Part shown: positions 1 to 64,000 of the stretch, one piece after another
How the letters are laid out: each line of letters starts with the position of its first letter
Numbering within the stretch: position 1 is the first letter of the stretch
Program-made: the position numbers and the translations under genes
Origin: Karstenula rhodostoma CBS 690.94
Lineage: Eukaryota; Ascomycota; Dothideomycetes; Pleosporales; Didymosphaeriaceae
Assembly (NCBI GenBank): GCA_010093485.1
Contig: MU001510.1
Coordinates: 947,709 to 1,011,708 of the forward strand
Reading direction: 5' to 3'
Length of the DNA: 64,000 nucleotides
Notes under the pieces: generated by a model
The model's input: the letters and a program-made list of their open reading frames with translations, nothing else
Databases searched by the model: none
Told to the model about the DNA's origin: nothing

Positions 1-32
1 ACCGCCGAAAACTGCCCGAGCTGGTCCCACGC

Positions 33-952
33 TCACAACCACGTCACCCAGCTCGCCGCGACGAGCACCAGCGGCGCGAGCAGCGAGACGTAGGGGTTGA
101 AGTGTATGTTGAGGGGAGCGGCGCCGGGAGTGGTCGTGTATACCACCTGGAAGCCAATCTGCTCGCCGGGCTGCGTCGAGTTGAAGCAGTTTGTGTTGTT
201 GACGTTTGGGATCTCCGGGTCGCCGTCTTCGGCGAAGGTGATGTCTGCGCACTGTTTCTGTTAGCATTTGTATGATACGCTTTCCTCCATTCACGTATTA
301 AAAAAAAGGAGGATGGCAAGGGCTCTACGCACGTTGTACAAACTCGCTCCATGCTGCGCCAGCTCGATAACCTGGATTGTCGCGTTGTCGCCCACCTTGG
401 GCGTGTAGTTCGCCGGCAGCGGGACCTGCGGCAGACAGAATGTGCCGTTGTACTGCACGTTTGAGGGGCCCGTGATGCTGAAGACTGGCACCGCGGAGTG
501 GGAGTAGTTCAGCGGCTCGTTGCCGTAGCCCATGTTGATGTAGAACTGCGCGGAGGCGTGACCGGGGAACCATCCGGGCTGCAGGCTGACGGCGCCGCCA
601 GAGAGGGGCCATTTTGTGCGGTTGGTCGACATGGGCATGCCGCCGCCTGGGAGGGTTAGCTATATTCTGGACTGTAGGTGTGTGTGGATATGAGGGTTTG
701 ATGTGTTGGTGGGACTTTGGGGAGGAAAGACGTACAGGGATACATCCACTGCATTCCATACGGGAAGCCGTAGGTCCCATTGCCCTCGTAGTTGATGCCC
801 AGACTGCCCGGTTTTATGGTCGCGTCCGTGTCGGAGACAGTGCCGTTGGTGTGTATGTTGTTGCCTCGCCAGCCCGGGTAGACGATGACTATATGCGCGG
901 CGGCGAGCGATGCGCATGCTGCGAGCGAAACCAGCTGTGCGAAACGAAACAT
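33..952 (-). CDS. Bim1-like (LPMO-like X325) GPI-anchored copper protein
   Basis: Three exons: 952-736, 646-333 and 251-33, with GT-AG introns; 249 aa. A 19-residue signal peptide is followed directly by His20 (AAA then HIVIVYPGWRG), so the mature protein begins with the histidine expected to form a copper site. The motif YGMQWMYPCGGMP spans the first splice junction and is typical of the Bim1/X325 family, which confirms that join. LYNCADITF spans the second. The C-terminus is a hydrophobic GPI-type tail. Members of this family bind Cu(II) at the cell surface and, in the Cryptococcus case, help copper uptake; they do not oxidise polysaccharide. There are many N-glycosylation sequons. The gene lies at the window edge but its stop codon is inside, so it appears complete. 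The copper role is from family knowledge. Confidence 0.88.
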
Positions 953-2845
953 GGTGGCGGAGGTGTTTTCAGCTCTTGACCTCGGCGTTGCGCTTGTCCA
1001 ATCTCTTGCTTGTGCAGTCCGTGTGCGTAGAGGGGGTCCTTTCGTCCGATGGAGGGTTATCGCAACCAAGGCAACGCAACGCAACGCAGTCCTGGGTATG
1101 CTGGAGGGTCCACGAAATGGCGACAACGAGCTAGGGCACGCACAGCAGAGGAACACAAGCTCACGCACGGGTGGCGGGGCGGCATCGCCTTAAAGACAGC
1201 GCTGCGTCCCTGTGCAACGCCTCTCCCCAACCCAATTCGACCCAAGAAACTCCCGGCATTTTGGGAATACGCTGCTTGTCAGCGGCCATGTCAATGGGCG
1301 ATATTAGCGCGGTAGGGATGGCAGCCAACGAGCGGGCGGAGCGGGAGCGCCGGGGCGCGGCTGGTGTGATGGCCCTGCAGCCCTCGGCAGAGAGCAGAGG
1401 CGTCTACGCGCCGTGCGAACCCGCGCCGCGAAACCGCAGAGAGAGAGTCCATATCGCATGGCGGGATTGATGGAAAAAGGGAAGCTGCGACGAGTAGCCG
1501 CTGTGGTGATGTGACCGCTGCATGATAGACGTGCCGACGGACATGCTGTTCTGCGGTGCGGATGATGTACATGTGGCCACCGCCAGCGTGCTCAACTCCA
1601 CATCAGCATCAGCATCAGCATCCACCGCCCCCAAACCTTGTCGGTGTACAACCACACCCATCTCCATGCCCGCTGCGCATCGCTGTACCGTCTCTGGAAT
1701 AGCCACAACCCAGCCGGTCTTCGTCTTTCCTCCTCTTCCGCGTTTGCAACGCTCAGCCTGGCTCTCTTCCAAATCCAATGTTCATGCATGAGCCTGCCCG
1801 CAAGGGGTGCTTTTGCCGTCGCGTCGTCTCCTTATGTGATTGGGCGCTTCTTTCATTCTTCCTCCGTAGCGCCGTGCCATTGGTCGCTTGTTTCCTTCCG
1901 CTGCTCTTGTTCCTGGCGGCGCAGGCAGGTTGAGAACGTGCGCCACTTATCACTATGTCCCGATTCGCTTCGCTTGAAAGCTTTGTGTGTGCGTTGCCGG
2001 TGTTGCGCGAGGGAGGCTGTGATGCCGTTGTGGTTGTCAGCCCTGAGAGGGGTGGAAGTGGTTAAGATAAACTTGGGCGTGAAAACGTGTTGAGGCAACC
2101 ACGACGCAGGACAGGCAGGTGCGCACCGATATCAGCTGCCCTAAAGTCACTACAAACGACGCTTCAGCAATCGACGCATCCAGGAAGACGATAGATATCA
2201 AAACTCAAGAACCCTGTTGCGATCTGATCCCAATCGTGTAATCCGATGCCAAAAGGCTTAGCACCACGGTAGATGCTCCCATCGTACGATGCAATGTTTG
2301 TTCCTGCCCAGTATCACGGGCAACAAAACACACGCTGCACCCTCGTCACGCTCGAGATAGATAGATTCACGTGTTAGTGACACAACCTGAGAACTGTTGA
2401 ACCAGTCCTCCGTTCCCTACAGCCGTTTGTACCCGTACTACGTAGCATCGCATCCGCCCTGAACCTGGCCTACGTATAGCCATATATATATATATATATA
2501 TATCTCCTACCCGCTGCGCATTGTTGCACCTTTCCCTGCAAAGAGCTCACGTGACGTCGTTCTCTGATTGGCCACACCGTATCACGTGAGCTACACACAT
2601 CCATAACAAATGTCCACTAGGCTGTCCTCTCTATTTCCCCTTGCACTGGACCCGCGGCAGCTACAAATCTGGCATCCATACATCAACGCGCAGCACGCAC
2701 CTCGTTTGTTGCGTGTCCCAAGCCGCCTCGAGAACGGCACTGCTGGACGTCACGATTTCCTATGCTTGGCCAAAGCAGACAAAAGATGCCTTTTGGCACA
2801 ACATCCAAAAAACCCCATATACCTAGGTACCCTATCCCATCGTCC
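953..2845. other. Intergenic, no gene recognised
   Basis: About 1.9 kb without a convincing gene. Open frames here have low-complexity, shadow-like composition. Promoter-like elements are visible near 2548-2590: two CACGTG cores, a CRE-like TGACGTC and an inverted CCAAT box. They do not lead into a recognisable plus-strand gene, because the DNA after 2610 is antisense to the DJ-1/PfpI gene. Confidence 0.5.
2482..2503. repeat. (AT)n microsatellite
   Basis: An uninterrupted alternating AT run of 22 bp in intergenic DNA. Confidence 0.9.
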
Positions 2846-3710
2846 TCACCCCTCCCTCTCCCAAACCTCCGCAAAAGGATCCCACCCCTCATCCCTCCAT
2901 CTCCCATACTCCATAACATTCGCGACCCGCTCCGCCGTCTCCCCCCCATACATCCTCTCAATAAAAGCAAACGTCACATCGATCCCCGCCGAAACCCCCG
3001 ACGAACTCCACACCGGCGTAACCCCCTCGCTCTCATCCACTACCCACCGCGCTTTCCGCACCCACTCCACACGCGGCCCCAGCGCCACGACCGCGTCCCA
3101 CGTGCTCTTGTTCGTCGTAGCCCGCCGATGGTCGAGGAGCCCTATTCCTGCAAGTATCGCCGAGCCCGTGCAGATGGTGATGACGTATTTGACTGTGGGG
3201 AAGACGGTGCGGATGTAGGCTTCGACGGGCGCCATGGTGGCTTTGTTGCGGGTCCCGAAACCTGTCACGTCAGATTGATACATTTACCGTAGTATCCCCA
3301 GATCCATCTGGTATACTAACCACCAGGCACGAGCAGCACCTCCACCTCAGGCGCATCCTGGAACGTGTGCGTTGGGACGATTTCCTGTCCGAAGCCCGTC
3401 GATACGAATGGGTTTGGCGATGGGTTCGTCGAGACTGGTGTTAGGGACTCGGCTAGGATGGCGAGGTCCATCTTGTGCGTGCGGGAGAGCACGTTCAGCG
3501 TGCTCAGGGGGCCGAAGACATCTGGTGTGGTTGAGCGCGGATTCGCACTGGCAGTATGCTGGGGCGGGGTGGAGATCTGACGTACCGAGGGCTTGGAACC
3601 CGGTGAATACGATCATGCCGTATCTAGTGGGTGGCGTGGGACTTCAATGCGTCAGAATCTAATCAGACGTACAGCAATGTGCGACGAAGAGAGGGATGCG
3701 AATACCTCAT
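2846..3710 (-). CDS. DJ-1/PfpI family (class I GATase-like) protein
   Basis: Four exons: 3710-3673, 3623-3586, 3521-3321 and 3261-2846; 230 aa. The core reads GMIVFTGFQALDVFGPLSTL, then EVEVLLVPGGFGTR, then the nucleophile elbow VITICTGSAILAG with the family cysteine, then VWSSSGVSAGID near the end. This is the cytosolic DJ-1/PfpI fold (protein-deglycase, isonitrile-hydratase or chaperone-like members). Splicing restores frame at every junction. The first exon is the weakest part: translation could instead begin at the Met at 3616. A paralogue lies at 29299-29961. Some members of this superfamily hydrate isonitriles, which is notable beside an isocyanide cluster, but I cannot assign that activity from sequence. 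Confidence 0.85.
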
Positions 3711-4308
3711 GTTGACAAACGACCTTGCTATGACTCGATACGCATGAGGACGTTGGATGCGTCCTAGATGGGTCTGCGCAATCGCTTGCCTCCAGTGTGA
3801 AATCACTTTGGGCAGTTGTAGCAGCAAGTTTACGATGGGATGTTCAGCGAGACAGTGCTGAGATGTGAGATTGAGCGACTGGATGGGGTTTATGTGTGGC
3901 TGAAATTGCTTACCAACCAACAGCATTACCTTTACGCATACGTGCGTCAATAATCTTGCTCGTTGAGTCGCATATGCCAGCAATGTTTCGGAAGAGGGGT
4001 GCATATACAATACTTGGATAATCACAACGCATTTCGGCAGCGCGAAGTAGATACCATATATCCAGCTCTCACGACTGTGAACCTGCGCTATTGAAATCTT
4101 TCGGAACAGAAGAATCTTTTGTTTGCAAATAACTGTGTTACAACTCGGTACAGACCTACACCTATTACCACTGCCACCGCTTCGCTCCACTCCCTGCACC
4201 CCTCGTGAAAGCGCCGGACAACGTGCTGATCGATACAAGCTGCCATGAAACGCTTTCCAACACCAAGCAAAGCACACACAAGAAGACAATGAAAACCCAA
4301 CCCCCGAA
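3711..4308. other. Intergenic, no gene recognised
   Basis: About 600 bp between the 5' end of the DJ-1/PfpI gene and the 3' end of the siderophore transporter. A long open frame on the minus strand runs into exon 1 of the DJ-1 gene but has no family features. Confidence 0.45.
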
Positions 4309-6099
4309 TCAGACTACATAGCCTTTATTCTGCTGCACGCCCTTCACGTTTATATCCTTCCACGCCAGCATGCACGCCAACCCCACTCCCCACACCGACA
4401 CACCCGTAATCAGCAAAAGCCGCCACGTATCCGCATATGCGTGCTGGATAGCCAGACGAGCAGGCGATCCCCACTCATAGCTCAACTGCTCTTCAATGGA
4501 GCCAAATATGGTAGTAAGATTTCCCTGATTTTCGGGCGGAAGGTACAACGCCAGCTTCCGGGGTAACGTGCCTTGCCATATGGCAGAAGAGACGGTGTAG
4601 CCAACGGCACTGCCTATGTAGGTGAACAGGTTCAGCAACGCGATAGTGATGGCGAAGTACTGCTGTGCGGCGGCGGCAGCCAGGATGCTGATTTCGACGG
4701 TGAGCATGAGGATGCCGAAGCCGAAGTTGACGAAGACGTTGCTCATGGCGATGTAGCCCAGGTACCGGGTGGGTTCGCGGAAGTGTATGAGGAGGCCTGT
4801 TCCCAGGACGATGAGCGGCATGCCGAGGAATAGGCTGATGGGTTTGTACTTTCCGGTGAGGGAGATGACGGTGCCTGCGACGATGTTCGCGATGATCTGG
4901 ATGACGGTGCCGGATTGGACGATGTAGCTTGCGTTGGTCACGTCCAGGCCGTTTACTACTTGGAGGTACGAGCTGAAGTAGGAGTTCCAGCATGAGGCGC
5001 TGACGAAGAGTATGAAGGCTACCATGCAGGTGCCGAGGACTGTGCGGTCGTGGAGGATTGCCCACGGGGTGAGCTTGACTCTGGCGAAAGATCTCTCCCA
5101 GACGACGAAGGTGGCGATGAGAAAGACCCCGAAGACGAGGAAACAGATAATCATCGCGGACCCCCAACCCTTCGCTTCCATGGTGTAGAGATTAAACGGC
5201 AGGAGCAAGAAGGCGAATCCAGAGGATAGCAGCAGTAGTCCAAAGAGGTCAAACTCGTGCACGTAATGCATCGTGGTCTGCCAGAACGTGCGTCCGCTCG
5301 TTGCTTTTGTCGGGATAATCCCTTCTCTCTTGGCCTTCTTGTAGTGGTACATGAACAGCCCGAAGAGCGGGAGCGCAACACTGGGGAGTATGATGCTCTC
5401 CATACCAAAGGCCCAGCGCCAGCCAGTCCCGTTTGCGTTCAGGAACGCCGCGGAGATAGGCCCTGCTAGCCATGCCGTGATGATGTATGGGGAGTTGAGC
5501 AGGGCTTGCATGAGACCTCGATGGCGGAGGGACGACGTATCCGCGATAAAGACACTAAGACAGTATCCCAGGCCATTGATGCCGATGGTATAAAACACCT
5601 GGGATGCAGCATATACCTCCACACTAGTACAAGAAGCCGCGATGATAAGGCCGATAGTCGCAAGTCCCACACAGACGAGGAATCCATGCGGTCGACCAAA
5701 GATATCCAGAATTTTCGCGATACAAAGATTCGTGACGCCGCCGATAACCTGGCTTAGGACACTGGTCGTGGGGATCAGTGAGTGGGCCGCGAAATCGGAT
5801 GTGACATAGGGCAGTAAAGCGCCGCTGACTCCAGTGACGATGCCCTGCACAAAGTAGACGAACCAGATTGCGACGTAGGCCACGACCAGAGCTCGGAGTG
5901 ACCACGCAATCGTGATGGCCTCGGCCTTTTGCACGCCCGCTTGGAAATTGGTATCGATAGATTGGTCGTTGGCCGCGTTGCCGTGGACTTTGTCGACGCT
6001 GTGCTTGAGATTCGAAGCTTTGTCTTGCGTCGAAATATGGATAGTGTCGATTTCTTTCGTGTCGATGCCGTTTGATGGAGGAGTATTATTGGAAGCCAT
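4309..6099 (-). CDS. MFS siderophore-type iron transporter (SIT/ARN family)
   Basis: An intronless 596-aa protein. A hydrophilic N-terminus of about 65 residues precedes some 14 predicted membrane segments. The family's conserved regions are seen: first helix with FVQGIVTGVSGALLPYVTS, FGRPHG after helix 2, a cytoplasmic loop with FDLFGLLLLSSGFAFLLLPF, and a long external loop before the last helix (LPPENQGNLTTIFGSIEE). These match the MirB/Sit1/Arn group of H+-coupled siderophore importers at the plasma membrane. Length is normal for the family. It sits tail-to-head with the DHA2 transporter and next to the isocyanide cluster, so its substrate could be a metal-chelate from that pathway; that is inference. 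I found only one isolated GATA core upstream and no extended iron-regulator (SreA-type) site. Confidence 0.9.
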   Translation of the reverse strand: MASNNTPPSNGIDTKEIDTIHISTQDKASNLKHSVDKVHGNAANDQSIDTNFQAGVQKAEAITIAWSLRALVVAYVAIWFVYFVQGIVTGVSGALLPYVTSDFAAHSLIPTTSVLSQVIGGVTNLCIAKILDIFGRPHGFLVCVGLATIGLIIAASCTSVEVYAASQVFYTIGINGLGYCLSVFIADTSSLRHRGLMQALLNSPYIITAWLAGPISAAFLNANGTGWRWAFGMESIILPSVALPLFGLFMYHYKKAKREGIIPTKATSGRTFWQTTMHYVHEFDLFGLLLLSSGFAFLLLPFNLYTMEAKGWGSAMIICFLVFGVFLIATFVVWERSFARVKLTPWAILHDRTVLGTCMVAFILFVSASCWNSYFSSYLQVVNGLDVTNASYIVQSGTVIQIIANIVAGTVISLTGKYKPISLFLGMPLIVLGTGLLIHFREPTRYLGYIAMSNVFVNFGFGILMLTVEISILAAAAAQQYFAITIALLNLFTYIGSAVGYTVSSAIWQGTLPRKLALYLPPENQGNLTTIFGSIEEQLSYEWGSPARLAIQHAYADTWRLLLITGVSVWGVGLACMLAWKDINVKGVQQNKGYVV

Positions 6100-7269
6100 G
6101 AGTGATCGTTGGACCTTCGTCTATAAAGAGTTGAAAATCTTTTCTTCTTCAAAAGATGGGCGTCGTTGCTGCTGCTCCTATCCACCAATGGGGAAAGAAC
6201 TGCGCTTTGTGTGAGCTAGGCAGTGGACGAAGTGAGCGCAAACAAAAATAAGAAAGGAGACTTGACGGAAATTTGATACGGCAAGGGGAGTGTTTCCTAA
6301 AGTAATAAATACCGGATCGCCCATGTGAGCAATCCGAAGAGACAGGCGATTTGTTGGGAAACTCACCGTGGCTTCATGGGCCAAATTGCGGTCTCAAGCG
6401 ACAAAGGCGGCAAGAATCCGCTCATCTGTGGAGGTGAGCATATTCTCTGCCTTGCGTGGCTGATAAGCCGATCCTACCTCCTTGCAAAAAAAACTTGCTC
6501 GAACTTGCTCATATTGTTGTACATACGATTCAAGCCCCACGTTTTGCTGCAGTGAGACGCTTGGGCCCCAGCCATAGGCCAACGAGATGCATGCAAGGGT
6601 GGTCGTATCGGCTCTTACACTTCGTTACCAATTAACATGTACTACAATTAGTATTGTGGACGCCTATAGTTAAGTTCTTTGTATCAGTAATTGCACGGCC
6701 GGCGTGCACGAGTTGATGCGGGCACACCCTATACATATATATCTCCCAAGTCGATACTGCCGAACATTTTCCTGGGGGCCGATGCAGGGCCCGTCGAGCC
6801 CCGGGCCTGAACTACGATATTCAGGGCCCACAAGCCTTTTGCGTTAATTATCCCATGCGTCACGTCGCTGCTGATCGGTTGTAGATGTATCGCACTCCTG
6901 GATGATTCATACGATAGACCTTCTCCCGCCTATCATCGAAGGGTGTTGGCAGGTCTCAAAGCACGTCTAAGGTAGGTTGGTCCCTCATCATCACCCTGTC
7001 TAAGCGATTCGACACACGTAGTCTCTCAGATGGAAATTAAGTAGTATTGGTGGCAGGAAGTCCAGATAGCACGTGCAAGCATGTTCTCTATGAATGCAAA
7101 CTTGATTGATATCATGTCGTTGTGTGAGGCAATGTTATATCCGAAGGTCCTAATGATAACGTCTCTCCAGAACTAAGATCTTGAACTAACCCCCTTTTCC
7201 ATCCCGAAAGCGCCTTGGCTCGATCGTAAAGAATTCAGCATATCGGGATTCTTTTCTCCCAGAAGATGC
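6100..7269. other. Intergenic, no gene recognised
   Basis: About 1.2 kb upstream of the siderophore transporter and downstream of the DHA2 transporter. It contains a GATA core at 6461-6467, and a GC-rich patch at 6769-6835 with several GGGCC/GGCCC cores. No coding signal. Confidence 0.45.
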
Positions 7270-9120
7270 TTATGACTTTTCAACTTCAATACCTTTCTCG
7301 GTTGCTTTGTCCATTGCTGCCTCATCGGCATTAGCAGCCGCTCTGGCATCATCTGCCTGTTCGGTATCTCCTTTCTTTTCGTCCTTTGCCTTGATGTTAT
7401 TCCAATCAACTCCAAGGGTTCCGATGGTTGCAATACACAGCAAGATCAGTGCGACCAAGAACGGCTGCGACAGAGCATCATTGTAAGCGACTCTGATTGA
7501 CCTCAGTGTGTCAGGATCTTGTGTCAAGCTGTTGATTTCTGTGGCACCAGTCTTGACAACGCGAGCTGGATCGATGTTTGCAATGTTCTGCAACTTCTCT
7601 GCAAGCTTGTTGGCCCATAGATTCTGAGCCACGCTGACAAAAACCGCACCACCGAAGTTTTCGGCGAAACAGAGAAGTGCTATGCCGCTGGGTATATCGA
7701 TGTTCTTCCCCGACTGCACAGCCACGATCGCTTGCTGTATACCAAGACCAACACCGAGGCCAAATAGTATCTGATATCCAATCAGTCGACTTGTTGGCGT
7801 ATCGATGTCCCATGTATAGATTAGTCCCGCGCCAACCGCACCTAGTGTAATTGGGGCGAACATGAATGGGTTGTACCAGCCGATCTTGCTAACAAGGAAG
7901 CCCCCGCTCATGATGCTCAGGATGATACTGATCATGAATGGTAACAGGTCAATCCCGGACCGTACTGCGGAAGCACCACGAATCGCTTGAAACCAGATTG
8001 GAATGAAGTACGCCATGACGAAGAAGGAGGCGCTGACGCAAAAAGCGTAAAGAGCAGCGCACATGGTGTGCCTTGACGTCATGACTTTGGTATTCAAGGT
8101 CGCATTGTCTTTCATGAGGGGTTGCACCACTGCAAATCCGAGAAGGAGAACACCAAAAACGACGAACAGAGCGATGATTCTGCCGTCGCCCCATGCGTAT
8201 GTTGTACCACCCCACTGGAGTGCAATCAAAAGACATATGATCGAAGGAGCGAACAAGATCGTACCGATAGGATCAAACCGGAGGACGTACTCTTTCCAGG
8301 TCTTCGTCTCCTTTGGTGGTGAAGGCGGAAACTGGAGGCAAAAGATCAAGATGAGAATTGTTACCCCTCCGAGCGGCAGATTGATGTAGAAGCACCATCT
8401 CCAAGAGGCGTGGTCGGTCAACGCGCCTCCCAGCAGTGGACCCACTATGCTTGCCACACCATAGACAGCAGTGATTAGTCCAATAAACATACCGCGTCGT
8501 GCGAGCGGTACTACTGTCGATATCGTCGTAAGTGCACCGGTGAATATGCCTGAGGCGCCAAATCCGGAGATCGCTCGGCCAGCGATAAGTCCAGCTGAGG
8601 TCGGGGCAACCGCTGAAATCAAAGATCCAATCTCAAACACGACGACGCAGGCGATGAAGAGCCATTTCATGTTCAGAAAGCTGTAGAGTCTTCCGAAGAA
8701 CAGCTGAAACCCTGAGACGAACAAGAGGTACGCAGACCCGTACCATCCCACATCGCCCAAGGAGCCGAAGTGATCTGTGATCCTAGGTATAGCGGTGGCG
8801 ATGATGGTATTGTCGACCGCGATACAGAAATTCGTCAGTTGTAGACTGATGACGATCATTGCCAACTTGAACCCCGTCGCATATTGGTCTTTGTCGTCTT
8901 CGCCGGCTTTCGGTTGCGGAATTGGGCTCCCACTGGTGGAATCCTTGCTTCCACATAACCCTGTACTTTGCTCAGTCCCGGTCTTGTTTGAGTCCTCTTC
9001 GTAGGACATACCTGTATCATGATTTGAAGCCTCCGAAGAGCTACTGTCTCCCTTGCTTTCACAGACGTCAACTGTGGGCGTTTCGTGCATGTTCGAATTG
9101 GCGGATAAAACTGGGCTCAT
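7270..9120 (-). CDS. MFS drug/metabolite exporter, 14-TM DHA2 family
   Basis: An intronless protein of 616 aa from the first ATG at 9120; the open frame extends upstream only through a TTG codon. An acidic, serine-rich N-terminus of about 75 residues is followed by 14 hydrophobic segments. Motifs include NFCIAVDNTIIATAIPRI (DHA2 helix 1, with the charged D), GWYGSAYLL in helix 2, and motif C-like GPLLGGALTDHASWRW. The C-terminus is hydrophilic and rich in Lys, Glu and Ala. DHA2 pumps export toxins and secondary metabolites across the plasma membrane and are frequent in biosynthetic gene clusters. Its 5' end is separated from the 3' end of the NRPS-like gene by repeat-rich DNA. The self-protection or export role is inferred from context. 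Confidence 0.9.
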   Translation of the reverse strand: MSPVLSANSNMHETPTVDVCESKGDSSSSEASNHDTGMSYEEDSNKTGTEQSTGLCGSKDSTSGSPIPQPKAGEDDKDQYATGFKLAMIVISLQLTNFCIAVDNTIIATAIPRITDHFGSLGDVGWYGSAYLLFVSGFQLFFGRLYSFLNMKWLFIACVVVFEIGSLISAVAPTSAGLIAGRAISGFGASGIFTGALTTISTVVPLARRGMFIGLITAVYGVASIVGPLLGGALTDHASWRWCFYINLPLGGVTILILIFCLQFPPSPPKETKTWKEYVLRFDPIGTILFAPSIICLLIALQWGGTTYAWGDGRIIALFVVFGVLLLGFAVVQPLMKDNATLNTKVMTSRHTMCAALYAFCVSASFFVMAYFIPIWFQAIRGASAVRSGIDLLPFMISIILSIMSGGFLVSKIGWYNPFMFAPITLGAVGAGLIYTWDIDTPTSRLIGYQILFGLGVGLGIQQAIVAVQSGKNIDIPSGIALLCFAENFGGAVFVSVAQNLWANKLAEKLQNIANIDPARVVKTGATEINSLTQDPDTLRSIRVAYNDALSQPFLVALILLCIATIGTLGVDWNNIKAKDEKKGDTEQADDARAAANADEAAMDKATEKGIEVEKS

Positions 9121-9372
9121 AAACAGCTTTCCAAAAGTGGTGGGCTGCCTTTCCAAGCCTATCAATCTCTGAGACTCTTAAACTATCAGGAGATCTGCTT
9201 TGGGGTCAATCGAGGGCAAGCGTGAAGGCCTCTACACCGCCTCATCCCTCCAAAAAATCCCGTCATTTCTGCAGGCGCTTCGAGCCATGATCCTTCTTGC
9301 CAACCTCACGTAAGATGATTGGAAGCCATGTAGCTGATGGGTAGAGTTAATTACGTATGAACTAACCTCCAT

Positions 9373-9553
9373 ATGCATGAGCCGATCGCTGATGGGCATA
9401 ATTTATCAAGTAATACGCTAATTTCACTATGCATGAGCAGATAGTCGATGAACTGAGTCCATACAGTATAAGGCAATCTCACTATGCATGCGCAGGCGGC
9501 TGATGAATAGAGCCCATGCAGTACAAGGCAATCTCATCGTGCATACGCAGGCT
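9373..9553. repeat. Degenerate tandem repeat, period 55-56 bp, about 3.2 copies
   Basis: Units begin near ATGCATG at 9373, 9429 and 9484, with a partial unit at 9539. Each unit carries the cores GCATGMGCMGR, GATGAA and AGGCAATCTCA in the same order. Copies 2 and 3 are the closest. It lies upstream of the DHA2 transporter start. Confidence 0.75.
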
Positions 9554-10155
9554 TGTCCCACTCAAACTCGCCCTGGTATGATAAGCACAACACACTATGT
9601 CTTGTGCAACATGGATCGAGAGCCTGCTTACGGCTTGGAGGCTGAACCTTAAGGATTACTACGGGGCGAGTGAGCAAGTTCCGGCCTTGGCAATGTATCT
9701 CCATCGTCAGAGTGTTGGTCCAGGTGACTCGTGAGCGAATTAGAGGTGAATAATAAGGAACAAGAATTCTAGAACAGCGCCATATTATACAACACCATTG
9801 GATAACACTGTGATGTGATATCCGATGCTGACTGCAGGACCCAAGCCCAGGAACTCTAAGCGATGCATCTGAGGCGTAGTACGAAGCCACAAAATGCAAT
9901 GCGAGCACTATGCCTAGAGACGGGACGGGGAAAGTTTAAGCCTGGTCACCGGTATTGAAGAGCCTAGGATAAACAAGCGTGGGGGTGGGTGTAAGCTCAC
10001 TATGGGGTTTTTGAATCTGCCGGTGAAAGAAAAGGGACAGTCGGTCACGGATAATGAGGCAAATCGACTCCTTGTAATGAAGTTTCTTCATGTCGAGCTA
10101 ATTATGACTTCACTTGTCCTAGACTGGCTGTCAGAGGCTCCTTGGAGATAGTTGT

Positions 10156-10425
10156 GTAGGATTTAGGGTTCGAGCTCCCGCATGAGCTGAGGGAGGCGTT
10201 GCTATAGAGGAGGGAGAATAGCCGGGAGGACGGGCGGAGTAACGAGATTGCTTCGTTTCACTGGATTTAATCGAAAGCCCGTGCCTCATAGCCGTATATA
10301 TTAGCGTAGGATTTGGAGTTTGAGCTGGGTCGAGCCACGCGTGAACTAAGGGAGGCGTCGCTATAGAGACGGCATTATAGTAGAGATTACAGGACGTAGT
10401 AACGAAAGACCTTCATGTCACTGGA
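10156..10425. repeat. Diverged direct repeat, period about 150 bp
   Basis: Two copies begin with GTAGGATTT at 10156 and 10306. They share GAGCT, then CTGAGGGAGGCGTTGCTATAGAG (second copy with a few substitutions), AGTAACGA and TCACTGGA in the same order. A fragment resembling the end of the unit lies near 10080-10110. Located just 3' of the NRPS-like gene; function unknown. Confidence 0.65.
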
Positions 10426-10447
10426 ACTAATCCTGTCTACACATCGC

Positions 10448-13400
10448 TCACCAGCCCTCCCCATGCCTGACATCCAATAGTCTTGCATATCTCGTAAAGT
10501 GTTCATCCTGCTGCAGCATCTTTAGCTCCTCCGGCAGGGTGCCCAGCTCGAGCTCCACACCGCCATCAGCCCTCAGCGGGTGGATGAGCGAAAATCGGAA
10601 GCGCCTATGACCACGCTCAATCTGTGGGCGCACAACTGCTGGCCTGCCCCCGGCAAAAATTCCCTCACCAAATGAGGAGATGTTATCCTCCTGTTCCCAC
10701 AGGATCATGTTAGAAATCATCTCGTTCATGTGCTCCAGACCCATGTTCGCGGTAGCTGGATGGGTGTAGTCCGTCATGGAACGCAAAAGCGTGTACGCAT
10801 CGTGTACCAATGCGGTGTTGACTTTGGCGATTGTTTTGCGAATCAGATATGCAACCTTGGCAAGATTTGTGTTTGGTGAGCACAATTCTTCCACGGGCAT
10901 CATTGTGCGACTCATGATCAGCAAGCTACCAGTATAGGTGGACGGCAGATGACCTGAGAAATAGAGCCTGCCGTCAATTGGAATTTCGAGGATGGACATG
11001 TCGTCTGGACCAAAAGTCTGGCCTCGGTGGTTCTTCGCAACAAGATACCGTGCTCTGATAGCCGTTTGCCACATAAATGCCTGAACAATGTCGCTGATGG
11101 AAGGAATGTGGCTTTTGGCGTCAGAGTGGCCGTTCACATCTTGTTTGAGCTTTTGCAGATTCTCGCGGGAGATCAAAAAGAATGTGCTAGATAAGGAACG
11201 ATCAGAAGGAGCCCTTGGCCACTGAGGTTGCCGTCGGTAGACTGGTCTAAGGTCATCCAGTAAGGCGCCTTTGACGACTGCCTTGTTGTTGCTTTCCCGT
11301 GCTTCAGCGTTGTAGTCGGGTGGGAAGAATGGCAAAAAGTCCCATACGGTATTGTCAACTTCATGAACTGCCTTCGCATGTCCCTCGTGCTGGTAGAGAA
11401 TTTCGGGCAGATTGTGGTTGAAACTTTGAGGATCGTACCAGTCACACGTTGCAGATTGATCTCCCTGCACGTATCTGCAGCAATCTGCCCAGACCTTCAG
11501 AGCCACCAAGGCGCCCTGGCCGTCGAAGCATGTGTGCATGAAGTTCGTGGCCAATATGCATCCACCCTCAATGAAGTTTGCATGAGCCACCATGACGTCG
11601 GCAGGCATACTTGGGAAAGGGTAGCAATCAAGGACGGATTTGTCTTCGTATAGTGAAGGTGCAAACTTGCTGTCTCGAATTGTCGAGAATGAAGGAAGGA
11701 CTTTCGTCATATCTTTGTAGACTAGCTGTCTGGGATTGGATGTAGTCGCCAATGACGGAGGTGGTACTGTAATGGCGTATTCGCCCTTCTTGTAGCCAAA
11801 CTCGAGCTCCGAAGCATGCATCATCTTGCCGTCAAGCTCTGGCATGATCTGGAGAGCACGACACAGACCATTTTGTAGGCGTTCGAAGGTTTGTTGAAAG
11901 TTTGCATCAGGAGGCAACGCAAAGAAGAAGGTGAAACCCATGTAATGATTCGGATTCACTGCGTCAAACGGGTTCATCTTGAATCCCATCCGCCGTTGGT
12001 ATTCGTGTATGGCATTCTGAAGGCCCTCACGTCCGTTCGCTAACCCATCGATGGGTTTCAGGTTAGTCTTCTCGGATCCTTGGTCGTGGTCACTGCCGTT
12101 GGGTTGCCCCTTGGCTTGTCTGTCGGGCTGTTCACCGGGCTGTCCATTTGTTCCTGATTGTGCTTGTTGCTGCAGTAGCTTTCCCAGTTGCGATGAGAAC
12201 TTGGCCAGTGTTGGGTTTGCATACAGATGCCTCGGGGCAATCTGCTCCTGTAACCCTGTAGTTCCTCGAATGACCCTGATTGCTTGGAACACAACGAGAG
12301 AATCCAGCCCCAAGTCGAAGACATCTTCATCTGGATCAGCGCTCTCAATCTCTGGAAACACCGATGCCAAAATTCTCTGGACAGACTGCAAGATGGCTTC
12401 ATCTGAACTTGTGTCGATTGTGTATTCATCGAACTCCTCAATTTGTACCTCATCTCTCGTGGCATAGAAGCGATCAATGAAGTCTTTATATAGGTCCAGA
12501 GTTGCTCGACGCTTGATGGTTGACTTGTCCGTGCGGATGAAGGGTTTTTCTGGCTCTGCAAAGGCAACATAGTCCCTGTGGAACCTGGTCTTTTGGAAAC
12601 CAGATGAGTTAGCGCGCTCAACCTTCTCCCAGATGCTGTCAAACAACTCGTTGTTCCTGGCCGCGGGGTCTTTCAGTTCGATAAGTAGCCCAGCCTGCGG
12701 TTTGCCCTGTCCAATGACGAGGCAGCCCTCGATTGCAGGATGGGTTGTAATCAAGGCTTCCGCGTCCAGAGGCGCAATTTTGTATCCGTTTGACAAAACG
12801 ACGGCATCGTCACTTCTCCCAGTGTATGCATAGAGGTATGTCTTGGTGGGATGTCGCTTGTAGAGATCTTTGAGGTTGACGGAGTGTTGGTCCGGAAACG
12901 TGTAGAAGACGCCTTGAAATAGATCCCATTGAGAGTTTCGATGAACCCAGTGTTCGTAGACTCCTGGCTCGATCTCTTTGAACTCGAACCCTGCGAGTGG
13001 ATGAAACGCAAACCAATGCCAGTCATCTCGTGTCGGCCACAGTACGCCCATGAACAGGCCCTCTGTGGTTCCTGTCAGGTTAAGAACTCGGACGACATCA
13101 TTGACTTTTGTGACAATGCTAGGGCTGACAGGACCTAAAGTCGCGGTTCAAGTCAGCTTCGTTTCATCTTCCAGCCATCCCTGTGCTACTTACCACCAGA
13201 GACGCAAATGAATTTGGCCTTTGTGAATTTTGCCAATACCGATGGAGTCTCGCCCAACTCGTCAGCGAGAGATGGAACAAGATGCCAGATGTCAATATTG
13301 GCATGATCCAGAAGATTCTCGACCAGCGACATGTTGGGCAGAACTCGTGGAGGGCCCAACATGCAATGAAGCTTGAAGAACGCTGGAACAACAATATCCA

Positions 13401-14371
13401 TGAGCATACCAGCACCCTGAAGGTTCCGAAAGATTAGCATCCAATAAGAGATCCAGTACTGCCAAAATAGAGTGACACGATGTAAAAGAAAGGTCTAACT
13501 CACATGGCTCATGGGGAATGAAGAGTAGATCGTGTCTCCTTCATTCCAGTTATCAGTCCACGGTTTGAGCCCGTGATCCCCATCAGTTGGCGGCAGCAAG
13601 CGTACAGCGTCCAATGACCCGATCAACCCATGAGTCCATGAAATCGGTTTCGGAACACCCGTGGTGCCAGATGTATGTGTAATACAGAACGGCTCGTGCA
13701 TGGCTTCTTCAAAGGTCTTTGTGAATGGAAATGCTTCGGTAGTCTCTGCATCCAGAAGCTCTGCCAATGAAGGTAGCTCGAGAATCGTCATAGGTCTTTG
13801 CTTTGTGAAAGCCTCGATAAGAGGAAGCGTTGCTTGACCGTGTGGTCTGATCCATATGTCGCATTTGGCGGCGTTGAGAACCGCCAAAGCACCCTCAACA
13901 TTATTTTTGGGAGATAGAAACAAGGCCTGTGAGCACAGGTGTAAGTTAGAAGTTTTCGGGTCAGCTTGCCGGACAACGTACCCCACAGTTAGCCTTTATG
14001 GCACCGTAGATCAACAGAATGTGTCGCAAATCATCTATGGTTCAAATTAGCAAGAGTAGATGCCTACAGTATCGCCAGTCTAGCTCACGAGGGCCGATAT
14101 AGCCTATCGGCAAGATCTTCCTGTCAGATCCATCATGATGTTCACCATTGCCATTTTCTTGAACTTCATTGCTCTCTTTGAGCCTGTCGTGCAGGAACCA
14201 AGCAGTCTTATCCACTGCTTTTGCAAATGCAGCGGCAGTGATCGTTTGGAAGTGGCTGTTCTGATCTGCAAACGAAGTTAACGAATATATGATGCGATCG
14301 GGCTCGGAACAAGCAAGTTCATCCAAGATCTGAGGTATCAACCTCTTCCCATAGACCTGCGTGCTATCCAT
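10448..14371 (-). CDS. NRPS-like enzyme: adenylation - thiolation - BAHD-type acyltransferase
   Basis: Five exons: 14371-14089, 14034-13982, 13926-13504, 13416-13194 and 13134-10448; all phases agree and give 1222 aa. The adenylation domain (residues about 8-540) has A3 TSGTTGVPK (197-205), A5 GTTEG, A7 YTGRSDD (431-437) and a candidate A10 lysine K535. The carrier domain has DLGLDSL with phosphopantetheine Ser606. After a Gln/Gly-rich linker (about 648-690) comes a BAHD/transferase-type domain with the catalytic HTCFDG (861-866); the usual DFGWG motif is FGEG (1149-1152). There is no thioesterase, reductase or condensation domain in classic form. The likely reaction is to activate a carboxylic acid, tether it, and pass it to an alcohol or amine acceptor. 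The order A-T-transferase matches what I recall of the C-terminal part of CrmA. It is divergent from the isocyanide synthase gene, which suggests shared control. Confidence 0.92.
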
Positions 14372-15131
14372 GGTGATCAGGAGATGGAAGAATAAGTGTG
14401 CAGTTGATATTTTTGCCGTAAAGCGACAGTCCCAGGATTGAAACCGAAAATTGATGGGATAAACACCGATAGTTTGTCAAGTGTCCATGGCTTCCGGTGG
14501 GATCTGACTTTAAAATTTGCTAATTTTATCAAGTCTGCCTTGCGAGACCTAGCTCGGGCACTTAGTTCAGGCACATGGTTAGCTTGGATTGCCTAAATAA
14601 AGATGCAAGAGATATGTGGTATCACAATGACAACACAATCGGAAGGATCACGACATGAGCCCATACGCCAAGGTCCCGCATGGACAGGCCAAGTCTTGAT
14701 CCGACAGTGTAACTGCAAAAGCGAAGTAATATGAGCAAGGTTTCTTATCCTCCATAAGGTTTGAACCTATAATACGGGTCATCAACACCGCGTGCCTACA
14801 CCGCTGATTTACGTGGGCCATCAACACTAGTTTCACCGGATGCCACAGTGACCCACCACTGCCACACAACTCGATATGCAGGTGAATTAGCTTCAGCTGA
14901 TCGATATTTGACGCCTTACGCACTGAAACACGAGTGCTGACGATGTCTGACTGTAGGGTGGATGGAAAGAATGGGAACGTGGTCCTCCAGATAAGATACC
15001 CACTCTCACGCAGTGCAATACGGACAATTTTTGATAGTATGATGGATTTAACCTAGAGCTGCATCCTTTAGACGTTAATTCCAGAATTGCATCTTTGGTT
15101 TCGTTCTTACCATTAAGCGAATGAGAAGGAT

Positions 15132-15139
15132 TGAGCACA
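15132..15139 (-). promoter_or_regulatory. Candidate copper-regulator (Mac1/MacA-type) motif, copy 1
   Basis: TGAGCACA on the plus strand reads TGTGCTCA on the minus strand. From memory, TGTGCTCA is the motif reported for A. fumigatus Mac1/MacA, and it resembles the yeast Mac1 element TTTGCTCA. An eight-base match alone is weak evidence. Confidence 0.35.
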
Positions 15140-15289
15140 TTTGAGATTTGGCGGAGGTGTTGAGGCGTTCATGCTCTAGCCCTTGAGCTCTGCCAATCAA
15201 GATTAAGTTAATCACGAGCTTATTCCTTCGGACATTAACATCGGCGATATGCCTTCTTCCGTTCTCATACATAAGTAAATACGAAGGAT

Positions 15290-15297
15290 TGAGCACA
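15290..15297 (-). promoter_or_regulatory. Candidate copper-regulator (Mac1/MacA-type) motif, copy 2
   Basis: A second exact TGAGCACA, 158 bp from the first, in the second copy of the duplicated segment. It lies 331 bp upstream of the isocyanide synthase start codon. Confidence 0.35.
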
Positions 15298-15627
15298 GTT
15301 AAGGTTCGGTGGAGGCGTTGAGGCGTTCATGCTGCGAACCTTCAAGCTGTGCCGCTCAGCATCCTCTCAATCGCCTCTTTTTTGCTTATGAGGCTGATCA
15401 CGTAATGTTTTAGAGTGGAATTGAGGTTGCCTGTTTTTTGTGACACACTTACCGTATGTGCTTGGCGGAATCTTACGCCCCTCACGTTAGAGAGACGGCT
15501 ACTCGAGTTTGGGAAACAACTACATAAATCGTGACCAATTCTTCGAGCATCCTAGAGAAACTGTTGATCTAATAAGGTCAACGTGATTAGCTTTCAACCT
15601 CTGAGTTTTTGCTGTCACTTCACAGCT

Positions 15628-18279
15628 ATGGCCCCTGCCCTAGATGCATTTCCGGCGACCAATGGCCAAGTGCTGATCGAAAAACCGTCCCCAGCACTCC
15701 CCGAAAAACTTTCGCCTGTCCCTTCCGACAATATGTCACCCAATGATTCGGTTGACATTTCGCCGCACTCAAACACCAGGTCGAAAATGTCTGGCCGCGC
15801 AATAAACGACGTACCAGATCCAAAACCTTCCGAAGCAAACGGCACTACCACCCTCATGTCAACGAGGATTTTGGAAATCATCTTTGACTATGCTCTGAAC
15901 AAATTCGACGACTCCCGAGACCGACTCGAGGCCGGGAGATCCAGGTTCATTGAAGTTCTTAATGAATTCATCAGGGCAGGATCCCAGATCGATATGGCTC
16001 TTCCAGCGTTTCCGTTCAAATCAGCCAACAAAGTCTACAAGGCTCTGGGTTTCCTGCCCGACAAGGCTGAGGAGATAGCCTTGTCACGGTTACACAACAT
16101 GTGCAAACGCATTGAGGAGATCTACGAGCCGGGGGCCAATGTTGTCATTATCTCCGATGGGCTTGTCTACAATGGTTGGTTCCACACCATGTACATGCAT
16201 TCCGTGCTGACGCGCATCGCTAGACTTATTGAGCATATCTGACAGACATACCTGGATTTACGGACAGGCTCTGCGAGCGATGGGGGCCGAAAAGGGCTTC
16301 ACCAACATTAGATTCTCTAGGCTCCGAGACTTTGTTCCTGCCGATTCAACCTTGAAACTGCCAGATAAGATGGACGAGATCTCTTATGTCGCCAACGCCA
16401 CGAATTTTCGTCGATTCATCCTGAACAAATTTGGCATAGATGGCTTGGACGTCGATCAACTCATTGCTACTGATACAGACACCCGTCTGACGTATCAGGG
16501 GTATCGACGGTTCTTGATGTCAGATTTGAGGCACATCTTCACACTTGGAGCCGACCGGAACAGTACTGCATACAAAAGGGAGACGAAGTACCTGGCCAAA
16601 CAGATGCTTGTTCGTGGAGTTGTAAGTTGTTCGATCTCGGATGACACGGAAAGGTGGATTGCTGACACTACAACAGGCTTTCGCAGGAGCAATCAAGCAC
16701 AACTTCCCGAATTATTTGCGGCTCTCTATCCACCAGTCCACCGGGGAGCACAAGGTTTCGATGAGCCTGCTGAACACCAAGACGGGATACACAACTCCTT
16801 GGCATTGCAGTGTCGCTCTGATGGCCGATGGAGAATGGATGAGCGCTCCGATGGGTGACTTTAAGGAGAACACCAGGATGAAGGTCGTCGAGGAGAATGG
16901 TCGTCCAAGCTACTTCCGAGAGATGACCGAGGAAGAATACCTGGAAGACCAGAGACTGGCAGAGGAAGCGGCAAAGCTGATTGAGAAGCCAGTAGTGGAA
17001 GAGCCCCAGGAGCCAGAGAGAAATGAGGACTTCGTCCAATGGGAAGGCTTGACTTACGATCTCAAGAATGGGGCCAAGACGAAACGACTTCTGGATCAAA
17101 TGGACGGATGGCTTAGGGGCGGAACGTTGACGGCATTGATGGTATGTGTTCCTTAGCTCACACATATACATTGCCTGCTCACTAAAATGTTCAGGGGGTT
17201 AGCGGCGCTGGTAAAAGTGTCCTGCTAGACGTATTGGCCAACAGATCAGGCTCAGGTATCGTCCACGGTGATATCCTGGTAAATGGTCAAACTCCAAACT
17301 CCTCCAAGAGTCTATCAGCAACGGTCTATCAGCAAGACTTGCAATTTTCTACTGCGACGGTTAAAGAGGCATTGATCTTCAGTGCCCTCTTGAGGCAACC
17401 CAAGACGACCCCCGTCGTGGAGAAGATTGCCTATGCCGAAGAAGTGCTGAGCCTCGTCGGCATGGAAGCTTTTGCTGATAAAGTTATCGGAGCGTCTGGA
17501 GAGAGTGAGTCGTCCGATCTTCCAAGCCATCCACTGCTTACGATTTGACAGCCCTGAATAGCGAACAAAAGAAGCGGTTGTCGATCGGAGTTGAGCTTGC
17601 TTCCAAACCCACTAACCTGCTCTTGCTCGACCAACCACTGGCAGGACTGGACAGTCAAGCTGCCCTCTCCATATGTCAGCTTCTGCGCCAGATTGGACGA
17701 AAAGGCTTAGCCATCCTTTGTGTCGTCAATCAGCCTTCTGCAAGGCTTCTCCAGACCTTTGATCGCTTACTCCTGCTTGGTGAAGGAGGGAAGCAGCTGT
17801 ATTTCGGCAAGATCGGCCTTTCTTGCAAGACTATGGTCAGCTACTTCGAGAAGAATGGTGCCAGGCTATGCAAAGCAGACGAGAACCCTGCAGAGTGGGC
17901 TCTTGATGTCACTTCCTCAACTGAGAACTCCAACTATGCACAAGACTGGTCGGAGGTCTGGAGCAAGTCTCCAGAGTGCAAGGCGATGAAGAGCAAGCTT
18001 GCTCAGCTGAGGAACAAGTTCTCCGCAACATCGGATCTGGTCGACGATCCTTCAGAGGCCGTTCATCAGTCAGCGCCAGTGTTTGATGCACTGGATTTGC
18101 AGCGTAAGTCAACAACATCTGCTAATGAATTCTTATCTTTAACTCACAGCACTATAGGGGCTTTCTACAAGTATCTCCATTTGGAAAAAATGCAGCTGCC
18201 TGCTGCGCATCCCACAGATGTTTCAGCATCTTGGCTTACAAATGGGGCTACAGTACTTCCACCAGCTTATCTGTCCTGA
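15628..18279 (+). CDS. Isocyanide synthase fused to a degenerate PDR-type ABC nucleotide-binding domain
   Basis: Exons 15628-16174, 16224-16621, 16677-17141, 17195-17504 and 17552-18103, then 18158-18279; 797 aa. Residues about 75-400 are a Dit1/PvcA/XanB-type isocyanide synthase, which turns an amino acid into its isonitrile. It shows IISDGLVYNDLLSISD across intron 1 (D183), RLSIHQS (330-336) and TPWHC (355-359). From about 435 comes the second NBD of a PDR transporter: DGWLRGGTLTALM, Walker A GVSGAGKS (471-478, split exactly by intron 3), a Q-loop YQQD, LNSEQKKRLSIG (575-586), and the NBD end block NPAEWALDV. Walker B reads LLLLDQPLAGLDS, so the catalytic Glu is Gln601. The H-loop reads CVVNQPSA, so the His is Asn633. 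No membrane segment follows. The last intron (18104-18157) is 54 bp without a stop, so retention keeps frame; using acceptor 18149 would end the protein two codons later. The fusion rests on two clean intron joins and a continuous 465-nt exon. Confidence 0.88.
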
Positions 18280-18819
18280 AGAGGTGATGGTGTATAGGGG
18301 CTCCCGGGGCTGAGGAAGACAGTATAGAGGTGCCTGTGGGTGCCCTTGAGCTGCCCGTAAACGGGGGGAGTGCAGACATCTCCCAATCCCAGTGCCTTCC
18401 GTACGCTTTCATTATCGCTAGGGATTGCGGCGTTTTCAATGGATTTCATAGTCCAATGTCATTCGTTGATGAAGTCGATATCCAATGCCAGTGCGGATAA
18501 ACTCGTGTCTCAGCCAAAACGTTCCCATTTGCCCAACCCAGCCTAGCCTGCCACCCCCTCAGATTAGCTGAGATCTCCCGTTCGTGTCGCCCACTGACCG
18601 CTGCGTCGGGAGCTGACAGCTGCCTCAGCTCCCGACGCAGCGGTCAGGCCGGCCCGTCTCACCAAACTCACCTAATACAAACCCGACAGGATATCACATA
18701 GGCTATTTGCCAACCGAGATAATAATCATAAGATTGCGAACGTGTACAAGTTTGTTTTGTTCATACCGTACTTTCTTCTATGCTGACTACTACCACAGAA
18801 AGAATTCTTACGGGTATGG
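18280..18819. other. Convergent intergenic region
   Basis: 540 bp between the 3' ends of the isocyanide synthase fusion and the alpha/beta hydrolase. I looked in all three frames just after 18103 for a PDR transmembrane domain and saw none. The main feature is a long perfect hairpin. Confidence 0.6.
18594..18647. repeat. Perfect 23-bp inverted repeat with 8-nt loop
   Basis: Left arm 18594-18616 and right arm 18625-18647 are exact reverse complements; the loop is CAGCTGCC. The arms are GC-rich (start CTGACCGCTGCG). It sits between two convergent genes, so it could stall or terminate transcription from either side, or be a fold-back relic. No function is proven. Confidence 0.9.
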
Positions 18820-19875
18820 TTACTCATTTCGAGTCGTCATCATCCTCTTCAACCAATTAGCTTTGGCAGCCTTGGCTGACTGAATGACCAAGTGGTCAGC
18901 ATCATTGATCATCTCGAAGATATGGTATGCACCAGGCCAGATGTGCAATTCGCAAGTAGATCCACAGCGCCACATATTCGTCGCAAACTGTACCACCTGA
19001 TCGCGCAATACCTCGCATTCGCCAGCATCAACATAGGTCGGGGGCAGGTTGGAATAGTCCTGGGCGCGGGCCGGTGCGTGGTATGGTGTGACTTTGCCAG
19101 TGCCACGAATATCCGGAAGCACAAGATCCCAACAAGCACGCACCCACTGTGTGCTGGTCGGATTGCCGTACTCAAATTGCTGGTCCGACAGTGTTTCGCA
19201 CCGGTCGTCGAGCTGGGGTGCATACAACATCAGACCTTTGATCGGGATGGAAGGATTCTTCCGGTCGCGAGCCATGAGGCACACCGCTGTAGCCACTATG
19301 CCCCCGCCGGAGACACCGAAGAGCACAATCTGTGATGGATCGATCCCGAGCTTATTGGCATTTTCAGAAAGCCACACAAGTCCGGCATAACAATCTTCGC
19401 TGGGGCCAGGCTGAGGAGTCTCGGGTGACAGGCGATATTCAACAGACACCACGACACAGTCAATGCCTTCGAGAAGGTCAATGATGGGCGTGAGGGCTGT
19501 GAATCTATCTCCACTGACCAATCCACCTCCGTGCATATGGTATAAAACGGGAAGTGGGGTACTCGAGGACTCCTTTGGTGTGAAGATGGAAAGTATGATT
19601 GTAGTGTTGTCGGGTCCAGGAATCGAATGCTCCTCATGAGACAAAAAAGGTTTGTCTCTGAGGATGGTATCTGCACTGAATTCTGTCTCTCCCGTCTCGC
19701 CGTGTGCGCATTGATGCTCGTCTTTGGAGACTCCACGCATCAAGTCAAGATCGAACTCCTCGGGGATTGTAGTAGCATCAAGCAGCTTTGCAAGCTCAGG
19801 GTCATAGGCGGGACGAGGAATGATCCTCGAATCGAGTTTCGCAGCCTGGCTGAATGGGTAAGGATACTGGGTCAT
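18820..19875 (-). CDS. Alpha/beta hydrolase fold-3 (hormone-sensitive-lipase type)
   Basis: An intronless 351-aa protein. It has the oxyanion-hole motif HMHGGGLVSGD, the nucleophile elbow GVSGGG around the catalytic serine, DAGECEVLRDQ that fits the acid region, and AYHIFE for the catalytic histidine. This is the HSL/arylacetamide-deacetylase-like esterase group (Pfam Abhydrolase_3), usually cytosolic; I see no signal peptide. Substrates of the family are esters or lactones. It converges on the isocyanide synthase fusion across 540 bp. If it belongs to the cluster it could hydrolyse an ester intermediate or release the product made by the A-T-BAHD enzyme; that is inference. Length is normal and no catalytic residue is missing. 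Confidence 0.88.
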   Translation of the reverse strand: MTQYPYPFSQAAKLDSRIIPRPAYDPELAKLLDATTIPEEFDLDLMRGVSKDEHQCAHGETGETEFSADTILRDKPFLSHEEHSIPGPDNTTIILSIFTPKESSSTPLPVLYHMHGGGLVSGDRFTALTPIIDLLEGIDCVVVSVEYRLSPETPQPGPSEDCYAGLVWLSENANKLGIDPSQIVLFGVSGGGIVATAVCLMARDRKNPSIPIKGLMLYAPQLDDRCETLSDQQFEYGNPTSTQWVRACWDLVLPDIRGTGKVTPYHAPARAQDYSNLPPTYVDAGECEVLRDQVVQFATNMWRCGSTCELHIWPGAYHIFEMINDADHLVIQSAKAAKANWLKRMMTTRNE

Positions 19876-20994
19876 GTTTACGCTCCAGAGACAAGTCTGT
19901 TAGATGCAGTGTCGATAATGACGTCCAGTGGACAGAAGATCGTTTTTCGAATGCGAATGATTCGAGGTGGTAACCGATGGTACCAAACGATCGAGCACGA
20001 AAGAGCGAGGCGTAAAACCCCGTGAGAACAGAAGGAAGACCGCTAAGAACGTGCTCCATTTTCGCGATGTAAGAAAAGGTTACCGGAACGAAAACTCTCT
20101 AAATACCAAGACATGCCCCACGCTGACCCTAACACTCGGGGCGGTCCGCCGTGCTGAATACCGGGTAATAACACTGTGGTTCGCACATCTCACCTGCATA
20201 CAAACACGGGTTCATCTTGACACTACTGCAAGTGAGAACATTATTACGACTATTATTCTGGCCCCCTAGAACAACGCCTCTTTTGCCTTACGCCTGTTAC
20301 TACCGTGCCATCTCCCTGCGTTCATAGCCTCCATGCATAGGTTCGATATCTGGGCGTACACACCGCATTCAACGCCTCTTCTGAATAAGCTCTAACTTTG
20401 AGTCGCACGCCACTATCACTTTTTCCATAGCTGGGACCTCTAAGGGCGAGCCTACGGCGCACGCAGATTCAAGGGACACTACTGCAGGTGCGAGTCAACT
20501 ATTAGGTCACTATTATGACTATGGCATCAGGCCGCGGCTTGCAAAAGCGCGCGAAGTATCACATTTGACTATCGCATCAGGAAGGTGGAGGGAGAAAAAA
20601 AGAGGGCTGCTTACTGTGAGACGCCATCAGTTGAGGTGTTTACGCTAGGATATCGATCCTATGCGTGAAAGCAGCGAAGGATCGCGGTGAGGTGGATACT
20701 GTACAACGCGTCGGTGAAAATTAAACTTCCAAATGACCGACTTGCATGAAACCAAGGCAAGGTTCGTGTTGGTTCTCACTAAGCTGCTTTCTTCCGCGGA
20801 AATGGTGGCACGGAGAATTCGTTGAGGCCCTTCCCCCCGTTTATCGAATTTTCAAACTACCCTCTACTCCTTCTGCCTCTTCAATCTGTCCAGCCCAACA
20901 GACTCCTGATCTTCAATCTGTGCTTCTGCTTAAAAGAAGCGGCCTTGCTTGACAAATACATCAGACCCATAACGATCTCTTCCACAATACCATC
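19876..20994. other. Divergent intergenic region with degenerate repeats
   Basis: About 1.1 kb between the hydrolase and the acetyltransferase-type gene. Short diverged repeats are visible: GACACTACTGCARGTG at about 20219 and 20475, each followed by a TATTA-rich block, and CAACGCCTCTT at about 20272 and 20371. No coding signal. Confidence 0.5.
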
Positions 20995-22478
20995 ATGAGC
21001 ATCAGCCAGCTTAAGAAACTCCGAGCGGCAGGTATGTCAACGTGTGTCACCCTTCCTTCTGCCTCTAATACACCTTCCCAGGGAAGCTGGAAGAGATGGC
21101 CGCGGTGGCCCACGAGCTAGATCTCTACACCACCGCAGGCTTCTCTGTGCACTACAAGGCTTCCCAGGCCCTCCCAGCGCCCGACATCGAACCCCTGATA
21201 TACCACGCCCTGGCCCAAGTGCTCCACGAGCTGCCCACACTATTCGCCGTTCCCATCGTCGCCGAGGGGGAAGAAACGTACTTTGCGCGCCTGCCGTCGA
21301 TCGATTTGAGAAAAGTCACCACGTTTGTGCAGCGGGAAAAGCCCGTGCCTGATGACGGGAACGGCAGAGATGCAGAGCTCGACGCACTCCTGCAAACCCA
21401 AGTCAACACCAACTTCAAGTCAAACGAGGGCATCCAGCCGGTGTGGAGATTCATCGTGCTCTACGACTATGCCGCGCAGCAGGCCTTCACTGCAAACTTC
21501 ATGGTCCACCACGCGATCGCGGACGGTGCGTCGTTCCAGCTTCTACACCGCGCATTCCACAAGGCACTACACACGCTCTCTTCTCCCTCTTCCACCCCCC
21601 ACTCCGAGATCTCATATCTCATATCCCCCAACAACGAAGACGCCATCGGCCCGCCCATCGAAGCCATCCACTCCCTACAACTCCCCCCCTCCTCCCCCCC
21701 ACAGCCAAACGCCCCAAACCACAACGACTGGCTCGGAAACCCGCCCTCCTTCCCTCACGCAACGGGCTACACTACCCTCACCCTCTCCCCCGCAATGCTC
21801 CACGCCTGGACCCACGAATGCCGCGCCCACCGCGTCGCGCCCCCCGCAGCACTAAACGCCCTCCTCACGCGCACCATCTACGCCGCCCTCCCCGCAACCA
21901 CAGAATCAATGGACATCAACATCCCCGTCGACGTGCGGAGCAGTCTCCCGCCCGCAGCCGTCGACGGAGCCATGGGCAATTTCTTCGACGCATTCCGCGT
22001 GCGTGTGTTCCGGAGGGACTTCCTCGCCCAGGAAGCCGACGCGGAAGAAGGGGAGCTGGGCGACTTCTGGTGCGTAGCACGCAAAGTGACGGCCGAGACG
22101 AGACAGTATTTCAGCCGCACTGGGGACGATGGGGAAGCCCAGCTCAATATCGCGGGGCTGAAGAACGTGCCTGATCTCCATGCGCTCTTGACATCGTTGG
22201 TTGGCGGGCCGCGCAGCGAGTCGTTGGAACTCGCGTACATCGGCCCGCACGTGCCTTACGCTGACGGGAGCACGCTTCGCTGGCAGGCGGGCAGGGCGAC
22301 GGTGAGCCGGTGTGCGTTTGCGCTGGGGGCGTGTCTGCAGATGACGGTGGTGCTGCATGGGGAGGGTATGACGATTGGGTTTGCGTGGCCGAGAGGTGCG
22401 ATTGGGGATGAGCTCGTGGAGGAGACGATTAAGGGGGTTAGGGAGTATTTTGTTGGAATTACAAAAGGGGCTGCGTAG
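20995..22478 (+). CDS. Alcohol acetyltransferase (AATase)-like acyltransferase
   Basis: Two exons, 20995-21031 and 21082-22478, 477 aa. The short first exon gives MSISQLKKLRAAG, which joins in frame to KLEEMAAVAHELDLYTTAGF; the LRxxGKLE start is typical of the fungal AATase family and decides the start. The catalytic motif HHAIADG is present, with the downstream NIPVDVRSSLPP and DFWCVARK regions usual for this family. Members transfer an acyl group from CoA to an alcohol. It is soluble, with no signal peptide. GC content and codon use are much more C-rich than in the neighbouring cluster genes, so it may have a different history. It closes the accessory block before conserved housekeeping genes. 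Membership in the isocyanide pathway is possible but unproven. Confidence 0.85.
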
Positions 22479-22891
22479 GGAGGTGATGTAGTGTAGCGAT
22501 TAGGATCAGAGATGTCGTCGTCGTAGATGGTAGATTAGAAGTTTTTGGTACCCCTCCCTGGGCGATTACGGCATGTCTTTCAGCTGTCTACAAGTCTAGA
22601 CCAATCGATGTGTTGCCCGTCCGCGAAGTGTGCCTTCGGATGTGTGTTGAGTAGGAGCACCCGGACTTGCCCCAGGGCAGCCGCGACATGGGAAGGGCAC
22701 CATACAGTTGTAATGAATTATTACGATTAGTGCTGGCTATCGTGTTCGTGTCAACAATGTTGCGGTATGCATTCACAATACCACACCGAGTAGATTTGCC
22801 AAAATAGCTACCACGCGTACGACTCAGAGGCAGCCAAACAACATAACTGGGGAAGGCAGGATATCATTCGACATGAACTGCCACGCGCTCC
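22479..22891. other. Convergent 3' region, nothing recognised
   Basis: 413 bp between the acetyltransferase-like gene and the 3' end of Nup82. No coding or structural signal noticed. Confidence 0.5.
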
Positions 22892-25396
22892 TCAGCTCGC
22901 CCCGTCCACCACCGACGCGATCGAGACGCCATTACTCCTCAACCGATGCGCCGTTGCGTGCAGCAGGTCGGTCTGGTGCTGCAGCATCGTCTGTATCTGC
23001 TCGTGCTCCTGTCTCCGCGAATGAAACGGCACTTTCATGCTCGAACTAGGCCGCTGCTCACCCGCTGCCTTCACACCTCCCTCCACTTCTTTCGACAGCG
23101 TCTGCTGCAAGTCCTTGACTTTATACATACGTTCCCACACGGGTATCTCGCTGCCGTCAGCGTTGTCGGTCAGTCTCTGCCCTTCTTTGTCAAGACTGCC
23201 CTCCATGGTGTGCAGTTCCTCGACGAAGTGGACTTCCTTGTCGCTGAGCTGCGTGGTGTTGATCGATGCCATCTTTCGCCGCAAAGCCAGATACCGCTGC
23301 TTCTGCGCTTCTTGTTTGGCCTGCACATTTTCCAGGCGCTCTTCGATCTTCCTGTTGCCGTAGAGTCTGGCACCGATTTGTGCTTCATCCTTGCCAGTAA
23401 CCGTATCGACTTTCTGCATGACTTCTGCAACCCTGATGACCTGGTCGCGGTACTCGTCTTGGAGGCGCTGGCACCTGTTAAAGAGGTCGGATACTCTGAG
23501 CTGTAGAGACTCGGTGTGTTCGGCGAGGACGCGGTGTGCGGTCATGAGCACTTCGAGGTTTGCAGGCGACAGCTTTATCTCTTCGTTCCACGAGGCTCTT
23601 GAGCGATGGACGGCCTGGAGGGACGAATGCAGGCTGAAAGGCTGCCAGAACTCTTTTGGTGGTTGCCAAGGCTCCCTGTTGTCGCTTGCGGGAGTTTCCC
23701 AGTGCAGGTATTCTTTAAGATCATCATTGGTCGGACCCTCCTGGTTGTCGAGGAACACAGCTTGTGGCTCGTTGTCGAATGTGGTAAGCACCATGTAACC
23801 AACGGACGTCTCCTCAATAACGACGCATGATGTGACATCCTTGTTCGTGTCCCTCGTGTTGCGGCGCATGCATCGCTCCGCAACAGTAGTCGCAGATTCT
23901 AGCAGGCGCTGTAGCCGGAAATCGGCGCCTTCGACCTGCGGTTCGTATAGTTCGCTCTCGAGATTACGGATCCAGGGCTCAAGCGAAATGTAGAAGACCC
24001 CACTACTGTGTGAGACGAAGAACGAAAAATCGGTGCGAACATCTGGGGTTATGCTCTGGTTCGGCGAAGAAACGCCGTCGTTGGCCAACGCAACTGTCTC
24101 GACAATGGCAAGAACGTGCTCTGAGGGTTCCGGCGCATACTCGTCACCGGCAGATGGAAGCCATCGTCCGATGACGCCTTCCAGGTCGAGACATATGTGC
24201 ACCTCACATGTGTCAGTGAGCAGACAGACGACTGCTGAAGGCAGGCCTTCCGCGATCTCTTCGTCCCGGCCCTCGGAGAAGGTTTTGAGCGAGTACACAA
24301 TCATGTCGCTAAGTTCGAAGTCCTCTACTGCAGGGACAACAGAGAATGGACCTTGCAAGAGTGGAACAGCGGGGACGCTGGTTGGTCGATTGAAGACGGT
24401 AATGACATCGTCGTTGGGAAGTTGCTCGGTGAGCAGCTCTTGGTAGATTATGTCGCTAAGCCATTTGATCTGTTTATCCGCAAGAGCCATGTCTTCGATC
24501 GGAGAAGAGTCGTCTTCGGTGACATTGGCGTGATTGATGTTGATTGTGGTGATGAGGGTCTGCTTGAAAGTGTCTGCGCCTGGTGAGTTTACCAGCTGCC
24601 ACTTTGAGGGAAGCAGAGGACACAGTGCGTAGACGTCGCCAGAAACAGTGGCGATCCACAGTGTCATGGGCGCCCAGCCGTGGACGCCTTGCTGGTCGGG
24701 CGAGTCTCCAAAGCAAGCGGAAGCCACCTCAAGATCCGCCGCATCGGGAGAAAATCCTTTGGTGGCGCCGTACTGCGATGCACTGAGATTTTCCTGGTCG
24801 TTCTTTGCGTTTGCGAGTTTCTGCAGGTCGATTGAGAGTGTTGTCTCGCAGAAGCTCGACCGATCGGCGCGGTTGATTTCCCACAGCCGCACAACACCCG
24901 CCTTTGTTATTGTGACGAGACAGCGGCCGTGGTAGCCTAGCGGATGCCAGAGCACAGAGGCAATGGGCGATTCTTCCAGCACGTGCGCAGTAGGCCCAAC
25001 CTGGAAGGTTTTTGGTTTCAAGGGCGAGTCGTCGGCGGTCGTCAAGAGCGAGGAATCGGGAAGGAGGACAATGTGAATGGTGTGCGAGGTCGATACAGCA
25101 AGGTAGTCGCCGTTGGGAGAAATGTCGAGACGCTCAATGGCCAGCGGGATTGAGATCTTGAGCACGCGGTACACGGGTCGCTCGTGTTCTTTCAGCCCCT
25201 CGAGGTCGGCCCATCGTATCTCATTGCCTACGGCGATGAAGACCTCCGAGTTTCTTGCGGCGATGGTCTTGCGGAGTCCAGGTGCCTTCTCTTTCTGGGC
25301 CAAAGCTCGACTGGCGGAGGGTTTGGGCGCAAACAGCTCGTGGCCGCGGCTCGGTCGCTGCAGCCAGCGCGGCGTGTGACTAAGCACCTTTGGCAT
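22892..25396 (-). CDS. NUP82: Nucleoporin Nup82
   Basis: Intronless, 834 aa from the ATG at 25396, which begins MPKVLSHTPRWLQRPSRG, the usual fungal Nup82 start; the open frame continues 64 codons upstream but that part overlaps the CBP20 promoter. The N-terminal two-thirds form a beta-propeller-like region (LDISPNGDYLAVST, IASVLWHPLGYHGRCLVTI, WIATVSGDVYALCPLLPS). The C-terminal third (about 620-800) is coiled-coil rich (QRLQDEYRDQVIRVAEVMQK, KDLQQTLSKEVEGG). Nup82 is a cytoplasmic-face component of the nuclear pore, working with Nup159 and Nsp1 in mRNA export. It is divergent from CBP20 across 320 bp. Conserved housekeeping gene. Confidence 0.88.
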   Translation of the reverse strand: MPKVLSHTPRWLQRPSRGHELFAPKPSASRALAQKEKAPGLRKTIAARNSEVFIAVGNEIRWADLEGLKEHERPVYRVLKISIPLAIERLDISPNGDYLAVSTSHTIHIVLLPDSSLLTTADDSPLKPKTFQVGPTAHVLEESPIASVLWHPLGYHGRCLVTITKAGVVRLWEINRADRSSFCETTLSIDLQKLANAKNDQENLSASQYGATKGFSPDAADLEVASACFGDSPDQQGVHGWAPMTLWIATVSGDVYALCPLLPSKWQLVNSPGADTFKQTLITTININHANVTEDDSSPIEDMALADKQIKWLSDIIYQELLTEQLPNDDVITVFNRPTSVPAVPLLQGPFSVVPAVEDFELSDMIVYSLKTFSEGRDEEIAEGLPSAVVCLLTDTCEVHICLDLEGVIGRWLPSAGDEYAPEPSEHVLAIVETVALANDGVSSPNQSITPDVRTDFSFFVSHSSGVFYISLEPWIRNLESELYEPQVEGADFRLQRLLESATTVAERCMRRNTRDTNKDVTSCVVIEETSVGYMVLTTFDNEPQAVFLDNQEGPTNDDLKEYLHWETPASDNREPWQPPKEFWQPFSLHSSLQAVHRSRASWNEEIKLSPANLEVLMTAHRVLAEHTESLQLRVSDLFNRCQRLQDEYRDQVIRVAEVMQKVDTVTGKDEAQIGARLYGNRKIEERLENVQAKQEAQKQRYLALRRKMASINTTQLSDKEVHFVEELHTMEGSLDKEGQRLTDNADGSEIPVWERMYKVKDLQQTLSKEVEGGVKAAGEQRPSSSMKVPFHSRRQEHEQIQTMLQHQTDLLHATAHRLRSNGVSIASVVDGAS

Positions 25397-25716
25397 GTCG
25401 AATCGAATCGTATGCACAAGGCTGCGGTCAAGGTGAGAGAGACTTGGGACGTTTGTGGGCGCGGACGGAGCTCGCAAACCGTGGTCGACGCGAGAAAGCA
25501 GACATAGATGCACGGGCCCGACGCGCTTTCCTCGTTGGCGTCGCGACATTTTGGGGAAGCTTCGACCAAGCTCCGCCAACCACGCCAACCACGCCCACCT
25601 TTACATCGCTACTCCTGCGACCCATCCTCATTGCGCTGAACTGCGGCGATAGCATATCTGGCGCTGCAGGATAACAAACCCGCCTAAACCCGCGCCCAGG
25701 ACACATTGCGCCCGCC
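25397..25716. promoter_or_regulatory. Short divergent promoter of NUP82 and CBP20
   Basis: 320 bp between the two divergent starts. It has CCAACCACGCC-type tandem motifs near 25577-25595 (CGCCAACCACGCCAACCACG). No other element recognised. Confidence 0.5.
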
Positions 25717-26343
25717 ATGCCTGCTGTTCTGCGCAAGAAGAGCACTGTCGAGCGGTTGGACAAGGCGAGCTCATATGCGTCGTCCAAGGTAGTTTGTGTC
25801 CTACTACAGCTATCATGTGCGCTGACATGGCCCAGAACAGACGACGCAACCAGAACCGCCGCGACGGCCAGCGCGAGCGCGAGCCCACGCCCGAAGACGA
25901 GAAGCTCAAGGACGCGACGACCCTCTACGTCGGCAACCTGTCCTTCTACACCACTGAGGAGCAGATCCACGAGCTGTTCTCCAAGTGCGGCGAGATCAAG
26001 CGTCTCGTCATGGGCCTCGACCGCTTCCAGAAGACACCCTGCGGCTTCTGCTTCGTTGAGTACTACACGCACCAGGATGCGCTGGACTGCATGAAGTACA
26101 TCGGAGGCACCAAGCTGGACGAGCGCATCATCCGCACCGACTTGGACGAGGGCTTTGCTGAGGGCAGGCAATACGGGTGCGTGAATCGGACCTACCTTGC
26201 AGTGCCTCGACTAACTTGCGGACAGACGAGGAAAGTCTGGCGGTCAAGTGCGCGACGAGTACCGCGACGAATACGACCCTGGACGTGGCGGCTACGGCAG
26301 GGCGATACAAGAGGAGGAATCCTACGCAAAAGAGTACGAGTAG
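25717..26343 (+). CDS. CBC2: Nuclear cap-binding protein subunit 2 (CBP20)
   Basis: Three exons: 25717-25788, 25836-26176 and 26226-26343; 176 aa. The RRM has RNP2 LYVGNLSF and RNP1 GFCFVEYY. The N-terminal tail ends SSYASSK then NRRRNQNRR. The C-terminal tail [20 protein letters not shown], formed across intron 2, is the diagnostic cap-binding extension. CBP20 and CBP80 form the nuclear complex that binds the m7G cap and acts in splicing, export and decay. The Tyr and aromatic cap-stacking residues of the family appear to be kept. It converges on the PDX2 glutaminase gene. No oddity. Confidence 0.95.
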
Positions 26344-26668
26344 TCGCTGCCGTTGCGAAGGTGGGCGGCGGTATCGATACCAGCATGGCAGGCGTCGGGC
26401 GTTATTCGGTTTTGCTTAAGGCGCTGTTCTCAGGTTTGCAGCTCCCGAGCCTTGTGAGGACATTTATATTTACAAACAGAGTCATCGTTCGTCCACGGAG
26501 GACTGCGTGTGCCAGAGGCCAAACCATCAGTGGTCTCTCGCTTGATGCGCAGCCAGCACAGCTAGATACATGCAATGATCTAACAAATCAGATACTTTAA
26601 CGCACATGTTTGTTGCAACGCCGCCCGCTTGTATGCCCTTGCGCCGCTTATGCTCAGATTACTGACAG
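26344..26668. other. Convergent 3' region, nothing recognised
   Basis: 325 bp between the ends of CBP20 and PDX2. No motif stands out. Confidence 0.5.
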
Positions 26669-27592
26669 CTAGGACGCCGACCGATCCACGACCTCGAACT
26701 GCTGTCTGCGCGCGACTGCCTTCAGCACCTCTCCCAGCCACCACACATGTATGCGCGCATCCGCAGTTAGCTCCGGGTGGAAGCTGATGCCCAAGACGTT
26801 GCCTTGTCGCACAGCAATGATATCCTCGGTTCCGGCATGTTCGTGCTCCTGATTGGCCTGCAGCGCAGGCGTCTGCGTTGGGAGCGTGGCCATGACCTCC
26901 ACCTGCGCTGTCGTTTCCTTTTCTGCAAGCTCGTCCCCTGGAGCCTTGGACGGTGCGACCACGGTGGCCTCACACGACTCTTCCTCGGTCTGCACACCGT
27001 CTCGGTGCGGGAGTATCTTCTCAACGACGGGGGCCCGGATGAAGACGCATCTATATGGTTCATTGGCGGACTTGTCGACGGTATCGCCCAGGAAAGAAAG
27101 CTGGAGATTTGCCTGGAAGCTTTCCACTTGACGTCCAAAGTGGTTCCGGTTGACTCTTACGTCGAGCCCCCCAATGAGGTCCTGGCCGCCCTTCTTGGTC
27201 CTGTTTGCAGACTCCGCCAGCAGGATCAGTCCGGCGCATGTCCCCCACGTGGGTTTCCGGAGCACTCTACGCAATGTCAGTGTCGTTCGTGGCACATAGT
27301 GCGTGGTGCGAGGCGCGTACTTGACGAAATCCCTCAATGGCTCCAGCATACCAGAGCGCGCGGCCACGAGCGAGATTGTGGTGCTCTCGCCGCCGGGCAG
27401 GATGAGCCCATCGCAGCGAGCCAGCTCGTCGGGCGTCCTGACCTCGATGAAGCTCCACTTTATCTGTGACTGCGCAGGTGCACCCTTGAGCGCAAGCGAC
27501 TCCGCCGCGGCGCGCAGCAGCTGCACATGTTCGCTGAATGCGCCCTGCAGCGCCAGCACTCCCACAGTCACGTCCGGAATTACCACGGTCAT
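26669..27592 (-). CDS. PDX2: Pyridoxal 5'-phosphate synthase glutaminase subunit (PdxT/SNO/PDX2)
   Basis: Two exons, 27592-27321 and 27266-26669, 289 aa. Class I glutaminase: VGVLALQGAFSEH at the start, LPGGESTTISL (oxyanion strand), TWGTCAGLILLAES with the nucleophile cysteine, and the catalytic His-Glu in GISFHPELT. It makes ammonia from glutamine for the PDX1/SNZ synthase in vitamin B6 synthesis, in the cytosol. A fungal insertion of about 50 residues (rich in Glu, Ala and Thr) lies before the His-Glu motif. The 54-bp intron (27320-27267) has no stop and is a multiple of three, so an unspliced mRNA would add 18 residues between FVK and LRKPTWGTC; the family alignment favours splicing. Confidence 0.93.
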   Translation of the reverse strand: MTVVIPDVTVGVLALQGAFSEHVQLLRAAAESLALKGAPAQSQIKWSFIEVRTPDELARCDGLILPGGESTTISLVAARSGMLEPLRDFVKYAPRTTHYVPRTTLTLRRVLRKPTWGTCAGLILLAESANRTKKGGQDLIGGLDVRVNRNHFGRQVESFQANLQLSFLGDTVDKSANEPYRCVFIRAPVVEKILPHRDGVQTEEESCEATVVAPSKAPGDELAEKETTAQVEVMATLPTQTPALQANQEHEHAGTEDIIAVRQGNVLGISFHPELTADARIHVWWLGEVLKAVARRQQFEVVDRSAS

Positions 27593-27830
27593 GACGCACG
27601 CGTACAGCTACCTGGGCTTTGCAATGCAACGGGTGCGGACAGCCGTGCGGTAAAAGTCAGAATCGCAGTCGAAGTCCGGATGCCGTTGGACGATGGCTCA
27701 CGGATAGTGATGGTATAAAAAGTCGCTCCGCCGTTATCGATAGCACAGCTGAGTGACGCGCACCCCCACCGCCTCTGTTCAACACTCACAGCACGCGCAG
27801 CACGACTGCTGGCTGAAGCGCCTCAACGCC

Positions 27831-28903
27831 ATGACCCGACCTGAGCGGGAGCTGGAAATCACATACTGGCTGCTCGACACGCGCTCGCTATGGCCCGGCC
27901 AGAAAATCGCTGAAGCGGTTGGTATTCGTGACATGCGCTGCGGTCGTTGGCTGACATGCCCGCACAGGCCGCCGCCGAGCTCCAACTCATCAGTCCCGAG
28001 GAGCGCCAGGCTTGCACGCGGAAGTACCACATTGCGGACGCGCGCATGAGCCTGGCTTCGGCGCTCCTCAAGCGATTGTTTGTCTCCAAGACGCTCGGCA
28101 TTCCCTGGACCCAGGTGCGCTACGGCCGAAAGCGAGACCCGACACACGGGAAGCCCTGCGCACTGCTCCCCGACGGGTCGCAAGCGCCCATAGAGTTCAA
28201 CGTCTCGCATCAGAATGGCCTGGTTGCCCTGGTGGGCAGCAGCAGCCCCGAGGCGGAGCTCGGCGTCGACATAGTGCATACCAACGAGCGCCTGCAATCC
28301 ACGTACAAGCTCATCGACCGCGAAGGGCTCGACGGCTGGGTCGACATCTACGAGGACATCTTCAGTGACGAAGAGTGCTGGGACATGAAGTACAACGTCG
28401 ATCCGTTCCCGCTGCTCGACGGGACCGTGGTCACGGCGGAGATGCTCGGACGCCATGACAGAGTGTGCCGGCGCGGGCAGCCCATCTTCGCGACGCTGCC
28501 TTCAGGCGAGAAGCGCAGCTTCAGCAGCGACCTCCTCATCGACGCCAAGCTTCGCAAGTTCTACGTCTACTGGTGCTTCAAGGAGGCGTACATCAAGCTG
28601 GACGGCGAGGCACTGCTCGCAAAGTGGATCAAAGAGCTGGAATTCAAGAACGTAAGGGCACCGCGGCCGGGCACGCCTGCGAGGTGCGCGACGTACGGGT
28701 CGTGGGGCGAGCGCGTCAGCGACAGCGAGGCGTGGCTGAAGCGGAGGCGGCTCACGGATGTAAGGCTCGAGATACAGAGCTTCGAGGAGGACTTCATGAT
28801 TGGGGTGGCGGCGAAGCCGGCCGACAGGCTGCCGGAGTATCTGACGGACTTTAAGAGTTTGCATCTCGAGCATGATATCGTGGAGTTCGCGACGCCGTTT
28901 TAG
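27831..28903 (+). CDS. npgA: 4'-phosphopantetheinyl transferase, Sfp/NpgA type
   Basis: Two exons, 27831-27917 and 27968-28903, 340 aa. The first exon supplies MTRPERELEITYWLLDTRSL, as expected for NpgA-type enzymes, and joins at phase 0. Motifs: FNVSHQNGLVALVG (P1), LGVDIV with the Mg-binding Asp (P2), and FYVYWCFKEAYIKLDGEAL with the catalytic W-x-x-KEA (P3). It transfers phosphopantetheine from CoA to carrier proteins of NRPS and PKS enzymes and of Lys2-type reductase, in the cytosol. The NRPS-like enzyme at 10448-14371 needs such an enzyme to become active. Fungi usually have one general copy, so this is probably a genome-wide enzyme rather than a cluster-specific one. The symbol follows the Aspergillus homologue. 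Confidence 0.93.
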
Positions 28904-29298
28904 TCACTTTTTTGTTTGCGCTACGGAGGCGGATCGAGGATCGATCGGAGGTGGCGCTTCTTACTTACTGTACTACTGTACCAAAGGGGCACTGTCATGA
29001 TTTAATGAGTATTAATAATGGAAACACATATCTCTTAACTTTGTGGTTTGTCTGACCGTAGCTCCACGTCACATCGCCCCTTTGCCCGTAGACTCGCCAT
29101 CCGCACCACACCTTGCCGCGCAGACCTATCTCCATCTCCGCCCTCCCCCTGCCTTATACTCCCTCTAAACAACCGAACTCAACCACCTTTCTACCCATCA
29201 GTGCCCGTCGCCACCTTCCCGTATTCTCTTCCATCTTCCACGACCTCGGGATCCCCACATATCCCTCCTCTCCCCAGCCCTCCCCTCTCTCCATCCCC
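28904..29298. other. Convergent 3' region, nothing recognised
   Basis: 395 bp between the PPTase and the second DJ-1/PfpI gene; pyrimidine-rich on the plus strand toward its right end. Confidence 0.4.
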
Positions 29299-29961
29299 TC
29301 AATCCTCCGCCCCCCACCTCCCCGAAAACCGATCCGCAGTACTATCCCTATTCCTCTCATACTCATTCCCATCCGCCAACTCGTCCGCCACCTCCCTCCC
29401 CCACACGCTCTCCACCCACGCAAACACCATATCCATACCCGCCGCAACACCACTACTCGTCCACACATTCCCATCGACCACCCACCGTGCCTTGGCCACC
29501 CATCGCGCCCGGCTATTCCGCGCCTTCACCCAGTTAAAAGCCTTCTTGTTCGACGTCGCGCGCCGGCCGTCTAGCAGGGGTGTTTGCGCCAGAATCGCGC
29601 TGCCGGTGCATACGGTGAGGAGGTAGGACAGCGTCGGGTAGAGGGCTTCGATGAAGGGGAGGAGGGGGGATATGGTTTCGGGGGCGCGGGTGCCGAGGCC
29701 GCCGGGGATGAGGAGGACGTCGATGTCGGGCGGGGCGGTGGCGAGGGTGTGGGTTGGGAGGATGGACTGGGCGAAGGAGGGGGAGGGGGTTGGTGTGGAT
29801 GGGGGGAGGGCGGTGGAGACGGGGTCGAGGGTTGTGGCGAGGATGGTTAGGCGGAGGGGCGTGGTGCGCGAGAGGGTGTTGAGGGTGTCGAGGGGGCCGG
29901 TTATGTCGAGGAGTTGGAAGCCGGGGAAGAGGAGGATGGCGATGTGGGTTGGGGTTGGCAT
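29299..29961 (-). CDS. DJ-1/PfpI family protein, second paralogue
   Basis: Intronless, 220 aa from the ATG at 29961; the frame is open further upstream but family alignment begins at MPTPTHIAILLFPGFQLLD. It has IDVLLIPGGLGTR, the nucleophile elbow LTVCTGSAILAQ with the family cysteine, RRATSNKKAFNWV, and WTSSGVAAGMD. Fold and likely cytosolic location match the protein at 2846-3710, and both share the CTGSAILA and RRAT-NK blocks, so they are paralogues, but this one has no introns. The gene is strongly pyrimidine-rich on its coding strand with long G runs on the plus strand (29656-29830). Enzymatic activity cannot be assigned beyond the superfamily. Confidence 0.87.
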   Translation of the reverse strand: MPTPTHIAILLFPGFQLLDITGPLDTLNTLSRTTPLRLTILATTLDPVSTALPPSTPTPSPSFAQSILPTHTLATAPPDIDVLLIPGGLGTRAPETISPLLPFIEALYPTLSYLLTVCTGSAILAQTPLLDGRRATSNKKAFNWVKARNSRARWVAKARWVVDGNVWTSSGVAAGMDMVFAWVESVWGREVADELADGNEYERNRDSTADRFSGRWGAED

Positions 29962-30558
29962 TGTTGAGAGTTTGGGTCCGGGTGGACTTGGGTAGCTGGT
30001 GTTGGGTTGTGGTGGGTCTATATCGCTTCCTCTGCTTCTCCCTTTTCGATGGATATCTTTTTTCCTGTCGCTGGTATGTTCGCGCCAACGCGTCCTACTT
30101 CCCAGCTCTCGACGACGTGAAAGCGTGGGGTACGGCCTCACGTGCTTTCTTGTCATGTAACTAGTCAATTTACCATGCAGCTGCGATTGGTTGGGCCGTT
30201 TGGTGGCGGCGGATCGGAGAGTTTCTGACACCCGCTTCCGGCAAGTGACCCTGCAGGGCGCTCTACACGCAGAGTTTAGGGTGGATGCTCCACGGCCGGA
30301 AGTAGGTGACTGGGGATGTTTTGTTTGGCTGTGAGGTCGTGTTGAACTGGGGGAAGTGGCGAATTTGTTTGGCGGTTCGGTGCAATTCTGGCTGCAGGTG
30401 AATGCGAAGCGGTGTTGCAATCCATAGACGACGTCCCGGCATCATGCTCTTGTACGGTGCTCTAGGTTACGCAAAACAGGGGTAAGGTAGGCTTGTTTGT
30501 AGTGTAGTCTTGGAATCAAATCTACATTTCCACATGATACCTAGTCACGAAATGTAGT
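29962..30558. other. Intergenic, no gene recognised
   Basis: About 600 bp upstream of the second DJ-1/PfpI gene and downstream of the FAD oxidoreductase. An antisense-type open frame continues here without family features. Confidence 0.45.
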
Positions 30559-32068
30559 CTATACCAAACCATTCATGTGCACACCCCCGTTATCCTGCTG
30601 CTCCACAGTCGGCCACAGCCTCGCCTTCGCCAGCCTCTCCGGCGTAATGAGATAGCTCTTCGGTATATCCCCCTTTTCAACCATGCGTGCCTGAACCTCG
30701 GCGATACCATCCCCAGCAGCCTCCCCAAGCACCATATCCACGACCGCCTTCCCGCACAACGTCCCATTGGGCATCCCGTGTCCCGTGTACCCCCCAGAAA
30801 GCCACAAGCCCTCCCGCTCAGGCACCTTCCCCACCCACGGATGATCGTCTCGCGAGTACCCCATGATCCCCGTCCACTCGGCGGCCGCTTTGAGTTCCTT
30901 GACGCCCGCGGTCTCGCCGTCGAGTTGCATCACCTTCAGCAGCGCGCCGCGCAGATATGCTGCCGAGTCTGGGTCGATGACCGTGTCGTCCGACACACCG
31001 ATCATGGGTAGCGTGCCGGCTCCGCGGCCGCCGCCAAACATCAAGTGCCCAGCTGGGTTCGGCACGCCGCTGTACGGGCGCTGGATGAGGTAGTCGTCGG
31101 CGTTGGCGGGCTGGCCCAGGGCAGCGACCATGCCGTAGGAGTCGGGCAGGATGGAGGACTTCTCCGGGGGGAAGAGGGCGCTCATTTCGCCGCGGACGGG
31201 GACGATGAGGTCTGCGAAGTGGGGGAGGATGGCGGAGGTGTAGCCGTTTGTTGCGAGGATGACGGTTGGCGCGGTGATGGTGCCGCGGGGCGTGTGGAGT
31301 GTGTGGGCGTTGTCCTTTGAGCTGATCTCCGTGACGGGGGTGGTGGTCTGGAGGTTCAGGCGGCCTTCCCTGACGAGCTTCTCGAGGATGAAGGTGACGA
31401 GCTTGTAGGGCCAGAGGCTGCCGGCGCCGGGCGTGAGAGTCGCGCCGATGCAGTCGGGACTCACGCGGTGCTGCTTTAGCTCCTCTTTGTCTGTGATTAT
31501 CTTGAGCTGCGAGGCGATTTCCGGGGCAATGATCCTGAGCTGTGCGATCTCTTTCTCTGCTTCGGCCATCACTTCCTTGGTCCAGAACTGGCGGCAGCCG
31601 GACACAGTCCGCCATTCGCACGGCACGTTGTGTTTTTCGATGTAGGAGCGGACCGTGTGTACGTTCTTGAGCTCGAAGTTGGCGACGTCGGCGCCGCGAT
31701 CCCAGAGCAAGGGTTGGCAATGGCCACCGTTCTAGAGTGGGTCAGCGTATGCTTCCATTGTACACACAGACATCCGGTAGGAGGTGGAATCCAGAATGTA
31801 TGCAGAAGCATTGGCTTACCCTGCCTGTAGCGCCCCAGCATGCTTCCCGCGCCTCTAGCAAGACAATCCTCTTGCCATTTGCCCGCTCATCTTCAGCTAG
31901 ATATCTCGCTGCAGATGTGCCTGTTATACCACTCCCAACGATGACTATATCAGCCTCGGCCGGGAGGTCTTCCGTGGTGCGATGGCCGATTAGAAATCCA
32001 TTCGGCTCGCTATGCCAGAAAGAATTGGTGGATGTGGGCGTTGGAAGCGTTGCGCGTGCGTGTCTCAT
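30559..32068 (-). CDS. FAD-dependent oxidoreductase (DAO family)
   Basis: Two exons, 32068-31820 and 31731-30559, 473 aa. The FAD-binding Rossmann motif VIVGSGITGTSAARYLAE (about 41-58) lies in exon 1. The join gives WGATGRNGGHC, the conserved DAO-family signature, across the intron. Later blocks: LATNGYTS, the VPVRGEM region, EWTGIMGYSRDDHPWVG and the final FAD contact GYTGHGMPNG. This is the DAO/glycine-oxidase-like group that oxidises amines or amino acids, close to fungal proteins annotated only as FAD-dependent oxidoreductases. No signal peptide or membrane segment. The real substrate is unknown. Its 5' side is a 3.8-kb gene-poor region. Confidence 0.9.
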
Positions 32069-34490
32069 CGTGAATAGTTGTAGTGGGGTGATAGATTGTG
32101 CCCCTCCAAAAGCACCGGATGAAACTCTTTATATACCCAGCGTCGTAGACAATGAAGGACCTCGTTATGACGTTTTCTCTGTTTCTCTACGCCTGTATAC
32201 CTGGAGGGTGTACGCGTATCATGCAGATGTGGTGGCAGCATTGTGCGATCGAGTACTGTGATAGGCATCTCGGAGTAAAGATGGAGATAGGACGCCCGCT
32301 AGCCTTCCCCGGCACTTTCATTCCGACCCTCGGCATTGCCATTCCAGGACGCGGGGCAGCATGTAAGCACCATTTGCCAAACACTGTTGAATATGTAATA
32401 TGTTCGGAGTTCGCGAATGCTGAAGGGTTTATGTAGGCGCAGTAACTTTTTGAGCGGTGATGAAGACAGACGCGCGTTCCACCAATGGTAGAATAGTGGA
32501 CATGACAGACGCCTCGAACAATCCACAAAATACGCGTTGACATTCGGAGCGATGGCATCTCCGAAACCATGATCATCAAGACGCGTATTGTACGAAGTGG
32601 ATCGCATGGGGCGTCGTGTGGCGGCCAGCAGCACGCATGGCGCGACGGAGTACACGTGCGTGTGCGTCCGGAGTTCAGCCTCGCAGGTCTAGAAGGTAAG
32701 ACTGCTCCTTCACGCTTGAACATCATGGACCACCATCGCAGACATCTATAGATGATCTATCGGTATTAAAACAAGGCTTTCACCGCTTACAGGACCACCA
32801 TCAACGTCACCATGCTCGTCATGGTAACCAGGATCACGCATCTCTGAGCACAATCGCGCATAATGTGGTGTACGATACAATTCATTCCATACCACCTCTT
32901 TTCATCAACCACACGAGACGCTACCCGGGCCATCTTGATAATGCCAGCCGCACTGTAATAATCTCAACATTTGCACTGTCCCAACCAATTCTCGTCTTCA
33001 CAGGTCCGTGATCAAAGTATGCCACCTAGTAATTCCCTTTCAACTCTTGCGCGTGATGCCCGATGAGCGTGTTGAGAACAGCTTTCAAATCTGCTGCTGG
33101 TAACCATCTGTAGGGATGCTAGGGGTGCAAGGAAGGGGAGTGCCACTTCAACGATGCTGGCTGGTACGAGCACGTTCGTTGTGATATTTCCTGAGAGTGC
33201 TTTGGTGATCGTGGAAGTCGCATTGGCTTCTGGGCGTGAAATCACGCCATGATCAGATGCGAGATCTTCTCCCCTGACTAAAGGATGCGTCCAAGCGTGG
33301 TGCCGAATGGAAAATAGAGTTGATAGTGGAGACGTCGCAGATTGCGATAAGTACGTTCTAGCTGCAATTTGAGTGATATGGTACGAACAGTGGCAACAAC
33401 AACGGTGAGAAGATCTGAGGAGAGTTGATTGACTAGTTCGAGCCCAACTAGAGCCGTGCGTGTAATGAACAAGATCGATTCTGGATAGGTTCTCGGAGCA
33501 ATTATATTCTCACCAGTTGTTTCAGCTCGGATCTGAAACTAGTTTCTAGACTATGCTACAGCTATTCTTCATCTAAATTGCGAGGTAGCGTTGCAATGCG
33601 TTCGGTGAACTGTTAATGTAACAGTATGATGGGGGCTTGGTGTAAGCGGAAATACTTGAACACACGTTGCACGCACTTGTTCTATCTTGTCACGAGGTCT
33701 GCAAAGGCAAACCGTTCATTACCGAATCCTGGGGAAGTTCCATCGGACCAGTGATCGGATCCTCAAAACTTATACTGAACGGCAAGGGAAGCATTTGTAA
33801 TCGCAGTTGATTCCCTGTTCGAGCCAATACTTACTTGCGCGAGACGCGACGTCTGAAGCAGCGTCAATGTCTCGATAAATATGTAGGTATCACGAAAGCA
33901 ACTATGATGGACTGTTCGGTATGTCCATATTTGTCTATCACTTTACGGGTCACTACTTTGTAGTTCGAGTCAACAATCAGAAAACCATGGACTGTTCGGA
34001 AGTGGGGACAGAGGGTGTCGATGTGTGACTAAGCACGGCCTGGGCGCAACAGGCGATGCTCACGTGGTGGAGCCATGACAGCCGACTCGCTATGCTTTCT
34101 TGGTTTGGATGCACGCATTCTACCTTTATATATAAGGATGTAGCCTGTGGTATAGTTCAGATGTCGAAGTTACATCTCGTGAAGCTGCATCCGCTTCAAC
34201 CGTCTCTGGAGATCTTACGTAGTTCGCCCATCGGCCCAATCTTTACGAGTAGATTGATCAGGATTGCGCGGCTCTATCTAGGTATCCGCTCACCTAATCA
34301 AGGTCAACGTAGGACTGGATGGAGTTTTGGTTGTGACTACAAATGTTAGTGGTGAAATCTTGATTTACAGGGGACCGGTCTCACTGAAGGTATCACAGCA
34401 GAAATGCAAATCGAGGTCTCCTAGTGGAACCCAAGCTTTCTGCCCCTCCGGGGTGTACTTCCTAAAGTCGACACTCACATACCAATCATG
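32069..34490. other. Gene-poor region, nothing recognised
   Basis: About 2.4 kb of AT-richer sequence with only short, unconvincing open frames. No transposase, tRNA or family motif seen. It leads into the MITE. Confidence 0.5.
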
Positions 34491-34498
34491 TGGATCCA

Positions 34499-35133
34499 CG
34501 TCGCGGGCAGGCCTCTAAGTAATCGCGGGCAGGCCTGCAACCGAATCCGGTCAAGTGCATGCAGGGGGTCCTGCAGGCCAAGGCACTATGTGGATAAACC
34601 GCGTTATAGTGTAATTTACTATAGGTGTATAGTATTTCTTAATAGCAGAGCTGCTATAATGAGGCGTCTTATATCCCTCTATATACTTATTGGCAGCGTT
34701 ATCGCCGGGATCGGATATAGGAGGTGCAGGCACCTAAGTTATAAACGCGTGAAATGCTGGGTCCTGTATTAACTCTGCCAGTAACAAGGTACTATCGTCG
34801 ACGTTAGGGATATTAAGAATAGAGTTTGATATAATTATAACTAAGTTTCTATATAAAATAAGCGTACAATTAGTTAAATTAATAGGGAGCGATAGCTAGC
34901 GTTGGTGATAGGGAGCGATAGACGCGATACACGATACGCGATACTAGCTAAAATACTAATACTAAGGATCTATACGTTAAGCGATATAGTAGCTTAGTTA
35001 TTAAAAAAAACTTTCTCCCTATAGTAATTTACCCTATAGAGCGGTATCCTAAAATGGCTTCTTGGCCTGTATAAAACTTGACTAGATTCGGTTGCAGGCC
35101 TGCCCGCGATTACTTAGAGGCCTGCCCGCGACG
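34499..35133. mobile_element. Non-autonomous DNA transposon (MITE), 635 bp, 57-bp terminal inverted repeats
   Basis: The left end 34499-34555 and the right end 35077-35133 are inverted copies matching at 55 of 57 positions. Each terminal repeat itself holds two direct copies of CGCGGGCAGGCCT. The interior is AT-rich and codes for no transposase. TGGATCCA (34491-34498) and TGGATCCC (35134-35141) flank it, a near-perfect 8-bp target duplication, which would fit the hAT superfamily. Because GGATCC is a palindrome, these bases could instead belong to the inverted repeat, so the class is uncertain. The two mismatches are CCGG versus CTAG, i.e. C-to-T and G-to-A changes. Confidence 0.85.
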
Positions 35134-35141
35134 TGGATCCC

Positions 35142-35862
35142 AATTATGTATGGTTCGAATTACAAAAATGGTTAGGGTTACCGGCAGCTCAACCTAATGT
35201 TCACTGTAGTGACGTTATTCACGACGGTTCTTCTAGCGTACCATGCGTAACATACTAGTGATCGAACATTCCATGGTTCTTCCATTTCCATGATTCGTGC
35301 TCGTATTTCGCCGAATTCTCTCAACGGGCATTTACACTCCACAACCTCGGCATGAAAAGATCCAGGTCTGGTAGCTGCCGTGGGTCAATCCACAATAAAC
35401 AGACGCCGTTCAAAGTCTCTCATGGCGGAGTCCCTAGCTTCGGCACTGGGTTGACGCCACAACGGAGACTATCTCGAAGCTGGCGCGGCTCCGAAGCTTA
35501 GCGTACGCGTAGCGCCCGCAAGGAGACCCGAGTCTAAATAATAACTTTTATGCTGCCGGTAGATGGCATGCGCGAAGTTTAAGTGGCCCACACTTTACTC
35601 TTTAGAGTCCCAGATACTGGAGAAGCTTGTCAGCACCGAGTGAATCCTACTGAAAGCTCAGAGCCGCACTAACGCATAGGGCCCACGTGGATCACGGAAA
35701 TTCCCCTGGCGAACATCATCGGCTACAGATCGTTTCCATCTCGCTAAGATGCACATCACTGCGGAGGATATCGCTTGGTGGTCCAGGGGTTAGGTTCATA
35801 ATTAGGGCTGGCTGCCGTTTCCCTGCGCACACGTGGGAAATATCCTACTCAAGACATCCGTC
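35142..35862. other. Upstream region of the CFEM receptor gene
   Basis: About 720 bp between the MITE and the receptor gene. A tRNA A-box-like string (TGGTCCAGGGG near 35779) occurs but no matching B-box or acceptor stem follows. Nothing else recognised. Confidence 0.4.
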
Positions 35863-37352
35863 ATGGGATTCCTATTGCGAAAGTTGCTTTCTTTCTACTT
35901 ACTGGGGGTTGTGTGGGTTACGGTAGCCCAGTTTACAATTCCTGAATGTGCAGTAAGTCCATTACAATCAACAATGCGATCGCGCTGCTAATTTTGTTAG
36001 CAACCATGCCTTCTCATGGCGTTTGCCACGAACACTTGCAGTCCAACTGACCTTGACTGCATGTGCACGAATGAGATCTTCCAGAACAATGTTACACTCT
36101 GTGTTGGCGCAAGTTGCACAGTTCCGGATCAGCTAGGTACGCTGAACGGCGCAATTGCGGTGGAAAATTATATATTGACCAACTTCAGCGGCCAAGAACA
36201 GCAGCTTGACCACCTGTGGAGCTCCCGTTTATGATCGCGGCCCTAAATACATCGTCCTGTCGAATACCATGTGTTCGATATCCGTCGGCTTCGTCGTCGT
36301 GCGATTTGCGTTCAAGATCCTTGTCGCCAGGGTCGATATTGGCTGGGATGACTGGGCTGTGCTCGCCACCATGATAATGTCTATACCCAGCGCAGTCGTC
36401 ACTGTCTATGGAACCGTCGAGCATGGCTTGGGCCAACACATCTGGACCCTACGACCAGATCAAATCACGACCATGCTGGAGTACTTTTACATTATGACCG
36501 CACTGTACTTCACGCAGAGTGCGTTATTGAAGCTCTGTTTGGTGTTGTTCTACATTCGCGTCTTTCCTAGCCAAGGCGTCCAGCGCTTGCTATGGGCCAC
36601 TGTCGTCTTCGTCGTCGCGTCTGCTATCATCTTTGTTCTTGTTGCTATCTTCCAATGCACACCCGTGCATCACTTCTGGGAGCAGTGGGATGGACTCCAC
36701 GAAGGCCACTGCGTCAACATCAACGCGGTTACGATCACCCATGCTGCTATCAGTATCGCCTTGGACGTCTGGATCCTCGGAGTACCCATGTGGCAATTGC
36801 GAAAACTGAAGATGCATTGGCAGAAGAAGGCGGGCGTCGGTCTGATGTTTTGTGTCGGTACCTTCGTCACAATAGTCAGCATCCTGCGGTTCCGGGCCAT
36901 ATTGGAGTTTGCGGGTTCCTATGACGCAAGTTGGGAGTTCTACAATGTGTCGGTGTGGAGCACGATTGAGATAAGCACAGGCATCATGTGGTAAGTCAGC
37001 AACTATGTCTCGTAGAGAGAGATCTGACGTACTCAGTTCCTGCCTCCCGGCGGTACGCCAGCTGCTCGCTAAGCTGTTCCCCATCATTCAAGGTTCCTCT
37101 GCACACAGTCGGCAGAACTACTACATCTACGACGAGAGCAAGGAACTGCAGAAGATTGGCCGGAGCAATACCTCTCATGACGTCCGAATCGCAACCATAG
37201 CCTCTTCGGGTGACAATGGATCAGCAGAATTCAAGGATGACCGAGGAATCGTGGTAGAAACATCGTACACGATCAAACGGCACAATGATGTGGACGAAGT
37301 TAGTCTGGTGTCACACGAGGATCGCTATGTCAAGGGAGGTCGTGTCGGGTGA
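35863..37352 (+). CDS. CFEM-domain Pth11-like G-protein-coupled receptor
   Basis: Four exons: 35863-35952, 36001-36136, 36189-36990 and 37037-37352; 447 aa. A signal peptide (about 1-22, ending VTVAQ) is followed by a CFEM domain with eight cysteines: PECAQPC, NTCSPTDLDCMC, TLCVGASC and LTTCGAP, the last cysteine supplied by exon 3. Then come seven hydrophobic helices of the fungal Rhodopsin/integral-membrane type (about 95-350), with GWDDWAVL, HGLGQHIW, CTPVHHFWEQW and the last-helix end MCSCLPAVRQL across intron 3. The C-terminal tail of about 95 residues is hydrophilic. Pth11-like receptors sense surface or host cues at the plasma membrane, as shown for rice blast. The ligand here is unknown. 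Confidence 0.92.
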
Positions 37353-37465
37353 TGTAACGTAATAGAGCAGTTCGACCGCGATGATACCCACCCAATGAAA
37401 GAGTTACACAAATAGATGGAGCGAATTTCAGATATATTGAGTGTTGGCCAGCTGAAGGAGCTCGA

Positions 37466-38464
37466 TCACAGTTTCGCTTCGGTTACCACGAGCCCGTTGG
37501 TCTTGCTAAGCGTGTCCATCGCTTCCCTTTCTAACCTCTTCGCCAGATCCTCACACGTGGGTATATCGTGGATCAGACCAGCACACATTCCCAAACTCCA
37601 GACTCCGGCATCCACATCGCCGGTTTCGTACACTCCCGCTCCTCTTTTGCCGCTCATCAGGTGCGCAACGTCTTTGAACTCGACGTCCTGCTTGGTATTC
37701 TCGATCTGGTGAACTTCTACCGAGACCTTATTCTTGTGCAGCCGGCTCGTATTCTTGAACTTCCTGAGGCAAAGCACTGTATCATGCTCTGTGGCCTTGA
37801 CGATCGTTTCCTTAACGTTCTGATGGATGGGCGATTCGACCGTACACATCCATCGAGTTCCCATGTTTATACCCGCCGCTCCAAGAGCCAACGCTGCAGC
37901 AACCTGCCTTCCGTTGGCGAATCCTCCGCTTGCAAGATACGGGATCTTCAATTGTTCGGCGCAAAGGCTGAGTAGCATCAATGAAGTTGTGTCGTATTCT
38001 CCACCGTGTCCGGCGCATTCGATTCCGTCAATGGATATAGCGTCCACACCAAGCTTCTCCGCACGCAGAGCATGCTTCAAAGCCACGCACTTGTGAATCA
38101 CTACGATGCCATTCTCTTTTAAGAACTGTAGGATCGGCGACGGGTCTCCAGCTGTTTCAATCACGCGAATACCCTCTTCTACCGCAACCCGCGCATACGC
38201 CATGTAGTCCGGTTTCACGATTGCTGGTAGTAGTGTGATGTTGACGCCGAACTGTACTGCTGAGGGTTTGAGCATTGATTTACATCTGCGGATCTCTTGG
38301 CGCAGTGCTTCCGGAGATGGTTGGGTGAGCGCAGTGAGAAATCCCAGGCAGCCGGAGTTCGCGACGGCAGAGATGAGTTCAGCTTTGCCGACCCACATCA
38401 TGCCGCCTTGCACGAGGGGTATCTGGATACCCAGGGTCTCCGTGAGCCAGGTTTTTATGGGCAT
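37466..38464 (-). CDS. Nitronate monooxygenase (2-nitropropane dioxygenase type)
   Basis: Intronless, 332 aa, full length. FMN-binding TIM-barrel signatures: LVQGGMMWVGKAELISAVAN at the start, FGVNITLLP, DAISIDGIECAGHGGE (the GxExxGH-like block), IPYLASGGFANGRQVAAAL and GAAGINMGTRWMCT. Such enzymes oxidise alkyl nitronates, such as propionate-3-nitronate, in the cytosol and detoxify them. It converges on the CFEM receptor gene with only 113 bp between. The downstream part of the protein (KNTSRLHKNKVSVEVHQIE) keeps the family NT-R block. No missing motif seen. Confidence 0.92.
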   Translation of the reverse strand: MPIKTWLTETLGIQIPLVQGGMMWVGKAELISAVANSGCLGFLTALTQPSPEALRQEIRRCKSMLKPSAVQFGVNITLLPAIVKPDYMAYARVAVEEGIRVIETAGDPSPILQFLKENGIVVIHKCVALKHALRAEKLGVDAISIDGIECAGHGGEYDTTSLMLLSLCAEQLKIPYLASGGFANGRQVAAALALGAAGINMGTRWMCTVESPIHQNVKETIVKATEHDTVLCLRKFKNTSRLHKNKVSVEVHQIENTKQDVEFKDVAHLMSGKRGAGVYETGDVDAGVWSLGMCAGLIHDIPTCEDLAKRLEREAMDTLSKTNGLVVTEAKL

Positions 38465-38877
38465 TCTGATTCTCGTGAAGGGGAGCAGCGAGTGTAAGGG
38501 TGCGCGCGGCGGGTATCAATGTTTGAAGGTTGAACGTGAGTGCAAACCTGAACACAGGTAATCCGTTTGATTGAGGTAAAGTTGATGGAAACCCGACGGT
38601 CACAGAAGCTGCGTGAGACGCTCAGGTGGTGTCGTTCGAACAAGTTGGAGCGAGTCGGAGATACGAGGCAGCGGCTACTTGCCGAGGTACTCGGTAAGCA
38701 CGTGATCAGGTTTTGTGAGCACCTGCAGGATCATCCTTCTGACCAATGCTTCCAGAGTGAGGAGCTGAGTCTGTAGACGTCGCTGCATGATCGTTCTTCC
38801 GTGAACTCAGATGATATACAGCTGATATTGATGGCTGATTTGACGTCCTATATGTGCACCTCCTCTTCTGCATCTCT
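38465..38877. other. Intergenic, nothing recognised
   Basis: 413 bp between the nitronate monooxygenase start and the end of the GFA-domain gene. No element recognised. Confidence 0.45.
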
Positions 38878-39416
38878 CTATAGTCTTGCCATCACCCTCT
38901 CGAACTCACACTTATGGGGGAAGTCATCGTACTTGCTAGCATCGCTCACACCAGGAAAATCTTCGATAAAGCTCATTCTGCTTTGCCTCCACTGCTCGAA
39001 GTCAATCCTCCAGTCCCATGCTTCGTCAAATAAGCCCACATTAACAATGGCTATGCCCGGAACGCGATATGAGCGTGTCAGGATTGGTGAGCCACAGTGC
39101 GAGCAAAACCAGCGATTTACGACTCCACCTGTGTTCGTATCGGAGTCATCATGCTGCTTTAGAAGATCTTCGCCCCCGGTGAATTCGAACCTCTGGAGAT
39201 CATGAGTATACGATCGATTGCGAGCAATTTCCGAACTTAGACCAAGCAACACACCTTATCCGGAAACCAGGCTTTTACAGTGTAGGTCGAGCCATTGTTA
39301 CGACGGCAGTTGGTGCAATGACAAACTGCGCAATTGATGTCGGGCCCTGTTGTTCTGAACGTGACTTTTTTACATAGGCATGAGCCGGTATGCGCTTGAT
39401 CAGAAGGTACTGACAT
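38878..39416 (-). CDS. GFA/CENP-V domain protein (zinc-binding)
   Basis: Two exons, 39416-39255 and 39192-38878, 158 aa from the first ATG; an in-frame TTG upstream is not used. Zinc ligands appear in SCLCKKVTF, CAVCHCTNCRR and WFCSHCGSPI, matching the Mss4-like fold of glutathione-dependent formaldehyde-activating (GFA) proteins. The join gives WFPDKRFEFTGGEDLL. Most fungal GFA proteins have no proven substrate; the name comes from a bacterial enzyme that speeds formaldehyde-glutathione adduct formation. Small, soluble, full length. It lies tail-to-head with the nitronate monooxygenase on the same strand. Confidence 0.87.
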
Positions 39417-39657
39417 GATGAGAGCCAAGTACGGTTGTTCGGGATTGATTGATTGAAATGTTTGTAGCCCTGCGCAGCATGACTAGTTCAATGTCAATGT
39501 CGATGACGTAGCTCGCGACGCACTCCGATCAATCCTATTGGCTTTCTTTGGAAAGTGTTGCACAACTCATGGCAAAATGGTATGGGAAGTACCATGCAAT
39601 GTTTGATTGATCAGAAACAGGTGTTACAGTCGCCGACCGTATATTTGATCATTTTAA

Positions 39658-41794
39658 CTAAACGAGAACATATCTATCCCAACAGGGTCTCAGTTCCGTT
39701 GGAGCCAGAAGCATGTTGTGTGTCGTATCGGGTTCCAACATCCCGCCTTGTATGTAAGCTGGTGCAACAAGCCGCCATTTCGACTTCGCTTTCCGAACAA
39801 TCATCGGCAAACTAACCTCGTGGAGATAGACGATACGGTCACACTTTCGAAGAGCTCGAGATGCGATTCCCCTGTGGCCCTTGTCGGTTATGAACATAAC
39901 TTTGCGGTCCAGCAACATCCGCATGAACTTGGGAAAATTCCGTATATCCTCCCTCGCGAGGTCTCCAGTGGCTCTGAGGCCCTCCCTCTCCGCGCATTTA
40001 ATTGTCCACTTCTCTATTTTGTCGGCATAACATCGCTTTCTCTTGTGAGTGCCTGAATATCCCTTGAAACTTTCGAGAACTTTGATCCAGTATGTCAGAA
40101 GTACTCGGACAGAAAGCTCTGGCGAAGCCTTTATTCGTGCCCAGGCCTTTTCGATAAAGCCAGAGAAGAAATCTACTAAACCTTGTTGGTGCGGATACCT
40201 TTTCAACATCTCGAGCAATCCTTGCAGTGTCTTTACTTTACGTATTGTATATCGATCGTAGCGGCTTGGGAAAACATCCGAGCGCTCTTGGATCTTGCCA
40301 ACTTCGAAACCCCCTATTTTTAGGCGACTTCCGTCTTTCGATGTTCGAAACTTCGGTTTATCCGCCGACAGTTTAACGTAGTCGTCCCACGATGCTATCT
40401 CGTGTATGGGTCGAGTACATGACTAATCAGGAACCCATGATGGAAGGTCCTTTACCTCCTTTGGTAATTTCTCGCCTGTGATTGAAGCAAGTATGTGCAG
40501 TCGTTTGTCATCACGTATAACGGCAGTCGCAGCCTCCTGATAGATTTGTTCGATCGACTTGCTGTAGTCTGGCTTTGGCAGATGCGCTCCCAGTTTCGAG
40601 AGCAAACCGTGGACTGCGAATATCTTGTCTCTCCGGTCGGTAGCTTTGAGGTTTCGTGTTTGTAGAAGCATCGCCGTGTAATCAGTGATCGGCGGAGCGG
40701 GATGAAATGAGGAAACAGTAGGTCCGTTCGAATGCATGTTCTGAATGTACCTATGGAGATGTGAAGCATTAGCCTAGATCCAATACACTCGTTATATATA
40801 TATTGTAGAGATTCACTATGAGGTAGGGTGACTCAATAAGTAGGGGGGACAATACACTCGTTACTTCGACCCTCTTGTGGAAATGGTGCGTTGTAACATC
40901 TTCGAACTTACGCCCACATCTTTCGATGTACATGTACCCTGTCTATAGTGGGACTTAGAACTGTGTGACGCTCGGCGATTTTGAGGAAGTGCATGAGCTG
41001 GCGTGCAGATATCGAATATTTGCCAGAGATGATCTTGCATTTGCGGGAAAAAGCAACCTCTTGCACTGGCCAAGTTCTTGAAAACCAAGAGTTTCGAAAA
41101 AGGACATTGAGGGCTGACAATTTGCTCTGATAAGTGGCTAAGACAGAATTAGAAATTGATATGGCCCATAAGAGGATATACTCGACCTTGGGACACCTCG
41201 TTCTGTTTCGACAGCTGTCGAATAAAATCCAAGGCCGTTTTATTTTGCACAGACTTTTTCTTCTTACTCTTTCCAAGCCAGACTATGACACATTGCGCTT
41301 TGCTGTAGACCTTGTTCATCAAGCTTACTTGGTGATTTCGCTCCTCAAACACCTTCTGATCGATGCTGACGGTACGAAGGATTTTGTCAGCGATTTGTTT
41401 AAACACCCGTGAGTTCACAGCACATCGACACATACCAAATTGAGTCAACCCATAGATGTCTCGATCTCTTCGATTTTCGGAGACGGTGGAGAGCTATCGA
41501 GCAGTTTCTTGTTATGCCGATATATTTGGTATCACACCACACCTTCTCCACCTTCTTGTCATCACCCCAAGCGTAGGACAAAGCTTCATAACGGCCACAA
41601 GATTTTAACGGCCTTTCAATGATTTTGCACTCTAGTGGAGAACCTCTTGACCCAGGGAACAGTTCCAAGATACGGATGGACGATTCATCGCTTAGCCGTT
41701 GGTATTTGTATTCACTCGAGGACGATTCACTCGAGGACGATTCACTCGAGGACGATTCACTCGAGGACGATTCATTGCGATCTTCGGCAACCAT
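39658..41794 (-). pseudogene. HET-domain (heterokaryon incompatibility) gene with one in-frame nonsense codon
   Basis: Exons 41794-41436, 41365-41182, 41126-40912 and 40750-39658 fit in frame. HET-domain blocks: YEALSYAWGD, HLWVDSICIDQ (across intron 1), QVSLMNKVYSKAQCVIVWLG, and WFSRTWPVQEVAFS. In exon 4 the conserved LPSWVPDW tryptophan codon is TAG (40425-40423): a TGG-to-TAG change. The frame stays open for about 255 more codons to 39658, with no other damage. As it stands the gene makes about 361 residues that still include the HET domain; the C-terminal part is lost. A Ser/Glu repeat near the N-terminus is encoded by a minisatellite. HET proteins trigger cell death after fusion of unlike strains, so null alleles are common. 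The donor of intron 2 is less certain. Confidence 0.8.
41711..41770 (-). repeat. 15-bp minisatellite, four identical copies, coding
   Basis: Four exact copies of TTCACTCGAGGACGA on the plus strand plus a partial fifth. On the minus strand they encode repeated Ser-Ser-Ser-Ser-Glu in the HET-domain gene. The unit is a multiple of three, so copy changes keep frame. Confidence 0.92.
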
Positions 41795-42777
41795 TATGGA
41801 CAAAGCAGGCGACCTTGAGCAGGCCACGTAGGCTTGCAAGGTTTTTCGTGGTAGCGAAATGACAATAGTAAATATGATCAGTAGACTGAGCCTTGAGTTA
41901 AGAATAAACGATCTTTTCTAGAGTGTGGCTTCTGTTCGGGTATCACACATTTGAAGGGTTATGGAGGAACTGGTGCTACTTATGATATGAGAGGGACTTG
42001 GCGAGCTCACAGCTCTGCCCCTTCAACAACCTTGTCTCGTCCTATCAAATCATCTATGCAGCGCTGCATAATCGTACATGCAAAGCAGGATACCAAGCTG
42101 GGCTGACCGGAATGTCTGCCTCTTCAACAACCGTGTCTCGTCCTATCAAATCATCTAAGCAGGGCTGCATGTTCTTATACCTATGCAAAGCAGGAGACCC
42201 CGCTGGGCTGACCGGAACGTCAGCCTCCCCAACAACCCCATTCTCCAGTCGTCAAATCAAATCATCGTCTACAGCGCTGCCTAGTACGGGAATAAAAGGC
42301 TTGAGGAGTACCCGACCGGAAGGTGGCTGAGCTCTGGTGCTTAAAGCGTGGCAACGGGCAATGTCTGTGGATGCAAGTGGGGCAGGACTCGCAGGGGGCA
42401 CTTGAGGGGCAAGCTCGCACTCGTATCGTATACCATGTGGCATGAAAACATGCTAGCCCAATCGGTTTCACCATATGCCGGCTCTAAGGCTGAACTATCA
42501 CGTGCTTTCGCTGATCCTACGCGACTCGAAATATTCTTAATTATTAACGCGACAGGTTTCTGGTTGTTCGTCCCACATAGTAGATTGATATGATTTTTCT
42601 ATAGCCAGCCTCGTGGGCCGCATAGGCTTGGTATATATAGACTTTCACAGCGAGAGAAATAATTATGGTAATTAAGTAGAGATAGAAAGCAGACCTTGGG
42701 GGAAATGCCAGAGGCGACATTCGGGAAGTCTTTGAATGTCCGCAAAGATTGAGCCGTAGACGCGATGGATTTCCGTT
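41795..42777. other. Intergenic, holds a 102-bp tandem repeat
   Basis: About 1 kb with no gene. It contains the repeat described separately; sequence near 42590-42680 is AT-rich. Confidence 0.5.
42016..42290. repeat. Diverged tandem repeat, unit about 103 bp, 2.5 copies
   Basis: Copy 1 starts near 42017 and copy 2 near 42120. Shared strings in order: TTCAACAACC, GTCTCGTCCTATCAAATCAT, GCAAAGCAGGA and GCTGGGCTGACCGGAA. A partial third copy begins near 42226. The open frame across it (41998-42330) is a by-product of the repeat and lacks any family feature. Confidence 0.8.
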
Positions 42778-43437
42778 CTAGACCACCAGTCCAGCGAACA
42801 GACCTGCAGCAGCTCCAACTAAGCCAACGTTTGATGCCATGTATCTAGCAGCGGCACCCGTATTCTCTGCAGGTGCAACAGCGCTGCTGCTCGATCCCGA
42901 AGCTCCGATATGTGTAGAGGTAGCCATGGTAGCATCTGCGGAGTCGCCCGTAGTTGCTGCAGCATTCGTGCTCCCCTTCGAGCTTCCATGCGATGTGGGT
43001 GTAGCATCGGCGCTTGCGCCCAATTTGTCCGCCCCGGCCGTGACTATTATAGGCAGACGCGTGACGCCTTCACTGTATGTTTCGGTACTGCTTCCCGGGG
43101 AGTTCGCCTCGCTTCCGCTCGCGCTCTCTTTGCATATGGCTGTGGCCGTGCCGAAACTGCAATCCGCAGTCGCGGTGAAGTCTTCGTCGCCGGGCTCCGA
43201 CATATCCATTACGTAGGTCGATGGGCCATATGTGAGCAGCTGTTGGGGAAAAAAGCCGCAATCGTTGGCGTCGGTGCCGGTTGCGCATGCGAGGGCAAAC
43301 ACAGTCTCTGTAGGTTTTGCAGAAACGACAGAGGCATAGATGGTAGTGTCTTCGAGTCCAATGAATGGAACTGTTATCGTTGTTGTCTGAGCAAGCGCGA
43401 TGCTGAGTAAGGTAGAGATTGTGAGAAGAGAAGCCAT
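42778..43437 (-). CDS. Small secreted GPI-anchored serine/threonine-rich protein
   Basis: Intronless, 219 aa. A signal peptide of about 16 residues (MASLLTISTLLSIALA) is followed by a compact region with four to five cysteines (ACATGTDANDCGFFP, TATADCSFGTATAIC). Then comes a Ser/Thr/Ala-rich stretch (about 105-195) likely to be O-glycosylated, and a hydrophobic C-terminal tail (NVGLVGAAAGLFAGLVV) typical of GPI anchoring. This layout is common among ascomycete cell-wall or surface proteins without known function. I do not recognise a named family. Divergent from the AA9 gene. Confidence 0.8.
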   Translation of the reverse strand: MASLLTISTLLSIALAQTTTITVPFIGLEDTTIYASVVSAKPTETVFALACATGTDANDCGFFPQQLLTYGPSTYVMDMSEPGDEDFTATADCSFGTATAICKESASGSEANSPGSSTETYSEGVTRLPIIVTAGADKLGASADATPTSHGSSKGSTNAAATTGDSADATMATSTHIGASGSSSSAVAPAENTGAAARYMASNVGLVGAAAGLFAGLVV

Positions 43438-44412
43438 TATGTATAATTAGGTTGAAAATTGAACGAATGTCTACAGATGGGATTGTAACGAATGTGGGCT
43501 CTGTATCAGAACGGCGAGGGTGGGGATCAGAAGCAGAGAACAGCGATCATCTACAGCGATCTGCAAGCGAGGGCCTGCATTTAAGGCGGCAGGCCATGGC
43601 CGTAGCGCGCAAAATATCGCCACATTTTCCTAGGCACCTTGAAATAGGAGCGATCGGAGAATTCTTGATTGGCTGGTTACTGAGCTTGTTGTCTTATCGG
43701 GCAAGCGCTATCAGATGTGGAACTGTAGTTCCATTTGCATGACTCTCCTGTCCATCCCTTTGCTCTATTCCCAACATTGAAAGCAATTTTCCAGCAGCAT
43801 ATATACCAGCACGCGATGAAGTCTTTCAGAGGAACATCTGGTGGCAGTAGAGGCTGACGCTATGAACCGGAGGCATCGGTACGGTACCACCTCAATGAGT
43901 TTGCTTGCTACGTCGGACCTAGTTCACCGGAACAGATAAAAACAATAAACTTTATTGCGCCAAAGTCGCGACAGCTTGTCAGAATGTCCAACTCTTATTC
44001 GCGCACAGTTGACCTGAGCCGAGGTGCGTGAAGCCCGGATGTCGACAACATGCGCTTCACCTTTTCCGATCCCTGTTTTACAGACAGATGTAGTAGGTAA
44101 GTCTGCTAATATTATAATAGCCATTGTTTGAGCTGCATTACGGAATTAAATTCCACCGCGGATGCATAATTGCTATATTTGCGGCAATAACGTGCCGTTA
44201 CACCATCACCCGACTGGATCGGTAAATAACATGGGCCCGGTTTTCGACGAACATCAGATGAGGTATGCACTTTGCTTTCATCTACGCCATATTGAGCCTG
44301 TCGAAGATCGTTCGTACAGTATCCAAAGGTGACTGGCGCGAAGGCTATATTTTACAGGAGATGGGCTCTGTAACAACTGTACCTTTCTTCGACGGGTACT
44401 CTCCTCTCAAAC
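43438..44412. promoter_or_regulatory. Divergent promoter region, GPI protein and AA9 LPMO
   Basis: 975 bp between the divergent starts. No specific regulator site stands out, and no open frame shows family features. Confidence 0.45.
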
Positions 44413-45174
44413 ATGAAAAGTTTCCTAGAAATTCTGTTCTTCGGCGCTGCACTGGTCACACCCGGCTGTGCGCACTGGACCTACGATCGGATCATCGTCA
44501 ATGATCAAGTCATTGGAGAACCTTGGCAATATGTCCGCCAACACTCCAACGGCAACAACTTCCTCTCAGATGTGACATCCAACGACATGAGATGCAATAT
44601 CGATGGCCTCCTCTCAGGTACCAATACTTCAACATACCCTGTCAATGCTGGCGACAAACTTGGCTTCACCATCAAAGATACATTCGGACACCCTGGACCT
44701 CAGCAAGTATATATCTCGAAGGCACCCGCAAACGTGAAAGACTATGATGGTTCAGGAAATTGGGCAAAGATATACACGCTCTCCAACTGCGAGACCGATG
44801 GATGCGGAACCGGCGATGGCATCGTGAAGTGGGCGACGTACAGAGCGCAAACGTTCAATTTCGAACTACCTGCCGAAACCCCCGCTGGCGAGTATTTGCT
44901 ACGTGCGGAAGGTCTCGCTATTCATGCGGCGCAGAAAATTAAAGGCGCCCAATTCTATGTCGCCTGTGCGCAGATCAAAGTGGCGGGCAATGGCACCGGA
45001 TTACCTGGACCTACGATCAAGATCCCTGGAGACTACACAGAAAACTCGACTGGTATTCTCATCCCGAAGATTTGGAGTCAGATTACGGATTACACGAGTC
45101 CCGGGCCGAGTTTGTGGCCGGAAGGCACGGAGGAGGCGCATGTGCTTGATGGAAAGGTCAAGCCGTCAGACTGA
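44413..45174 (+). CDS. AA9 lytic polysaccharide monooxygenase
   Basis: Intronless, 253 aa. A 20-residue signal peptide ends GCA, leaving mature His1 (His21 of the precursor: HWTYDRIIVN), which forms the copper histidine brace with His93 in GHPGPQQVY. The second-sphere His171 and Gln180 and the axial Tyr182 (FYVACAQIKV) are present, so the active site is complete. NDMRCN matches the AA9 start region. No cellulose-binding module: the protein ends shortly after the catalytic domain with a Pro-rich tail. It is secreted and cleaves cellulose or related glucans oxidatively, using Cu and H2O2 or O2. Complete and apparently functional. Confidence 0.94.
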   Translation: MKSFLEILFFGAALVTPGCAHWTYDRIIVNDQVIGEPWQYVRQHSNGNNFLSDVTSNDMRCNIDGLLSGTNTSTYPVNAGDKLGFTIKDTFGHPGPQQVYISKAPANVKDYDGSGNWAKIYTLSNCETDGCGTGDGIVKWATYRAQTFNFELPAETPAGEYLLRAEGLAIHAAQKIKGAQFYVACAQIKVAGNGTGLPGPTIKIPGDYTENSTGILIPKIWSQITDYTSPGPSLWPEGTEEAHVLDGKVKPSD

Positions 45175-45382
45175 GGGCAGGAGTAAGACAAATCAGGCAA
45201 GTCGAGATCAGGCGAGCTCGAGCATGACCAAAGTATGCATAGAGAGATAGAAAGACGGCTGCAGACCATAAGGTGACAGTGAAAAGTGGTTGTTCGCAAT
45301 ACCAACAAATGATACTCTTCGTACATCATGCCTGGAAGATCTTTGAACTGAACAAATTGCTGCAAATACCAAGAATATCATG

Positions 45383-46354
45383 CTACTGCTTCCACTGCTT
45401 GCCAGTATCCTCGACGAATTTCTCGTAACTGTCCGCCTCCTTCCCCAACAGCGCAACCTGCTCGTTGTACTGCTCCTCGGTTATACCAAATGGCATCGCC
45501 TCAAAAAGTTCATACATCAGCCTCACGTCTCGTCCCCAGGCAGGGCTTGCCTTCTTCGCAAAGCGTTGCTCGAAACCGTCCAGTGAGGCCTTGTCACTGA
45601 GAATAGGCTTGATCTCTTTACCCAAGGCCTGGGACCACAACTGCGCGGTTTTCTGGTTGGCATACGTCTGCAAACTGCCAATCATGATCTTCTTCCCGCC
45701 CCATTGTTTTCCATCATCTTCGAGAGCTTTTACAGTTGCAAGCGCAACATCGTCCTCTGATACACGGCTCACGCCTTTGCTTCCTAGCGGTGCGTCAAAT
45801 ACCCCTTCTTCGAGCATCTCGCGCTGAACCATAAGATCATTGCCAAAAAATAGCGTAGGGCCAAGGATCGTCCAGCTGAAACCTCCTTCCTGGTCCCGTG
45901 GTAGCAGTCCGCGCATGATCTTCGCTTCCACGATGAATTTGACAGCCACGTGTGCGCAGTAAATGTCTTTGAGAATGCCGCTCTGCTGTGCTTCCAAGCT
46001 GAGATCGCTGGCGGCAGAGAGGTACACGAGGTGCTTCACTGTGGAAGATTTCCTCATAGAGTCCAGGAAGTTGAAGGTGGTAAACAGTTCGTCGGATCCG
46101 GTCAAGCAGAGGAAGACTGCGGTCACATTGTGGTTCTTGAGAGCTGCGTCGACAAAAGCGGGATCGTTGTTGATCGAGCCTTCCAGAACATGCACTCTGG
46201 ACTTGTCGACGTCGGCTGGTAGTGAAGATGTCAGACGTGCAGCATTGCTGGTGGGCAGGACAAGCGTTGGTTGTGATGGATGAGACAAGAGCAGCGGTAC
46301 GAGCCGCGTTCCGATGTGGCCGTTGGCTGCAGTGATGAGGTATGTCGGTGCCAT
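45383..46354 (-). CDS. NmrA-like NAD(P)-binding Rossmann protein
   Basis: Intronless, 323 aa from the ATG at 46354 (MAPTYLITAANGHIGTRLVP); the open frame extends 27 codons upstream but the nucleotide-binding strand starts here. Dinucleotide motif ITAANGHIG (a variant of GxxGxxG), VKHLVYLSAASD in the middle strand, and the NmrA/QOR2-like end FSWTILGPTLFF. These are atypical SDR proteins: some are redox sensors (NmrA, HSCARG), others reduce quinones. No catalytic YxxxK tyrosine is obvious, so a sensor role is possible. It converges on the AA9 gene with 208 bp between. Confidence 0.85.
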   Translation of the reverse strand: MAPTYLITAANGHIGTRLVPLLLSHPSQPTLVLPTSNAARLTSSLPADVDKSRVHVLEGSINNDPAFVDAALKNHNVTAVFLCLTGSDELFTTFNFLDSMRKSSTVKHLVYLSAASDLSLEAQQSGILKDIYCAHVAVKFIVEAKIMRGLLPRDQEGGFSWTILGPTLFFGNDLMVQREMLEEGVFDAPLGSKGVSRVSEDDVALATVKALEDDGKQWGGKKIMIGSLQTYANQKTAQLWSQALGKEIKPILSDKASLDGFEQRFAKKASPAWGRDVRLMYELFEAMPFGITEEQYNEQVALLGKEADSYEKFVEDTGKQWKQ

Positions 46355-48123
46355 TGTGATCGTGGAAATCTTACTGAGATGTAATGCAACAGTAACTGAC
46401 ATCCAACCCCGCACTTTATATCCTCCATGATCCATATGCTAGCCGTACACGCTAACCAAAGGTAGTAGTACCAGGTGCTTGTGTTGTTGCCGAATCGGTG
46501 AAAGGATGCGCCGACCGCAAGAGAGCTAGCATTCCGTACGAGAGATGTTACGTCCGTTACGATACATCTCCCAGCTAACAGGACTACATGGAAGCCCCTT
46601 AGCTTTGGATGAAATGAATGTGCTACAGGCACGACTTTGTACTGGTTAGCAACGATGTCTGTGAGCAACTAAGACACTGTTTCTCATTTTTCGTGCCTCG
46701 CAATGTCCAAGACCTGACATGCGCCCGCTGCAAATGTGATTGTTCGAGGAGAGAAGCATTAACAAGCAATGCGGACGTGTCGGCCGCTGATGCTAGAGGC
46801 GGCCGCTAACGTGGGGTTGATGACAAAATGAGCTTGGTCTCCCCGCCAGCACTTCTAGTGTTCCTCTCCTCCCAACCCCCCTTTCCCTCTTCCCCAAACC
46901 GCCGCTGCATCTACTCTGCACATATCCTTTTCAACCCTTCCAAAGCTCGTCTCTGCACAACACTGGGCTATGCTTCCTACGTCATCAATTCTCCGCCGTT
47001 GGGGAAGCATGTCGGCAACAGCTAACCGAGCAGGGAAAATCTGGGGTGCCTCAGAACATTACAGCGATTGCATCCCCAACACCAACCGGCAATGAAACAA
47101 AGGCCCCACTGCCGACCTTGCCAGCGCGCAAGACACCACGTCCCACTGGCCAGGAACTGGGATTGTGGCGCAGACTTCTCCAAACAAGCAAGCAATCTTG
47201 AGGCTCTGCATCCCCTCGTCCGACAATCTGGATAAAGCTTGAATTGATGAAGCTGGCCCAATCGGGTACGCTATGACGGCATATTCGACGACGAAAACAA
47301 TTCACAAAGAGCGCTCATATTGCCGCAGTGATTGCGTCCACGCTTGAACGGTGTTACCGTCCCGTCATCCTGGCAGCACACGAACGGCAGTCGCCCTCGT
47401 GCCATTCCATTGCGGAGCCGACAGTAGCCTTGGCTGCGAGTCGACGCACTCCCGGCACATGCGCGTAGCCTGCTCGACGCACTTCATCTGGCGATGAGGT
47501 GTAGTTCGCCTCGTCTGGAAGCGATGTACATTGATGTATCGTCCGACCCTGGCCCAGGCCTGCGCTTAACGTGCTTGCTGACTCCTAAGCCGCCCAACTG
47601 CACTTGCCTTCTGCTTCAGCTGCGCAGTTCCTATCTACACCACCAGTAAAAAGGGATGATGTGATAAGGTCACATCTGAGCCCTCCGTAGCTGAACCGTG
47701 TGGGAATAAGCAAGCAACAAGCCCACCTGAATTGAACCACCAGCCTGTGCTACTTCGCGTGCACGTGCATTCTCATGTCTTATATTGCCATTAATCCGCC
47801 GACTCTATTGGCGTGTCTACCCTTGTTCTGCTTCTTACAGCAGTGGCAAGCGTTGCACGAACCAAGGTCCCTGTCATTTCGAGATGTACCTACGTAGTAC
47901 ATACGTACTATGCAGCATGTGGCATTATCAGCTCGCAGGCGGCTGTCGATATGCGCTCACCGAAACCCAAATGGTGGGGCCTGCGTCCCAGCGACTGATT
48001 AAAACTCGCGCTCTGGACAGACACGATGAGCAATCACCCCTCCAGCACCCCTGTGGCGACCTCTTCTTGTGTTTGTTGTGACTTCCGAATTGTTCTCCGA
48101 ACCGTGGTGTGCGCGAGCGAATC
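46355..48123. other. Intergenic, no gene recognised
   Basis: About 1.8 kb between divergent genes (NmrA-like and TmpA-like). Only short open frames without family features. Part of it will be the two promoters. Confidence 0.45.
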
Positions 48124-50084
48124 ATGGGCGATGAATTACAACGTCACGTTATCCATGGTCGGAGTCCCAGCGACCGCAGTATCGATGATGCTGAGAAGGG
48201 CATATGTGATAGCACGACCGAGTTAGTGGTTCCGTCACCATTCGTTTACTTGGGCCAAAACGGGTCGAGGGGTTTCGATCCCCATCTATCTCCCGTCTCC
48301 CCAATTCACGAAGGCATCACCCCTCTTTCCAGCGTACCGGAACTATCACTATCGAGGCCAACTGCGAGTCCTCTGAATAGCAATGTTAAGGTCATTGAGG
48401 TCGTTGTCAAAAAACCTAATCCGCCGAAGCCAATGATCAGCAAGTGGATACTGGTTGACCTGTGGTTCAACACGTACCGGAAATTCTTCACCTTGGTCAC
48501 TCTCCTCAACATGACCGGGATCATCTTGGCTGCATTGGGCCGATTCCCCTATGCTGAGAACCACCTGGGAGCTCTCGTGCTGGGCAACCTGCTCTGCGCG
48601 ATTCTCTTCCGTAACGAGCTGTTCCTGCGGGTTTTGTACTTTATATTCATTTACGGCCTGCGAAGTGTGCGTCTCCCATCTTTCCCCCCTTTCATTAACT
48701 AACATACTACGGCAGTGGGCTCCTCTATCTATCAAATATGCGGCAACATCTATATTACAACATGTGGGCGGTATCCACTCTGGCTGTGCACTGTCAGGTG
48801 CTGCGTAAGTACCTCAGCTCTACATGAAAACACTTCGCTAAAAGCACACAGTTGGCTGCTCTACAAAGTTGTCGATATCATTCGGTATCGCGCCGTCCAA
48901 CATCCGGCTGTCGTCGCAAGCGGCATTATTACCAACGTTTTTATTATCATCTCAGTCTTGAGCGCCTTCCCTTGGGTTCGCAACACATATCATAATGTTT
49001 TCGAGAAGCAACATCGCTTCATTGGGTGGCTGGGTCTCGCTGTGAGTTTCCTCTATTCCAACACAGAACAGCACTAACGCGCACAAGACGACCTGGGTTT
49101 TTGTAGTAATGGGCAACGTATACGACATCAAGACCGGAGAATGGAGCACAAATGCCAACACTTTGATCAGCACCCAAGAGCTGTGGTTCGCCGTCTTCAT
49201 GACAGTTTTGTACGTCCTCCATCCCTTGTCACAGGAAAATTTACTCACTTTTACCAGTGTCCTCATCCCCTGGGTCACCCTCCGTCAAGTTCCCGTAGAA
49301 GTCGAAATCGTAAGCAATCTCCCTACCAAGTCGTACCCAACTAACATTGCGGTAGCCATCTCCCAAAGTAGCAATCCTCCGCTTCCAACGCGGCATGCAA
49401 CAAGGTCTCCTCGGCCGTATCAGCCGCACGTCCATAATGGAATACCACGCCTTCGGCATCATCAGCGAAGGCCGCGCCTCCCCACACCACTACATGATCT
49501 GCGGCGTGCAAGGCGACTTCACACGAGCGCTCGTCGCCAACCCTCCCAAGACAGTGTGGACGCGCGAGCTCAAGTTCGGTACGCCCCACCCCTCCCCTAT
49601 CACATGTCCACCACCACCCCCCTATCTGCACCGTACTGATCCGCTCCAGCCGGCGTCGGAAACGCCTCCGCCATGTTCCGCCGGGGCATCCGCGTCTGCA
49701 CGGGCACGGGCATCGGCGCCGCGCTCTCGACGTGCATCCAGTCGCCCAACTGGTTCCTCATCTGGATCGGGTCCGACCAGGAGCGCACCTTCGGGCCCAC
49801 CATCGCCGGCCTCATCCACGACAACATCCCGCCCGACCGCATGATCCTCTGGGACAGCAAGAAGAGGGGCGGCAGGCCGGATACGATGGAGCTGCTCAAG
49901 GATACGTGGAAGGCGTTTGGGGCCGAGGTTATCTTCATTACGAGTAACATGCAGGGGAACGATGAGATGATGCAGGGGTGCAGGGCTGGTGAGTTAAACC
50001 CTTTTGTTCGTAAATGTAGTGGGGATGATGCTGACGGCTTGTGTAGCGGGATTGCATGCCTTTGGGACCTTGTGGGACTTTTGA
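48124..50084 (+). CDS. TmpA-like transmembrane flavoprotein (FAD/NAD(P)-type oxidoreductase)
   Basis: Eight exons: 48124-48666, 48716-48804, 48852-49041, 49088-49209, 49258-49309, 49356-49578, 49650-49988 and 50047-50084; 531 aa with all phases matching. A hydrophilic N-terminus of about 95 residues is followed by several membrane helices (LLNMTGIILAALGRFPYAEN, GNLLCAILFRNELFLRVLYF, VVASGIITNVFIIISVLSAF). A ferredoxin-reductase-like C-terminal half follows, with MICGVQGDFTRAL and nucleotide-binding VCTGTGIGAALST. It ends AGLHAFGTLWDF. This matches the fungal TmpA family, described in A. nidulans as a membrane flavoprotein affecting conidiation signalling; related regions are fused to NRPS-like proteins in some fungi. 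Here it stands alone. Electron donor and acceptor are unknown. Confidence 0.85.
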
Positions 50085-50289
50085 ATGAGGTGGAGGGGGC
50101 TGGGAATGGACATTGCATTAGATTCATCGGAGTTGGTGGTATGGAGACGTGGTAGATGTGGTATATAGTTCCTACATATTGCGTTCGTGTTCCAGTATCA
50201 ATACATGCATCACACGATAACTTTGCCCATCTAGAGTGGCACGACTGGCCTGGAGGTGTGTTTTGCATTTTCTACTGTCGTATAGCCAC

Positions 50290-51699
50290 CTAATCAAAGG
50301 GACTGACCTGCCACTCATCGCTGCTGTAATGCACCACTTCACCCAAGCCCACGTCACTAGCCTCGCCTGCATCTGAGATCCTGCCATCCTCGCTACTCTC
50401 TTCTTCTTCCTCATCGCCACTTCCTTCTTCCTCCTCGCCACTAACCCCGCGTCCCCCCTCCCGCTCACGCAGCTGCACTCTCAGACCCTCCAGAATAACG
50501 CTCATCCTCTGCTTCAACTCCGCATTCCACACCTTGTCCACCTGCCCTTCCATCTCCGCAATCTTCGCCCTCAACTCCTCCGCCACCTCATCCGTCTCAT
50601 CCCCCTCCTCACCCTCGTGACTCTCCGGTCCCTCCTCAACCTCCACACCCCCAAACGCCCGCGCAAACTCCCGCGCCATCTTCATACTACCAATCGCAAA
50701 CACAACCTCCTCCAACCCCTCCCACATCTCCACCTTCCTCCCCGCCTTACCCCTACCAGGGGGTGATACACCGCCCTCCGCCACCTCGGGCACCAACACC
50801 GCCCTCCACGCCTCCGCAACATCCACCACAGGATTCCCATACGCACCGCACCCCCACGCCCCGAGAACGACCCTCCGCGCCCCCGCGCCCACCGCAATCC
50901 TCAGCACGGCCCTCATCTTCCCCTCCACCGCTGCGCGATCCTTCCCCCCCAGCCTTTTCTCCTCCTCGCCCCCCTCCAGATCCGGAAACCGTAGCATCCC
51001 CGCGCTGACGACATCCACCCACCACCGCGCTGTGGACGGGATCTCGCCCCGAGGATCGTCGAGCGGGAGGTGCGTGCGAAAGACGAGGACGTCGCGCGTG
51101 AAGATGGCGCCGCGCTCGGGGAGGCGGTAGAAGGTGTCTTTGAGGGATGGCAGGAGGGTTGTACGGGCGCAGAGGAATTCCTCTTGGGAGGTGGCGCCTG
51201 CGAGGAGGCCGCCGCCTGGGCGGAGCGGGGATGCCATGTTGAGGATGCAGGGGTTTGGGGTGGTGCGGGAGCGGGGGCGGGTGAGGGCGTGGGCGGCGGT
51301 GAGGGTGTCGGTTGCTAGGACGCGGATTTTGAGGGGTGCGCGTTCTAGGTAGTGCTGTGGTTTCTTTGCGGCGGGTGGTGCACGCGGGCTGGAGTCGTTG
51401 GAAAGAGCGTCGTTTTGCGCTTTTCGTCGTCCCTGGCCTTTGCGCTTGAGGTATTTTGGCTCTGAGCTGTCCTTCTGTTTCCCCGCTTTCGATGTCTCTT
51501 GCTTGGTTTCTTCCCCCTGCGCATAGCCATGCCCCGGATCAACTATCAACTCGCTCCCCTCCGCACCTCTCCGCGCTCGCGCATTGGAGGCTAGGATCCC
51601 CGGGATCACTTTATTCACAATATGCCGCGCCTGCTTCGCGCGCATGTCTTTCCGGATGGCGGGGGGCGCGAGGCCCTGGGATTTTCCCGTGCGGCCCAT
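50290..51699 (-). CDS. Microbial-type PARG (TIGR02452) domain protein
   Basis: Intronless, 469 aa. A basic, low-complexity N-terminus of about 125 residues (KQKDSSEPKYLKRKGQGRRK) precedes the catalytic-type macro-like core: ILNMASPLRPGGGLLAG then SQEEFLCARTTL, with the GGG and QEE residues expected to bind and cleave ADP-ribose. VVLGAWGCGAYGNP then matches the second phosphate-binding block. The C-terminus (about 365-455) is acidic, with Glu/Asp runs and a possible coiled coil (AELKQRMSVILEGLRVQ). Poly(ADP-ribose) glycohydrolase activity is inferred from the family. Convergent to the TmpA-like gene. The coding strand is strongly purine-rich. Confidence 0.87.
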   Translation of the reverse strand: MGRTGKSQGLAPPAIRKDMRAKQARHIVNKVIPGILASNARARRGAEGSELIVDPGHGYAQGEETKQETSKAGKQKDSSEPKYLKRKGQGRRKAQNDALSNDSSPRAPPAAKKPQHYLERAPLKIRVLATDTLTAAHALTRPRSRTTPNPCILNMASPLRPGGGLLAGATSQEEFLCARTTLLPSLKDTFYRLPERGAIFTRDVLVFRTHLPLDDPRGEIPSTARWWVDVVSAGMLRFPDLEGGEEEKRLGGKDRAAVEGKMRAVLRIAVGAGARRVVLGAWGCGAYGNPVVDVAEAWRAVLVPEVAEGGVSPPGRGKAGRKVEMWEGLEEVVFAIGSMKMAREFARAFGGVEVEEGPESHEGEEGDETDEVAEELRAKIAEMEGQVDKVWNAELKQRMSVILEGLRVQLREREGGRGVSGEEEEGSGDEEEEESSEDGRISDAGEASDVGLGEVVHYSSDEWQVSPFD

Positions 51700-52496
51700 C
51701 GTGCTTGCTTTTGTTCGGTGTACTACTGGGTGTTGGACAAGACTCTGGATTGCTTTGGTGCTGCGGGTTAGAAAGGAGTGAGTGGTTTGGTTGGTGTGTA
51801 GACACCGTGATGGACGATGACGAAATTTCGGGGCAGGTCTAGCCGAGCGGCTGCGTACTAGGGGAGTACATCATCCTCTCATGGGAAGGTGAACACCGGC
51901 GATATAGTAGTAGGTTCAGATTTTAAACTTGTATAGTAGCCTAAGTTACTCTAGGGTTAATTATTCTATATCTATTAGTGAAGGCTGTAGCTTATATCTG
52001 TTCTTTATGTTCCTACGGGAGATCACCTACTAACTTGCTTTTAATGCTTGTGGGGAATAGCTTCTGATATGACGCTGAAAGGGTATTCCGATATTAATGC
52101 CCACACCTAGCATTCCGTTCTAGACATCGTCAGAAAAGATAAGAAGATTTTCGATTCTATCACTTCTACTCGCCTATAGTTTGAGATATCGTTGGAAAAG
52201 GAAAGCTGTGGTTCCTAACTATGCTATGCAAATTTTGGGATGTATAGATATAGGGTGAGTGCTGCATGGCTTGAGCTCTTGGGTGAGGGTAGACTGGGTG
52301 CATGTGGATAGCATGGATATAGATATCGTGGAAAGCGTGAGGAACGGTAACATTGCTGCGCTATATGACTCCACGCCTATAAGGAGGCAATTTATACAAA
52401 CGAAAAGACACATTTGGGTATCGTAAAAGAGCGAGTCCGACACTTCTCACCCGCCTCCAGCCATCTCCGACAAATATCTCAATCCCGTTTTCCTCC
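51700..52496. other. AT-rich intergenic region
   Basis: About 800 bp. From 51900 to 52210 it is clearly AT-rich relative to the genes, perhaps an old mutated repeat. A tRNA A-box-like string TAGCCGAGCGG starts near 51841, and GGTTCAGATTTT, a poor B-box, lies some 70 bp further. No functional tRNA can be folded by eye. Confidence 0.45.
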
Positions 52497-53804
52497 TCAC
52501 TGCTGCGGCACATACGCCATCTGCCCGACGCTCTTATACCCCGTCGCAGGCCCCGCATGCATCCTCATCTTCTCCTCCCTCCCCCTGACCTCCCGCTCAT
52601 TCAACACCGCCGTACAGCAACAACAACACGCGCCCCTAACACAATCCCCCAGGAAATCCCCCTCGAGCTTATACGCATGTCTTACGCGCGTCCGCTGCAC
52701 AAGCGGATACACACACCACAACCCACAGCTGGCCGCCATGAGTAAACAGTGGGCGTTGGTGGCGGAGTAGCCGAGCATGTCGGTAGGGTCGGCTTTTGCG
52801 GCTTTCTGCGACAGGCGGTGCGCGGTGCGACCGTAGAGGATGCACGGGCAGAAGAGGCCCGTGAGGCACTCGGAGGAGAGGCTGCAGAGGGAAAAGGACC
52901 AAGGGCGCTTTTCGCCGCGCGGGGAGAGATCCATGTTTGGGTGCGCGACTTGGCCGGGCTGGTGCAGCGCGAAGTCGAGCCCGTTGGGGCCGTGCGCGGA
53001 GTCGGGGGAGAAGATGCCGCCTGGTGTCTTTTGCGTTGCGGAGAGGTTGGCGTTGTGGGGGGAGTAGGCTTCGTGGGCGTAGGAGCGCGGGGTTTGGGGG
53101 TGGAAGTCTGCATGGTCTTTTTTGATGGACGAGGGGCTGAGGGGCGCGGCGTAGGGGGGGATTTCCGAGGGCATTGGGGGCATGGGCGGCATGATGGTGT
53201 GGATGTTTGTGTTTAGGGGGGAGAGGTTGCTGAGGTTGCGCGCATGCTGGGTAGGGTGGTGTTGCTGTTGATGACCCGTGTATATTCGGGGTGGGTCGAC
53301 GGGCGTTGGGGGGAGGGCTGGAGAGACTGGGGATAGTGGGAGGGCGTTTGCGTGGTAGTGGTGTGGCGATAACGGGGACACGGGTGGCTTCTCTTCGTAA
53401 GCTGGGGATGCGGACTGATATAATGTTTGCGGCACGGTTTGGGGCTGTGACGCGGGATAATTGGCTGATCCGGCAGGTTGGAAGACCGACTGGGGCCGAG
53501 GATCTATTGGTGTTGTAGGCGACTGGTGTGCGGGCGAATTATGCGGGAGGGGCGGAACAGGGTCGCTCGGCGATGGGATGTATTGAAATGCCAGGTGTTC
53601 TGCTGGCGTCTGCGCATAAGAGAAGACGCGGTTGTGGCGCGCATCGATGTTTGTGTTCAACGGCAGTGTGTGTTGTGGTTGTTGCGCAGTTTGGCGTGCT
53701 TGGGTCGCTTCTTCTGGAGGTGTTGAAGGTTGGATTTGCCACGAGAATCTCTGGTGCTGTCTGCCGCTGCTCTGGTGTTGATGTTGGTTCTGTCGAGGAT
53801 CCAT
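52497..53804 (-). CDS. PLAC8-domain protein with long disordered N-terminus
   Basis: Intronless, 435 aa from the ATG at 53804 (MDPRQNQHQHQ); a TTG four codons upstream is not a start. Residues about 1-300 are Pro/Gln/His/Ser-rich and likely disordered, with repeated PLSP and PPMP strings. The C-terminal PLAC8 domain (about 310-410) shows the Cys-rich signature: CLTGLFCPCILYGRTAHRL, NAHCLLMAASCGLWCVYP, and CVRGACCCCCTAVLNERE. PLAC8 proteins are small membrane-associated proteins linked to Cd resistance, calcium or cell-size control in plants and fungi. The exact role is unknown. The Cys5 run may bind metal or be palmitoylated; that is inference. Confidence 0.87.
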   Translation of the reverse strand: MDPRQNQHQHQSSGRQHQRFSWQIQPSTPPEEATQARQTAQQPQHTLPLNTNIDARHNRVFSYAQTPAEHLAFQYIPSPSDPVPPLPHNSPAHQSPTTPIDPRPQSVFQPAGSANYPASQPQTVPQTLYQSASPAYEEKPPVSPLSPHHYHANALPLSPVSPALPPTPVDPPRIYTGHQQQHHPTQHARNLSNLSPLNTNIHTIMPPMPPMPSEIPPYAAPLSPSSIKKDHADFHPQTPRSYAHEAYSPHNANLSATQKTPGGIFSPDSAHGPNGLDFALHQPGQVAHPNMDLSPRGEKRPWSFSLCSLSSECLTGLFCPCILYGRTAHRLSQKAAKADPTDMLGYSATNAHCLLMAASCGLWCVYPLVQRTRVRHAYKLEGDFLGDCVRGACCCCCTAVLNEREVRGREEKMRMHAGPATGYKSVGQMAYVPQQ

Positions 53805-54781
53805 GTTGTAACGCAAGCAGCCTGCCTCCTCTTCGTCCGAATGCTCTTTCTTGAATTTCGGCTAGCTGATGGCGGAGACTGAGATGTTTCTTACCGCGGT
53901 GGTTTGTCCGGGTTTTGTATGTGGAATTCAGAGATTTGGAGTTGCGAAGTGGTACATGTGAGGCAAAGCAATGCGTTCACACGGGGGCTCGAGGGCTGAT
54001 ATCTGCTCTCCACATGGTACGTACAAGACATGCATGCCCACTGCCAGGTCATTGCATACCCATCCGTCCTCCCAGGCGCCTGTAGCCTGCATGCACGCAG
54101 CCCATTGGCGCCTCACCATGAGACGGACCTCACCGCGCGCGAGGTCATGACGGGGCCAAACTTTCTGTTGGGCCAATCCCCATGTCCGCCGCCGTGTGAC
54201 AACATCTAAGCGCCCGGAAGCTCCTCGGGAAGGCTCGCTTCGTTCCTGGCGCCGCTCGGTCCAGCCAATCACGAGCGCCCGTCGCCAACCTCGTATCTGC
54301 AGGGTCTAACAGTCAAGACTCTGTTTGGTTAGATGCTGCTACGTTTCACGCTTGGCCTCTTGGTTGACGTGTGGTCATGTGAGGCTGAGGTGAGGCGAGA
54401 TGGCAGTGATGGCGGCGGGGATGTGGATAGACGACTTCGCAGCGACTTGGGTGAGTGGCGGCGCGCCTGTTCCGAAGCCTGCGCTGGTGGGCGCTAGTCG
54501 TTTGACCGGAAAACGGGAACATGGCTTCGTCCTGTCCTGGTCATATTCCTGGTCCCTGCGATAACACTGCGCCGTGGGGTATAACAAAGCTACGCCTCCG
54601 AAACTACTGCATAATAGGTCAATTTGCTCAACAACTCTCGCTTCACAGTCTGCATAGGTGCGCAATTTTGGAAGAACAAAAGGTTGAATTAACGGCTGGT
54701 ACAGCTTCCGCAATATACACAGGGCGATCGACCAGTTGCCCGCTGGGATGAGGGACAAGTGCGACCGTGTCAATTGACACG
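53805..54781. other. Intergenic, no gene recognised
   Basis: About 980 bp between PLAC8 and the acidic mitochondrial-type gene. Open frames here lack family features. Confidence 0.45.
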
Positions 54782-55702
54782 CTACTCGTCCTTCTCGTCC
54801 TTGTCTTGCTTAGCCTTCCCCCGGTTGTCGCTCTCAGCGCCCGGTCGCTCCGTGGAGACGGTGCCCTTGAGCTTCGCCGTCTCGGCAACGCCCTCGCCCT
54901 TCTTGCTCTTTTCCGGGTCGTCGTGGATTGCGGAGGTGTGCTTGGTATCCGCGTTGGACAAACCCTCCTGCTTGCCAGAGGTATCGGTCGAGTCGCCAGA
55001 CGGCTTGCGCGAGTGGGGCTGCGGGTTGTCAGTTTACTGGTACGAAACGCACATACTATGGTAACGGACCGTGTCATTGTCATCGGGAGAATCCGACGAC
55101 TTGTTATCGGCGGTCGCGTGGGGAGAGTCCTCGCCCTTTTGCTTGGCGAGATCCTCCTTGATGTCTGACTGCCGGGCCGAGTTCTTCTCTCCCTCGAGAT
55201 CCTCCTCCTTGTCGCCCTTGGAGGCTTCCTTGGCCTCCTTGTCCACGGTTGCGCCGCCAGCCGCTGCGTTGTCCCGTTTGGGTTCCACGGAGGGCTTGTC
55301 CTCATCGGGCTTGTCCTCCGTGGCCTCCTCGGGCTGGGTGGTCAGCTTGTCGGGCAGGGCGTGCTCCTCTTCTTCATGCGAGCCGTGGCTCAGATCCTGA
55401 TTCAGGACGATGTAGAGAGCAGTGCTGGTTCCGGCGAGAGAGGTGACTATCCTGGGGCACCCATTAGCAAAAGCTCCGACATCGCCCGAGAACTAATAGC
55501 TCTGCGCAATTGCGGACAACCGCTCGTGGGATACTCACCAGGGAAGATCGCTCTTCTTTGCCTGGCCTTGGCCGTGGGCAGAGGCGTACGTCCTGCGCTG
55601 GAGAACGCGCTGCCATGGCTGGACGACCTCGGAGCTGCGGATGTACCGTGCCGAGCGGGCAATTGTGGATGCGCGGAGCGTGGTTGACCTGATGAAAGAC
55701 AT
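54782..55702 (-). CDS. Hypothetical acidic protein with mitochondrial-type presequence
   Basis: Proposed exons 55702-55539, 55451-55070 and 55018-54782; 260 aa. The N-terminus is rich in Arg, Ser and Thr (MSFIRSTTLRASTIARSARY), like a mitochondrial presequence. A short hydrophobic segment follows (WIVTSLAGTSTALYIVLN), then about 180 residues of highly charged Lys/Glu/Asp sequence (GDKEEDLEGEKNSARQSDI, GKQEGLSNADTKH) to the end, probably disordered. I do not know its function. Intron 2 uses donor GTCCGT, which fits GTNNGT but is not strong; the stronger GTATGT nearby would break the frame of the charged tail, so I chose the former. Divergent from CAND1. Confidence 0.65.
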
Positions 55703-56387
55703 GGTGGAGCTGCGGAAATACCAATTGACTCGGACGAAGAGCAATTGATGGATCTGGGAGGGATGGAGAGCTGCAGAGAGTGAGGCACGGAGGATTAGGC
55801 CAGTGGCTGGGAGCCGTCGTGATCACATAAACGTCAGTGTGGATCGTGCACGAGCCAGCGGACAGGCGTGCGGCTGCACGTGATGTCGAAACTTGACCAT
55901 GGGTAGCGCCGGAAATGCGAGCGTGGATTTGCTCTGAACATCTTGTGGCGAGTGCAGCTCAACATATCCGTGTTCGTTTGTTTGGAGCTTGTTTGGTTTG
56001 TTTCCGTGCTGTCAAGTTTCCCCCTGAAGCTGGGTCGTGGTTGCCTTGGGTTGCTGTTTCCAAGGTTAACTAACTCTCCACGGCGCGCTCCGTGCGTGGT
56101 GAGCTCTGTGTTAGGCAGGCAGCACTCGCCATTCACACCCACTACGCGCCTCTGTTCGGGCACAGCTAGGCACCGCAGCCTGCTTCACGCCTCTCCATAG
56201 TACTATTTAGATATCCCCATTCCCTCCCGCTGCGTGCCCGCTTGCCACAGCACGCACTGCACAGCTCGACCCCGCCAACCCGCCAAATACCCCGCCACGC
56301 TACCGCTGGCAGCTCGAGGTTCAGAGACTCACCTGCTCCCACGCCGTGCTCTGCGAGCGCCCGCCTGCCCGCCCACACACGCCCACC
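55703..56387. promoter_or_regulatory. Divergent promoter of the acidic protein and CAND1
   Basis: 685 bp between divergent starts; C-rich close to the CAND1 start codon. No named element recognised. Confidence 0.5.
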
Positions 56388-59300
56388 ATGGCGCCGTCGT
56401 CGTCGGTCCCCCCGAACCCGACCGCTGCCAACGTCACGCAACTGCTCCCCAAGCTCCAAGATGACGATCCTGATTTCCGATTCATGGCCCTCAGCGACCT
56501 GCACGACATGCTGCTGCTGGGCCACGCCGCGTTCCTGCAGTCCGACAACCTCGCCTGTGCAAAGACGGTCGAGGGGCTGCTGAGCACGCTTGTCGACAGC
56601 AACGGCGAAGTGCAGAACCAGGCCGTCAAGTGTCTCGGCCCCTTCGTCAACAAGGTCCCGGATAACATCCTGTGTCCCATGATTGAGAAGCTGTCAAACC
56701 TCCAGACCGACAACACTGTCGACCAGTCAATACCTTCCCTGGCCCTGCGCGAAGTGGTCATCTCGCTGCCCCGTCCGGTTGCCGGTGGGCAGCGCACCAA
56801 GCAGGTTGTGGATGCATACAACGCCGTAAGCAGGGTCCTGATACCGCGACTGGTCGGGTACCACGTTGTCCTCCCCTCGCAAAAGGGCCTGCCCGGCGTA
56901 CCAAGAGGTATGCTGCAGCTCGACCTAGAGAAGAGCACAGACAGCAACGCCATCGACGTTCTCACCGAAGTTGCCCGCTGCTTCGGTCCCATGTTGCAGG
57001 ACGGAGAAATCCAGGCCTTGCAGAAGATCACGCTCGAGATTCTCGAAAACGATCGGGCGAGCTCCATGATGAAAAAGAAGTCTGTCACCGCAATATCCAC
57101 CCTCGCCAGCTTCTTCTCCGACCAGCTGCTGAGCTCCTTCATCTCGCGTATAATCGAACACCTACGCGACGTACACCTCACGCGCAGCAAGCGAAAGCTT
57201 TACATCACGGTTCTTGGTTCAATTGCACGGTATGTTCAGATTCACAGTTGTTAGATAATGTCACTAACTTGGCCAGATCCGTCCCGCGCAAATTCGGTCC
57301 CTACCTCAAGACGTTGGCCCCCTTTGTGTTGAGCGCTTTGAGTGCGCAGGAGGTAGACGAAGAGATGGACACCTCCGACGACGAGGGCGAGCGCGACCCC
57401 GAAGTGGACGAAGTACTCGAGGCAGCGCTCATTGCGCTGGAAGGTTTCCTCGCTTCCTGCTCCTCGGACATGCGCGCATACACGGCCGAAACCATCGAGG
57501 CGGCGACGCGTCTTCTGAAATATGACCCCAACCTTGCCGAAGACGATGATGACGACGATGATGCGATGGCCAGCGACGACGAGGATGCCCTGGACGATGA
57601 CGACTACGAGGAGGAAACTGGCTTCGACGATGATGAGGATGCCAGCTGGAAGGTGCGACGATGCGCTGCCAAGGCTATCTATACGCTCATTTCTACACGA
57701 AGCAACAGCGATCTTCTAGAAGATGGCACCCTGTATGGCCGCGTGGCTCCAGCACTGGTCGCTCGGTTCAAGGAGCGAGAAGAGAACGTACGCCTCGAGA
57801 TTCTCTCCGCGCTGTCAAATTTGGTGCGGAAATCAGGAGATGGCCCTGCACCTGTCAAATTCGCCGATGAGCATCCTCAGGGCGGCATCATGTTGCCCCC
57901 ACCTACTCGCAAACGTCGCCGTGGAGGAAGCGACGTATCGATGCTAGACAACAACCACCTGAACCTCGGCTATGCCTCTCCAGCGCGGTCAAGCACGCCC
58001 ACCATAGGCCCTCGAGCAGATCTCACGAAGCTCAGTCCCGAGATCGTCAAGGGAGTGGCGCAGTTGCTCAAGCAGTCTACATCGCCACCATCGACAAAAC
58101 AGGCCTGCATCGTCCTGATCAAGGATATCGTCATAACTCAGCGCGGCGGTCTGGATTCATATTTGACCCAAATCGTGGATCCTGTCGTGGAGGCGGCGAA
58201 GACTAGCGGCGGCACGACCAGCAGCGCTTCCGCTACAGCAAACAGCTTGCGCATCCAGGCTCTACAACTCCTTGGTGCCATTGCTGACACACATCCTTCT
58301 GCATCTTTCCAGCCATATCTTCCCACGGTCGTACCCGCTTTAATCTACGGAGCTCGTGACAAGTACAGCAAGCTTTCCATTGAGGCTCTGGCTGCAACCG
58401 AACAAGTGATCAAAGCCTTGACACCTCCTCGCGGCCACAAGACTGGCTCGCAAAACCAGAAGCAACTAGAGGAGCTACACGACATACTTGTGACCCGCAT
58501 CGGAGCGAAGGACGTAGATCTAGAAGCTCGCCGGAGCGCTATACACGTGCTCGGGGTCTTCCTCGGACGCAGCTCCGGCACAGATCTGCTATCTCTACAA
58601 AACCGCGTATCTGCGCTTGAGCTCCTGGCCGGGAGTCTCAAGAACGAACTCACTCGTCTTGCTTCTGTGCGAGCAATTGACTCAATAGCCGAACATACTA
58701 ACGCAGAAGGCGAGCTCTCTACAAAGTGGGTGCGCGGCGTTGCTATTGAACTTGGTGCTCAACTCCGAAAAGCAAGCCGTGCACTTCGCGGTGCCAGCCT
58801 GAGCGCTCTGCGAACACTGGCTAAAAACCCTATTTCGCGGGCACAACTTGACAACCAGACAAAGTCGCAGATTGCCGAGTTGCTTCTGCCGCTCCTGGAC
58901 TCCTCAGACCTGCATTTGCTTGGCCCGGCCCTTGTCATTTTGAAGACCTTTATTGAAGACAACGCCCAGGCTACAGTGACTCCAGAGCTAATCAAAGCTC
59001 TATGCACCGTCGTACAGGGTTCGATCAGCGGTAGCTCGTTGGGGGCTCTGCTTGCTTTGGTCCGTACCATTGGCGAGAAGGGTGCAGGTAAGCCACTTAT
59101 GCAGGCTCTGCTCAACGATGTCGGCATCTCTGGCAATGCCGAAGTGGTCGGAAAAGTCATCGGCAACCTACTGGTATTCGGTGGTGGTAGCTTGGGAATC
59201 CAGCTTGAAGACTTTGTCAACGAGCTCAAGACGGCCCAGGACGATAGACGGAAATGCCTCGCACTTGTTGTCATGGGAGAAGCTGCGCTACGCATGGGAA

Positions 59301-60498
59301 CGCAGTCTTCCATCGACCCGCAGCTCTTCATACAGTACTTTTCCGCCAAGTCTGAGTCAGTGCCTCTATCAGCGGCTGTGGCTCTTGGCCGGGCTGGCGC
59401 TGGCAACGTTGGCAAGTACCTGCCCGTCATTCTCTCGACCATGGGCAAGCCAGCTAGCCCGCAATATCTTCTCCTGCATTCGGTCAAGGAGATCCTTCAG
59501 CAGGAAACCGAGTCGGAAATCTTACCCTTCGCGTCGCACCTTTGGAACAATCTTGTGGCAGCCTCCCAAGCGGAGGACAACAAAGCTATCGGCTCTGAGT
59601 GTATCGGTAGGCTTACGATCATCGACCCGAAGACTTTCCTACCGCAACTGAGGGTAAGTGACTGCTTGAATTCTATTTGTATCCGACTAACAACGTGTCG
59701 TAGGCCTTCCTGAGTGATCAAAATGTCAGCGTGCGGGGCATGGTTATTTCAGCTCTGCGTTACACTCTTGCCGACACCGATGAGGCTTATGACGAGTACC
59801 TGCGACCGATCGTCGTGCCTATGCTCATCCAGATGCTCTCTGAGGCTGACCTCGACAACCGTCGTCTGGCGCTTACGACCTTCATGTCGGCCCTGCGTAA
59901 CAAGCCGGACATCATCCTGCCCGCTCTTGAGCAGCTCCTCCCGCTCACCATGAACGAGACAGTGATCAAGCCCGAGCTGATTCGCGAAGTTCAGATGGGA
60001 CCGTTTAAGCACAAAGTAGACGATGGTCTGGAGATCCGCAAGAGCGCATACGAGACTCTGTACGCTCTGCTCGAGAACGCTTTCACGAGGCTTTCGCCCA
60101 CCGATCTCGACGATTGCTACGACCGTATTGTCGCTGGTATTTCCGACGAGCATGACGTCCGCATCATGTGCAATCTGATACTCACCAAGCTGATGCATCT
60201 TTCGCCCGAGCGGACCCACAATCGCCTTGAGGTCATCTCTAACTCGTTCCGCGCCGTTCTTTCTATTAAGCCAAAGGACAATGCGGTCAAGCAAGAGCTG
60301 GAGAAGCTGCAGGAGGGATGCAAGGGTGTGCTCAAGGTCTCTATCCTTCTCAACAAGCAGATGGGCACCGAGGGCGGCGTCCAAGGCCAGGACGATCCCC
60401 AGCTGCGAGCGTGGGCTGGGTACTGGGACTGGATCACCAAAGAACATACGCTTGCTCTCAAGGCGGCCACGGATGAGCTGAAGGACCGTGACCACTAG
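56388..60498 (+). CDS. CAND1/TIP120, cullin-associated exchange factor
   Basis: Three exons: 56388-57229, 57277-59653 and 59704-60498; 1337 aa. HEAT repeats run through the whole protein, starting FRFMALSDLHDMLLL and VQNQAVKCLGPFVNKVP, and ending with the TIP120 C-terminal domain (VDDGLEIRKSAYETLYALLE, LTKLMHLSPERTHNRLEVIS). An acidic loop of Asp/Glu/Ser (about residues 375-410) is usual for fungal members. CAND1 binds un-neddylated cullin-RING ligases and exchanges substrate receptors, in nucleus and cytoplasm. Both introns are short and phase-consistent. Fungi sometimes split CAND1 into two proteins (CandA-N and CandA-C in Aspergillus); here it is one gene. Length fits the family. Confidence 0.94.
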
Positions 60499-60885
60499 GA
60501 CTGGAATGGGGTGGTTGGTCGCTTGTATGACGACTTTACTTCTGGCAGCCTGGGTGTGAAGTACCGCCAGCCACGAGAGCCAAGCTCCGTTTTTGGCTTC
60601 AAGCTGTGGGAGCCGCGAAACCCAGATGAGTGGCGACGTTATGATCGTCATGATTGAGCGATGCATTTGCACAGCGTAGTTGGCATGAGTATGAGCACGA
60701 GCATGAGCGGTGGGTTAGGTAGATAGCTCGCATAGCTAAAAGCGAAAGCGAAAAACATGTGATATCCAGAGCTGCTTGGCTATGTGAGGTGTCTATCTCG
60801 ACAGGTGGTGCATGATTCTGATGTGAGCAAGGGTTGTCGCGCTGATATCTGTCTGGACCGCCTCTTCGTGTTTCCATCCGGCTGC
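60499..60885. other. Convergent 3' region, nothing recognised
   Basis: 387 bp between the ends of CAND1 and the spermidine-synthase-like gene. It contains short ATGAGCA-type tandem strings near 60685-60708. Confidence 0.5.
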
Positions 60886-62625
60886 TCACCACATCTCCCA
60901 CACCCCATCGGGCAACACGGTCCGCATAATGCGCCAGTGACTCACCGCCCCCTCTTTGTGATACTTCTCGAGCTCGCCCACATCGGCGCGCGTCATCTCC
61001 CTTCCGCCCCGCTCCGTCGGCACATACTCATACGCAATCTCCAGCTCCTTCTTCGGCTGCAGATAGTTCCTCCGGGCCAGACTGCCCATGACGTCGGCCT
61101 CTGTGGCGGCGCGGAAGCGGAGCGCGTCCTTGCCCCTGCCTCTGTCGTCCTTGACGCAGAAGACGACCATATTGATGAAGTCCGGGCCGCCGGGGACGTG
61201 GTCTGCAGCGCGGGGCTGGTCGCGAAAGAGGCGGCAGGCGGGGAAGACGGCGTGGATGGTGTTGAGGACGAGCTGTGTTGAGCCGAGGGCGAGGTCGCCG
61301 GCGTAGTTTATAGCGACGGCGCCGTCGGGCGTCAACAGCTCGTAGAGGCCCGTGAGGAATTCCTTTGTGAAGAGGGCGGCGGGCTCTGCGCCGCCCGTGA
61401 AGACGTCGTGGATGATGTAGGTGTAGGAGGCGGGGTGGGAGCGGGAGGTGCGGGCGACGTAGGCGACGGCGTCGTCGATGACGGCGTTGTGGTTTGGGGA
61501 GAGGGCGAAGTATTTCGTGGCGTAGGCATGGACGACGGGGTCGAGCTCGACGATGGTGGTGTTTATGCCGTGGGCGATAAGGGCGTTGGGCGCGGTGCCG
61601 ATGCCGAGGCCGATGACGAGGGCGGATGTGTCTGCGGCTGGGAGGGCGGCGGCGGGCGTCTCGACGAGGCGCACGGCTTCGAGCAGGACAAAGACGGAGA
61701 AGATTGTTTCGCGTTGGCGCTGGCCCTTTGCGTAGGCGTCCGGGGTGACGAGCCACTCGCCGCCGAGGAGGGAGTGGTCGCAGCGGAGGAGGCGGAAGGC
61801 GGCGTCGGCGTGGTTCTCGAGGACGGAGACGTAGCCTGTGTTTGACTCCTGGCGGGCGAGGATGGTAAAGTTGTGGGTGGCGGCGAGGGTGGCGTTTGCC
61901 CTGGCCAGCGCGCCTTCAGAGGGATCGTGCGGGTTTGCGTAGAGGGTGTGCAGGATTGCGGGGAAGGCGGCGAGGATGATGCGGTTGGGTGTGAGGAAGG
62001 CCGAGGCCGAGGCGAGCAGCATCTGGAAGCCGACGCGGGTGAAGAAGAAGTGGGTTCCGACGAGGGAGGGGAGGGATGCGCCGGCCAGCTTGGAGGTGGT
62101 GGAGACGGTAAAGTAGGAGGCCATGGGGAGGAGGATCTGCTTGATCGTGTTGGGGAGGTTGAACTGGCTGAGGTCGATGCAGTCGAGGAGGTCGAAAGCG
62201 GCGTAGACGGAGAGGAAGAGCAGGGGGAAGTAGGTCGCGGACTCGATGATGAGCGGGCCGTATTCGATGCCGAGCTGGCTGCTGTAGGGGAAGAGGAGGA
62301 ACTGGATGACTGGCGTCCAGTAGGCTATTATTGCGATGTACTCGGATACGGAGTCTGGGACGTATTTTTTCACAGAGTTCCTCGCGATCAGCGCCGCTAT
62401 GGCTGTGACAGTCATGCTCCTCTGGTGATGTAGCGAGGAGGGAATCGAGCCATATACCGGCGAGAGGTTCAACTGGGAGACCGGGGAGGCAATACCAGCG
62501 ATGAGCAGCAGGGCAGCAGCTCGTCCGACATTTTTGAGGATCGTGGACGCTGGGAGCTTTGTTGATTGCTTTTCCGCCTCCTTCGCCGCCTTGGGCTTCT
62601 TTACCGTTTTCTGCCTCGTTGACAT
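60886..62625 (-). CDS. Membrane protein with spermidine/spermine-synthase-like domain
   Basis: Intronless, 579 aa from the ATG at 62625 (MSTRQKTVKKPKAAKEAEKQ). The frame continues 53 codons upstream without a family match. A basic N-terminus is followed by about six membrane segments (residues about 30-255). The C-terminal half is a SAM-fold domain: ALVIGLGIGTAPNALIAHG (glycine motif I), TTIVELDPVVHAYATKYF with the acidic residue of motif II, IIHDVFTGG, and LTPDGAVAINYAGD. The family is annotated as spermine/spermidine synthase in fungi, but the usual polyamine-binding Asp pattern is not obvious, so the reaction is uncertain. Likely an organelle membrane protein. Divergent from the CCDC97 gene. 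Confidence 0.85.
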   Translation of the reverse strand: MSTRQKTVKKPKAAKEAEKQSTKLPASTILKNVGRAAALLLIAGIASPVSQLNLSPVYGSIPSSLHHQRSMTVTAIAALIARNSVKKYVPDSVSEYIAIIAYWTPVIQFLLFPYSSQLGIEYGPLIIESATYFPLLFLSVYAAFDLLDCIDLSQFNLPNTIKQILLPMASYFTVSTTSKLAGASLPSLVGTHFFFTRVGFQMLLASASAFLTPNRIILAAFPAILHTLYANPHDPSEGALARANATLAATHNFTILARQESNTGYVSVLENHADAAFRLLRCDHSLLGGEWLVTPDAYAKGQRQRETIFSVFVLLEAVRLVETPAAALPAADTSALVIGLGIGTAPNALIAHGINTTIVELDPVVHAYATKYFALSPNHNAVIDDAVAYVARTSRSHPASYTYIIHDVFTGGAEPAALFTKEFLTGLYELLTPDGAVAINYAGDLALGSTQLVLNTIHAVFPACRLFRDQPRAADHVPGGPDFINMVVFCVKDDRGRGKDALRFRAATEADVMGSLARRNYLQPKKELEIAYEYVPTERGGREMTRADVGELEKYHKEGAVSHWRIMRTVLPDGVWEMW

Positions 62626-63113
62626 GTTGGCTGACAGCGCAGTTTCTCCAGCTCTTTTATTATAACCAATCTTCTGGTGGGAACCGTCAAAGGGGTATAT
62701 CAACAGCGCAACGTGGTATGCACAACGAAGAGCAACGCCAATGCTATAGGAGATTAATCGCACCAGATATCCAGGCGCTTCCACGGACCGCTGACCCGCG
62801 CGATGTAGGGAGAGAGAAGAGTGACAGAAGGGGAGAATCTACAAGAAAGTCGCCGGAAAATTAGAGAGGTTGTTATATACGGGTCCGGCGAGAAGGACAA
62901 CTGTTAATGGAGGAAATGTTTGAAGCATGGATGAAACAACCGACCACAGTTCATCTCGCGGGCCGCGCTTTGGGACTAGCGCGGGCTGGTGGGGAAGCCG
63001 CGATGGATGGTGGCGCGAGGTGTGGCGTCATTAGAACGCGCACCTTCCAGTCCATCTCAACGTGCTCCGCTTGGATTCCTCACTGGACATTCACTCTTGC
63101 GGTCGGACAGAGC
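62626..63113. promoter_or_regulatory. Divergent promoter region
   Basis: 488 bp between the membrane methyltransferase-like gene and the CCDC97 gene. The open frame reaching into it on the plus strand (from 62907) is probably 5' UTR or promoter, because family similarity starts later. Confidence 0.45.
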
Positions 63114-63851
63114 ATGCCGTACCTCCGAAGCGCTAATATGCAAGCGCTTGCGATCCGATCCGCGAATGACTACCCGGAGGACGGCAGCGCGCCCCCGAAT
63201 GGCAGCGCAGGCGAGCGCATGGCTGTGATGGCAGCGGAAGACTTGCGCGAAGTGGACGGCCACGACATGCCCATGGAAGACGACATTCCCCAGTCGCGGG
63301 AAGAGCGCTCGCGCCGGCTCAAGGCGAAGAACAGACGGAAGCGCTACCTCGACGTGCACCCCGAGTACTTCAACGACTCCTCCCTCGAGCTCGCCGACCC
63401 GCTGCTTTACGACCGCCTCATCCGCCGCTTCCAAACCGCCAACGAGCGTGAAGCCGAAGGTCGGCGGAAGGGCTTCTCGGGGCAGATGGCGACGGACCTG
63501 TGGCGCGTCGAGGCGAAGAAGGAAGCTCTCAGCCACCCGAGCCCGGCATCGCTGTTCACCTACACGCGCGGGCCTCAGGGCGAGATACACGAGGCGGACA
63601 AGGACGAGGTGCCTATGTCCAAGGAGGAGGGCAAGTCGTGGTGGAAAGATGAGATGACACAGCGCTTTCTCCGGGGTGACGACGACGACTTTGACTATGC
63701 GACGGTGGACGCGAGTCACAAATACGACGATCCGGAGGAGGAGCGAGATATCCAGGACGCATACTTTGACAGCATGGAGTCTGATTTCGACACGGACGGA
63801 GAGGGCAAGGAGAAGGTTCTCACCGGAGAGACGGGCATCCAAGACTATTGA
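63114..63851 (+). CDS. CCDC97-domain protein
   Basis: Intronless, 245 aa if translation starts at the ATG at 63114; Mets at 63138 and later are alternatives. The conserved block RLKAKNRRKRYLDVHPEYF then SLELADPLLYDRLIRRFQ and EAEGRRKGFSG is the CCDC97 domain (Pfam PF09747). The C-terminus is acidic (RGDDDDFDYATVD, DSMESDFDTDGEG). Human CCDC97 has been linked to the SF3B splicing complex and PRMT5; fungal members are uncharacterised. Likely nuclear. Complete within the window. Confidence 0.85.
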   Translation: MPYLRSANMQALAIRSANDYPEDGSAPPNGSAGERMAVMAAEDLREVDGHDMPMEDDIPQSREERSRRLKAKNRRKRYLDVHPEYFNDSSLELADPLLYDRLIRRFQTANEREAEGRRKGFSGQMATDLWRVEAKKEALSHPSPASLFTYTRGPQGEIHEADKDEVPMSKEEGKSWWKDEMTQRFLRGDDDDFDYATVDASHKYDDPEEERDIQDAYFDSMESDFDTDGEGKEKVLTGETGIQDY

Positions 63852-64000
63852 CGCCGAGGCCGCGTCCTGTTACCTGAGATGATCTAGGAGCATGGGGCCC
63901 TCTGAAAGTCGAAGAAGGTTCGCGCCCACTGTGCTATAGAAGCGAAACCAGAGTGGTTGCAGCGTCTACCCGAGACCACAGCCTCTATCACGAGCGTGGA

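Follow-up and report, generated by a model that had tools for sequence, protein, structure and literature searches.

Fungal isocyanide synthases (ICSs) have been described in three architectures, and a fusion of an ICS to an ABC protein is absent from the available text of two ICS surveys (PMC5974471, PMC10153163). Nor did searches of largely open-access literature, including a term search of PMC6071951, turn up an account of such a fusion. Among the closest described systems is CrmA of Aspergillus fumigatus (P0188), in which an ICS and an adenylation-carrier-transferase (A-T-transferase) part form one polypeptide. The accessible sections of PMC10153163 explain the origin of CrmA as a monodomain ICS joining a neighbouring gene, and they also describe GCF 8, in which a monodomain ICS adjoins a crm-like NRPS gene. 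In F. oxysporum, according to the available sections of PMC11563359, the crm locus responds to copper and Mac1 and comprises crmC, FOXG_09770 (a transferase), crmA, FOXG_09772 (a hydrolase) and crmB, the last two being divergent.

The window analysed here, a 64,000-nucleotide stretch of the Karstenula rhodostoma CBS 690.94 genome (44.3 Mb, 29 contigs), carries a six-exon gene on its plus strand at 15628–18279, with GT..AG introns, whose rebuilt splicing predicts a protein of 797 aa. Exon 1 (15628–16174) opens at the start codon at 15628, and its onset is like that of homologue P0001; exon 2 (16224–16621) encodes the ICS core, with an ISDGLVYN-DLLSISDRHTW join that matches the homologues; exon 3 (16677–17141) runs uninterrupted for 465 nt through the end of the ICS, a linker and the start of a nucleotide-binding domain (NBD). 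Walker A and the Q-loop region fall in exon 4 (17195–17504), while the signature, Walker B (with a Gln), the H-loop (with an Asn) and the start of the C-terminal tail fall in exon 5 (17552–18103). Exon 6 (18159–18279) holds the rest of the tail, an apparent remnant, by eye, of the first helix of a second membrane domain, and the stop codon. Everything from Walker A onward requires splicing of intron 3 (17142–17194), which if retained brings a stop four codons later. The first-pass annotation had read this stretch as an ICS and a PDR-type NBD in a single gene and frame, bridged by the 465-nt exon, and its coordinates, frame and bridging exon all recur in the rebuilt model.

Pfam assigned DIT1_PvcA (PF05141) to aa 112–382 of the 797-aa protein (315.8 bits, profile positions 2–269 of 273) and ABC_tran (PF00005) to aa 455–603 (57.1 bits), the pair for which such a scan had been proposed, and no other domain at E ≤ 0.001. 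In particular, no TauD dioxygenase domain was detected at that threshold, unlike in XanB-type ICS-dioxygenases. The membrane domain that had been reported missing is indeed missing: hydropathy over 19 residues peaked at 1.38, with no window reaching 1.6 and no membrane span, compared with 37 such windows in the relative P0124, an ICS fused to a whole PDR transporter. With one NBD and no hydrophobic span, the protein differs from a full PDR/ABCG transporter, which has two NBDs and two membrane domains. PF05141 gave three matches in the genome, each an exon of this gene, and hence no second ICS was detected there.

A protein search for the same domain pair returned ten full-length homologues of 753–800 aa, 64–83% identical, all with PF05141 and PF00005. 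They come from Paraphaeosphaeria (two species), Lindgomyces, Lophiostoma, Exserohilum, Tothia, Venturia (two), Exophiala and Fonsecaea; the taxonomy of five hosts was checked, and three are Dothideomycetes and two Chaetothyriales (Eurotiomycetes). Since these ten align over 91–100% of the 797-aa model, chance or a local assembly error is ruled out as the source of the architecture. The idea that two genes have been run together by the gene model or the assembly, against which the first-pass annotation had cautioned, can hardly be credited when a single exon spans the join and ten other records share it, and we rejected it. We refer to the window protein and its ten homologues as ICS-NBD proteins.

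The surroundings of the gene invite comparison with crm loci. Divergent from it on the minus strand, at 10448–14371, lies a CrmA-like adenylation-carrier-transferase gene of several exons, with its ATG and stop checked and no ICS domain seen. Its exons match the corresponding part of A. fumigatus CrmA at 52% over 898 aligned columns and 65% over 142, and FOXG_09770 of Fusarium oxysporum at 60%. A CrmA-type A-T-transferase thus stands beside the ICS, as in a crm cluster, but what is one polypeptide in CrmA is here divided between two divergent genes, and the ICS, related to that of CrmA, carries an NBD instead. Downstream, an alpha/beta hydrolase gene (18820–19875, minus strand; the hydrolase match is clear) and an acyltransferase-like gene (21096–22478, plus strand; Pfam matches weak and below cut-offs) are mutually divergent, the latter at the place of crmB. 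The gene list, here transferase, ICS, hydrolase and acyltransferase-like gene, parallels that of F. oxysporum, where the ICS also adjoins a separate A-T-transferase; the Fusarium ICSs called monodomain differ in having no NBD. On these grounds, together with two copper-type promoter motifs, the region looks like a split version of a crm cluster. Further A-T-transferase homologues were met on contigs of equal size to those carrying the fusion in at least two of the ten ICS-NBD records (Tothia, Fonsecaea) and in at least seven of 16 records of ICSs fused to PDR transporters; in three of the seven the locus tags lie close together.

Farther out on the minus strand are a DJ-1/PfpI exon (2879–3265), possibly isonitrile-hydratase-like, and two MFS transporter open frames (4312–6120 and 7273–9177); a fungal rhodopsin-domain protein (PF20684) lies at 36179–36991. 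A perfect 23-nt inverted repeat with an 8-nt loop (18594–18647) sits just 3' of the ICS-NBD gene, with no further genome copy beyond its own arms.

The 1,256-bp divergent promoter contains a 77-nt unit in two copies on the plus strand (15099–15175 and 15257–15333, 79% identical), spaced 158 nt apart, with no other copies found in the genome. Each copy holds one Mac1/MacA-type copper element, TGTGCTCA (motif from the accessible part of PMC6981102), on the minus strand. The first (15132–15139) fits the F. oxysporum consensus and the second (15290–15297) misfits its first position. Two occurrences compare with 0.06 expected (Poisson P for two or more, 0.0016), both lying within one duplicated unit; across the whole window the element is not enriched (6 found, 2.97 expected, 11 of 100 shuffles reaching 6). 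The locus may respond to copper limitation.

The ICS domain itself (15961–16877, plus strand, introns included) looks intact. Conserved columns were defined as those with one letter in at least 97% of 165 other ICS domains, and 69 of the 72 strongly conserved columns are retained in all 11 ICS-NBD members. The exceptions are column 124, where most members have A or S in place of C, column 139, where 10 of 11 have A for V, and column 141, where one member has D for G; the window protein itself deviates at 124 and 139. It most likely makes an amino-acid isocyanide, the substrate probably being valine by analogy with CrmA (PMC9381783, sections available).

The NBD is of PDR type, as had been annotated, but the annotation had missed that it is specifically an NBD2 and that it has lost the catalytic Glu and the switch His expected of a PDR/ABCG NBD2. 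Against solved structures, it matched Pdr5 NBD2 (residues 870–1165) with 318 bits and Pdr5 NBD1 with 33 bits; this match and the fold of a homologue's model delimit the domain to aa 436–740 (17037–18051, plus strand, introns included). In the alignment, Q601 (codon 17632–17634, plus strand) replaces the Walker B catalytic Glu, E1036 of Pdr5, and N633 (codon 17728–17730, plus strand) replaces the H-loop switch His, H1068 of Pdr5, both Pdr5 numbers being counted by eye. The structure models are of homologue P0001. A first model, built from a shallow alignment, was poor for the NBD and was set aside; in a second, from 60 rows, the NBD folds with a good score, which leans on rows that in many cases come from PDR proteins, ordinary or fused to an ICS. 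This model shares its fold with the NBD2 of Pdr5 and Cdr1 (46% identity to Cdr1 over 312 residues), from which the window protein differs in having no membrane domains, catalytic Glu or switch His.

Both substitutions are widespread in the family. The Walker B Glu position is Gln in 10 of the 11 ICS-NBD members, the site being missing in P0010; the switch His is Asn in seven (the window protein included), Ser in one and Thr in two, and is retained only in P0005. According to the available text of PMC6533308, Pdr5 E1036Q has no significant ATPase activity. With Glu replaced by Gln and His by Asn, the window NBD should not hydrolyse ATP, and ATP-driven work by it is unlikely. The ATP sensing and dimerisation of the synthase that had been suggested are likewise weakened. 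A form of that idea without hydrolysis supposes that bound ATP clamps two subunits together and so turns the ICS on or off. Glu-to-Gln ABC variants are classic ATP-trapped forms, ABCG structures with this substitution exist, and the Walker A Lys and the signature stretch are retained in nine and 10, respectively, of the 11 members. We nevertheless consider such a switch unlikely, as an NBD2 homodimer would pair its Walker A with LNSEQ, a non-canonical signature, and would be devoid of a catalytic base, and the Q-loop Gln, read by eye, is lost in two members.

ICSs joined to PDR transporters put this protein in context. With the ICS portion of a Fusarium protein of 1371 aa as query, a search over a length range of 754–2399 aa (for which P0005 is too short) gave 135 matches, of which the 120 listed comprise by manual count 90 CrmA-type proteins, at least 16 in which an ICS precedes a PDR transporter (ICS-PDR), nine ICS-NBD and five partial or fragmentary proteins. 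The 16 ICS-PDR proteins among the matches listed, mostly predicted gene models, measure 1,771–1,880 aa in 13 cases and 1371, 1429 and 2088 aa in the others; their hosts are Fusarium, Purpureocillium, Aulographum, Clohesyomyces, Stagonosporopsis, Zasmidium, Zymoseptoria, Pseudocercospora, Phialophora, Cladophialophora, Hyaloscypha, Glarea and a Caloplaca lichen. Pfam found an ICS, ABC_trans_N, two ABC_tran, two ABC2_membrane stretches and PDR_CDR in P0124, P0133, P0135 and P0171; the fifth protein submitted, P0196, is without one ABC_tran stretch. A domain search placed NBD1 in 15 of the 16 listed, P0196 again being the exception. The metagenomic protein P0014 (623 aa) runs from an ICS through ABC_trans_N into NBD1, and the longest contig of its record is 1,947 bp. 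This leaves at most 78 bases for introns, which speaks against explaining the fusions generally by merged gene models. ICS-PDR proteins such as P0124 (Aulographum), P0127 (Cladophialophora) and P0133 (Caloplaca) have the same kind of N-terminal ICS as the window protein and a related NBD2, but they retain membrane domains and the catalytic Glu. The Glu is kept in all 16 ICS-PDR proteins among the matches listed and the switch His in all 15 of their NBD2s examined. The earlier statement that no ICS-ABC fusion is known therefore agrees with the available survey text but not with the databases, which hold the ten homologues and at least 16 ICS-PDR proteins.

The ICS-PDR protein of Glarea lozoyensis, P0135, ends in a DJ-1/PfpI domain (residues 1916–2034) that is 41% identical to the DJ-1 exon of the window. 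If its gene model is right, a single chain in P0135 joins a synthase and an exporter to a possible isonitrile hydratase. Four CrmA-type proteins (P0130, P0148, P0161, P0223) also have an MFS transporter domain. An added transporter domain on CrmA is mentioned in the accessible part of PMC9381783, and database records (Bipolaris, Verticillium, Lojkania) show a C-terminal MFS. These proteins are a second route by which an ICS is joined to an exporter, but the transporter is MFS rather than ABC and is attached to CrmA itself. Among four Fusarium ICS-only proteins tested for an ABC_trans_N-like stretch after the ICS, P0035 gave a match just under the Pfam cut-off (E 2e-5) and P0033 a weaker one (0.017), with none in P0026 or P0030. 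The stretch in P0033 and P0035 is perhaps a transporter remnant, which would bear on the 'monodomain' class of GCF 8.

Trees were built from 79 ICS rows and 66 NBD rows (including 40 of 42 free PDRs and one PDR of the host genome), picked from 224 proteins. P0010, with its broken NBD, and P0011, with a partial NBD2, were left out of the NBD tree and of the rate and column counts, and P0011 also of the junction counts. In the ICS tree, whose root depends on one distant row, the ICS-NBD proteins form one clade (100/100) nested in a 29-row clade (100/98) with 10 ICS-PDR, six ICS-only and two partial rows; the remaining six ICS-PDR rows lie outside. Eighteen of 19 CrmA-type rows make up their own clade together with one ICS-only row, and CrmA-type P0128 falls outside it. 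In the NBD tree the ICS-NBD proteins group with nine ICS-PDR NBD2s (98/94), and a 99/86 branch parts the fused NBD2s from 40 free PDRs, with one long-branch free PDR, P0102, among the fused. AU tests rejected neither a placement of ICS-NBD outside ICS-PDR (p 0.164) nor a single clade of all 25 ICS-fused NBD2s (p 0.175). Given the first of these values and a long ICS-NBD stem in this tree (0.84), the NBD2 alone does not prove nesting. The AU test thus permits the alternative that a stand-alone ICS acquired an NBD2 fragment in a separate fusion having nothing to do with the ICS-PDR proteins; this is quite improbable, as the ICS and NBD trees both set ICS-NBD beside the same ICS-PDR proteins. Because the trees place the ICS with ICS-PDR proteins, and the NBD less firmly so, the window gene is most likely a cut-down ICS-transporter fusion, and the existence of ICS-PDR proteins with the same kind of ICS makes a reduced form likelier than a newly made join between a synthase and an ATPase.

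The simplest reading of the trees would be one early ICS-PDR fusion followed by several reductions. Inspected by eye, the junctions are consistent with deletion. Beyond GRPSYFRE, the ICS-PDR proteins continue towards ABC_trans_N, whereas the window protein jumps into the stretch that precedes NBD2; its C-terminal tail at first looks like helix 1 of the second membrane domain and then diverges. That the NBD was recently copied from a pump of this genome was rejected, the best full-length free match being 49% identical and single exon-length matches reaching 55%. A free PDR at G000 C3:537675-541615 has an N-terminal half that shares 62% identity over 471 residues with its counterpart in an ICS-PDR protein (51% over a shorter first piece), and is a candidate for the kind of pump captured.

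Relative to the ICS, the NBD evolved 2.1 times as fast in ICS-NBD proteins and 1.0 times in ICS-PDR proteins. Near-invariant columns, those in which 14 or all of 15 ICS-PDR NBD2s share a residue, were scored in ten ICS-NBD members: 107 of 163 are kept, 31 partly kept, 13 uniformly replaced and 12 variably changed. The altered columns cluster at Walker B, immediately before the Q-loop and around 551–563, and the latter two stretches probably face the membrane domain. In both Venturia proteins (P0009, P0010) the Walker A Lys is lost, one of them also losing the Walker B Asp and the other being without signature and Walker B; these losses fit decay as well as a role for the NBD. The NBD motifs of the two are going while their conserved ICS columns remain. 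In P0003 the Walker A Ser/Thr is lost. It is accordingly conceivable, if somewhat doubtful, that the NBD is functionless and slowly decaying, with selection acting on the ICS alone and the tail staying since its loss gains nothing. The doubled rate, the 25 changed columns and the Venturia losses speak for this; the mean identity of the NBD among ten members (75%, where the N-terminal segment has 35% and the extreme C-terminal tail 41%), the 107 kept columns and the presence of the NBD in homologues from two fungal classes speak against it.

We favour, with a probability of about 0.7, the reading that the window gene derives by reduction from a fusion between an ICS and an entire PDR (ABCG) transporter, and that its NBD2 has become a structural or nucleotide-binding appendage under relaxed constraint. 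Its basis is the architecture, the conservation, the substitutions, the synteny and, within limits, the relationships. We infer the order of events as follows. The ancestor would have been an ICS fused to a complete PDR (ABCG) drug-efflux transporter. The ABC N-terminal domain may have been deleted along with NBD1 and the first membrane domain; nearly the whole second membrane domain would have gone in a further loss, leaving a soluble ICS tailed by NBD2. The ICS product would then be activated and transferred by the divergent A-T-transferase, so that two proteins do the job of the single protein CrmA. The NBD cannot transport, should not hydrolyse ATP and might serve stability, assembly or placement. 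We propose an appendage role of this kind because the modelled NBD retains its fold and the Walker A lysine survives in most members.

The notion that the NBD tethers the synthase to a transporter comes nearest to this ancestor, which would have been covalently joined to one, but the transporter itself is gone. In its remaining form, NBD2 would complement, or anchor the synthase to, a PDR transporter encoded elsewhere, and the genome has the free PDR whose N-terminal half resembles that of an ICS-PDR protein. We regard this as very improbable. No orphan half-transporter that could pair with NBD2 was seen among the stronger genome matches, all seven full-type PDR loci that could be paired by eye have an NBD2 of their own, and the residues before the Q-loop that are conserved in ICS-PDR, which probably face the membrane domain, have changed.

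These data add a fourth ICS architecture, an ICS with a PDR transporter, and a fifth, an ICS with a dead NBD2. A bolder proposal, to which we give little credence, is that fungi evolved one-polypeptide synthase-exporters, with a pump removing the reactive, metal-binding isocyanide, and that the lineage of the window then made NBD2 a non-hydrolysing nucleotide sensor gating the synthase. The findings suggest that some ICSs called monodomain have lost a transporter rather than always having been without one, and both new architectures bear on the origin of CrmA. Metabolite channelling and self-protection could be tested directly on the enzyme-exporter fusions, and the reduced form is a natural Glu-to-Gln NBD retained without its transporter.
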